Shown: positions 1 through 35,336 of the stretch, one piece after another
How positions within the stretch are numbered: the first letter of the stretch is position 1
Layout: each line of letters begins with the position of its first letter
NCBI GenBank assembly: GCA_944380455.1
Contig: CALWHR010000008.1
Coordinates: forward strand, 1 to 35,336
From: an uncultured Clostridia bacterium
GTDB taxonomy: Bacteria; Bacillota; Clostridia; Lachnospirales; Anaerotignaceae
Direction: 5' to 3'
DNA: 35,336 nucleotides
Translations under genes and position numbers: made by a program
Notes under the pieces: generated by a model
What the model was told of the DNA's origin: nothing
The model's database searches: none
What the model saw: only the letters and a program-made list of their open reading frames with translations

Positions 1-908
1 TAGGAAGCCATGTAGGCTCAAGCCTTATGATGATGAATGTTGTTGATGAGCTTGTTTTTATTGATATTGACGAAAAAAAGGCTCATGCTCATGCTCTTGA
101 CCTTTACGACAGTGTAAGCTCACTTAATGAAAATATTTCTGTTAAAGTAGGCGGATACGAAGAGTGTGCCGATGCAGATATAGTTGTTATATCAGCCGGA
201 ACACAGCCTGTACCGGGCAAAAAACGTCTTCAAATGTTCGACGAAACAATGGAAATACTTCAGGACATTATACCAAAGCTTAAAAACAGCGGATTTAATG
301 GTATAGTTGTAAGTATTTCAAACCCGGCAGATATTATTGCCGATCATATTAGAAAGCGCTTAGGCCTTCCGGACAATCATGTATTCAGCACAGGAACATC
401 CCTTGACAGTTCTCGCTTAAAAAGAGTGCTTGCCGAAAAATCCGGTTATAACCGCAACTCAATTCAGGCTTACTGCATGGGAGAACACGGCGATTCTTCT
501 ATGGTGCCGTTTTCACATGTTTATTTCGGCGGAAAATCATACGACGATATGTGCAAAGAAAACCCTGACACTCTTGGAAGCATAAGCAAAGAAGAAATTA
601 TGGAAGAAGTTCGCCGCGGCGGATTTAATATAGTAAGCGGAAAATCATGTACAGAATTCGGCATAGGCCTTGCGGCATGTAAAATTATAAAAGCAATTTT
701 AAGAGACGAAAAACGCATTTTGCCTGTTTCCGTTCTTTTAAAAGGCCAGTACGGTCACACAGGTGTTTCTGCCGGAGTACCTTGCGTTATAGGCAAAGAC
801 GGTGTTGAGGAAATTATAGAAATTTCACTTACACCGGAAGAACAGGCGCTTTTTGACCATTCATGTGATGTAATAAGTCAGTACATAGCAAAAGCCGACA
901 AATGGTAA
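1..908 (+). CDS. L-lactate / 2-hydroxyacid dehydrogenase, 5'-truncated by window edge
   Basis: LDH/MDH superfamily NAD-dependent oxidoreductase that interconverts a 2-oxoacid and its L-2-hydroxyacid in the cytoplasm. The reading frame is open to the left edge and reads GSHVGSS before the first ATG (27), which is the Rossmann dinucleotide-binding loop. The gene therefore starts outside the window, and the ATG at 27 is not the start. Visible motifs are the FIDID acidic end of the second beta strand, SNPAD, LDSSRLK (catalytic Asp/Arg region) and GEHGDSS with the catalytic His. The substrate loop reads TQPVPGKKR. By alignment the residue that is Gln in LDH and Arg in MDH is here Pro, so lactate specificity is not assured. 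A Cys-rich small gene follows after 24 bases, probably co-transcribed. I am sure of the superfamily but not of the substrate. Confidence 0.9.
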   Translation, partial: GSHVGSSLMMMNVVDELVFIDIDEKKAHAHALDLYDSVSSLNENISVKVGGYEECADADIVVISAGTQPVPGKKRLQMFDETMEILQDIIPKLKNSGFNGIVVSISNPADIIADHIRKRLGLPDNHVFSTGTSLDSSRLKRVLAEKSGYNRNSIQAYCMGEHGDSSMVPFSHVYFGGKSYDDMCKENPDTLGSISKEEIMEEVRRGGFNIVSGKSCTEFGIGLAACKIIKAILRDEKRILPVSVLLKGQYGHTGVSAGVPCVIGKDGVEEIIEISLTPEEQALFDHSCDVISQYIAKADKW

Positions 909-932
909 TATTTTAATTTAAGGAGGGTTTAA

Positions 933-1145
933 ATGGATATTAACTGCACCTGTCAAAGCACAAGCTGCAAGTACCACCCAAACAATCACAGCGAAGGCTG
1001 CACACCCTGCATTATGAAAAACCTTAAACAAAGGCATGTACCAAACTGTTATTTTAATCTGATAACAGATGACAAAAGCGAAATTAAAGGCTACAGCATT
1101 GAAGACTTTGCCCGCCTTGTAATTGAAAAAGAAAACAGCAAATAA
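933..1145 (+). CDS. Small cysteine-rich protein (DUF6485-like)
   Basis: A 70-residue soluble protein with no signal peptide. Its N-terminal half has paired cysteines (NCTC, SCKYH, GCTPC) plus one later Cys (NCYF), a pattern suited to binding zinc or an Fe-S cluster. The C-terminal half is a short helix-prone segment (EDFARLVIEKEN). It resembles the short Cys-rich DUF6485-type proteins of Clostridia, but I assign that family from memory of the Cys pattern only. A strong ribosome site (AAGGAGG) lies 6 bases before the ATG. It follows the dehydrogenase by 24 bases and is closed by the terminator at 1151-1198, so it is probably the last gene of that operon. Function unknown. Confidence 0.8.
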   Translation: MDINCTCQSTSCKYHPNNHSEGCTPCIMKNLKQRHVPNCYFNLITDDKSEIKGYSIEDFARLVIEKENSK

Positions 1146-1150
1146 AACAA

Positions 1151-1198
1151 AAGCCCCGCTATTATATTAAATAACAAGCGGGGTTATTTTTATTTTTT
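1151..1198 (+). terminator. Intrinsic terminator after dehydrogenase operon
   Basis: CCCCGCT (1154-1160) pairs with AGCGGGG (1177-1183), followed by a T-rich run. It ends the plus-strand operon and meets the GNAT gene coming from the other strand. Confidence 0.85.
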
Positions 1199-1725
1199 TA
1201 GATTTCAAACTCCTCCGGATATTCCACAACACCTTTTACACCCTCAAGTGCGCCTTCTTTAAGCTCTAAACACATAAAGTTTTCCGGCGGACATTCAAAA
1301 GGCGGAAATATACCATACTCCGAAGCTGGTTTATACCCGAATTTCGGGTAATATCCGGCGTGACCCACTACAAAAACAGCGTCATAGCCAAGCCTTTTGG
1401 CCTCTTTATGCCCCTGTTTAATAAGCATACTGCCAACACCCATCTGCTGATAGTCCGGTGAAACCGCAACAGGTGCCAAAGAAAGGACTCTTTTACTTCC
1501 TATTTTTATTTTTGAAAAAAGTATATGCCCTACAACATCGCCTTTATAGCATGCTACCAAAGAAAGTTCCGGTATAAAATCAGCGCTTTTTCTAATACGC
1601 TTAACCAAAAACTGTTCTTTATGGTCAGAAAAAGTCATAGATTTAAAGGCTTTTTCAATTACTTCGGATATTTCATCATAGTCACGCTCTTCCTCACGGC
1701 GTATTATACAGTTAAGCACACTCAT
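1198..1725 (-). CDS. GNAT family N-acetyltransferase (YhbS-like)
   Basis: Acetyl-CoA-dependent acetyltransferase of about 175 residues, the usual length for a single GNAT domain; the acceptor is unknown. The acetyl-CoA motif A is VSPDYQQMGVGSMLI (Q-x-x-G-x-G around residues 93-98). It is followed by VFVVGHAGYYPKFGYKPAS, which matches the YhbS-type subgroup in which a G-x-x-x-YY-x-x-FGF/Y loop follows. The frame is open further upstream, but the ATG at 1725 is the likely start: it has GGGCGG 7 bases upstream and the GNAT fold begins right after it (IIRREEERDYDEIS). A TATAAT hexamer (1768-1773, minus strand) is a possible -10 element with no good -35. It appears to be a single-gene unit. Confidence 0.88.
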   Translation of the reverse strand: MSVLNCIIRREEERDYDEISEVIEKAFKSMTFSDHKEQFLVKRIRKSADFIPELSLVACYKGDVVGHILFSKIKIGSKRVLSLAPVAVSPDYQQMGVGSMLIKQGHKEAKRLGYDAVFVVGHAGYYPKFGYKPASEYGIFPPFECPPENFMCLELKEGALEGVKGVVEYPEEFEI

Positions 1726-1809
1726 TTTATTACCGCCCTTCACCAAAATTAAGAAATATATTAAACTATTATACACTTTTAATTGTAACGCCATACTTAT
1801 AATATGGCA

Positions 1810-1842
1810 ACAAAAATAACGGGCTCACAAAAGTGAACCCGT
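1810..1842 (-). terminator. Terminator of ilvD
   Basis: On the minus strand ACGGGTTCAC-TTTT-GTGAGCCCGT (1842-1819, one mismatch) is followed by TATTTTTG. It sits just after the ilvD stop codon. Confidence 0.8.
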
Positions 1843-1859
1843 TTATATTTTAAACTAAA

Positions 1860-3524
1860 TTATCTTTTAAATACCGCACCTGACATAGCAGATGATACCA
1901 TCTTTGAATATCTGTCAAGGTAGCTGCCTGGTTTAACAGGTGGTTTATGAGGCTCCCAGCCGATTTTTCTCTTTTCGATTTCTTCATCAGGTACGTTAAG
2001 TGTAACAACGCCTGCTTCAATATCGATTGAAATGCTGTCGCCGTCTTTTACAAATGCAATAAGTCCGCCTTCAGCTGCCTCCGGAGAAACGTGGCCGATA
2101 GCTGCGCCTCTTGTAGCACCTGAGAAACGTCCGTCTGTAATAAGAGCAACAGATGAGCCAAGACCCATACCGATAATAGCTGATGTAGGTGTAAGCATCT
2201 CTCTCATGCCAGGGCCGCCTTTAGGTCCTTCATAACGGATAACTACTACATCGCCTGGTTTAATTTCGCCGTTGTAGATAGCTTTAACAGCTGGCTCTTC
2301 CTGGTCGAATACTCTTGCAGGGCCTGTGTGTTTAAGCATTTCAGGTACAACGCCGGCTTTTTTACAAACAGCGCCTTCTTTTGCAAGGTTGCCGTAAAGT
2401 ATTTTAAGGCCGCCTGTAAGGCTGTAAGCTGTTTCTTTATTTCGGATAACGTCTTCGTCTTTAACAACGTGACCAGCAATATTTTCGTAAACTGTTTTGC
2501 CTGTAACTGTAAGGTTGTCCTCAATAAGGCCATACTCTTTAAGTCTTTCCATAAGAGCTGTAACACCGCCTGCGTTGTCAAAGTCAGCAGGATAGTGAGG
2601 GCCTGATGGTTTAAGTTTTACAAGGTGTGGTGTAATAGCTGCAATTCTTTCTACCTCGTCAAAGCTGAACGGAATATCAGCCTCGTTGCAGATAGCCGCA
2701 AGGTGGAGCATTGTATTTGAAGAACCGCCGATTGCCATATCAACAACAAGTGCATTATGGATAGCTTTTTCGTTAAGTATCTGTTTAGCTGTAATACCTT
2801 TTTCCCAAAGCTCCATAATCTTCATACCTGTTCTTTTAGCAACAGCAAGCTTCATACCGCTCATTGCTGGAAGTGTAGCGCCCGGAAGGCAAAGACCAAG
2901 AGCCTCTGTAAGGAAGTTCATTGAGTTTGCTGTTCCAAGAAGGTTACAAGCGCCGCAGCCAGGAAGTGCTCTGTGCTCAAGCTCATTGAGCCATTCAGGT
3001 GATTTAATGCCTCTCTGAACAAGACCTGAAGCTTCCATAAGGTCTGTATAGCCTACTTTTTCGCCGTCCATGCAGCCAGTAGCCATAACACCGCCGGAGC
3101 AGATAATTGTAGGAACATCAAGTCTTGCAGCTGCAATAATCATACCAGGTGTAATTTTATCACAGTCAGGAATCATAACCATAGCGTCAAAGCTGTGGCC
3201 GTTCATCATACACTCAACTGAGTCTGCAATAAGCTCACGGCTTGCAAGAGGATAATGCATGCCGTAGTTACCCTGTGCAATACCATCGCAGATACCGATT
3301 GTAGGGAACTCAATAGGAGTACCGCCGGCAGCAATAATGCCGTCTTTTACGGCTCTTGCTATTGTGTCAAGATGTCTGTGGCCAGGCATTGTTTCGTTCT
3401 GAGCGTTTACAACGCCGATAATAGGTTTTTCAAGGTCCTCATCAAGAACACCCATTGAGTAATAGAGCGCTCTGTGGGTAGCTCTTTCAAGTCCTTTTGT
3501 TGTGATATCACTTTTCTTTGCCAT
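1860..3524 (-). CDS. ilvD: Dihydroxy-acid dehydratase
   Basis: Catalyses the dehydration of 2,3-dihydroxy-isovalerate and -methylvalerate, the third common step of valine, leucine and isoleucine synthesis. It is a cytoplasmic Fe-S enzyme. About 554 residues, normal for IlvD. Visible family motifs are [30 protein letters not shown] (Cys121), [17 protein letters not shown] (Cys190/Cys193), [18 protein letters not shown] and [13 protein letters not shown]. The first cluster Cys of the [2Fe-2S] type (PCN) is Gly48 in PGH, as I recall for many clostridial and archaeal forms. The start at 3524 is chosen because AGGGGG lies 9 bases upstream; the open frame extends 21 codons further without support. 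It stands alone, with no other ilv or leu gene in the window, and the short leader leaves no room for a T-box. Confidence 0.96.
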
Positions 3525-3577
3525 TTGTTTATTTTCCCCCTTTAATTTCCATAAATTAAAGCACAATTTACTTATAA

Positions 3578-3606
3578 ATTGTACCATAGCGCCATGTCTT
3601 TTACAA
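3578..3606 (-). promoter_or_regulatory. Promoter of ilvD
   Basis: TTGTAA (3606-3601) and TACAAT (3583-3578) with a 17-bp spacer. This predicts a leader of about 47 nt before the ATG, too short for an attenuator or T-box. Confidence 0.65.
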
Positions 3607-3659
3607 GTGAAATCATCGACCTTGTTAAATAATTCTCATTCAGTCAAAACAGATGATAA

Positions 3660-3688
3660 TTGCAAATATGCTAAAGTTTTAGTATAAT
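3660..3688 (+). promoter_or_regulatory. Promoter of CocE-like hydrolase
   Basis: TTGCAA (3660-3665), 17-bp spacer, TATAAT (3683-3688). The predicted transcript has a leader of roughly 160 nt. Confidence 0.65.
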
Positions 3689-3857
3689 CAGTACAAAATT
3701 TAAGCAATTAGTTTACTGCATTATAATAATTATGTTTTTATTATAATGTTTTAACTGTGCATGTTAAATATTTATCCTGAAAACAATAAAATAATAAATT
3801 CGCTGTTTAATTAAACAAGTTCCAACAGCACAGCCTTAACCGTAAAGGAAGTGTATT

Positions 3858-5537
3858 ATGATACTGAAATTTTCAGAAATATATAAAAAATCTTATATAA
3901 AAGATATTATAGACGACATTCCTCTTAAACCGGAGTTTGAAGAAATAGAAATTCGGAATTTTTACATTAAAATGCGTGACGGCGTCAATCTTTTATGCCA
4001 CGGCGCATTCCCTGTCGGCGCTTCAAGCCTTCCGGTTATACTTATGCGCACCCCTTACGGCCCTCAAAGCCTCAGGTTTTTTCATGAAATGGCTTTTTAC
4101 GGCTATATATGTATAGCCCAGAACTGCCGCGGGTGTTTTGGCAGTCAAGGCGACTGGTTTCCGGCTAAAAATGAGCGAAACGATGGCATAGACACAGTAA
4201 ATTATATTAAAAACCAGCCGTACTGCAACGGCAGCATTGCCATGACAGGCACATCTTATCTTACCATGTGCCAGTATATTATATGTGATTTACTTCCGCC
4301 AGAAGTTAAAACCCTTAATTTCGAGGTTTACAGTCCTTTCCGCCACGATTTGCTTTATACCAACGGAATGTTTCATATAGAAGCCTACTCCGGCTGGACT
4401 GCATATAACTCCGGCATAAAAGATATGACCCTTTCAGATGATGAAGCATACACAAAAATGATTAACTATTCGCCTCAGATGTATGCCGACAAGGCCGTTT
4501 TAGGCCAAAAACTTGACTGGTACAGGCAGTGGCTTTTAGGCGAAGAAAAAGACAACGAGCTTTATAAAAGCGGCGCGTACGGAATACTTAAAGACATACC
4601 TAAAAACATTAAAGTGCCTGTTCTTGCCCATGCAGGCTGGTATGACCCGCATTTTGGCGGAATGCTTAAAGTCTGGGAAAAAATGCCGGAAGAAACACGA
4701 AATAAAAGTTATATGGTAATTACACCTACCAACCACAAGCAGGGTTTATGCTCTGATTTAAAAGAAGAAAACGCCTTTAATCCTGTAGGCAAAAGATTTA
4801 TACGCTCAAAACTTAACTGGTTTAATCACCACTTAAAGGGACAGGATTATTTTCAGCCACTTGAGGAAGGCTCAATAAATGCCTATGTTTACGGCTTAAA
4901 TGATTACAGAATATTTAAAAGCTTCAAAGAAAAAGGCTCCCGAACACTGTACATAAATACTTTTGACAAAACATTAAGCCAAACCGAAAAACAGCCAAAG
5001 CCTTTAAAATACGAATATGACCCTAAAAATCCAGCCCCAAGCTATGGCAGCGAGGTTATAATGATAGACTACTTATATCACAAAAACAAAGCCACATCGG
5101 AAGGAAGGCGGCGTATTCCTCAGCCCGGCTACAGAAGCGATGTACTTACATTTGTTTCCGAGCCTTTTGAAAAAGACACGGTTATTGAAAACCCCATTAC
5201 AGTACGGCTTATTGTAAGCTCAACAGCACCGGATACATGCTTTTTTGCAAGGCTTTCAACGGTACACAAAAACGGCGAAGCCTATTATTTAAGAAGCGGC
5301 ATTACTACCCTTAAACACGCTCTTGGCAAGTATAAGACAAATGAAAAGGCTGAAATCAAAATAGAGCTTAACGCCGTGGCGGCCCTTATTAAAAGCGGTA
5401 CACGGTTAAGGCTGGATATAACAAGCTCCGATTTTCCGTCTTACAATGCCCACCCAAACACACTCAATTTATGGTCTGTTGAGGAACACCCTGTTAGAGC
5501 AATTCAAACCATTTACGGCAGCAGACTGATTTTTTAA
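3858..5537 (+). CDS. CocE/NonD-family (S15-like) alpha/beta hydrolase
   Basis: Serine hydrolase of the X-Pro dipeptidyl-peptidase / cocaine-esterase family; natural substrate unknown (acyl ester or X-Pro peptide). The N-terminal alpha/beta-hydrolase domain (about residues 35-320) carries the nucleophile Ser133 in GTSY, Asp263 in GWYDP and His293 in TNHKQG, so the Ser-Asp-His triad is complete. NCRGCFGSQGDW is the typical oxyanion/loop region. The C-terminal part (about 390-559) is the jelly-roll domain of this family (SEPFEKDTVIENPITVRL onwards). The length of 559 residues is normal. There is no signal peptide, so it is probably cytoplasmic. The ribosome site AAGGAAGTG lies shortly before the ATG. 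Single-gene unit with its own promoter and terminator. Confidence 0.88.
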   Translation: MILKFSEIYKKSYIKDIIDDIPLKPEFEEIEIRNFYIKMRDGVNLLCHGAFPVGASSLPVILMRTPYGPQSLRFFHEMAFYGYICIAQNCRGCFGSQGDWFPAKNERNDGIDTVNYIKNQPYCNGSIAMTGTSYLTMCQYIICDLLPPEVKTLNFEVYSPFRHDLLYTNGMFHIEAYSGWTAYNSGIKDMTLSDDEAYTKMINYSPQMYADKAVLGQKLDWYRQWLLGEEKDNELYKSGAYGILKDIPKNIKVPVLAHAGWYDPHFGGMLKVWEKMPEETRNKSYMVITPTNHKQGLCSDLKEENAFNPVGKRFIRSKLNWFNHHLKGQDYFQPLEEGSINAYVYGLNDYRIFKSFKEKGSRTLYINTFDKTLSQTEKQPKPLKYEYDPKNPAPSYGSEVIMIDYLYHKNKATSEGRRRIPQPGYRSDVLTFVSEPFEKDTVIENPITVRLIVSSTAPDTCFFARLSTVHKNGEAYYLRSGITTLKHALGKYKTNEKAEIKIELNAVAALIKSGTRLRLDITSSDFPSYNAHPNTLNLWSVEEHPVRAIQTIYGSRLIF

Positions 5538-5541
5538 AAAT

Positions 5542-5578
5542 AAAGAGATTTGGATTTACCTGTTATCCAAATCTCTTT
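5542..5578. terminator. Bidirectional terminator
   Basis: A 14-bp perfect stem (5542-5555 with 5565-5578) and a 9-nt loop between two convergent genes. T-rich on both strands. Confidence 0.9.
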
Positions 5579-5583
5579 CTCTT

Positions 5584-6249
5584 TTATTCCCAGTTAAAAT
5601 TTTCTTCTCCTGCGCCTATTGAAAAATGGTATTTTACAATACCCAAATCAACTTTTGAATAAAAACCTCCCGTTGAAACAGCACGCACATTTCTTCCGTT
5701 CAAGTAAAACTTAAACCTCTGCTGGTTTATGGCAGTAGGCGCCAAAAGAGCCGCATTAACGCCCTCTTTAAACCATTTAGGCGGTTTTTCCTTTAAAACA
5801 CATACCTTATCCGGTGTTTTGCTCTTGTGCTGAACACCGTGGTTTTCACCATAGCCTACGGCTATTACACAAATAATTTTATTTCCGTCTTTTAAATAAT
5901 TTTTAACTGCGCCCTTTTTAAAAGTAAGGCCGACCCAACAGGTATCAAGTCCCAGCTGTGTTGCTTTAAGCACTATTCTTTCACCGTACCAGCCGGCTTT
6001 TTCATCAAAATCTTCTGTTTTTGCTCCCGAAAGAATAATATAGTTTTTCACGTTTTTAAATATGCCATATCCCGGTATAAAACCGCCGAAGGCTTTTGGC
6101 TCGTCCTTAATCAGGCGTATGCCCAGACCGCTTTCGTACACACACTGCTTTATTTCGTCTGAAAGCTGTTTTAAAGTTTCGCCTTCTATGGGTTTATCAA
6201 TATATCTTCTTACGGAATGCCTTTGTTTAACTGCTTCTTTTATATCCAC
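5584..6249 (-). CDS. Nitroreductase-family protein (TM1586-like)
   Basis: Probable FMN-dependent oxidoreductase, about 221 residues; substrate unknown. It starts with AVKQRHSVRRY, the nitroreductase FMN-phosphate motif, and has GWYGERIVLKATQLGLDTCWVG in the middle. Near the C-terminus is LLAPTAINQQ, the 'APSA-NQQ' motif, then a KVDLGIVKYHFSIGAG end. This order, with the NQQ motif late in the chain, is that of the TM1586-type putative nitroreductases and not of classical NfsB. Three in-frame starts are possible. The GTG at 6249 is best because AAGGAG lies 8 bases upstream, while the GTG at 6258 overlaps that site. It is a single-gene unit converging on the hydrolase. Confidence 0.82.
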   Translation of the reverse strand: MDIKEAVKQRHSVRRYIDKPIEGETLKQLSDEIKQCVYESGLGIRLIKDEPKAFGGFIPGYGIFKNVKNYIILSGAKTEDFDEKAGWYGERIVLKATQLGLDTCWVGLTFKKGAVKNYLKDGNKIICVIAVGYGENHGVQHKSKTPDKVCVLKEKPPKWFKEGVNAALLAPTAINQQRFKFYLNGRNVRAVSTGGFYSKVDLGIVKYHFSIGAGEENFNWE

Positions 6250-6296
6250 TTGCAACACTCCTTTTCTTATTATCTATATTACTTGTCTTATTTTAA

Positions 6297-6302
6297 ATTA
6301 TA
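6297..6302 (-). promoter_or_regulatory. Extended -10 element for nitroreductase
   Basis: TGG-TATAAT on the minus strand (TATAAT at 6302-6297), an extended -10. No clear -35 is present. Confidence 0.45.
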
Positions 6303-6371
6303 CCACAAAAATACCAAATTTTTAATTTTAAAGCAGTTTATTTGCCTTACAGCCTGCATTTGATTTTCTCA

Positions 6372-6400
6372 TTGCATAAAACAAATTCATATATTATTAT
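6372..6400 (+). promoter_or_regulatory. Promoter of ThrE-like exporter genes
   Basis: TTGCAT (6372-6377), 17-bp spacer, TATTAT (6395-6400). It lies about 60 nt before the ATG at 6467. Confidence 0.55.
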
Positions 6401-6466
6401 CTATTTAGAGGATTTCAAAATTTGGGGATTATCATATTTTACGGCACATTTTTACGGAGAGAAAGT

Positions 6467-7231
6467 ATGGATTTAAACGAAAAAAAGCTTCTTAATTTCG
6501 TAGTTAATTTAGGAACACTAATGATTAAAAACGGCGCTGAGATACAGCGCACCGAGCAGACTATAATGCACATAGCATCATCCGACGGCATACACAGCGC
6601 CGAGGTTTTTGCAGTGCCTACAAGCGTTATGGTAACACTGCACAACAACATGGGCGGCACTTTTTCCGAAATAAAACGGGCTTACGGAAGAAGGATAAAT
6701 CTTGAAAAAGTTATTGCCTGCGACAGGCTTGCCATGGACTATATTGAAAAAAGAAAAACTCTTGACGAATGTTTAAAATCCCTTGAGGATATAGACGCTC
6801 TTACAGACTTTAAAGTGCGTGTACGTATAGCGGCATACAGCCTTATATGCCTTGCTTTTACAATACTTTTCAGGGGAACAATAGCCGATGCCTTTGTAGC
6901 CCTTATAGCAGGCATTTTTCAGGGTATCGTTATGGAAATTCTGGGAAAATACGATATTTCGGTCTTTTTAAGCAATGCCGCCGGAAGTGCCGCTGTTGCC
7001 TTTATTGCATATGTATTTTACATAGCCGGAATAGCCGACAGCTACAACAGCGTAATACTGGGTTCTCTTATGCCCCTTGTGCCGGGATTTGCCGCAACTA
7101 ATGCCGTCAGGGATTTGCTTTACGGCGATTATGTAGCCGGAAGCGCTAAGCTAACCGAGGCTCTTGTTACATCAATAGGTATAGCCACTGGTGTTATTAC
7201 CACTTTATGGCTTTTTGAATCTATAATCTGA
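6467..7231 (+). CDS. Threonine/serine exporter family, N-terminal component (DUF1212, YjjP-like)
   Basis: Larger half of a split ThrE-type exporter, about 254 residues. The soluble first part (residues 1-115) has NLGTLMIKNGAEIQRTEQTI and VFAVPTSVMVTL, the hallmark of the ThrE/DUF1212 domain. About five membrane segments follow, including LIALIAGIFQGIVMEILG-like and GSLMPLVPGFAATNAVRDLL stretches. The partner half starts 10 bases downstream. In the ThrE family such pairs export threonine/serine, and the enterobacterial YjjP-YjjB pair exports succinate; the substrate here cannot be told. The ATG at 6467 is preferred over the open-frame start at 6422 because GGAGAG lies 7 bases before it. Confidence 0.85.
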   Translation: MDLNEKKLLNFVVNLGTLMIKNGAEIQRTEQTIMHIASSDGIHSAEVFAVPTSVMVTLHNNMGGTFSEIKRAYGRRINLEKVIACDRLAMDYIEKRKTLDECLKSLEDIDALTDFKVRVRIAAYSLICLAFTILFRGTIADAFVALIAGIFQGIVMEILGKYDISVFLSNAAGSAAVAFIAYVFYIAGIADSYNSVILGSLMPLVPGFAATNAVRDLLYGDYVAGSAKLTEALVTSIGIATGVITTLWLFESII

Positions 7232-7241
7232 GGTACTAATT

Positions 7242-7706
7242 ATGATACTTGACAATCTATTTACCGATTTTATATTTGCCGGAATAACCTCAATGGCTTT
7301 TGCCATATTATTTAACGCTCCGCGGAAAAAAATACCTTACTGCACAGTATGCGGCGGACTTTCGTGGGTAATTTATATATGGCTCTACAATACCACCGAC
7401 ATTGAATCCTTAGGCGTATTTGTGGCGGCACTTTTTGTTGCGGCATTTTCAAGGGTATGTGCTCATAAGTTTAATATGCCTTTTACTCTTTTCTTTGTAC
7501 CGTCGGTTATACCACTTGTTCCCGGCTCGCAGATGTACAACATAATGAAAGGCATGCTTCAAAACGACATGTATTATGCGTTCTTACAGGCCATTAAGGC
7601 TTTTAAATTTGCCGGACTTATAATGGCATCATTTATTATTATATTTTTGCTTCCGCCGTCATTTTTCTTTTTTAAGCACAACCGGAGCAACGACTCATAT
7701 AAATAA
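7242..7706 (+). CDS. Threonine/serine exporter family, C-terminal component (DUF3815, YjjB-like)
   Basis: Second half of the split exporter, 154 residues, almost entirely membrane: about four or five hydrophobic segments. It has the family signature FTLFFVPSVIPLVPGSQMYN, which mirrors the PLVPG motif of the partner. Ribosome site GAGGT lies 7 bases before the ATG. Translation is likely coupled to the partner gene. It ends in a short basic tail and is followed by a strong terminator. Confidence 0.85.
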   Translation: MILDNLFTDFIFAGITSMAFAILFNAPRKKIPYCTVCGGLSWVIYIWLYNTTDIESLGVFVAALFVAAFSRVCAHKFNMPFTLFFVPSVIPLVPGSQMYNIMKGMLQNDMYYAFLQAIKAFKFAGLIMASFIIIFLLPPSFFFFKHNRSNDSYK

Positions 7707-7711
7707 GCATA

Positions 7712-7743
7712 AAAAACCGCTTCTTTTATAAGAAGCGGTTTTT
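7712..7743. terminator. Bidirectional terminator
   Basis: A 14-bp perfect stem (7712-7725 with 7730-7743), 4-nt loop, A-tract before and T-tract after. It separates the convergent exporter genes and panF. Confidence 0.9.
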
Positions 7744-7751
7744 GTTTTGAT

Positions 7752-9266
7752 TTAATACTTTTCAGGGAAGAAAATCCTTCCTATTTTATCATCAACAGGC
7801 TTTCCTGTATTAGCTCCTATTATAAAGCATATAAGGCCAACTACAATACCTACTATAATATTATGGAATGCACCTATTGTTATACCTGTTATATATACAA
7901 ATATATACGAGCCAAGACCGCCTATTATACACCATAAAGCGCCGGAGCGGTTTGCTTTTTTCCAGAAAAGACCAAGAAGGAAAATCCAGAAGAAAGCCGC
8001 CTGAAGTCCGCCGAAAGCAAACATATTAATCCAGACTATAATATCCGGCGGGTTAATTGAAAGAATAACTGCTGCTATACCCATAATGCCTGTCATGCCT
8101 ATTGAAATTTTACCCACAACGCTCTGATTAACTTTCTCTTTTTTAGCTTCTTTATGGTGAAGGTAAATATCCTTAACTATTGCAGACGAGCCTGCAATAA
8201 GAAGCGATGAAATTGTAGACATGGTAGCTGCAAGGGGACCTATAATTGTTAAGCCCGCAAGTACCGGGTGCATATACTGTGAAATAAGCGCAGGCATAAC
8301 CGTATCTGTAGATGCGCCTTCAGGTATTGAAAGAAGTACACCTCTTGAAAGAACACCTAAAAGATGCATGCCAACCATCATAGCGCCAACAACTATTGTG
8401 CCGTACATCATTGCCCTGTGAACGGATTTTGTATCCTTATAGGCAAGGCATCTTACATTTGTCTGAGGAAGACCTATTGTGCATACACCGCAGAGCATCC
8501 ACTGAGTTATAAAGAGCTGCACAGGTATTGAGTTAGAAGCAGTAGGAGATACCATATCAAAGCCTTCGCCTGTTGCCCGTGCAGTTTCTGATGCCTCATT
8601 TATTGCGGCCATAATATTGGCAATACCGCCGCCTTTTGTAATAATAGCATAAGCAAGGCAGAGCATACCAACAATCATCATAATGGCACAAGCTGTATCT
8701 GTAATAGCAACAGCGTTAAAACCTCCTACGGTTGTATAAAGAACAACTACTACAGCAAAGATTATAAGTCCCGCTTCATAGCTAAGGCCTGTAGCCGCCG
8801 AAAAAATCTGTGCTCCGCCTACAAACTGTCCTATCATCTGTGTTGTAAAAAATACTATAATAACTATTGCCGAAATAGTAGCTAATAAGTCAGACTGATA
8901 TCTGTTTCTTATAATATCAACAGCAGTAACAGACTCTGTTTTACGGCCTACAACAGCCATTTTTTTGCCTAATACGCCAAGCACAAGAAATGCCGCCACT
9001 ACCTGAGTTGAAGCATAATAAACCCAGCCGAAGCCTTTTTGCCATGCAACTCCAGGGCCTGAAAGGAAAGAGCTAACAGAGCTGTAAGTGGCAACAAGGG
9101 TCATTGCAAGAACAAAGCCGCCAAGACTTCTTCCGCCTATATAGTAATCTTTGGAGTAGTTCTCTGCTCTGGCATCGGAAGAGCGTTTTTGTATATAAAA
9201 TCCCATGCCCATAAGCACCGCAAAGAAAATTACAACCGGTGCAAGCATCATAAAAGATTTGCTCAT
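7752..9266 (-). CDS. panF: Sodium:solute symporter, PanF (pantothenate) type
   Basis: Na+-coupled importer of the SSS family, 504 residues with about 13 membrane segments, in the cell membrane. The start region YYIGGRSLGGFVLAMTLVAT followed by YSSVSSFLSGPGVAWQKGFG is typical of the PanF subgroup. GGFNAVAITDTACAIMM and the WMLCGVCTIGLPQ segment also fit the SSS fold. Its start overlaps the end of the yhdT-like gene by 4 bases (ATGA type), which indicates translational coupling; yhdT-panF pairing is the same as in E. coli. An amidohydrolase gene precedes both. PanF would import pantothenate for CoA synthesis, but the amidohydrolase neighbour leaves another carboxylate substrate open. Confidence 0.85.
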   Translation of the reverse strand: MSKSFMMLAPVVIFFAVLMGMGFYIQKRSSDARAENYSKDYYIGGRSLGGFVLAMTLVATYSSVSSFLSGPGVAWQKGFGWVYYASTQVVAAFLVLGVLGKKMAVVGRKTESVTAVDIIRNRYQSDLLATISAIVIIVFFTTQMIGQFVGGAQIFSAATGLSYEAGLIIFAVVVVLYTTVGGFNAVAITDTACAIMMIVGMLCLAYAIITKGGGIANIMAAINEASETARATGEGFDMVSPTASNSIPVQLFITQWMLCGVCTIGLPQTNVRCLAYKDTKSVHRAMMYGTIVVGAMMVGMHLLGVLSRGVLLSIPEGASTDTVMPALISQYMHPVLAGLTIIGPLAATMSTISSLLIAGSSAIVKDIYLHHKEAKKEKVNQSVVGKISIGMTGIMGIAAVILSINPPDIIVWINMFAFGGLQAAFFWIFLLGLFWKKANRSGALWCIIGGLGSYIFVYITGITIGAFHNIIVGIVVGLICFIIGANTGKPVDDKIGRIFFPEKY

Positions 9267-9562
9267 TTTATCTCCTCCTCTTCTGTACTGTTTTCTTCGG
9301 AAAGTTCATCATCAAGGCTGAAATCTTTAAACACTGCCTTTATAAGAAATGCCACCAGCACTACAGAGAGTATCCATGAACCGAAACAGCTTAACACAAA
9401 CCACGCCGGCATACCGAAAATTTTAAGCTCTGTGCCAAAAGCACCATATACCCCAAAGCCGGCCAGCCACCAGAATATAATTATAACAGCGGCTGCTATC
9501 CACGTGGCTTTGGCCTCTTTGTTCATCTGAACAAATTTTTCTTTGTAGCTCATTTTATTCAT
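9263..9562 (-). CDS. yhdT: YhdT family (DUF997) small membrane protein
   Basis: A 99-residue protein with two hydrophobic segments (AAAVIIIFWWLAGFGVYG and WFVLSCFGSWILSVVLVAFL) and an acidic, Ser/Glu-rich tail (EENSTEEEEIK). It matches the YhdT/DUF997 family, whose members sit beside panF-type symporters, probably as an accessory subunit. The start is firm: AAGGAGG lies 7 bases upstream. It overlaps panF by 4 bases and follows the amidohydrolase by 35 bases. Confidence 0.82.
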   Translation of the reverse strand: MNKMSYKEKFVQMNKEAKATWIAAAVIIIFWWLAGFGVYGAFGTELKIFGMPAWFVLSCFGSWILSVVLVAFLIKAVFKDFSLDDELSEENSTEEEEIK

Positions 9563-9597
9563 CTCTGCCCCTCCTTTAACAAATAAATTTGTATGTT

Positions 9598-11265
9598 CTA
9601 CTTGAAAGATTCTTTAGCCCCATCTCTAATATAGCATATCTGCCCGTCTATCATTGTAAGTTCTACTTTAACCTTGTATAAATCAAATTTATCCATTTTA
9701 AGTATATCCCTGTCAAGAACAATAATATCTGCAAGCTTTCCTTTTTCAATGCTCCCCTTGATATTTTCTTCAAACGAACCGTAAGCGCCGTTAAAAGTTG
9801 CGGCTCTTACCGCCTCTAAAACGGATACAGCCTGAGTTGTATCACACTGAACATTTCTTATTCTGTCGTAGCGGTTTACAGCACCATCGATACACTCAAA
9901 ACCAAAAGGCCCGGAAGGCGAATCACTTTGGAGAGAGCATTTAATTCCCGCCTGCATCATGCTCTTTAAAGCACCAAAATATTTGTTTCGTCTGCCGTAA
10001 AACCTCATATAGTTTCCACCATTTTTAGCCACTATTCCGGCGTTAACAGATGGACAAATATTCATTTTTGCCATTCGGTCTATCAAATCCTGGTCGGTCA
10101 AAGTACAGTGCTCTATTCTGTGCCTTAAATCCGGCCTTGGATTATGTTTAAAAGCTTTTTCGTAGCCTTCTACCATAAATTCCACAGCGCCGTCACCTAT
10201 AGCATGAGCCGTTGCCTGACACTCGGCATCGTTAATCAATTTAATGTAATCGGCTACTTCTTCCCTTTCCCAGCCTTTTTCCCTGAGCATTGTAGGGTCA
10301 TGGTCATAAGGCTCTCTTGTATAGCATGAGGGTCCGCTTGAGCCGCCGTCAATCATAAATTTACAAGGTCCTACTCTGAAATACTCATTTCCAAGACCTG
10401 TCTGAAAGCCAAGGTCAAGGAAATGTGCGTTATCCTCTTTTGAAAACGGTTTGCCGTAAATACTATGTAAAGCCATATAAACACGTGGCTTAAACTTTCT
10501 TTGCCTGCAAAGCTTCTGCATTGTATGGTAAGACGGTTTATCGCATGCGCCCATATCATGAACAGATGTAATTCCTTTTTCAATAAGTTCTTTGTTTGAG
10601 AGCATGGCAGCTTTTTCCATATCCTGCTGTGTATAGCCAACTTTGCTCCAAATAAGAAAATGCGTATGCCCGTATACCATGCCTGTAAGTTTTCCGTTTT
10701 TAACTTCAACCTCGTTTTCGGGATATTTAAGGGCGTCCTCGGCGGTATAAACTCCTATGCTTTCAAGAGCTTTTGAGTTATACATACTTTTGTGCCCTGC
10801 ACCTTCCATACAGTGAACAGGATTATTAGGCGCCGCCGCGTCTAATTCTTCTATTGTAGGGTCACGGTTTTCCTTCAGCAAAGACGGTTCATAACCCCAC
10901 ATTGAAATCCATTCCCCCGGCTTTTTAATTTTAACCGCTGCCTTAATTTTTTCCAGTATCTCCTCAACGGAGGCAGCGTTTTTGTCAAAAAGACTTATTA
11001 TAGGCGAATTTAAATCCGGCCGTATAAGTCCCATAAGTATAGGATGAATATGGCTGTCAATTAAACCCGGCATTAATGTTCTTCCGTTAAGGTCGTAAAC
11101 CGTTGTTTTTTCATCTATAATTTTGTCAATATCATTGTTGGAGCCCACAAAAACTATTTTGTTCTTTTTAATTCCAACTGCCTCGCATATATCATCATTT
11201 TGATTAACCGTAATAACTTTTCCGTTTTTAAACGCTATATCAATATATGAAAAATCAAAATCCAT
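9598..11265 (-). CDS. YtcJ-like amidohydrolase (Amidohydro_3)
   Basis: Metal-dependent hydrolase of the amidohydrolase superfamily, 555 residues, normal for YtcJ-type enzymes; probably cytoplasmic. A small beta domain with IAFKNGKVITVN is followed by the metal motif LMPGLIDSHIHP. Later come ATAHAIGDGAVEF (His), LRHRIEHCTLTDQD (His) and SLQSDSPSGPFGF (Asp), the expected order of metal and catalytic residues. The C-terminus returns to the beta domain (GSIEKGKLADIIVLDRDIL). The substrate cannot be told from sequence; the family acts on amides, ureas and cyclic imides. It is the first gene of the operon with yhdT and panF, so its product or substrate may be what the transporter carries. Ribosome site GGGAGGG precedes the ATG. 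Confidence 0.87.
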   Translation of the reverse strand: MDFDFSYIDIAFKNGKVITVNQNDDICEAVGIKKNKIVFVGSNNDIDKIIDEKTTVYDLNGRTLMPGLIDSHIHPILMGLIRPDLNSPIISLFDKNAASVEEILEKIKAAVKIKKPGEWISMWGYEPSLLKENRDPTIEELDAAAPNNPVHCMEGAGHKSMYNSKALESIGVYTAEDALKYPENEVEVKNGKLTGMVYGHTHFLIWSKVGYTQQDMEKAAMLSNKELIEKGITSVHDMGACDKPSYHTMQKLCRQRKFKPRVYMALHSIYGKPFSKEDNAHFLDLGFQTGLGNEYFRVGPCKFMIDGGSSGPSCYTREPYDHDPTMLREKGWEREEVADYIKLINDAECQATAHAIGDGAVEFMVEGYEKAFKHNPRPDLRHRIEHCTLTDQDLIDRMAKMNICPSVNAGIVAKNGGNYMRFYGRRNKYFGALKSMMQAGIKCSLQSDSPSGPFGFECIDGAVNRYDRIRNVQCDTTQAVSVLEAVRAATFNGAYGSFEENIKGSIEKGKLADIIVLDRDILKMDKFDLYKVKVELTMIDGQICYIRDGAKESFK

Positions 11266-11297
11266 TTTCAGCCCTCCCCATAAAATATTTTAATGTT

Positions 11298-11325
11298 ATT
11301 ATAATTACATTATTGTTAAAGTCAA
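11298..11325 (-). promoter_or_regulatory. Promoter of amidohydrolase-yhdT-panF operon
   Basis: TTGACT (11325-11320), 16-bp spacer, TATAAT (11303-11298), about 35 bases before the start codon. Confidence 0.7.
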
Positions 11326-11381
11326 CATTAAAAAACTTTATGTCCGAGCAATTAATTTAATGTTTTTAAAGCTTTATAAAT

Positions 11382-11421
11382 AAAAAAGCCTTAATATCCG
11401 CAATAGTTAAGATATTAAGGC
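11382..11421 (-). terminator. Terminator of PAP2 gene
   Basis: GCCTTAATATC (11421-11411 on the minus strand) pairs perfectly with GATATTAAGGC (11398-11388), followed by TTTTTTATTTA. Confidence 0.85.
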
Positions 11422-11442
11422 ATAAATCTAATATAAAAAGCA

Positions 11443-11973
11443 TTATGATATATTCAATTTTTTATTTCGCTCAGAAAATTTCAGCGCCAAATATTGCGAA
11501 ACAGCCGCCGCACCTATTCCCAGAACAGCACCGGCTAAAACATCTGTAGGAAAATGCACAAAAAGATAAAGTCTTGAAAAACCTATCAAAAACGCAAGTA
11601 TCAAAGCTGCTGCTCCCGCCTTTTTGTAATACAAAAATATACTTGCTGCCGCTGCAAAAGATGCAAATGTATGTCCTGAAGGGAAAGAATAGTCCTTAGG
11701 CACAGCTACAAGCATATTTACTGTCGTATCTATCCAGCACGGCCTTGGGCGGGCAACAATATTTTTAAGCGCTATATTGCCTATTAATAAAGAAAGCAAA
11801 AGTGCTATAAGTACTGTAAGACCGCATAGTCTTGTTTTTCTGAACAATAACAATGCAACACCAACAAGAATCCAGAATATTCCTTTTGTGCCCATATGAG
11901 TTATTAAAACCATAAGCCTGTCCAAAAAATCAAAATGAATTCCATTAATTAAGTAAAGAATTTGAAAGTCCAT
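11443..11973 (-). CDS. PAP2-family membrane phosphatase
   Basis: Membrane phosphatase of about 176 residues with five or so membrane segments. All three catalytic motifs of the PAP2 superfamily are present: KNIVARPRP (K-x6-RP type), PSGHT with the catalytic His, and SRLYLFVHFPTD with the second catalytic His. It acts on lipid phosphates; undecaprenyl pyrophosphate recycling (BcrC-like) or phosphatidic/phosphatidylglycerol phosphate are the candidates, and the sequence alone does not decide. The ATG at 11973 is chosen over the GTG at 11988 because GGAGG lies 6 bases upstream. Own promoter and terminator, so a single-gene unit. Confidence 0.88.
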   Translation of the reverse strand: MDFQILYLINGIHFDFLDRLMVLITHMGTKGIFWILVGVALLLFRKTRLCGLTVLIALLLSLLIGNIALKNIVARPRPCWIDTTVNMLVAVPKDYSFPSGHTFASFAAAASIFLYYKKAGAAALILAFLIGFSRLYLFVHFPTDVLAGAVLGIGAAAVSQYLALKFSERNKKLNIS

Positions 11974-12006
11974 ATAAAACCTCCGCACAAAATACTGTTA
12001 AATGAG

Positions 12007-12035
12007 ATATTATCATTACATTAAACCAAAATCAA
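12007..12035 (-). promoter_or_regulatory. Promoter of PAP2 gene
   Basis: TTGATT (12035-12030), 17-bp spacer, TAATAT (12012-12007). Confidence 0.55.
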
Positions 12036-12176
12036 CATATAATTATTTAAAAAACATGCTTTATGATTATAACCGCTGGATAAAAATTAAATCCGCATTA
12101 TTAAAATAACTATTTAAAAAAATAAAGTTATAATATACAATATATAATTATTAATTTAAACAAGGAGAAATTTAAA

Positions 12177-12581
12177 ATGGAAAACAGCAGAATAGAAAAA
12201 GCCGGAGAAAACCACTATAACGGCTACAACTGTGCTCAAGCCCTGGCCTGCGCTTACAGCGATGAGGTTGGTATGGACGAAAGCACTATATTTAATCTTA
12301 CAAGCGGCCTTGGTGTAGGCATGGGCAATATGGAAGGCAGCTGCGGTGCAGTAAGTGCGGCAGTTATGATTGCGGGACTTAAAGCACAGCAGGCAGGACT
12401 GAGCAAAAAAGACACATTTAAGCTCTGCTCAGGCATTACCAAAGAATTTATGACAAAAAACAAATCTGTTGTATGCAAAGAATTAAAAGGCATACAGACA
12501 GGCTGTGTTTTAAGAGACTGCCACGGATGTGTTCTTGATGCCGCACAGATACTTGAAGAAAAGATAGCTGAAATATCATAA
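12177..12581 (+). CDS. C_GCAxxG_C_C family protein
   Basis: A 134-residue cytoplasmic protein of the redox-type C_GCAxxG_C_C family. The conserved cysteines are visible in order: NCAQ (near residue 20), GSCGAVSAAVM (the GCAxxG-like motif), VCKEL and CVLRDCHGCVLDAA. Proteins of this family are thought to bind a metal or Fe-S centre; the exact role is unknown. AAGGAG lies 9 bases before the ATG. A TATAAT hexamer (12129-12134) is a possible -10 without a good -35. The last base of its stop codon is the first base of the IS200-type terminal hairpin, so its own terminator seems to have been displaced. The T-tailed hairpin at 12686-12710 could now serve. Confidence 0.85.
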   Translation: MENSRIEKAGENHYNGYNCAQALACAYSDEVGMDESTIFNLTSGLGVGMGNMEGSCGAVSAAVMIAGLKAQQAGLSKKDTFKLCSGITKEFMTKNKSVVCKELKGIQTGCVLRDCHGCVLDAAQILEEKIAEIS

Positions 12582-12601
12582 CCACCGGCTTAGCCGGTGG
12601 T
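12581..12601. repeat. Left terminal hairpin of IS200-type element
   Basis: ACCACCGGCT (12581-12590), centre T, AGCCGGTGGT (12592-12601): a 10-bp perfect palindrome repeated with one base changed at 13261-13279. Confidence 0.85.
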
Positions 12602-12608
12602 TTGACTT

Positions 12609-12702
12609 GGACCCTATAAGGGTCCTTTGCCTGCACGCGTCTTAAAGACGCACTGAATGTCCGGCATTTGCACTACTATCTCTACAGCCGCTTAAAGCGG
12701 CT
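12609..12702. repeat. Cluster of three further palindromes
   Basis: Three unrelated short palindromes in a row: GGACCCT-ATA-AGGGTCC (12609-12625), GCGTCTT-A-AAGACGC (12637-12651) and AGCCGCTT-A-AAGCGGCT (12686-12702). The stems differ, but all have a T/A-only centre of 1 to 3 bases. They lie between the left terminal hairpin and the transposase stop codon. Confidence 0.8.
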
Positions 12703-12710
12703 TTTTTATT
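12686..12710 (+). terminator. T-tailed hairpin, plus-strand terminator inside the element
   Basis: The 8-bp stem at 12686-12702 is followed by TTTTTTATT on the plus strand. It would stop plus-strand read-through from the C_GCAxxG gene before it reaches the transposase from its antisense side. Confidence 0.65.
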
Positions 12711-12719
12711 TGCCTGTTT

Positions 12720-13175
12720 TTACTTATTACCCGTAAACGGGTCTATGTATTCTTTTATACTTATTTGGTCTGCCATGTAATCTTCTTTTAATTGGTTTTG
12801 TATGTATTCTTGTATTTTCTTTGTATTTTTTCCTACAGTATCTACATAATACCCTCTGCACCAAAAATTTCTGTTTCCATATCTATATTTTAAATTCGCA
12901 TATCTTTCGAATATTATTAGTGTACTTTTGCCCTTTAACACCCCCATTACATATGATACACTATATTTTGGTGGTATCTTTATTAGCATGTGTACATGGT
13001 CTTTACAACATTCTGCTTCTATTATCTCAACTCCCATTCTTTCACATATTTCTCTTAATATTTTTCCTATATCTGCTTTCAATTTTCCATATATTATTTG
13101 CCTTCTGTATTTTGGCGCAAATACAACATGATATTTGCATTCCCACTTTGTATGTGCTAAACTACTATTATTCAT
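12720..13175 (-). CDS. tnpA: IS200-type TnpA (Y1, HUH) transposase
   Basis: Single-strand DNA transposase of 151 residues, full length for IS200-type TnpA. The metal-binding HUH motif is CKDHVHMLIKIPP (His60, His62) and the catalytic tyrosine is Tyr124 in IQEYIQNQ. KYHVVFAPKYRR near the N-terminus and SVSYVMGVLKGKS are typical of the family. There is no frameshift or stop, so it may be active. The ribosome site TCCTCC/GGAGGA lies 6 bases before the ATG but is inside one arm of a long inverted repeat (see 13177-13237), which should keep translation low. The lack of a TnpB partner makes this the IS200 subgroup. Confidence 0.93.
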   Translation of the reverse strand: MNNSSLAHTKWECKYHVVFAPKYRRQIIYGKLKADIGKILREICERMGVEIIEAECCKDHVHMLIKIPPKYSVSYVMGVLKGKSTLIIFERYANLKYRYGNRNFWCRGYYVDTVGKNTKKIQEYIQNQLKEDYMADQISIKEYIDPFTGNK

Positions 13176-13176
13176 A

Positions 13177-13237
13177 AAAAATCCTCCTTTGTTTTCGTGT
13201 CTTGCCGGACTCTTTATTATAACAAAGGAGGATTTTT
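13177..13237 (-). promoter_or_regulatory. Ribosome-site-sequestering stem-loop in tnpA leader
   Basis: Perfect 17-bp arms, AAAAATCCTCCTTTGTT (13177-13193) and AACAAAGGAGGATTTTT (13221-13237), 27-base loop. On the minus-strand mRNA the arm next to the ATG holds the AAGGAGGA ribosome site and the upstream arm is its exact complement. A TATAAT-like hexamer (13221-13216, minus) at the loop edge could start a shorter transcript without the upstream arm; no good -35 is seen. Confidence 0.75.
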
Positions 13238-13260
13238 CTTGAAGCTGAAGCTTTTTTACT

Positions 13261-13279
13261 CCACCGGCATAGCCGGTGG
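13261..13279. repeat. Right terminal hairpin of IS200-type element
   Basis: CCACCGGC-ATA-GCCGGTGG, the near-copy of the palindrome at 12582-12600. Confidence 0.85.
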
Positions 13280-13311
13280 TTTTGTCTTGCTTAAGCGCAC
13301 AAAGAAATAAA

Positions 13312-13341
13312 AAAAGACTTCGGTTTAAACCGAAGTCTTTT
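13312..13341. terminator. Terminator of dctP
   Basis: AAAAGACTTCGGTTT (13312-13326) and its exact reverse complement (13327-13341). The minus strand continues with TTTATTTC, so it ends the dctP message. Confidence 0.85.
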
Positions 13342-13398
13342 AATTTTAAAAGGATTAAATAAGGGTAAAAAATCCTTTTAGGAGCATAAATTTTTTAA

Positions 13399-14553
13399 TT
13401 ATTCAGCTGCTGAAGATGTAGCTGCATCAGCTGCTTCATCAGTTGTTTCAGCTGCAGCTGCGTCAGCTGGGTACTGAGCAAGGATTTCTTCAACCTGTGC
13501 ATAGATGTCAGGTGATACGCAGCCTGCTTCATCTTTAATGTACTCATCATAGATAGGAGCTGTAGCTTCCTGGAATGGAGCTTTCTCTGGCTCGTTTACT
13601 TCCATACCATTTGATGTAAGTGACTCAAGACCTGTTACGTTCTGCTCGTCAATCTGTTCTCTCTGGTAAGGTGTTGCCTCAGCAGCAGCCTCTGTTACAG
13701 CTGTCTGATATTCAGCTGGAAGTGTATCATAGTAATCTTTAGAAATGAATACAGGAGCTGGGCTGAAGAGATGTCCTGTCATAGAGATATATTTCTGTAC
13801 TTCAAAGAATTTGTTTGTTTCAATGATTGGTACAGGGTTTTCCTGTGCATCGATTGTTCCCTGCTGAAGAGCTGTGAATACGTCGCCCATTGCCATAGGT
13901 GTAGGGTCAGAACCCATGATCTGGAATGCAGCCATGTGCATCTGGTTTTCCATTGTTCTAATCTTGATGCCTTTAAGGTCATCAGGAACAGTAATTGGTT
14001 TTACGTTGTTTGTTACATTTCTGAAACCGTTTTCAAACCAAGCAAGACCTTTTAAGCCCTGATCTTCAACTGAGTTAAGAATCTGAGTACCTACTTCGCT
14101 GTCCATAACGGCTCTTGCCTGCTCAGATGTTTCAAAAATGAAAGGAAGGTCAAATACTAAAAATGCATCAGTAAAGCCTGCAAGAGGAGCTGTAGAAACA
14201 CATGTTACCTGAACTGAGCCAAGCTGAAGGCCTTCGATAAGGTCTCTTTCGCTTCCGAGCTGTGAGTTGCCGAATACGTCAAGAGTTACAGCGCCGTTTG
14301 TCTTTTCGCTTAAAAGCTCGCCCATTTTAACAAGGCCTAAGTTGTAAGGATGATTGTCAGGTGTTGTTGTGCCTGAAATCATAGCGTATTCAGCATCGCC
14401 TGCAGCAGCTGCTGATGTTGAAGCTGATGCGGAACCTGAAGCTGCAGCAGAACCTGAAGCTGAGCCAGATGTTGATGAGCTCGAACCACATCCTGCAAAT
14501 GCTACAACGGCCATTGAAGCTGCAATTAATACAGATAAAACTCTTTTTTTCAT
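13399..14553 (-). CDS. dctP: TRAP transporter substrate-binding lipoprotein (DctP family)
   Basis: Extracytoplasmic solute receptor of a tripartite ATP-independent periplasmic transporter, 384 residues. It is secreted and lipid-anchored: the signal sequence ends in AFAGC, and a Ser/Ala/Gly linker of about 25 residues follows. The mature part begins EYAMISGTTTPDNHPYNLGL and includes GSERDLIEGLQLGSVQ, DLKGIKIRTMENQMH and VFTALQQGTIDAQENP. These are the DctP core segments, with the Arg in KIRTMEN that usually binds the ligand carboxylate. It has an unusual Ala/Glu-rich tail of about 25 residues. No dctQ or dctM membrane genes are in the window, so it is an orphan here. Ribosome site AAGGGGGA precedes the ATG. 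Its Ala codons look heavily biased to GCT/GCA, which hints at high expression. Confidence 0.92.
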   Translation of the reverse strand: MKKRVLSVLIAASMAVVAFAGCGSSSSTSGSASGSAAASGSASASTSAAAAGDAEYAMISGTTTPDNHPYNLGLVKMGELLSEKTNGAVTLDVFGNSQLGSERDLIEGLQLGSVQVTCVSTAPLAGFTDAFLVFDLPFIFETSEQARAVMDSEVGTQILNSVEDQGLKGLAWFENGFRNVTNNVKPITVPDDLKGIKIRTMENQMHMAAFQIMGSDPTPMAMGDVFTALQQGTIDAQENPVPIIETNKFFEVQKYISMTGHLFSPAPVFISKDYYDTLPAEYQTAVTEAAAEATPYQREQIDEQNVTGLESLTSNGMEVNEPEKAPFQEATAPIYDEYIKDEAGCVSPDIYAQVEEILAQYPADAAAAETTDEAADAATSSAAE

Positions 14554-14765
14554 AATAATCCCCCTTAGATTAAATATAAAATTAATGTTATTAAATTAAC
14601 ATTTAATATTCCAGTATGGTTTTGTCATCAGACCAAACAACACTTAGTAAATACAGCCATTGATATATACACATATAAATCCTTATGATTTAAAAACAAA
14701 TTAAATTAATGCAGGCACTTTTGTATTTTTATGTATACAGTATCCATCTTTTTTACTCCAGTTGT

Positions 14766-14794
14766 ATGATAACACAATGATGTTGAACTGTCAA
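14766..14794 (-). promoter_or_regulatory. Promoter of dctP
   Basis: TTGACA (14794-14789), 17-bp spacer, TATCAT (14771-14766). The predicted leader is about 205 nt. Confidence 0.7.
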
Positions 14795-14804
14795 TAAATT
14801 GACA
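14789..14804. promoter_or_regulatory. Palindrome over dctP -35, candidate operator
   Basis: TGTCAAT-AA-ATTGACA, a perfect 7-bp inverted repeat, one half of which is the -35 hexamer itself. The regulator is unknown. Confidence 0.45.
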
Positions 14805-15075
14805 ACCTTAACCAACCTTTACATAATTTTGGAATATTCCACTAATTTTATATTGATATATTTTATTATTTTTTATTAAATAAAATTGTTACAATCACTT
14901 TTTTGTAAAAGCCCAAATATCCAACAACAAATTTAACATAATTTAAATATTATTTTAACTTTGTTTGTACATAATTCTGTTTTTTAAAGTTTTTTAATTA
15001 TTCACAACAGCAAAAGGCCTTGTCATTTATTGTCGAAAGCACTTAATTTAATACAATTTACAAAATTTAATAAAC

Positions 15076-15105
15076 TTGTAATATTCTTAATACTACAGTT
15101 ATGAT
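15076..15105 (+). promoter_or_regulatory. Promoter of secreted CAO-domain gene
   Basis: TTGTAA (15076-15081), 18-bp spacer, TATGAT (15100-15105). Confidence 0.5.
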
Positions 15106-15162
15106 AGAATTAAATAAATGTTACTATTTAACAATTTATTTAATTAATAAGGGGGCAATGTT

Positions 15163-16776
15163 ATGAAAATACTAAAAAAAGCTATGGCATTGGCAATGTG
15201 CGCATGTATGAGCATCTCATCTTATACATTTGTTATGGCCGAAGAAACGAACGACAGCACAGCAAGTGTTTATATCAACGGCAACGAACTTGAAGATGCT
15301 GAACCTGTAATTAAGGATAACCGTGTTTTTATCCCTATAAGAAATATATTTGAATCTTTAGGCGCAGATGTTGAGTACGCAGCATCATCAAAAACCGTAA
15401 CTGCCATAGACGGGGACAAAACAGTTACTTTCGCAGTAGGTGGAGATGTTGTTTCAATTACAGAAAACGGAGCTCTTAACAAAATCACTACAGACGCACC
15501 TTCATTTATAATCAATGACAGCGTTTATGTTCCTGTAAGATTTGCGGCAGAAGCTTTTAACTGCACTGTAGGCTGGGACAGCGAAAACAGTGCCGTTATT
15601 ATAATCGACAAAGATAAATTCCTTGAAGAGCACGGCGCTTCATTTAAATTTGCTAACCAGATTATGGAATTTGCAAATCAGTCATCAGAACAGAGCCAGA
15701 AGCTTGCCGGCACAATTAATTTCAGCATGTCTGTAAATGACGGCACACAGGATATTTCCCTTTCAGGTGATATTCAGCTTAACGGTGTTGCAAACGCTAC
15801 CGATGCCGACCTTGCATGTGCTATTAACTTAAATGAAAGAGACTTTGATAAAATAGTAGACATGATTACAGAAGGCTTTACAGACGAGGATAAGACTGCT
15901 ACAGAAGAACAGGCCGCTATGTTCAAAAACATGACTTTTGATTTTATAGTAGACGGCGAAAACCTTATCCTTTATGCCACATCAAACTTATTTGAATCAT
16001 TAGGCCTTTCAGCCGATACATGGGTTAAGCTTGACATGGGAGATTTGTACAGCCAGTTAGGAATGGATCTTAACTCGTTAATAGCTCAGAGCCAAGGTAT
16101 GTCTTTTGAAGACCAGATGCTCTTATGCCTTGATATGATTCCTATAGATGATGTAAACACAGCTAACACTATGCTTGTAACTTACGGCGCAATGATGGAT
16201 ATGTTCTCTGACAGCGCATTTAAAAAGACAGATAGCGGATATGTTTCATCTTCAACAACAGACCTTGGAGAAGGCGCTTACTTTACAATGCAGTACATTG
16301 TTTCAACTGATACACTTGACAACATAACAGGCTTCGGCATTAAAGTAATAGCTTCTCAAAACGGAACTGTTATTACATCAATGGATATTAATGCTACATT
16401 GGATACTTTAACAATTAATATGGATACGGGTCTTGAAGGCATATTCCAGTTTACAGCAGACGGCACAATAACATCAGAGCCTACAGACGAAGCAATTATT
16501 ACAGAGCCTGAAAGCGAAAATATACTCGACCTTAATGACCTTATAGGAATGCCTGTTTACGGCGGAAATTTAAGCCTTGAGGCTGTTCCTGATGATAGTA
16601 TAGCTGTTCCTGATGAATCCGCTGCGGCTGAAGAAATAACAGAAGAAACAACAGATGAAGCTGCCGAGGACTCATCTTCTGAAATAACAATTGAAGAAAC
16701 AGATACAACAGATGAAACTTCCGAAGAGCCGGCTGAAGAAACACCTGCTGAAACAGCAGAAGATACAGCTGCATAA
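15163..16776 (+). CDS. Secreted protein with copper-amine-oxidase N-terminal domain
   Basis: A 537-residue exported protein. It has a signal peptide with likely cleavage after VMA (about residue 26). A copper amine oxidase N-terminal-like domain follows (about 35-150), with INGNELEDAEPVIKDNRVFI, PIRNIFESLGADVEY and VPVRFAAEAFNCTVGWD, the repeated 'R.F-EALG..V.W' pattern. The rest up to about 465 is an uncharacterised beta-rich segment (LAGTINFSMSVNDGTQDISL, and a related-looking later stretch), then a low-complexity acidic Glu/Thr/Ala tail from about 485. No LPXTG or lipobox is seen, so it is released or held by charge. In Firmicutes this domain is usually a cell-surface module, not an oxidase; no catalytic oxidase domain is present. 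Ribosome site AAGGGGG precedes the ATG. Single gene. Confidence 0.82.
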   Translation: MKILKKAMALAMCACMSISSYTFVMAEETNDSTASVYINGNELEDAEPVIKDNRVFIPIRNIFESLGADVEYAASSKTVTAIDGDKTVTFAVGGDVVSITENGALNKITTDAPSFIINDSVYVPVRFAAEAFNCTVGWDSENSAVIIIDKDKFLEEHGASFKFANQIMEFANQSSEQSQKLAGTINFSMSVNDGTQDISLSGDIQLNGVANATDADLACAINLNERDFDKIVDMITEGFTDEDKTATEEQAAMFKNMTFDFIVDGENLILYATSNLFESLGLSADTWVKLDMGDLYSQLGMDLNSLIAQSQGMSFEDQMLLCLDMIPIDDVNTANTMLVTYGAMMDMFSDSAFKKTDSGYVSSSTTDLGEGAYFTMQYIVSTDTLDNITGFGIKVIASQNGTVITSMDINATLDTLTINMDTGLEGIFQFTADGTITSEPTDEAIITEPESENILDLNDLIGMPVYGGNLSLEAVPDDSIAVPDESAAAEEITEETTDEAAEDSSSEITIEETDTTDETSEEPAEETPAETAEDTAA

Positions 16777-16805
16777 AATTAAATTCAAATAAATATCAAC
16801 ACAAA

Positions 16806-16841
16806 AAACAGCATGGGATTTTAACTGGTCCCATGCTGTTT
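16806..16841. terminator. Bidirectional terminator
   Basis: A 13-bp perfect stem (16806-16818 with 16829-16841), 10-nt loop, between convergent genes; T-rich on the plus-strand side. Confidence 0.88.
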
Positions 16842-16848
16842 TATTTAA

Positions 16849-17457
16849 TTATTTTGAATTTTCTTCGTATGCTTTAATTTTTCCTCTGTTTCTTATGGCA
16901 CAAACAGTTTGTGTCATTGTACCCATAGGGCAGTAAACACACCAGGAACGCGGCTTAAAAAGCAGCATTGTTATAATGCCAAGTATTGTTGATGTAAGCA
17001 TTATACTGTAAAATCCAAATGCAAACTGCGCCACAGCCGGAGCAGCGCCGCCGGAATATGCCCATTTCCAAGGCGCTTTAAATGTCCACAAAAGTGTTAC
17101 GACCTCTTTCATATCCCTTGCGCCTGAAAAAACAAGATAGGTGTTAAAAAGCATATTTATAAACATTACCAGGAAAAATATCAAAAATCCGTATCTGAAA
17201 TACTTTGATTTAATAAACTTAGGAACATCCTTTTTGGCCGAAAGACCAAGCTTATCTCCTAAAATAGAAAACAGCTGGCCCCTGCCGCAGTACCTGTTGC
17301 AGTAGGCTTTGCTTCCGCCTATAACAGCTACAGCTAACGGCGTAAAAAAGCATATAAGACCCAAATAGGCAAAAAGTATATTAAAAAATCCTAAAATAAG
17401 GTATGCTGCTGAAAAAATATACAGGTAGTCATTCCAATGTTTTTTCTGTTTTTTCAT
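16849..17457 (-). CDS. NapH-like 4Fe-4S membrane protein
   Basis: A 202-residue membrane protein with about four hydrophobic segments and two cytoplasm-facing cysteine clusters, CNRYCGRGQLF and CVYCPMGT. These match the CxxxC-G / CxxCPxG signature of the NapH/NosR/polyferredoxin membrane family (Fer4_5-like). Such proteins move electrons between quinols or membrane oxidoreductases and soluble ferredoxins. Its ATG directly follows the ferredoxin TAA (TAAATG), with the ribosome site GGAGG inside the end of the ferredoxin gene, so the two are translationally coupled. No reductase subunit is nearby, so the redox partner is unknown. Confidence 0.78.
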   Translation of the reverse strand: MKKQKKHWNDYLYIFSAAYLILGFFNILFAYLGLICFFTPLAVAVIGGSKAYCNRYCGRGQLFSILGDKLGLSAKKDVPKFIKSKYFRYGFLIFFLVMFINMLFNTYLVFSGARDMKEVVTLLWTFKAPWKWAYSGGAAPAVAQFAFGFYSIMLTSTILGIITMLLFKPRSWCVYCPMGTMTQTVCAIRNRGKIKAYEENSK

Positions 17458-17655
17458 TTACTGCGCCTCCTTTATTTCTATTACCGAAGCCGGACAGGCC
17501 TTAGCACACATGCCGCAGCCAACACATTTCTGGCTCTCTACAACAGCAAATACCCCGCAATAAATGCTTATGGCGCTAATGGGACAGACCTTAACACAGC
17601 AGCCGCAGGAAACACAGTGTTTTTTATCAACAAAAGCCTTTCTCTTTGATGCCAT
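17458..17655 (-). CDS. 2[4Fe-4S] ferredoxin-type protein
   Basis: A 65-residue electron carrier with two complete cluster motifs, CVSCGCCVKVCP and CVGCGMCAKACP, as in clostridial bacterial ferredoxins, and a Lys-rich N-terminus. Start well supported by TAGGAGG upstream of the ATG at 17655. It is immediately followed by the NapH-like membrane gene, which suggests that it passes electrons to or from that protein. The M18 aminopeptidase gene lies 63 bases upstream on the same strand with a hairpin between them. Confidence 0.92.
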   Translation of the reverse strand: MASKRKAFVDKKHCVSCGCCVKVCPISAISIYCGVFAVVESQKCVGCGMCAKACPASVIEIKEAQ

Positions 17656-17676
17656 AAATCCTCCTAATACATAGTA

Positions 17677-17704
17677 ATGGGCCGGTTTAATGCAGTCGGC
17701 CCAT
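17677..17704. other. Hairpin between M18 and ferredoxin genes
   Basis: ATGGGCCG (17677-17684) pairs with CGGCCCAT (17697-17704), 12-nt loop. It has no T-run in the minus (gene) direction, so it may be a processing site or a weak terminator. The ferredoxin pair may be read from the M18 promoter. Confidence 0.5.
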
Positions 17705-17718
17705 ATTTTAAGCTTTTA

Positions 17719-19143
17719 TTACGCATTAATTAAAAATGCTCTATAACCTTTCTCAGCCTCATAAACATCGGCTTTGCTTGTAACCTCCCAAGGCGAGTGC
17801 ATACTTAAAACAGCAACACCGCTGTCTATAACTTCCATACCGTAAAGTGCCAGTATATAAGCTATCGTTCCGCCGCCGCCAAGGTCTACCCTTCCCAATT
17901 CTGCCGTTTGGTAATGAACATTATTATCGTCCATTATACGGCGGAGGTCAGCCAAATATTCGGCATTGGCATCGTTTGAGCCGCTTTTTCCCCTTGCTCC
18001 TGTAAATTTATTAAACACCATGCCGTGGGAGAGGAATGCTACATTCTTTTTCTCAAAAGCCGAAGCATAAGCCGGGTCATAAGCAGAACTTACATCGGAA
18101 GAGAGCATACGGCTGTTTTTAAGGGCACGCCTTAAATTAAGCTCTGTATATTCACCTGTAAGAGCCATAACCTCGGCTACTGTATTTTCAAAAAACCTGG
18201 ACTGCATGCCTGTAGCGCCTACACTGCCTATTTCTTCTTTATCAACAAGAAGGCAGCAGGCAGTTTTCTCGCTTTCCTCCACTTCCAGCATAGCTTTAAG
18301 TGATGTAAAAGCACACACTCTGTCATCCTGACCGTAAGAGATAATCATGCTTCTGTCAAATCCTGCTTCTCTTGCCTTTCCGGCAGGAACAGCCTCTATT
18401 TCGGCAGAAACAAAGTCCTCTTCATCAATATTGTATTTGTCTTTAAGAAGCTTTAAAACATTAGCCTTAACAGCCTCTTTTTCGTCGCCTTTTACAGGCT
18501 TGTTTCCTATAAGTATGTTTAAGTCCTCGCCTTCAACAACACGAGCGCCTTTTTTCTCCATCTGCTCCTGTGCCAGATGAATAAGCAAATCAGTTACACA
18601 GAAAACCGGGTCGTTTTCATCTTCGCCTATATTAATGTCAGTTACAGAGCCGTCTTTTTTAACAACTGTACCATGAAGCGCCAAAGGAATTGTTACCCAC
18701 TGGTATTTTTTAATACCGCCATAGTAATGTGTATCCAAAAAAGCCAGCTCGCCGTCTTCAAAAACCGGGTTCTGCTTAATATCAAGCCTTGGAGAATCTA
18801 TATGTGCGCCTAATATATTCATACCTTCAGCAATACCTTTTCTGCCTATTCTGAAAAGAGCAACAGCTTTTTTCATACACACACTATATATCCTGTCTCC
18901 GCATTTAAGTTTTTCACCTGAGGATATAACTGTATTTAAATCCTTATACCCGGCTTTTTCAGCCATGGCTATTATCTCTTTTACGCACTCTCTTTCAGTT
19001 TTGCACCTGCTTAAAAAGTCCATATATAAATTACAGGTGTTTTCAAGCTGTAATTTTTCGTTTTCGTCATAATATGTAAAGCAGTTTTTTCTTTGCCTAA
19101 CAAAACACCTCCGTTTTATACTTTTTTCTACATAAACCTTCAA
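17719..19143 (-). CDS. M18-family aminopeptidase
   Basis: Zinc aminopeptidase of the M18 family, cytoplasmic, removing N-terminal residues from peptides. Conserved segments in order are LGAHIDSPRLDIK, DTHYYGGIKKYQW, YGQDDRVCAFTSL, VDKEEIGSVGATG, HGMVFNKFTGARGKSGSNDA and SMHSPWEVTSKADVY, which supply the metal and catalytic residues. Start uncertain. The open frame begins at TTG 19143 with no ribosome site and only about 14 nt after the predicted transcription start. A strong GGAGG (19112-19108) lies further in, where homologues should begin (before RKN), but the nearest start codon there, TTG 19103, is in another frame. Expected length is about 460 residues. The enzyme identity is secure. Confidence 0.88.
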   Translation of the reverse strand: MKVYVEKSIKRRCFVRQRKNCFTYYDENEKLQLENTCNLYMDFLSRCKTERECVKEIIAMAEKAGYKDLNTVISSGEKLKCGDRIYSVCMKKAVALFRIGRKGIAEGMNILGAHIDSPRLDIKQNPVFEDGELAFLDTHYYGGIKKYQWVTIPLALHGTVVKKDGSVTDINIGEDENDPVFCVTDLLIHLAQEQMEKKGARVVEGEDLNILIGNKPVKGDEKEAVKANVLKLLKDKYNIDEEDFVSAEIEAVPAGKAREAGFDRSMIISYGQDDRVCAFTSLKAMLEVEESEKTACCLLVDKEEIGSVGATGMQSRFFENTVAEVMALTGEYTELNLRRALKNSRMLSSDVSSAYDPAYASAFEKKNVAFLSHGMVFNKFTGARGKSGSNDANAEYLADLRRIMDDNNVHYQTAELGRVDLGGGGTIAYILALYGMEVIDSGVAVLSMHSPWEVTSKADVYEAEKGYRAFLINA

Positions 19144-19163
19144 AAATCCGCATATTAAAGCCT

Positions 19164-19192
19164 ATTATAAAACAACAATGCATCTTTTACAA
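19164..19192 (-). promoter_or_regulatory. Promoter of M18 aminopeptidase
   Basis: TTGTAA (19192-19187), 17-bp spacer, TATAAT (19169-19164). Confidence 0.68.
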
Positions 19193-19242
19193 CAACTATG
19201 ATTTGGGACATTTAAGTATTACAAATTGTTATTTAAAACAAT

Positions 19243-19273
19243 CAAAAAACGCCGGAAAAATCCGACGCTTTTA
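19243..19273 (-). terminator. Terminator of lrgA-lrgB operon
   Basis: On the minus strand AAAAGCGTCGGA-TTTT-TCCGGCGTTTTTT, with two G-T wobbles in the stem and a T-run. Confidence 0.8.
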
Positions 19274-19288
19274 TTCTTAATATTAAAT

Positions 19289-19981
19289 TTAATAAAGTCC
19301 AGCAAAAAACGAAGCCGCAAGTACAGTAAATATACCGGAAACAGCAACTGAAATAGAGCTCATAGCACCCTCCAGCTCGCCGATTTCAAGAGCCTTTACA
19401 GTACCTAAAGCATGAGATGATGAGCCAAAGGCAAGACCAACAGCTATTCTGTTCCTTATACCTGTAATACGGCATATACTCTGGCCAAAAACATTTCCAA
19501 CAGCACCTGTAAGTATAATAACCGGAACCGTAATAGATGATATTCCGCCTAATTCTTCGCTTATTCCATATCCAAAAGCACTTGTTATTGATTTAGGAAT
19601 CAAAGTAACATACTGCTCATGAGTAAGGTTAAATATAACCGCTACCGCCAGAACACAGAGCATGCTTGTAACGGCGCCTGTAACTACACCAACAGTTATA
19701 GCTAATTTGTTTTCTTTCAGCTTCTGCATTTCCTGATGAAGCGGCACAGCATAGCATACAGTACAAGGAGTAAGGAAATATGTAAGATACTGCCCTCCGG
19801 CATTATAAGTTTCATAGTCAATTTTTGTAATAGCAAGAAACGCAATTATAAGTATTGCAGATATCAAAAGAGGATTAAATATTGGTGATTTAAATTTTTT
19901 ATTAATAACAACGCCTATGTAATAAGCAAAAAGGCTTAAAAAGAACCCAAAATATACTGACTGATTAAAAAACTCATTCAT
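19289..19981 (-). CDS. lrgB: LrgB/CidB-family membrane protein
   Basis: Larger half of a CidAB/LrgAB pair, 230 residues with about seven membrane segments. FFLTPCTVCYAVPLH-type and IPKSITSAFGYGISEELGG are the family signature (the KSVT-P region), followed by FGSSSHALGTVKALE near the end. In Staphylococcus the pair was described as holin/antiholin-like murein hydrolase control; in other bacteria and plants LrgAB/CidAB-type proteins carry pyruvate, lactate or glycolate. Start ATG 19981 overlaps the end of the lrgA-like gene by 8 bases, so the two are coupled. It is last in the gntR-lrgA-lrgB operon. Confidence 0.9.
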   Translation of the reverse strand: MNEFFNQSVYFGFFLSLFAYYIGVVINKKFKSPIFNPLLISAILIIAFLAITKIDYETYNAGGQYLTYFLTPCTVCYAVPLHQEMQKLKENKLAITVGVVTGAVTSMLCVLAVAVIFNLTHEQYVTLIPKSITSAFGYGISEELGGISSITVPVIILTGAVGNVFGQSICRITGIRNRIAVGLAFGSSSHALGTVKALEIGELEGAMSSISVAVSGIFTVLAASFFAGLY

Positions 19982-20333
19982 CTTTGCCGCACCTTCTTTC
20001 TATAACAAACTGAGAAACCCTTCCTGTTACAACCATAACTATTACCGTTACAGCAAAAAGAACTATAAGTATGGGTATAAGAAAAGTTTTAAGCTCCTCT
20101 ACAGCAGTCATTACACCTACAGTAGAAGGCACAAAAGTTACTATCATAATATTAAGCATAAATGAGCCTACATCTTTTATCTGCTCAAACTTAATTATTT
20201 TTGTTTCCAGCAGTATCATCATTATTATTAAGCCGTAAATGCTTGCCGGTATAGGCAGACCCAAAAGCCTGTATACTATTTCACCAACAAATGATACGCC
20301 AAAAATTATGGCTATCTGATTTAAGTACTTCAC
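19974..20333 (-). CDS. lrgA: LrgA/CidA-family membrane protein
   Basis: Small half of the pair, 119 residues, four membrane segments. It begins NQIAIIFGVSFVGEIVYRLL and has LPIPASIYGLIIMMILL, the 'L-P-I-P-x-S-x-x-G' signature of LrgA/CidA, then FVPSTVGVM. It overlaps the regulator gene by 4 bases upstream and lrgB by 8 bases downstream, so all three are probably translated from one message. The FadR-type regulator fits a metabolic-transport role (a small organic acid) better than a lysis role; that is inference. Confidence 0.9.
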   Translation of the reverse strand: MKYLNQIAIIFGVSFVGEIVYRLLGLPIPASIYGLIIMMILLETKIIKFEQIKDVGSFMLNIMIVTFVPSTVGVMTAVEELKTFLIPILIVLFAVTVIVMVVTGRVSQFVIERRCGKDE

Positions 20334-21025
20334 AATACATCCTCCCTGTTGTTAAAAATTCTTTCTACAATGTCATAATGCAGGCTTAAAGCCTTTAAAG
20401 CGCCTGATAAATTTCCCATTTCCGCCGCTTTTATTATTTCCGTATGACAGCGGCATATAGCCGCCTTGTTTTCAGGCGAAATATCAATCCAAAGAGAACC
20501 TATGTTTTTTTCAACAGCTTCAGAAATTACGGAAACAAAATCCGCCAGAATACTGTTTTTTGAAAACCCCGTTATATATTCATGAAACATATTATCCCAT
20601 TGGGCACTTTTTTCATTATCGCTGTTTTTCATTCCTTCTATACATAAATAAATCTTTTTAATCTCATCTTTAGAAGCATTAAGGGCAAATGATTTAAGAG
20701 CTTCACTCTCAAGGCCGCGCCTTATGGAGTTTATATCGGAAAATCTGGGCTTTTTCAAAAGTATATACATTGAAACATACCTTAATAAGCTTTGGTTGAA
20801 GTTTCCGGAAATATAATTGCCGTCACCTCTTCTGCTTGAAACAATACCCATATTCTCCATAACCCGCATAGCTTCTCTTACTGTGTATCGGCCTACATTA
20901 AGCTTTAGGGCCAGTTCTCTTTCTGCCGGAAGCCTGCTGCCAATTTTAAAATCTCCTCTTGTTATGTTGTCTGTAACATAATCAATAACTTTTTCGTATG
21001 ACTTTTCATTTTTTAAATTACTCAA
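20330..21025 (-). CDS. GntR-family (FadR/FCD-type) regulator of lrgAB
   Basis: A 231-residue DNA-binding regulator. The winged helix (about 8-72) has RGDFKIGSRLPAERELALKL and VREAMRVMENMGIV. An all-helical FCD-type effector domain follows (about 90-225), ending in HTEIIKAAEMGNLSGALKAL, in which Asp/His residues usually bind a metal and a small carboxylate. The family commonly senses lactate, pyruvate, glycolate or similar acids. It is first in the operon with lrgA and lrgB. A consensus-type operator lies at the transcription start, so it likely represses its own operon. Only a TTG start (21025) is available: an in-frame TGA precedes it, and there is no good ribosome site, so expression may be kept low. 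Confidence 0.88.
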   Translation of the reverse strand: MSNLKNEKSYEKVIDYVTDNITRGDFKIGSRLPAERELALKLNVGRYTVREAMRVMENMGIVSSRRGDGNYISGNFNQSLLRYVSMYILLKKPRFSDINSIRRGLESEALKSFALNASKDEIKKIYLCIEGMKNSDNEKSAQWDNMFHEYITGFSKNSILADFVSVISEAVEKNIGSLWIDISPENKAAICRCHTEIIKAAEMGNLSGALKALSLHYDIVERIFNNREDVL

Positions 21026-21067
21026 AACACATCACAAAACCATTCCAAACTATAAAAACCATTAAAA

Positions 21068-21090
21068 ACCAAAATATTGGTGTTACCAAT
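21068..21090. promoter_or_regulatory. Overlapping FadR-type operators of the gntR-lrgAB operon
   Basis: ATTGGT-GTT-ACCAAT (21076-21090) is a perfect palindrome of the TGGT-n-ACCA type typical of FadR-subfamily regulators. A second one, ACCAA-AATA-TTGGT (21068-21081), shares its left arm. They lie at and just after the predicted transcription start. Confidence 0.75.
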
Positions 21091-21096
21091 TTAGTG

Positions 21097-21125
21097 ATTA
21101 TATTACCACTGCGTACTGTTGTCAA
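21097..21125 (-). promoter_or_regulatory. Promoter of gntR-lrgA-lrgB
   Basis: TTGACA (21125-21120), 17-bp spacer, TATAAT (21102-21097): a full consensus promoter, which suits a unit held down by a repressor. Confidence 0.82.
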
Positions 21126-21354
21126 CAATTTACACAAAAAAATAATCAACTTTATTTCTTTTAAACCCGTTGACGTAAATTTAAACCGCAGTATTTTAAT
21201 AAAATATTGGTAATTATTGCTGAATACTTAACTTAAACAAACTTTAATAAAAAAAACTATTTATTTTAAGTTAAAATTAGATTAAAATACTGCATATAAC
21301 CATATATTTATTTTAACAGCCTTTATAATACTTTTTAATGATGAGGTATTTAAT

Positions 21355-23475
21355 ATGGATACGATAGAAAACTTATCACACAAAAACAATAATGCATTAA
21401 CCGTGAAGGAAGCCGAAAATACAAAATCAGCCCGTTTGCTTGGTTTTATTAAAGGTATAAACTATAAAGAAATATTAAACGGCATATGCCGCTCATTCCA
21501 GTTTTCACGCAAAAGGACAACCATAGCTTTAGCTGTCTGTTTGGTTATGTTTTTATTCTTCAAGTGCATTATTAAAGCAGAAAATGAAGAAGCATTTGCC
21601 TATTCAGCGCTTTTTTCAATAGCACTGGCAAATCCGGCGTATTTTTTCGTTAGCGGCAAAATTAAAACAGCTGTAAATATTTTGATTTTTGCCATTATGC
21701 CGCTGATATCTTTTTGCTTTGTTGAATATTTAAACGGCAACGCTATTTTCAGCGACCTTACACCAGACCAGATATTTCTTAACCTTATATGGTATTACAT
21801 GGTTTATATAGTTACACTTATTGCTGCAAGGCGGTTTACTGTTTCGGTTGTAATTTCGGCATTAATATTTACATCCATAGGCATTATAAACCACTATGTG
21901 CTTACATTCAGGGGTACTGTTATATTCCCTTGTGATGTAATAACACTGCGCACAGCCCTTAATGTATCAGGAAATTTTGACTTTACACCGGACACTCAGG
22001 TACTGCTTTCTGCTGCCGGTTTTGTGCTCCAGGGGTTGTTTGCATACCGCTGCTGCGGAAATTACAAAATCAGAATTAAAAAGTATTTATATATACCTGC
22101 TTTAGCTGTTTCTGTTATTTATACTATTGTATTTTTCTTTACACCTATGCTGCCTACCATAGGAATATACGCACAGCAATGGAAAACCCAGGCCAACGGC
22201 TTTATACTTAATTTTACAACAGCTTTAAGATACAGCCATGTTTCAGAGCCTGACGGCTACAGCACAGATATAATTAATCAAATCCAGTCCGAAATTTTAA
22301 ACGGCGGTTCTTCCTATAGTGATGGTTTTGCCGCATTTAAAACCAAGGACGGAACAAAACCGGTTAACATTATAGCTATAATGAACGAGTCTTTTGATGA
22401 TTTTGCAGAGTTTGAAAATCTTTCACTTTCAGAAGACCCTGCACCGTTTTTCCATTCATTAAAAGAAAACACAATTAAAGGCAGAATGTATTCCCCTGTT
22501 ACCGGCGGAGGCACGGCTAATGTGGAATATGAGTTCCTTACAGGCAATTCCCTTTCATTCCTGCCGGAAGGCACAGTTGCTTATCAGCTCTATATTAAAG
22601 AAAACGCTCCAAGCCTTGTACAGCAGATGAAATCACAGGGATACGAAACAACAGCCTTCCATCCGTATTTAGCTTCCGGCTGGAACAGGCCTGATGTATA
22701 CAGCAGTTTTAAATTCGACAACCAGATTTTCTCGGAAGATTTGGAAAACGAGGAAATTATAAGAAAATACATAAGTGATTCCTTTGACTACCAGACAATA
22801 TATAATATTACCGACAGCTCTGACAGTCCGCAGTTTATATTTAATGTTACGATGCAAAACCACAGCGCCTATGATAAGCCTTGGGTTGGGCAGGAATACC
22901 ATGTAACCCCTGTAGACAATTGCGCAGTGCTTTCAAAAACAACAACAGCAGAGCAATATTTTTCTTTGGTACGTGAAAGCGATGATGCCATTAAAGAGCT
23001 TATAGAGCACTACAGCAATGTTGATGAGCCTACACTTATAGTATTTTTCGGTGACCATCAGCCGCCTTTAGGACAGAAGTTTTATACCCACCTTTATGAC
23101 AAAAACCTTGATAAGCGTACTACAGAAGAAGTTCTAATGCAGTATACAACACCGTTTTTTATATGGGCTAATTATGATATACCCGAAGCGGAAGATGTGC
23201 GTATAAGCTCAAATTATTTAGGTGTTTTAGCGGCAGAAGCAGCAGGTCTTCCTCTTACAGGCTATCAGGAATTTTTAAGCAAACTGCATGCCGAGCTTCC
23301 TGTTTTTACAAATATAGCTATAATTGACAAAGATGGAAACATTACCGAGCGTGACAACGAAAAGGCTCTTACACCATACCAGCAGGAGCTGGTAAAAGAA
23401 TATACATATCTTAATTATTACAGTCTATTTGACAGAGATACTGATAAAACCGATGATTTTTATTATTTAGATTAG
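21355..23475 (+). CDS. LTA synthase-like membrane sulfatase / phosphoglycerol transferase
   Basis: A 706-residue membrane protein: six or seven N-terminal membrane segments (about residues 55-265), then an extracellular alkaline-phosphatase/sulfatase-type domain (from about 338). Metal and catalytic residues can be placed: Glu345 in MNESFDDF, the nucleophile Thr387 in GGGTANVEYEF, and Asp567/His568 in FFGDHQPP. LtaS-type enzymes move glycerol-phosphate from phosphatidylglycerol onto a polymer or glycan in the wall; this one could make lipoteichoic acid or decorate a glycan. The GGGTANVEYEFLTG form of the active site is common in clostridial paralogues. It is longer than typical LtaS. No sortase or lipid signal. 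Ribosome site GAGGT lies before the ATG. Single gene. Confidence 0.9.
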   Translation: MDTIENLSHKNNNALTVKEAENTKSARLLGFIKGINYKEILNGICRSFQFSRKRTTIALAVCLVMFLFFKCIIKAENEEAFAYSALFSIALANPAYFFVSGKIKTAVNILIFAIMPLISFCFVEYLNGNAIFSDLTPDQIFLNLIWYYMVYIVTLIAARRFTVSVVISALIFTSIGIINHYVLTFRGTVIFPCDVITLRTALNVSGNFDFTPDTQVLLSAAGFVLQGLFAYRCCGNYKIRIKKYLYIPALAVSVIYTIVFFFTPMLPTIGIYAQQWKTQANGFILNFTTALRYSHVSEPDGYSTDIINQIQSEILNGGSSYSDGFAAFKTKDGTKPVNIIAIMNESFDDFAEFENLSLSEDPAPFFHSLKENTIKGRMYSPVTGGGTANVEYEFLTGNSLSFLPEGTVAYQLYIKENAPSLVQQMKSQGYETTAFHPYLASGWNRPDVYSSFKFDNQIFSEDLENEEIIRKYISDSFDYQTIYNITDSSDSPQFIFNVTMQNHSAYDKPWVGQEYHVTPVDNCAVLSKTTTAEQYFSLVRESDDAIKELIEHYSNVDEPTLIVFFGDHQPPLGQKFYTHLYDKNLDKRTTEEVLMQYTTPFFIWANYDIPEAEDVRISSNYLGVLAAEAAGLPLTGYQEFLSKLHAELPVFTNIAIIDKDGNITERDNEKALTPYQQELVKEYTYLNYYSLFDRDTDKTDDFYYLD

Positions 23476-23490
23476 AACTGACTTAAACAA

Positions 23491-23528
23491 AAACATCCGG
23501 CATGTTAAAATTAACATGCCGGATGTTT
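23491..23528. terminator. Bidirectional terminator
   Basis: An 18-bp perfect inverted repeat (23491-23508 with 23511-23528) with A and T tracts at the outer ends, between convergent genes. Confidence 0.92.
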
Positions 23529-23542
23529 TATTATGCTTAAAA

Positions 23543-24496
23543 CTAATTTAAAGGACTTATAAAGCAGGCTATGTATAAGTATATAAAATATACTGCAATT
23601 AATGCCGCACCCTGTATACGCTTAAATCTGCCTGTTATAAGCATAGGAATTATACCTATACACACAACAGCCAAACACGCCGGTATATCTAAAAACACTG
23701 TATGCGGACTTATAGCAAAGCTTCCGCCCCTTAAAAGGGCACAAACCGGCAGTATAAGTGTAGTATCTATTATATTTGCACCTATAATATTGCCGGCAGT
23801 TAATGATGCTTCTTTTTTGGATATGGCAGTTATTGCAGTTACCAGTTCCGGAAGAGATGTACCTATTGCTACCATTGTAACAGCTATAACATTTTCAGGT
23901 ACTTTTAAAAGCCGGGCTATAACACAGCCGTTATCTACCAAAAGCCGTGAACCCATTACAACTGCCGCCGCACCTATAACAAAATACACAAACTGCCAGC
24001 AAAGACCTCTTTTGGATATATAGCCTGATGTTTTAATCATTTTGCGTTTGCCGCTTTGTATATTTTCAGTTATATACATGGCAAGTATTACAAAAAGAAC
24101 TACGGCACTTTTGGCATAAAGCGTACCTTTGGCGCATAAAAGCCATAAAGAAACAACGGCACACAGCAGCATACAGCTTTTAGGCGCATACATTCTGCGT
24201 TCTACCCGCGACGGCATACACACAACAGAGAGTGCCATTATAAGACCAGTGTTTGCCGTTACCGAGCCTATGGCATTACCTACAGCCATATCAAGCCGTC
24301 CGTCCAAGGATGCCATTGCAGATACTATAAGCTCAGGCATTGTAGTTGCAAAGCTTACAATAGTAGCACCAATTATAAATTCCGGCACACCTAACAGCTT
24401 TGCCACTTCCGATGATGCGTCTACAAACATATCTCCGCCCTTTACTATGAGCACTAATCCAACAGCAAATAAAACATACACCAGTATACTATTCAT
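23543..24496 (-). CDS. Ca2+/Na+ (CaCA family) antiporter, YrbG-like
   Basis: Cation exchanger of 317 residues with about ten membrane segments, in two homologous halves. Both alpha repeats are clear: GATIVSFATTMPELIVSAMA with GNAIGSVTANTGLI, and VAIGTSLPELVTAITAISKK with GNIIGANIIDTTLI. The Glu in each TxPE segment is the ion ligand. It probably exports Ca2+ in exchange for Na+ or H+. The length and the absence of a regulatory loop match the prokaryotic YrbG type. Ribosome site GGGGGC precedes the ATG. Single gene, convergent with the LTA synthase-like gene. Confidence 0.9.
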   Translation of the reverse strand: MNSILVYVLFAVGLVLIVKGGDMFVDASSEVAKLLGVPEFIIGATIVSFATTMPELIVSAMASLDGRLDMAVGNAIGSVTANTGLIMALSVVCMPSRVERRMYAPKSCMLLCAVVSLWLLCAKGTLYAKSAVVLFVILAMYITENIQSGKRKMIKTSGYISKRGLCWQFVYFVIGAAAVVMGSRLLVDNGCVIARLLKVPENVIAVTMVAIGTSLPELVTAITAISKKEASLTAGNIIGANIIDTTLILPVCALLRGGSFAISPHTVFLDIPACLAVVCIGIIPMLITGRFKRIQGAALIAVYFIYLYIACFISPLN

Positions 24497-24574
24497 ATCA
24501 CAGCCCCCGAAATATTTATTTCATGTCCAAACCGTATAATATAATATAGTTACTCTTTATTGGGAATATAACAA

Positions 24575-24607
24575 AAACTTGTTTGTTTTACTGAAAAAAA
24601 CAAGTTT
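24575..24607. other. AT-rich hairpin upstream of the antiporter gene
   Basis: AAACTTGTTT (24575-24584) pairs with AAACAAGTTT (24598-24607). No gene needs it as a terminator; role unclear. Confidence 0.35.
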
Positions 24608-24669
24608 AAACCAGGTTTTATAACACAAAACCCCTTAACGGCTTATTTAAATATATTTGGGGTATAAAA

Positions 24670-24696
24670 AAACCGGACAGTAAATCTGTCCGGTTT
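24670..24696 (-). terminator. Terminator of CoA-transferase gene
   Basis: AAACCGGACAG (24670-24680) and CTGTCCGGTTT (24686-24696) with a 5-nt loop. The minus strand continues in a long T-run. Confidence 0.9.
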
Positions 24697-24715
24697 AAAA
24701 TCATTTAGAATATAA

Positions 24716-25939
24716 TCAGTTTTCAACAATAACGCCGTTTGCTTTAAACTCGTTAATTGTAGCGTCATCATATCCGATTGATTTAAGAATAGCTGATGAG
24801 TCCTCACCAAGTTTTGGTGAACGGCCTCTGCCGCTTTCTTCCTTAACAGCAGGCTGCTCTGTAAATACGATAGGTGTTCTTACAAAGTAGATGTTCTTGC
24901 CGTCTTTCTGCTCTTTCTTGAAGATATAGTCATTAGCCCAAGCCTGTGGGTCAACAGCGATTTCTTCCATTGTCTGAACGATTTCAAAAGGAATATCAGC
25001 AGCTGTAAGAATTTCGTTCCACTCTGCAAGAGTCTTTTTAGCAAAAGCTGGCTCAAGAATTTCAACTAACTCTTCGATATGCTGAATCATGTTCTTATGA
25101 GCACTGAATCTTTCATCTTCAAGTATGAACTCAACCTCAAGAGCTTTTGCAAGTCTGTCGATTGTCTTATCATACTGGATAGCAGCAAGCTGAATCCATC
25201 TGCCGTCTTTTGTCATGTATGTTGTACATGTAGCGCTGTTTGTATGTTTTCTTGACATTGGGTAACCATCGCTGTATTCATGAGCGCCGATAAGCCAGTT
25301 AAGACCATAGATAGCAGCGTCAAAAAGACCTACTGTAACTCTTTCGCCTTCGCCTGTTTTAGCCTGTCTGTAAAGAGCAGCGCAGATACCTGATGAAAGA
25401 GCAATACCAGCATAGTTGTCACCAAAGCCTGAAGCAGGGATACATGGTGATGTACCTTTTTCCATAAGTGTAGTAGCTACACCGCCTCTTGCGAAGTATG
25501 CTGTGTAGTCAAAACCTGGTTTGTCTTTAAGAGGACCTTCCTCGCCGTAACCAAGAATTGAAGCGTGGATAAGTCTTGGGAATTTTTTATGTAATGTGTC
25601 ATAGTCAAGTCCCATTTTAACAAGGGATTTAACTCTGTTGTTTGTGATAAATACGTCAGCTGTCTCAAGAAGTTTTAAGAAAGCTTCCATACCTTTAGGG
25701 TCTTTAAGGTTGATAGCAAGGCCTTTTTTATTAAAGTTCTGAACGTCCATGGCAGTATCTTCTCCATCCTCGCCAGGAGCTGGATAATAATACTGTCTTC
25801 CAGCGGCACGAAGGTCATCGCCTCTTGGAGCCTCTACTTTGATAACTTCTGCGCCGTAGCTTGCGAGAATTCTTGCACATGAAGGAGCGGCAATAAATGT
25901 AGCAAGTTCAACAACTTTTACTCCGTCTAACTGTCCCAT
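24716..25939 (-). CDS. Family III (CaiB/BaiF) CoA-transferase, FldA/HadA-like
   Basis: Moves CoA between carboxylic acids through an aspartyl-CoA thioester; 407 residues, cytoplasmic. The N-terminal segment LDGVKVVELATFIAAPSCAR and GAEVIKVEAPRGDD bind CoA. NFNKKGLAINLKDPKG is the family signature, and Asp174 in GFGDNYAG is the expected catalytic aspartate. The overall look is closest to transferases of amino-acid fermentation (phenyllactate or 2-hydroxyisocaproate CoA-transferase), but the 2-hydroxyacyl-CoA dehydratase genes that normally follow are not in the window. Substrate therefore open. Single gene with own promoter, a leader of about 155 nt, and terminator. Codon use looks biased like dctP and ilvD, which suggests high expression. 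AAAGGAG precedes the ATG. Confidence 0.88.
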   Translation of the reverse strand: MGQLDGVKVVELATFIAAPSCARILASYGAEVIKVEAPRGDDLRAAGRQYYYPAPGEDGEDTAMDVQNFNKKGLAINLKDPKGMEAFLKLLETADVFITNNRVKSLVKMGLDYDTLHKKFPRLIHASILGYGEEGPLKDKPGFDYTAYFARGGVATTLMEKGTSPCIPASGFGDNYAGIALSSGICAALYRQAKTGEGERVTVGLFDAAIYGLNWLIGAHEYSDGYPMSRKHTNSATCTTYMTKDGRWIQLAAIQYDKTIDRLAKALEVEFILEDERFSAHKNMIQHIEELVEILEPAFAKKTLAEWNEILTAADIPFEIVQTMEEIAVDPQAWANDYIFKKEQKDGKNIYFVRTPIVFTEQPAVKEESGRGRSPKLGEDSSAILKSIGYDDATINEFKANGVIVEN

Positions 25940-26103
25940 AATAACATTCTCCTTTTCTATTTTTTATTTCCGTCCGGTATAAACACGGAAAAAACCTCCA
26001 ACACTATATGTCGGATAATTAACATTAAATTTAGGATGCAGGACAGTCCGCCTTAATTTTACAGTATGAAGGTCAGACCAGTATCCTTATATCCTCTTAA
26101 GTA

Positions 26104-26132
26104 AATATAACACCAACAGAATGTTTTTGCAA
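26104..26132 (-). promoter_or_regulatory. Promoter of CoA-transferase gene
   Basis: TTGCAA (26132-26127), 17-bp spacer, TATATT (26109-26104). Confidence 0.62.
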
Positions 26133-26353
26133 TAACTTTTAGTTAAGTTTTTGTTAATTTCAAAACTTTTATATGTTATAAGTATGGTTAATTAATAAAT
26201 ATTTGAGCACAAAACATATAATAAACAGCAACATATACATGATGCACAAAAAACATTCAGCATTATTGTTAAATAATTTAGACTTAATTTTAATACATAC
26301 TAAATATAATCTTTTTTCAGTTACATGTGTTTTATTTAACAAAAATCCACCAA

Positions 26354-26396
26354 AAAAGCACTTAATTATTGACTTAACAAATAACTAAGTGCTTTT
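26354..26396 (-). terminator. Terminator of MATE gene
   Basis: AAAAGCACTTA (26354-26364) pairs with TAAGTGCTTTT (26386-26396). Inner bases extend the stem to about 17 bp with one G-T pair. T-run on the minus strand. Confidence 0.85.
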
Positions 26397-26407
26397 AAAT
26401 ATTGTAA

Positions 26408-27799
26408 TTACTGCTGAGCCGCAATTCCTATTCCTTCTTCGGCACAACGCAACTCTCTTGCTTTAAGATGTTTGTTAAACACCAGCAGAAATACGGTTGA
26501 GGCAATAACAGATGCCGTTATATCCGCTGCAGGCTGGGCAAAAAACGCATTTTTAGCGCCGAAAACAAAGGCAAAAAACACAACATTAAAACAGTAGAAG
26601 CATTTTCTAAACATTGAAATACAAAGTGCCGTTTTTGTTCTGCCCATTGCCGTAAGTCCGTCTACAAGTACATACTCACAGCTTAAAGGTATAATTCCAA
26701 GAGTAAATACCTTTATTCCCCAGACGGAAAGCTCTATATGCTCCGCAGAAGAAGTAAACACGCCTACAAAGTACTGAGGAACGGTTCTTGAAATTACAAA
26801 CATAACAACCGTAAATGCTGCGCACAAAAGAAGTATGTCTTTTTCGGCACGGCGTATCCTGCTGCTTTGTGCCGCACCATAATTAAAGCTTATTATAGCC
26901 TGTGTTCCGCCGCTTATGCCAAGCATAGGGCCTGTTATAAGCATAAAATAGCTTTGTATGATGGTTACGCATGTTATAAGGGTATCGCCCTCAGCTCCGC
27001 CGGCCTTCTGTAAAACAGCGTTCATAACTATAATTATAACGCTGTCAGTTGCCAGTATCAAAAAAGGCGAAAGTCCTACAGACATTATTTTAAGGCACAT
27101 TTTAAAGTCATATCCGCCGAATGTTATTTTAACAGGAGGTCTTTTGCCAAACAAAAACGATGCCGCAAAAGCGCAGGAGAAGAGCTGGCTTAAAACCGTA
27201 GCAACAGCCGCTCCCGCAACACCCATATCAAGCAGGAATATAAAAACCGGGTCTAATATAATGTTTGATACAGCGCCGATTACAACAGATGTCATGCCAA
27301 CTGTGGAAAAGCCCTGACAGTTTATAAAATAATTCAAACCCATTGCCATAAGGGCAAAAAACGTACCTGCTGTATATATACTTAAATATGTATTGGCATA
27401 TGCAAAAGTTGTCTCACTTGCACCAAACCACATAAGAAGCTTATTCTTTATTAAAAGAAAAACAATAGTAAGCACAACCGAAAAAACAGTAAGCATAAGA
27501 AAACTGTTGGCCAAAAGCCTATAAGCCATTTTCTTATTGTTTTCTCCCAAACGCATGGCCATAAGTATGGAGCCGCCCAGGCCTACAAGAGTGCCGAAAG
27601 AGCTTAAAAGAGTTACTATAGGTCCGCATACGCCTACTCCGGCCAGCGCCAAGTCCCCTACGTCTTTTATGTTGCCTATATACATTCTGTCTATAATACT
27701 GTAAAGCACGTTTACAAACTGGGCTATCATAGCCGGTATGGCTAAACGCAGCACTAAACGGCCCACAGGGTCTTTGCCTAAATCGTTTTCCTTTCTCAT
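26408..27799 (-). CDS. MATE-family multidrug/metabolite exporter
   Basis: Cation-coupled exporter of about 463 residues with twelve predicted membrane segments. It starts DLGKDPVGRLVLRLAIPAMI, and AQFVNVLYSIIDRMYIGNI is the N-half MATE signature. ISFNYGAAQSSRIRRAEKDI is the matching C-half signature after ISGGTQAI. It belongs to the MepA/NorM-like group of Firmicutes; the substrate is unknown. The ATG at 27799 (MRKENDL) is preferred over TTG 27817 because GGGAGG lies 8 bases before it. It has its own promoter and a palindrome upstream, and is divergent from the MerR-type gene, a frequent arrangement for drug exporters. Confidence 0.9.
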   Translation of the reverse strand: MRKENDLGKDPVGRLVLRLAIPAMIAQFVNVLYSIIDRMYIGNIKDVGDLALAGVGVCGPIVTLLSSFGTLVGLGGSILMAMRLGENNKKMAYRLLANSFLMLTVFSVVLTIVFLLIKNKLLMWFGASETTFAYANTYLSIYTAGTFFALMAMGLNYFINCQGFSTVGMTSVVIGAVSNIILDPVFIFLLDMGVAGAAVATVLSQLFSCAFAASFLFGKRPPVKITFGGYDFKMCLKIMSVGLSPFLILATDSVIIIVMNAVLQKAGGAEGDTLITCVTIIQSYFMLITGPMLGISGGTQAIISFNYGAAQSSRIRRAEKDILLLCAAFTVVMFVISRTVPQYFVGVFTSSAEHIELSVWGIKVFTLGIIPLSCEYVLVDGLTAMGRTKTALCISMFRKCFYCFNVVFFAFVFGAKNAFFAQPAADITASVIASTVFLLVFNKHLKARELRCAEEGIGIAAQQ

Positions 27800-27832
27800 A
27801 ATTATGTCCTCCCCCAATATTCATTCCAAATC

Positions 27833-27860
27833 ATTATAACAAAAGTCTGCATTTTTTCAA
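27833..27860 (-). promoter_or_regulatory. Promoter of MATE gene
   Basis: TTGAAA (27860-27855), 16-bp spacer, TATAAT (27838-27833). Confidence 0.65.
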
Positions 27861-27883
27861 TATATAACAGATTTGTTATATAT
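27860..27883. promoter_or_regulatory. Palindrome upstream of MATE promoter, candidate operator
   Basis: ATATATAACA (27860-27869), GATT, TGTTATATAT (27874-27883): a perfect 10-bp inverted repeat that touches the -35 hexamer. Binding protein unknown. Confidence 0.5.
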
Positions 27884-28042
27884 AAACATTTTAAACTCAG
27901 TTAAATATTCTTATTAGTCCATATTTTAAGGCATTATTGCAATATTATATTTTTTGTTAATATAATAAAAACAACGCTTTATTGTGTTAAATTTGTTCTG
28001 CTGGGATATTATAATTCTTTGACTTAAAGCCAAGGGGAAAGG

Positions 28043-28080
28043 AGAAAAACCGCTTTTAAGCATAAAGTGCGGTTTATATT
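28043..28080 (+). other. Hairpin in front of the MerR gene
   Basis: AAACCGC and GCGGTTT form an inverted repeat of about 7-10 bp (one bulge), followed by ATATTTT. It separates a GGGGAAAGGAG ribosome-site-like stretch (28034-28044) from the coding frame, and looks like a terminator or attenuator. Confidence 0.45.
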
Positions 28081-28092
28081 TTAAAAGCTTAT

Positions 28093-28890
28093 ATAAAAAA
28101 ACTATATACAATAGGGGAAACAGCCAAACTTTTAGGCATATCAACCCAAACATTGCGGTACTACGATAAAATTGGACTGCTTTCGCCAAGCCATACAGAT
28201 GAAAACACCGGATACAGATATTATCATTACAACCAGTTCCACTATATAGACCGTATTAAATATCTTCAGTCATTCGGCATGTGCCTTGACGATATATCAA
28301 ATATTATGCACAGCGGCAGTGTTGACCGCCTTCTGCCATATCTTAAAGAAAAGAAAAAAGAGCTGAAAAAAGATTTAAAGGATGTTAAAGAAAAAATTAA
28401 TGATATCGACTGGTACATAAACTATTTTACATATCTTACTCAGGGAGAAAATTTAAACAGCTTTTATAAGATACAAAAAGACACACGCTATATACTCAGC
28501 GTTCCCTGCATTTATAAAGAGCCTCTGGCACAAATGGAAATTCGCCTTGCTGAAGCTAAAAGCCGCAGTGAATACACCAATTCACGGTTTTTGCGTCAAT
28601 ACGGCTATAAAGTTAATTTTAACTCAATGCTTAAAGGCGAGTTTTATCCTACGGAATATTTTATATATTTCAGGCAGAAACCTGAGCTTGACAAAAAGCT
28701 ATTTTCTATTCTTCCAGCTGGAGAATATTTATGCTTTCAAACTCAGGCTCTTGAGGAAAACTGGGATATTAATCTTTTAAGCGAGTATTTCAAAAACAAA
28801 CCAAAGCCTAAACTGGTGCTTGCCCTTGAGTTTGAGGATAACTTAGTTGAATACTCCAAAGCGCAGTACGAAATACAAATACTTATTTAG
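28093..28890 (+). CDS. MerR-family regulator, start codon unresolved
   Basis: DNA-binding activator/repressor of about 265 residues. The frame that contains TLRYYDKIGLLSPS is open from 28066 and reads KKLYTIGETAKLLGISTQ before it, which is the first helix-turn-helix of MerR, so the true protein begins near 28093. No ATG, GTG or TTG exists in frame there; the codon at the expected Met position is ATA (28093). A TTG at 28153 would cut off the first helix. After the HTH (to about residue 75 from the ATA) comes a coiled helix (KEKKKELKKDLKDVKEKIND) and a C-terminal GyrI/BltR-like effector domain. It probably controls the MerR-type promoter just downstream. The gene may be damaged or use a rare start. 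Confidence 0.72.
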   Translation: MKKLYTIGETAKLLGISTQTLRYYDKIGLLSPSHTDENTGYRYYHYNQFHYIDRIKYLQSFGMCLDDISNIMHSGSVDRLLPYLKEKKKELKKDLKDVKEKINDIDWYINYFTYLTQGENLNSFYKIQKDTRYILSVPCIYKEPLAQMEIRLAEAKSRSEYTNSRFLRQYGYKVNFNSMLKGEFYPTEYFIYFRQKPELDKKLFSILPAGEYLCFQTQALEENWDINLLSEYFKNKPKPKLVLALEFEDNLVEYSKAQYEIQILI

Positions 28891-28902
28891 TAAAAATATA
28901 CA

Positions 28903-28933
28903 TTGACCTTATTCTAACTATAAGAATTAACAT
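28903..28933 (+). promoter_or_regulatory. MerR-type promoter (19-bp spacer) of the lyase/BCCT/mmuM unit
   Basis: TTGACC (28903-28908), 19-bp spacer, TAACAT (28928-28933). The spacer contains dyad symmetry (ATTCT-n7-AGAAT and CTTAT-n7-ATAAG). An over-long 19-bp spacer with a dyad between -35 and -10 is the hallmark of promoters activated by MerR proteins. Confidence 0.7.
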
Positions 28934-28965
28934 CAAATTATAGTTAAATGTTATTTTTATAACAT
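28915..28965 (+). repeat. Two inverted repeats in leader of the lyase gene
   Basis: TAACTATAA (28915-28923) with TTATAGTTA (28938-28946), and ATGTTAT (28948-28954) with ATAACAT (28959-28965), just before the ribosome site. They could be operator halves or mRNA structure. Confidence 0.5.
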
Positions 28966-28984
28966 AAAGGGAGGCGATGTTATT

Positions 28985-30154
28985 TTGCTTAGTGAAAACA
29001 CAGAAATACTTTATAGGGGCACTGAACAAAAACCAAATGCCCTAAGTCCCGAAACGCCGCCTATTTATCCGGCATCAGCCTATATAATAGACGACACAAG
29101 GGATTATGAGTTTGCCAATAACGGCGGAAAATATTTTTATAACCGCACAGCAAACCCAAACCGTGACGGTCTTGGCTAAGCCATTTCATATTTGGAAAAC
29201 GGCGAAATCACACTCATCTGTTCATCGGGCATAGCGGATATCAGCACAACTCTTTTTTCTCTTTTAAAAAGCGGCGACCACGCTATATTCAGCAAGGACA
29301 TATACGGCGAAACAATAGAGCTTATATCAATGCTTAGAAATTTCGGCATAGATATAACAACAGCTGATTTTACAGACATTGAAACTTTAAAGACTTTATT
29401 TAAAGCAAATACAAAGCTTGTATATACCGAAATTATGGCTAACCCTCTTACGCAGGTAGTTGATATTGAAAAAATTTCGTCTTTAGCTCACCAACATAAC
29501 TGCCTAACTGTAGTTGACAGCACATTTACAACACCTTTTGTTATTAAGCCAATAAATTTTGGAGCTGATATAGTAATTCACAGCTTAACTAAATTCTTCG
29601 GCGGCCACAGCGATGTTACAGGCGGCTCTATTACATCATCTAAAGAAATTATAAATAAAATTCGTCATTCATATCTTCTTTTAGGCGCCGTGCTTGACGC
29701 CAACTCATCCTGGCTTATACACCGCAGTATTAAAACTCTTGGCTTACGAATGAAAGCTCAGCTTAATAACGCATATACTCTGGCAAAAGCTTTAAAAAAC
29801 ATTTCTGCTGTTAAAGAAGTTTATTACCCTGGCTTAGAGGAACATCCTCAGCATAAACTTGCAGAAAAAATATTATCAAACGGCTACGGAACAATGATAA
29901 GCTTTAGGGTTGAAGATAACCGTGATAAGGTAGACCAATTTATACATTCCCTTAAAACGGTTAAATACCTTGGCACTTTGGGCGGAATACGCACCACAAT
30001 AGCACATCCTGTATCTGCCTTCAGGGGTGAATTTACAAATGAGGAATTATACAAAATGGGGCTTACAGAAGGACTTATAAGAATATCTACAGGGGCTGAA
30101 GATATAAATGATTTAATTGCTGATTTCACACAGGCTTTGGAGGTTTTTGTTTAA
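28985..30154 (+). pseudogene. Cys/Met-metabolism PLP lyase (methionine gamma-lyase/cystathionine type), interrupted by in-frame TAA
   Basis: Homologue of methionine gamma-lyase and cystathionine beta/gamma enzymes, PLP-dependent, about 389 codons. Codon 65 (29177-29179) is TAA, right after NPNRDGLG; the same frame continues with AISYLENGEITLICSSG and reads on to 30154. A Glu or Gln codon is expected there (GAA or CAA to TAA is one base). Downstream motifs are intact: VYTEIMANPL, VVDSTFTTPF and the PLP lysine Lys203 in HSLTKFFGGHSD. No ribosome site precedes the second half, so two active pieces are unlikely. Start is a TTG at 28985 with GGGAGG about 10 bases upstream. It is first gene of the unit and may be a recent null allele. 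Confidence 0.85.
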
Positions 30155-30166
30155 ACAAACGGGGAG

Positions 30167-31771
30167 ATGATATATATATTTAAAAACGCAAACAAAACAC
30201 TTATAGCAATAGCCATTATTGTATTGGTAGCCGTTATTATACCTATTATACTTATACCTAACACGGTTATAACTGTAATAAACACTCTTTATAATTTTAT
30301 AACATCAGACATGGCATGGTTTTTCCTGCTTATAGGTGTTGCATACACAATTATAACAATACTTTTTTTAACAACAAAATGGGGCGATATAAAACTGGGC
30401 GGCAGAAGTGCAAAACCGCATTACAAAACATTCACATGGATTACAATGAACCTTTGCTCCGCTCTTGCTGCCGGAATACTTATATTTGGTATGTGTGAAT
30501 GGATGTATTATGTTAATGGAACACCTTTTAATATTGAGCCGGGTTCTATTGAGGCTTACGAATACGCATCGGCTTATGGTATGTTCCACTGGGGTTTTTC
30601 TGCCTGGGCATTTTATCTTATACCTGGTGTAGCCATTGGTTACCTTTACTGGAACAAAAAAATAGGCGATTTAAGGATATCTGCTCTCTGCTCTAATGTA
30701 GTAGGCGGAAATGCCGCTTGGCAGAAAGTATTAAGAATTGTAATAGACGCTATAATAGTTTTCTGCTACTTTATGGCTATTATGACAACTGTAGGCATAG
30801 GCACACCTGTTTTAGGCGAGCTTGCAAGCTCAATACTTGGAATACCTAATTCCTTCGGCCTTAAAATAGGCGTTATACTTGTATTCTGCCTTTTCTTTAC
30901 ACTTTCAACATCAAAATCTATTGCCAAAGGCATGGGCAAAATAAGTGATTTTAACGTAATACTGGCTATAATATTTTTTGCCTTCGTTCTTATAGTAGGC
31001 GACACAAGCTTTATACTTAACAACATTGTTATGGCTATAGGCACAAATATCCGTGAGTTTGTAAGAATGAGCTTTAATACCGATGCCATAGCACAAACAG
31101 GCTTTATACAGAGCTGGACTATATTCTATTGGGCATGGTATGTTGCCATATCTTTTATGTGCGGTATTTGGATTGCAAGAACATCTTACGGCAGAACATT
31201 TAAGGAAATAGCTATTGCCAACTGCTTCTGGGCACCTTTAGCCTGCTGGATAACATTCGGCATACTTGGAAACTACGGCCTTGGCCAGGAGCTTTTCCAC
31301 GGCCTTAACCTTTCAGGCGTTATTAATGATATAGGCAACAACGGCGTTACTCTTATGGTGCTTGAAACAATGCCATTGCCTAAATTAGCCATTATCGTAT
31401 TTATGGTTCTTATTTTCTTTAATCTTGCAACAACAGCTACAGGCAACGGCACAGCTCTTAGTATGTATACATCCATAGGCTTAAAGCCTGATGAAGAACC
31501 AAACCCATTATATAAAACTTTCTGGTGTGTGCTTTTCCTTATAATACCAGTTGGCATACTTATACTTGAGCATAATGTTGAAGGTCTTAACGTACTTAAT
31601 ACAATACAGTCACTTATTACAATTTCCGCCCTTCCGGTGCTTATAGCCCTTGTTGTGCTTTTCTGGGCATTTATAAAAGCTATTAAAAAAGATATACAAA
31701 GCGGCGAAATAGTAAATGCCGTTGATGAAAATAAAGCATTTAACTGGGCAAAAGGAAAGGACGTGGAATAA
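30167..31771 (+). CDS. BCCT-family transporter, CaiT-like
   Basis: Transporter for quaternary-ammonium or sulfonium compounds, 534 residues, twelve membrane segments. The subgroup is closer to the carnitine/butyrobetaine exchanger CaiT than to Na+-coupled BetP: EWMYYVNGTPFNIEPGS, EYASAYGMFHWGFSAWAFY. The family box is WTIFYWAWYVA (residues 317-327). Three aromatic box residues on helix 4 are kept (Trp142, Trp147, Tyr150), but the second Trp of the usual YWAWW is Tyr325, so the ligand may differ from carnitine. The ATG is directly preceded by GGGGAG, an unusually short spacing. The gene starts 12 bases after the lyase stop and joins the M20 gene as TAAATG. Its neighbours suggest S-methylmethionine as a ligand; that is inference. 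Confidence 0.9.
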   Translation: MIYIFKNANKTLIAIAIIVLVAVIIPIILIPNTVITVINTLYNFITSDMAWFFLLIGVAYTIITILFLTTKWGDIKLGGRSAKPHYKTFTWITMNLCSALAAGILIFGMCEWMYYVNGTPFNIEPGSIEAYEYASAYGMFHWGFSAWAFYLIPGVAIGYLYWNKKIGDLRISALCSNVVGGNAAWQKVLRIVIDAIIVFCYFMAIMTTVGIGTPVLGELASSILGIPNSFGLKIGVILVFCLFFTLSTSKSIAKGMGKISDFNVILAIIFFAFVLIVGDTSFILNNIVMAIGTNIREFVRMSFNTDAIAQTGFIQSWTIFYWAWYVAISFMCGIWIARTSYGRTFKEIAIANCFWAPLACWITFGILGNYGLGQELFHGLNLSGVINDIGNNGVTLMVLETMPLPKLAIIVFMVLIFFNLATTATGNGTALSMYTSIGLKPDEEPNPLYKTFWCVLFLIIPVGILILEHNVEGLNVLNTIQSLITISALPVLIALVVLFWAFIKAIKKDIQSGEIVNAVDENKAFNWAKGKDVE

Positions 31772-32911
31772 ATGAACATAAAAGAAAAAGCTATTGAGTA
31801 TACAGCAGCTCTTTCCAAAATAAATTCATTTAATTTAGAAGGCAAAAGGGAAGCCTTAAAGTATGCTCAAAGCATTATTTCACAAAATACCAATGCTGAA
31901 ATTACAATGTATGACTTTGACACAGATGCGCCTTTTTTAACAGCATCAGTTAAAGGCTCTGGCTCTGATTTTAAACTTCTTTTAGAAGGTCATCTTGACG
32001 TTGTTTCACCTGAGGGCATGGAAAATCCATTTAGTGCCGAAATAAAAGACGGCATTATGTACGGCCGAGGTGTTGCCGACATGAAAGGCGGCTGCGGCGC
32101 TATAATTTCAGCTTTTATTGCTGCTGCAAATGACAGCGGACTTAAAGGCCAGTTATACCTTATGCTATCTACCGATGAGGAATATGCCGGAGAAGAAATA
32201 AAAACAGCTCTTTCAAAAGAATATCTGCCTAAAGTAGACTTTGCCATGATATCTGAACCAACAAATTTACAAATTCATACGGCACATAAAGGCGAGGCTT
32301 GGATGGAAGTTGAGTTTTTCGGCAAAAGCGCACACTCCAGCATACCCCACTTAGGAAAAAACGCCATATACATGGCAGCGGAATTTATAATAGAGGTTAA
32401 AAAGCTTATAGCCTCATATAAAGACAAGGCACACCCTATATATGGTACTCCTGCCATGAGTGTAGGCGTAATAGAAGGCGGCTCAACACCTAATGTAGTG
32501 CCGCCATATGCCAAAGTAACAATAGACAAAAGATATCTTCCAGGCGGCAGTGCAGAAGAATTTAAGGAAGAAATAGACACAATTATTAATAAATTAAGCG
32601 CCGATGACCCAGATTTTAAAGCCAAAGCCACTATAACAGGCAACTGGAACCCTGTTTTAACCGACAGGGAAAACAAAGACTTTTTAACAATAAAAAGCGT
32701 TATAGACAAAATTTTAGGCTCTGACACACCTTTAGGCGTTATGACAGGCTGGGGAGAAGGCGGATTTATAAATATGTACGGTATACCTGTTGTGTATTTC
32801 GGCCCAGGAGACTTTAAATTTGCTCATACACCAAACGAACAGATACCATTAAGCCATATTGAAAAAGCCGCTGAGGCTTATTATAATATAGTTAAAAAAT
32901 TATGTTTTTAA
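31772..32911 (+). CDS. M20-family metallohydrolase (ArgE/DapE/CPG2-like)
   Basis: Di-zinc amidohydrolase/peptidase, 379 residues, cytoplasmic. Metal and catalytic residues are all there: EGHLDVV (His74, Asp76), GRGVADMKGG (Asp103, bridging), STDEEYAG (Glu136 catalytic, Glu137 metal), AMISEPTN (Glu) and FAHTPNE (His). The dimerisation domain starts with HTAHKGEAWMEVEFFGKSAHSS. M20 enzymes of this type remove N-acyl or peptide groups from amino acids (ArgE, DapE). Here the substrate could be an N-acyl derivative of the transported compound. The ATG follows directly on the BCCT stop codon, with the ribosome site (GGACGTGGA) within the BCCT end. MmuM-like gene follows after 14 bases. Confidence 0.88.
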   Translation: MNIKEKAIEYTAALSKINSFNLEGKREALKYAQSIISQNTNAEITMYDFDTDAPFLTASVKGSGSDFKLLLEGHLDVVSPEGMENPFSAEIKDGIMYGRGVADMKGGCGAIISAFIAAANDSGLKGQLYLMLSTDEEYAGEEIKTALSKEYLPKVDFAMISEPTNLQIHTAHKGEAWMEVEFFGKSAHSSIPHLGKNAIYMAAEFIIEVKKLIASYKDKAHPIYGTPAMSVGVIEGGSTPNVVPPYAKVTIDKRYLPGGSAEEFKEEIDTIINKLSADDPDFKAKATITGNWNPVLTDRENKDFLTIKSVIDKILGSDTPLGVMTGWGEGGFINMYGIPVVYFGPGDFKFAHTPNEQIPLSHIEKAAEAYYNIVKKLCF

Positions 32912-32925
32912 CGGAGGTATAATAA

Positions 32926-33873
32926 ATGCGTCAGAACTTTACCGATGTATTAAATAAATCAGGCATTATAGTTATAGACGGCGCTATGGCTACAGAACTT
33001 GAAGCCATGGGCTGCAACTTAAATGATGAGCTTTGGAGCGCCAAAATACTGGCTGAAAACCCGGAGCTTATTAAAAAAGTACATATCAGCTATTTTAAAT
33101 CAGGAGCAGACTGCTCAACAAGTGCCAGCTATCAGGCTACCGTTCCGGGATTTATTAAAAAAGGCTTTACAAAGGAACAGGCAGAAAAACTTATTACAGA
33201 TTCCGTAAAAATACTTATTTCCGCCCGTGATGAATGGTGGGAAAGTGAAGGCAAAAACTCCGGCCGTGTTCTGCCTATTATAAGCGCCGCCGTAGGACCT
33301 TACGGCGCATATCTTGCCGACGGCTCAGAATACAGAGGAAACTACAATATTTCAAAAGAAGAATTAAAAGCCTTCCATAAAGACAGAATAGAACTGCTTT
33401 GGAATGCCGGAAGTGATATTTTAGCTGTAGAAACTATTCCATCCCTTGACGAAGCTTTAATTATAGCTGAAATAGTTAAAGAGCTTAACGCTAAATGCTG
33501 GATTTCTTTCAGCTGCAAAAATAACACTGATATAAGCGAAGGCACAAAAATTAAGGACTGTGCCAAAGCTTTAAGCACTTACGACTGTGTTGAGGCTGTA
33601 GGCATAAACTGCACAGCTCCTGAATTTGTGCCAAGCCTTATAAAAGAAGCAAAAGCAGGTGGCACAAAGCCTGTTGTTGTATATCCTAACAGCGGAGAAA
33701 CTTATGACCCTGTTACCAAAACATGGCGCGGCAGAAGCGACGGCAGAACGTACGGCTCTATGGCCAGTGAGTGGATAGACTGCGGAGCGACAATAATAGG
33801 CGGCTGCTGCCGCACTACACCAGCAAATATACAGGAAGTTCGCGATGTAGTTGATAAAAAGCTTAATAAATAA
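32926..33873 (+). CDS. mmuM: Homocysteine S-methyltransferase (MmuM type)
   Basis: Zinc-dependent methyltransferase that makes methionine from homocysteine with S-methylmethionine (or SAM) as donor; 315 residues, full length. The three zinc ligands are visible: Cys229 in GINCTAP and Cys294/Cys295 in GGCCRTTP. IVIDGAMATELEAMGCNL at the start and AAVGPYGAYLADGSEYRGNY strongly match MmuM and not MetH or vertebrate BHMT. It is the last gene of the lyase-BCCT-M20-mmuM unit, with a strong GGAGGT ribosome site and a terminator after it. In E. coli the partner is the MmuP permease; here a BCCT transporter occupies that place. Confidence 0.92.
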   Translation: MRQNFTDVLNKSGIIVIDGAMATELEAMGCNLNDELWSAKILAENPELIKKVHISYFKSGADCSTSASYQATVPGFIKKGFTKEQAEKLITDSVKILISARDEWWESEGKNSGRVLPIISAAVGPYGAYLADGSEYRGNYNISKEELKAFHKDRIELLWNAGSDILAVETIPSLDEALIIAEIVKELNAKCWISFSCKNNTDISEGTKIKDCAKALSTYDCVEAVGINCTAPEFVPSLIKEAKAGGTKPVVVYPNSGETYDPVTKTWRGRSDGRTYGSMASEWIDCGATIIGGCCRTTPANIQEVRDVVDKKLNK

Positions 33874-33883
33874 CAACAAAACC

Positions 33884-33913
33884 AAAACGCCTGGTTAATA
33901 AACCGGGCGTTTT
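33884..33913 (+). terminator. Terminator of lyase/BCCT/M20/mmuM unit
   Basis: AAAACGCCTGGTT-AATA-AACCGGGCGTTTT (one T-G pair), followed by ATTTTAT. Confidence 0.88.
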
Positions 33914-33922
33914 ATTTTATAT

Positions 33923-34555
33923 TTATAATTTGCAGTATTCAAATTTCAATCCTGTCTTATCCGACAAAAATTCTTCAAACAAATCGTCACTGCTGTTGAA
34001 AATAGAATTAACTGCAAAAATTATTAGGCTTTCTTTGAAAAAAATTACATAAAAATCATCTGTCTTTGTTAAAAGACTAATATCGCAGTATTTTATAAAA
34101 TTATCTTCCTGTAACTCAAAACCTTCTTCATTAAATATTATTTCGTATTCCTTTACATCTTCAACAGCATTAATTAAAAGCTGTGCGGATTTATTAAGGC
34201 TTTTGCTGTATCCACCACCACATCTGAATACAAAAAACAAACCAATAGCCATGGTTATTGAGCTTACAATAAGCGGAACTAAAAGTTCCTGAATATCAGT
34301 TACGCTTGGTATAAAAAGAAATAAACTCATTAAAAATATAAATAATCCCCATATTCTGTATCTTTTTATACGACGATTAATAATTTCTTCGGAAACATGT
34401 CTGTGCCTTTTAAATTTATCACATATTTTCCATAAAAAAGGCAGTTTTTTTCTTGAATTAAGCTCGGTTATTTTTCTTAAAGGCTCAATTAACTGCTCCC
34501 GGGCGTTTTTAAAAGAATGTATGCTGAATGATTCTGTTCTGAAAATAAACTCCAC
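33923..34555 (-). CDS. YcxB-like membrane protein
   Basis: A 210-residue protein of unknown function. A basic N-terminal part is followed by two hydrophobic segments (WGLFIFLMSLFLFIPSV and LLVPLIVSSITMAIGLFFVF) and a C-terminal soluble domain. That domain contains IIFNEEGFELQEDNFIKYCD, then LLTKTDDFYVIFFKESLIIF, the pattern of YcxB-type proteins (PH-like fold). Start is GTG 34555 with an AGGCGGTG site upstream. It begins 13 bases after the stop of the YbjQ-like gene, so the two form an operon. Confidence 0.68.
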   Translation of the reverse strand: MEFIFRTESFSIHSFKNAREQLIEPLRKITELNSRKKLPFLWKICDKFKRHRHVSEEIINRRIKRYRIWGLFIFLMSLFLFIPSVTDIQELLVPLIVSSITMAIGLFFVFRCGGGYSKSLNKSAQLLINAVEDVKEYEIIFNEEGFELQEDNFIKYCDISLLTKTDDFYVIFFKESLIIFAVNSIFNSSDDLFEEFLSDKTGLKFEYCKL

Positions 34556-34568
34556 AAAACACCGCCTT

Positions 34569-34880
34569 TTATTTGAATTTAACAGCCGTTCCGTACATCA
34601 GTATTTCGGAAGCTCCCTGCATAACCGAAGAAGTGGCAAATCTTACATTTATAACAGCATCTGCACCTAAATTACGCGCTTCGTTAATCATTCTTTCTTC
34701 AGCAATCTCCCTTGCTTTTTCTATCATTTCTGTATAACCCTGGATTTCACCGCCAATTATTGTTTTAAGGCTTGCGCCTATATCATGTCCTATATTTCTG
34801 GATTGCACAGTACAACCTTTAACAATACCAATTATATCATAATCCTTTCCCGGTATATCCGGTGTTGTTGTTACTAACAT
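34569..34880 (-). CDS. YbjQ-family protein
   Basis: A 103-residue cytoplasmic protein, the normal length for YbjQ (PF01906). It has GKDYDIIGIVKGCTVQSRNIGHDIGA, the G-x-V-xG segment; EARNLGADAVINVRFAT in the middle; and ILMYGTAVKF at the end. The family forms a pentameric beta-barrel annotated as 'putative heavy-metal-binding' without a proven role. AAAGGAG lies 9 bases before the ATG. An extended -10 (TGTTATAAT, 34914-34906) lies upstream. It is first of a two-gene operon with the YcxB-like gene. Confidence 0.88.
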   Translation of the reverse strand: MLVTTTPDIPGKDYDIIGIVKGCTVQSRNIGHDIGASLKTIIGGEIQGYTEMIEKAREIAEERMINEARNLGADAVINVRFATSSVMQGASEILMYGTAVKFK

Positions 34881-34905
34881 TTAAGTCACTCCTTTCGTTT
34901 TTATG

Positions 34906-34914
34906 ATTATAACA
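34906..34914 (-). promoter_or_regulatory. Extended -10 of ybjQ operon
   Basis: TGTTATAAT read on the minus strand; no clear -35. Confidence 0.5.
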
Positions 34915-34975
34915 TTTTCAGTATAAATATTGTTGAAATACATTTACAATTAAAAATATCTTAATATCTTTAAAT

Positions 34976-35005
34976 ACAAAAAAAGCACACAAATTATGTG
35001 TGCTT
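34976..35005 (-). terminator. Terminator of the rRNA-tRNA operon
   Basis: AAGCACACA (35005-34997 on the minus strand), loop, TGTGTGCTT (34991-34983) and a run of seven or more Ts, starting only a few bases after tRNA-fMet. Confidence 0.9.
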
Positions 35006-35010
35006 CCAAA

Positions 35011-35084
<74 letters not shown>

Positions 35085-35101
35085 ATATTAAAATGATAAA
35101 A

Positions 35102-35174
35102 AGCCGATGAACGGACTCGAACCGTTAACCTGCTGATTACAAGTCAGCTGCTCTGCCAATTGAGCCACATCGGC
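35102..35174 (-). tRNA. tRNA-Thr (TGT)
   Basis: A 73-nt cloverleaf: acceptor GCCGATG/CATCGGC, anticodon loop CTTGTAA with TGT, T-loop GTTCGAGTC. No encoded CCA. It lies 60 bases after the 23S 3' end and 17 bases before tRNA-fMet. Confidence 0.95.
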
Positions 35175-35234
35175 ATTGTCTGTACCTTCAAAACTGAATA
35201 AAGAGCTTCCATCTTTCATCGAGCCGCTTTTTCC

Positions 35235-35336
35235 TTGGTCAAGCCCTCGGTCTATTAGTACCAGTCAGCTTAATACATTACTGCACTTACACCTCTGGCC
35301 TATCTACCTTGTAGTCTTCAAGGGACCTTACTTGCT
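35235..35336 (-). rRNA. 23S rRNA, 3' end (partial)
   Basis: The minus strand reads toward the conserved 3' terminus: AGTAAGGTCCCTTGAAGACT near the window edge, then GGTACTAATAGACCGAGGGC and TTGACCAAGG. This matches the universal ending 'ACTAAT.GACCGAGG.CTT.ACC'. The 3' end is placed near 35235; the rest lies beyond the window. Confidence 0.93.

Follow-up and report, generated by a model that had tools for sequence, protein, structure and literature searches.

An inverted repeat in the 5′ UTR of tnpA is common in the IS200 group, and in the Salmonella element the resulting stem-loop sequesters the ribosome site, according to passages of PMC12594629. The same passages place the start of the Salmonella tnpA transcript at bp 40, attribute it to a 'poorly defined' promoter located within bp 1-40, and describe IS200 as essentially immobile in Salmonella and E. 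coli (PMC12594629, 2025). Similarly, passages of PMC8450116 report that a structure in the transposase leader of ISPpu9, from Pseudomonas putida, covers the ribosome site. In the source passages, the IS200 ribosome-site stem has so far been described as a standing block on tnpA translation. For IS10 and IS50, it was reportedly found by Davis in 1985 and by Krebs and Reznikoff in 1986 that outside-in RNA sequesters the transposase ribosome site and that the upstream half is missing from RNA started at the element's own promoter.

The element considered here is located in a window of 35,336 nucleotides, the whole stretch of DNA that was analysed, from an uncultured Clostridia bacterium. Its main parts are the following:

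About 12575 to 13302, minus strand: IS200-type element of about 728 bp, its ends placed to within a few nucleotides.
12720 to 13175, minus strand: tnpA, coding for a Y1/HUH transposase of 151 amino acids (Pfam Y1_Tnp, PF01797, E 3e-41).
13261 to 13279, minus strand: left-end (LE) hairpin.
12582 to 12600, minus strand: right-end (RE) hairpin.
13243 to 13252, minus strand: small palindrome AGCTTCAGCT, between the LE hairpin and the stem over the ribosome site (P1).

Several features place this element in the IS200 group. Besides the Pfam hit, TnpA matched TnpA chains in the PDB, including that of ISHp608 (best match 2ec2, E 1.4e-27), and its sequence contains a DHVH motif and a Tyr within IQEYIQNQ, with presumed catalytic roles. 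There is no tnpB, the sole other reading frame of at least 80 amino acids within 12575-13302 being antisense (12821-13177). Subterminal hairpins occur in the absence of terminal inverted repeats, formed by 22-nt near-identical sequences in direct orientation (12582-12603 and 13261-13282), and a stem covers the ribosome site upstream of tnpA. The ends were placed by partial near-identical copies in another genome of the same genus (G002), which started at positions 21-29 and stopped at positions 756-760 of a query running from 13330 to 12550; the four left flanks of these copies, as compared, differ from one another, and their leaders (L097, L102, L105 and L108) present both stem arms. The orthologous site of a further genome (G003) is free of the element, which would fit precise single-strand insertion without target duplication, the G003 flank being too diverged for the junction to be placed. 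Short palindromes similar to that of the window (AGCTTTAGCT, ATCTTTAGAT) were seen by eye at the same place in many relatives. Small perfect hairpins lie between tnpA and the right end (12610-12702), at 12610-12624, 12637-12651 and 12686-12702, and the tails of the Konateibacter and Clostridium copies also looked rich in hairpins. Konateibacter massiliensis has at least 7 copies, which show 0-2 differences over 765 nt. The host genome itself holds partial relatives of the element, those on contigs C27 and C2 with stop codons. Another one, L005 on contig C61, is a short match in which TGTTATAAT is kept along with a stem that is nearly complete, a single pair being altered, and in which no tnpA start lies directly downstream of the leader. 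It may represent a remnant, either decayed or non-autonomous. A related genome from the same family (G322) gave 68 tnpA matches (67 of its 478 candidates scored), many of them partial or with stop codons, which is likely the trace of an old burst.

The leader of tnpA contains the following elements of structure:

13221 to 13237, minus strand: upstream (5′) arm of P1, the exact complement of the ribosome-site arm.
13199 to 13210, minus strand: loop hairpin P2 (GTC CGGCAA GAC), with only 3 bp in the window.
13177 to 13193, minus strand: downstream (3′) arm of P1, with the AGGAGG ribosome site at 13183-13188.

The sequence-only reading had proposed that a perfect 17-bp stem buries the tnpA ribosome site, and this was borne out. 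The arms of P1 are exact reverse complements over 17 bp, with AGGAGG in the downstream arm, 7 nt before the tnpA ATG at 13175, and one more pair, a G-U on the tnpA strand, joins 13176 with 13238. A scan of the window for the 17-mer, allowing up to three mismatches, returned only the two arms (0.34 matches expected by chance; two or more in 6 of 100 shuffles). Moreover, the RNA fold of 13150-13290 on the minus strand reached -46.3 kcal/mol, versus -22.1 ± 3.5 kcal/mol for dinucleotide shuffles (z = -6.9; 0 of 200 as good), and no Rfam family was reported at the tnpA leader at the gathering threshold. The likeness to the occlusion known from Salmonella IS200, which had also been pointed out, holds as to the kind of stem, with the correction that such an inverted repeat is common in the IS200 group in the passages of PMC12594629. 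P1 itself is thus an ordinary, known feature of the group. Its perfection, taken at first as distinctive, is a matter of degree, 17 bp being at the long end and the unbroken stems listed for relatives measuring 4 to 14 bp.

Relatives of the transposase were collected to compare their leaders. A total of 457 were confirmed, and the best 80 of these 457, with 71-81% amino acid identity and mostly named as Clostridia or Firmicutes, were used together with the window. Two of these 81 leaders were dropped, L077 as too short and L078 for want of an anchor, and the removal of those at least 90% alike left 42 non-redundant leaders. Most relatives share a common order, composed of the LE hairpin, the small palindrome, a 5′ arm ending in TGnTAnnnT, the loop hairpin, the GGAGG arm and the start codon. 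A wider set, drawn from plasmids, phages, viral contigs and two genome searches, gave 84 non-redundant leaders, leaving out loci without a 5′ end (L166, L175, L177, L183, L189-L191); the two genome searches contributed 23 of their 58 loci, those in plus orientation. A further 23 leaders, not made non-redundant against the 84, came from 25 minus-oriented loci (one duplicate and one too short), with ten loci whose match started past residue 12 excluded. The stem finder applied to both sets, which requires a core with three G and allows few mismatches, recognised a stem in 62 of the 84 leaders and in 18 of the 23, and none in 22 and 5, respectively. The 22 leaders that failed this rule comprise five distant TnpAs, one case of a replaced 5′ end (L231) and 16 leaders of the IS200 group, nine of them with TGnTAnnnT by eye. 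The scan of viral contigs with the window protein gave two loci only, and an exact DNA pattern of motif plus loop hairpin had one match among 291 genomes of the class, being too strict to be informative.

The core of the arm is the ribosome site, which ribosomes would conserve in any case, so it was excluded from the arm test, which covered eight positions per arm beside it. In the 42 leaders, the inner arms of the same leader matched at 5.62 of 8 positions versus 4.20 ± 0.14 for permuted arms, a value reached in 0 of 10000 permutations. In a MAFFT alignment (A1), 82.5% of the cells of six inner pairs were standard pairs and five of the six pairs changed on both sides, which was reached by 8 of 500 shuffles. 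The covariation score of these pairs was 0.371, versus 0.119 ± 0.017 in shuffles (0 of 500 reached it), and at most 0.091 when the partners were slid; for the whole structure including the loop hairpin it was 0.235 versus 0.105. One pair was G-C in 12 leaders, U-A in 9 and A-U in 8, and another occurred in all four Watson-Crick orders, these being counts that take no account of descent. The inner stem sequence itself differs among relatives (TTTGG, TGTGC, TATGT) and the pairing is retained. Shorter stems also exist, such as the 7 bp of the Peptoniphilus copies, and in several leaders an internal loop of 2 nt interrupts the pairing. Further pair types were no more numerous than in shuffles (426 of 500 reached the count), and RNAalifold on the MAFFT alignment gave 7 pairs only, with a covariation term of almost nil; the case for covariation rests on the anchored arm test and the pair counts. 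Non-conservation of the arms in other copies had been named beforehand as grounds for giving up the occlusion; the comparison of copies for compensatory changes found the opposite, arms conserved with such changes.

The loop hairpin P2 (helix 2 of A1) had 7 pairs with 75.9% of cells paired, and 5 of the 7 changed on both sides. In A1 it occupies columns 29-50; its loop is alike in many relatives (TCGCCAA or CTGCAAA), and column 32 is an unpaired purine. It is placed where the predicted short mRNA would begin, and may shield that 5′ end or serve as a protein-binding site.

A second signal overlaps the upstream arm of P1:

13216 to 13224, minus strand: extended -10 motif TGTTATAAT, part of which lies in the inner end of the 5′ arm.
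13207 to 13211, minus strand: predicted tnpA transcription start, in the loop about 7 nt past the -10 (about 13209), placed from the position of the -10.

The consensus of extended -10 sites is TGnTATAAT, and such sites can work without a -35. In the window, TATAAT at 13216-13221 is preceded by TGT, and the stem has its last base in the first T of this hexamer. A simple σ70 scan in which a -35 is required did not report this motif, and no -35 was found for it. TGnTAnnnT was present in 36 of the 42 leaders, 35 of them in one register (L033 being shifted by 3), and TAnnnT in all 42, placed 9 bases past the start of the CTCC of the 5′ arm in 37 and within 3 nt of that place in the other five. The anchored columns read, out of 42, T39 G39 n T40 A37 and, at the last position, T37, with the 'n' being T in 13, C in 12, A in 10 and G in 7. 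This free 'n' is a covarying stem position, paired in 32 of 41 leaders, so that one stretch meets two demands at once. None of the 42 leaders has TGnTAnnnT within the 75 nt preceding the 5′ arm, and 0 of 42 have it between 22 nt past the arm start and the ATG; L079 has a second, overlapping match inside the stretch. Nor was there, in these 75 nt, any other TAnnnT place common to at least 40% of the 42 leaders. In six leaders (L011, L013, L016, L024, L027 and L045), the G of TG is without a partner in the ungapped register and the motif is kept, which argues that the motif is no by-product of pairing. In the wider set, TAnnnT occurred in 58 of the 62 stemmed leaders (47% in shuffles) and TGnTAnnnT in 48 of 62 (4.8% in shuffles); among the 18 stemmed leaders of the further 23, the numbers were 17 and 13. 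A stem without TAnnnT was seen in L113, L133, L176 and L195 (4 of 62) and in L230 (1 of 18). The earlier suggestion of a built-in promoter from a TATAAT-like hexamer at the edge of the loop thus gains support, as a putative extended -10 overlapping the upstream arm in most relatives.

Taken as a whole, this leader of an IS200-group element probably separates the element's own transcripts from incoming ones by means of a promoter inside the stem. According to this proposal, RNA polymerase would start in the loop from the extended -10 whose TGnT sits in the upstream arm, and the element's own mRNA would lack this arm and have a free ribosome site. Host read-through RNA would carry both arms and fold, with AGGAGG buried and little or no transposase made. 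Folding gave the ribosome site a mean unpaired chance of 0.02 with the upstream arm and 0.65 without it, higher without it in 42 of 42 leaders, a comparison of long and short forms that is partly true by construction. The unpaired probability was below 0.1 in 40 of the 42 leaders when the arm was included and above 0.5 in 35 of 42 when it was left out, the site being partly paired in the other 7 (lowest L079, 0.28). From these leaders we infer that the motif is a working promoter, where it would start transcription and how far translation would respond; folding predicts that read-through RNA is poorly translated, as in IS10/IS50. The new part, as a sequence-based prediction, would be the promoter embedded in the stem, conserved in relatives and changed in the studied enteric lineage. 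No description of a promoter inside the IS200 stem was recognised among the listed titles and abstract openings and in passages of the open-access literature, which is weak evidence of novelty.

The layout might instead be that of Salmonella, with the element's own start upstream of both arms, all tnpA mRNA occluded, translation dependent on melting of the stem and TAnnnT not the main promoter. In the Salmonella copy (L113), the arms extend from bp 68, where the 5′ arm starts, to bp 136, the end of the 3′ arm, with TCTATGG taken as bp 1, a numbering start chosen here to fit an inverted repeat at 12-34 that was reportedly described in IS200 by Beuzon in 1999. Together with the start at bp 40 given in passages of PMC12594629, arms from bp 68 to 136 imply that the Salmonella tnpA mRNA holds both arms, and under this chosen numbering the homologous 5′ arm begins past the start. 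In the 42 leaders, however, the 75 nt before the 5′ arm, with neither TGnTAnnnT nor a TAnnnT place shared by 40%, offer no conserved -10-like site from which such a transcript would be predicted to start. Moreover, the embedded motif is kept in leaders that lost its pairing partner, and the enteric copies differ at exactly this motif. We therefore regard a self-sequestered leader as unlikely in these relatives, and favour the promoter inside the stem.

Considerably less probable is a role of the stem as DNA, namely a single-strand hairpin recognised by TnpA or folded in peel-and-paste transposition, with the overlap with the ribosome site being incidental. Hairpin ends are typical of the IS200/IS605 family. 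According to passages of PMC5371812, its members move as single-stranded DNA. The comparison of G-U with A-C, taken as a test of RNA against DNA, showed no bias (8 versus 7 in P1; 15 G-T versus 32 A-C in P2), so that the pair types favour neither, and the lack of a G-U excess in P1 is consistent with a DNA hairpin. Against it, the inner sequence varies while pairing is kept, and the stem covers the ribosome site just before the ATG in the leaders where it was found. Slightly more remote still is the idea that P1 acts mainly as a terminator or attenuator of read-through RNA, as suggested by the TTTTTT in which the downstream arm of the window ends, by the resemblance of A-tract, stem and U-tract to an intrinsic terminator, and by the TTTT ends of some relatives (L200, L201, L205, L212). 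Many relatives, however, have no T-run past the stem, with ATCCAAAATG in its place for example, and P1 has a loop unusual for an intrinsic terminator, of 27 nt in the window and of greater length in most relatives; the terminator scan described below takes loops of 3-8 nt only and so does not test P1 in this respect.

In eight distant TnpAs of about 33% identity (L245, L248, L251, L253, L254, L247, L249 and L255), the script rule found no stem of this kind, which suggests, on a small sample, that the layout of stem and putative embedded promoter marks the IS200 group. A cyanobacterial copy (L117) also failed the stem rule and by eye showed no TAnnnT at this place. By eye, the leaders of L245 and L246, distant TnpAs of about 33% identity, cover the ribosome site with a hairpin of short loop, CTAGAGGTGAT, that contains no -10, which looks like another form of occlusion.

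The surroundings of these elements have a bearing on how much transcription would enter them. In the window, the neighbouring host feature on the left is the following:

13312 to 13341, minus strand: host intrinsic terminator directly upstream of the element, with a T-rich tail at 13301-13311, common to the element-free G003 ortholog.

A simple scan found an intrinsic terminator in 45 of 72 left flanks, versus 0 to 4 of 69-82 in each of nine control placements within these loci and 69 of 3600 shuffled flanks; 17 of 89 loci had been dropped from this set (13 without a recognised LE hairpin and 4 with short flanks). In a second set, which includes Salmonella-type copies, leaves out L201, L155, L159 and repeated flanks, and had no minus-oriented loci in its input, terminators were found in 34 of 61 left flanks versus 0 to 4 of 57-70 in controls. 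Across both sets the control placements gave 0-7%. As the scanned flanks end 12 nt short of the LE hairpin, T-runs can be missed, and some hits (L081, L090) are about 50 nt away and do not adjoin the element. This placement fits the over-representation of ten IS families, IS200 included, between convergent genes, as given in passages of PMC9208149. The choice of target may thus reduce incoming transcription first, and the stem would deal with the remainder. No description of IS200 targeting terminators was recognised among the listed titles and abstract openings and in passages of the open-access literature, again a weak sign of novelty. On the other side of the element, the gene of a C_GCAxxG_C_C protein (12177-12581) has its stop codon, 12579-12581, inside the right end of the element; its G003 ortholog ends by eye at the shared terminator, and the insertion appears to have truncated this gene at its 3′ end. 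The other neighbour is a gene for a DctP solute-binding protein.

A broader reading is put forward tentatively, at somewhat less than an even chance. In it, the embedded promoter would be ancestral in the IS200 group and part of a layered guard against host transcription, composed of landing just behind host terminators, the LE hairpin and the ribosome-site fold, with the only translatable mRNA coming from the -10 in the arm; the Salmonella copy would be derived, its promoter lost. If so, this loss would help to explain the near immobility of the Salmonella copy. With the promoter inside it, as favoured above, the stem would be a filter that restricts the element to reading RNA of its own making. 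One 9-nt stretch would then be both a promoter and part of an RNA switch, which makes for a compact design of nature, and the silence of IS200 in enteric bacteria would have an explanation open to test. It would also be a solution like that of IS10/IS50, in a transposon of wholly different chemistry. The position of these elements behind terminators hints at a way in which they avoid harming their hosts.

In comparison with known systems, Salmonella IS200 is alike in its homologous TnpA (62% identity), its LE hairpin, its ribosome-site stem and a loop hairpin with a sequence of the GGTCTGGCAAC type; it differs in that its transcript starts before both arms, a start within the loop being predicted for the window element. 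All 40 of the 40 fetched enteric leader loci carry TGTTAAAAC where others carry TGnTAnnnT, and TGTTAAAAT occurs in 0 of 40; as most of these leaders are near-identical, they were counted as one lineage. The leader of ISPpu9 belongs to another kind of element, and for it passages of PMC8450116 propose relief by an antisense RNA, Asr9, rather than by the site of transcript start. IS10 and IS50 are DDE transposons and unrelated to the present element. Passages of PMC5006887 and PMC4265352 contain no description of their read-through block. The likeness is in the proposed mechanism, in which the element's own promoter would be so placed that its own mRNA lacks the upstream arm, and to this the motif and its position fit. 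In IS10/IS50 the upstream arm is at the terminus of the element, whereas in the window element it is internal, about 65 nt inside the left end, and the putative -10 lies partly within it.
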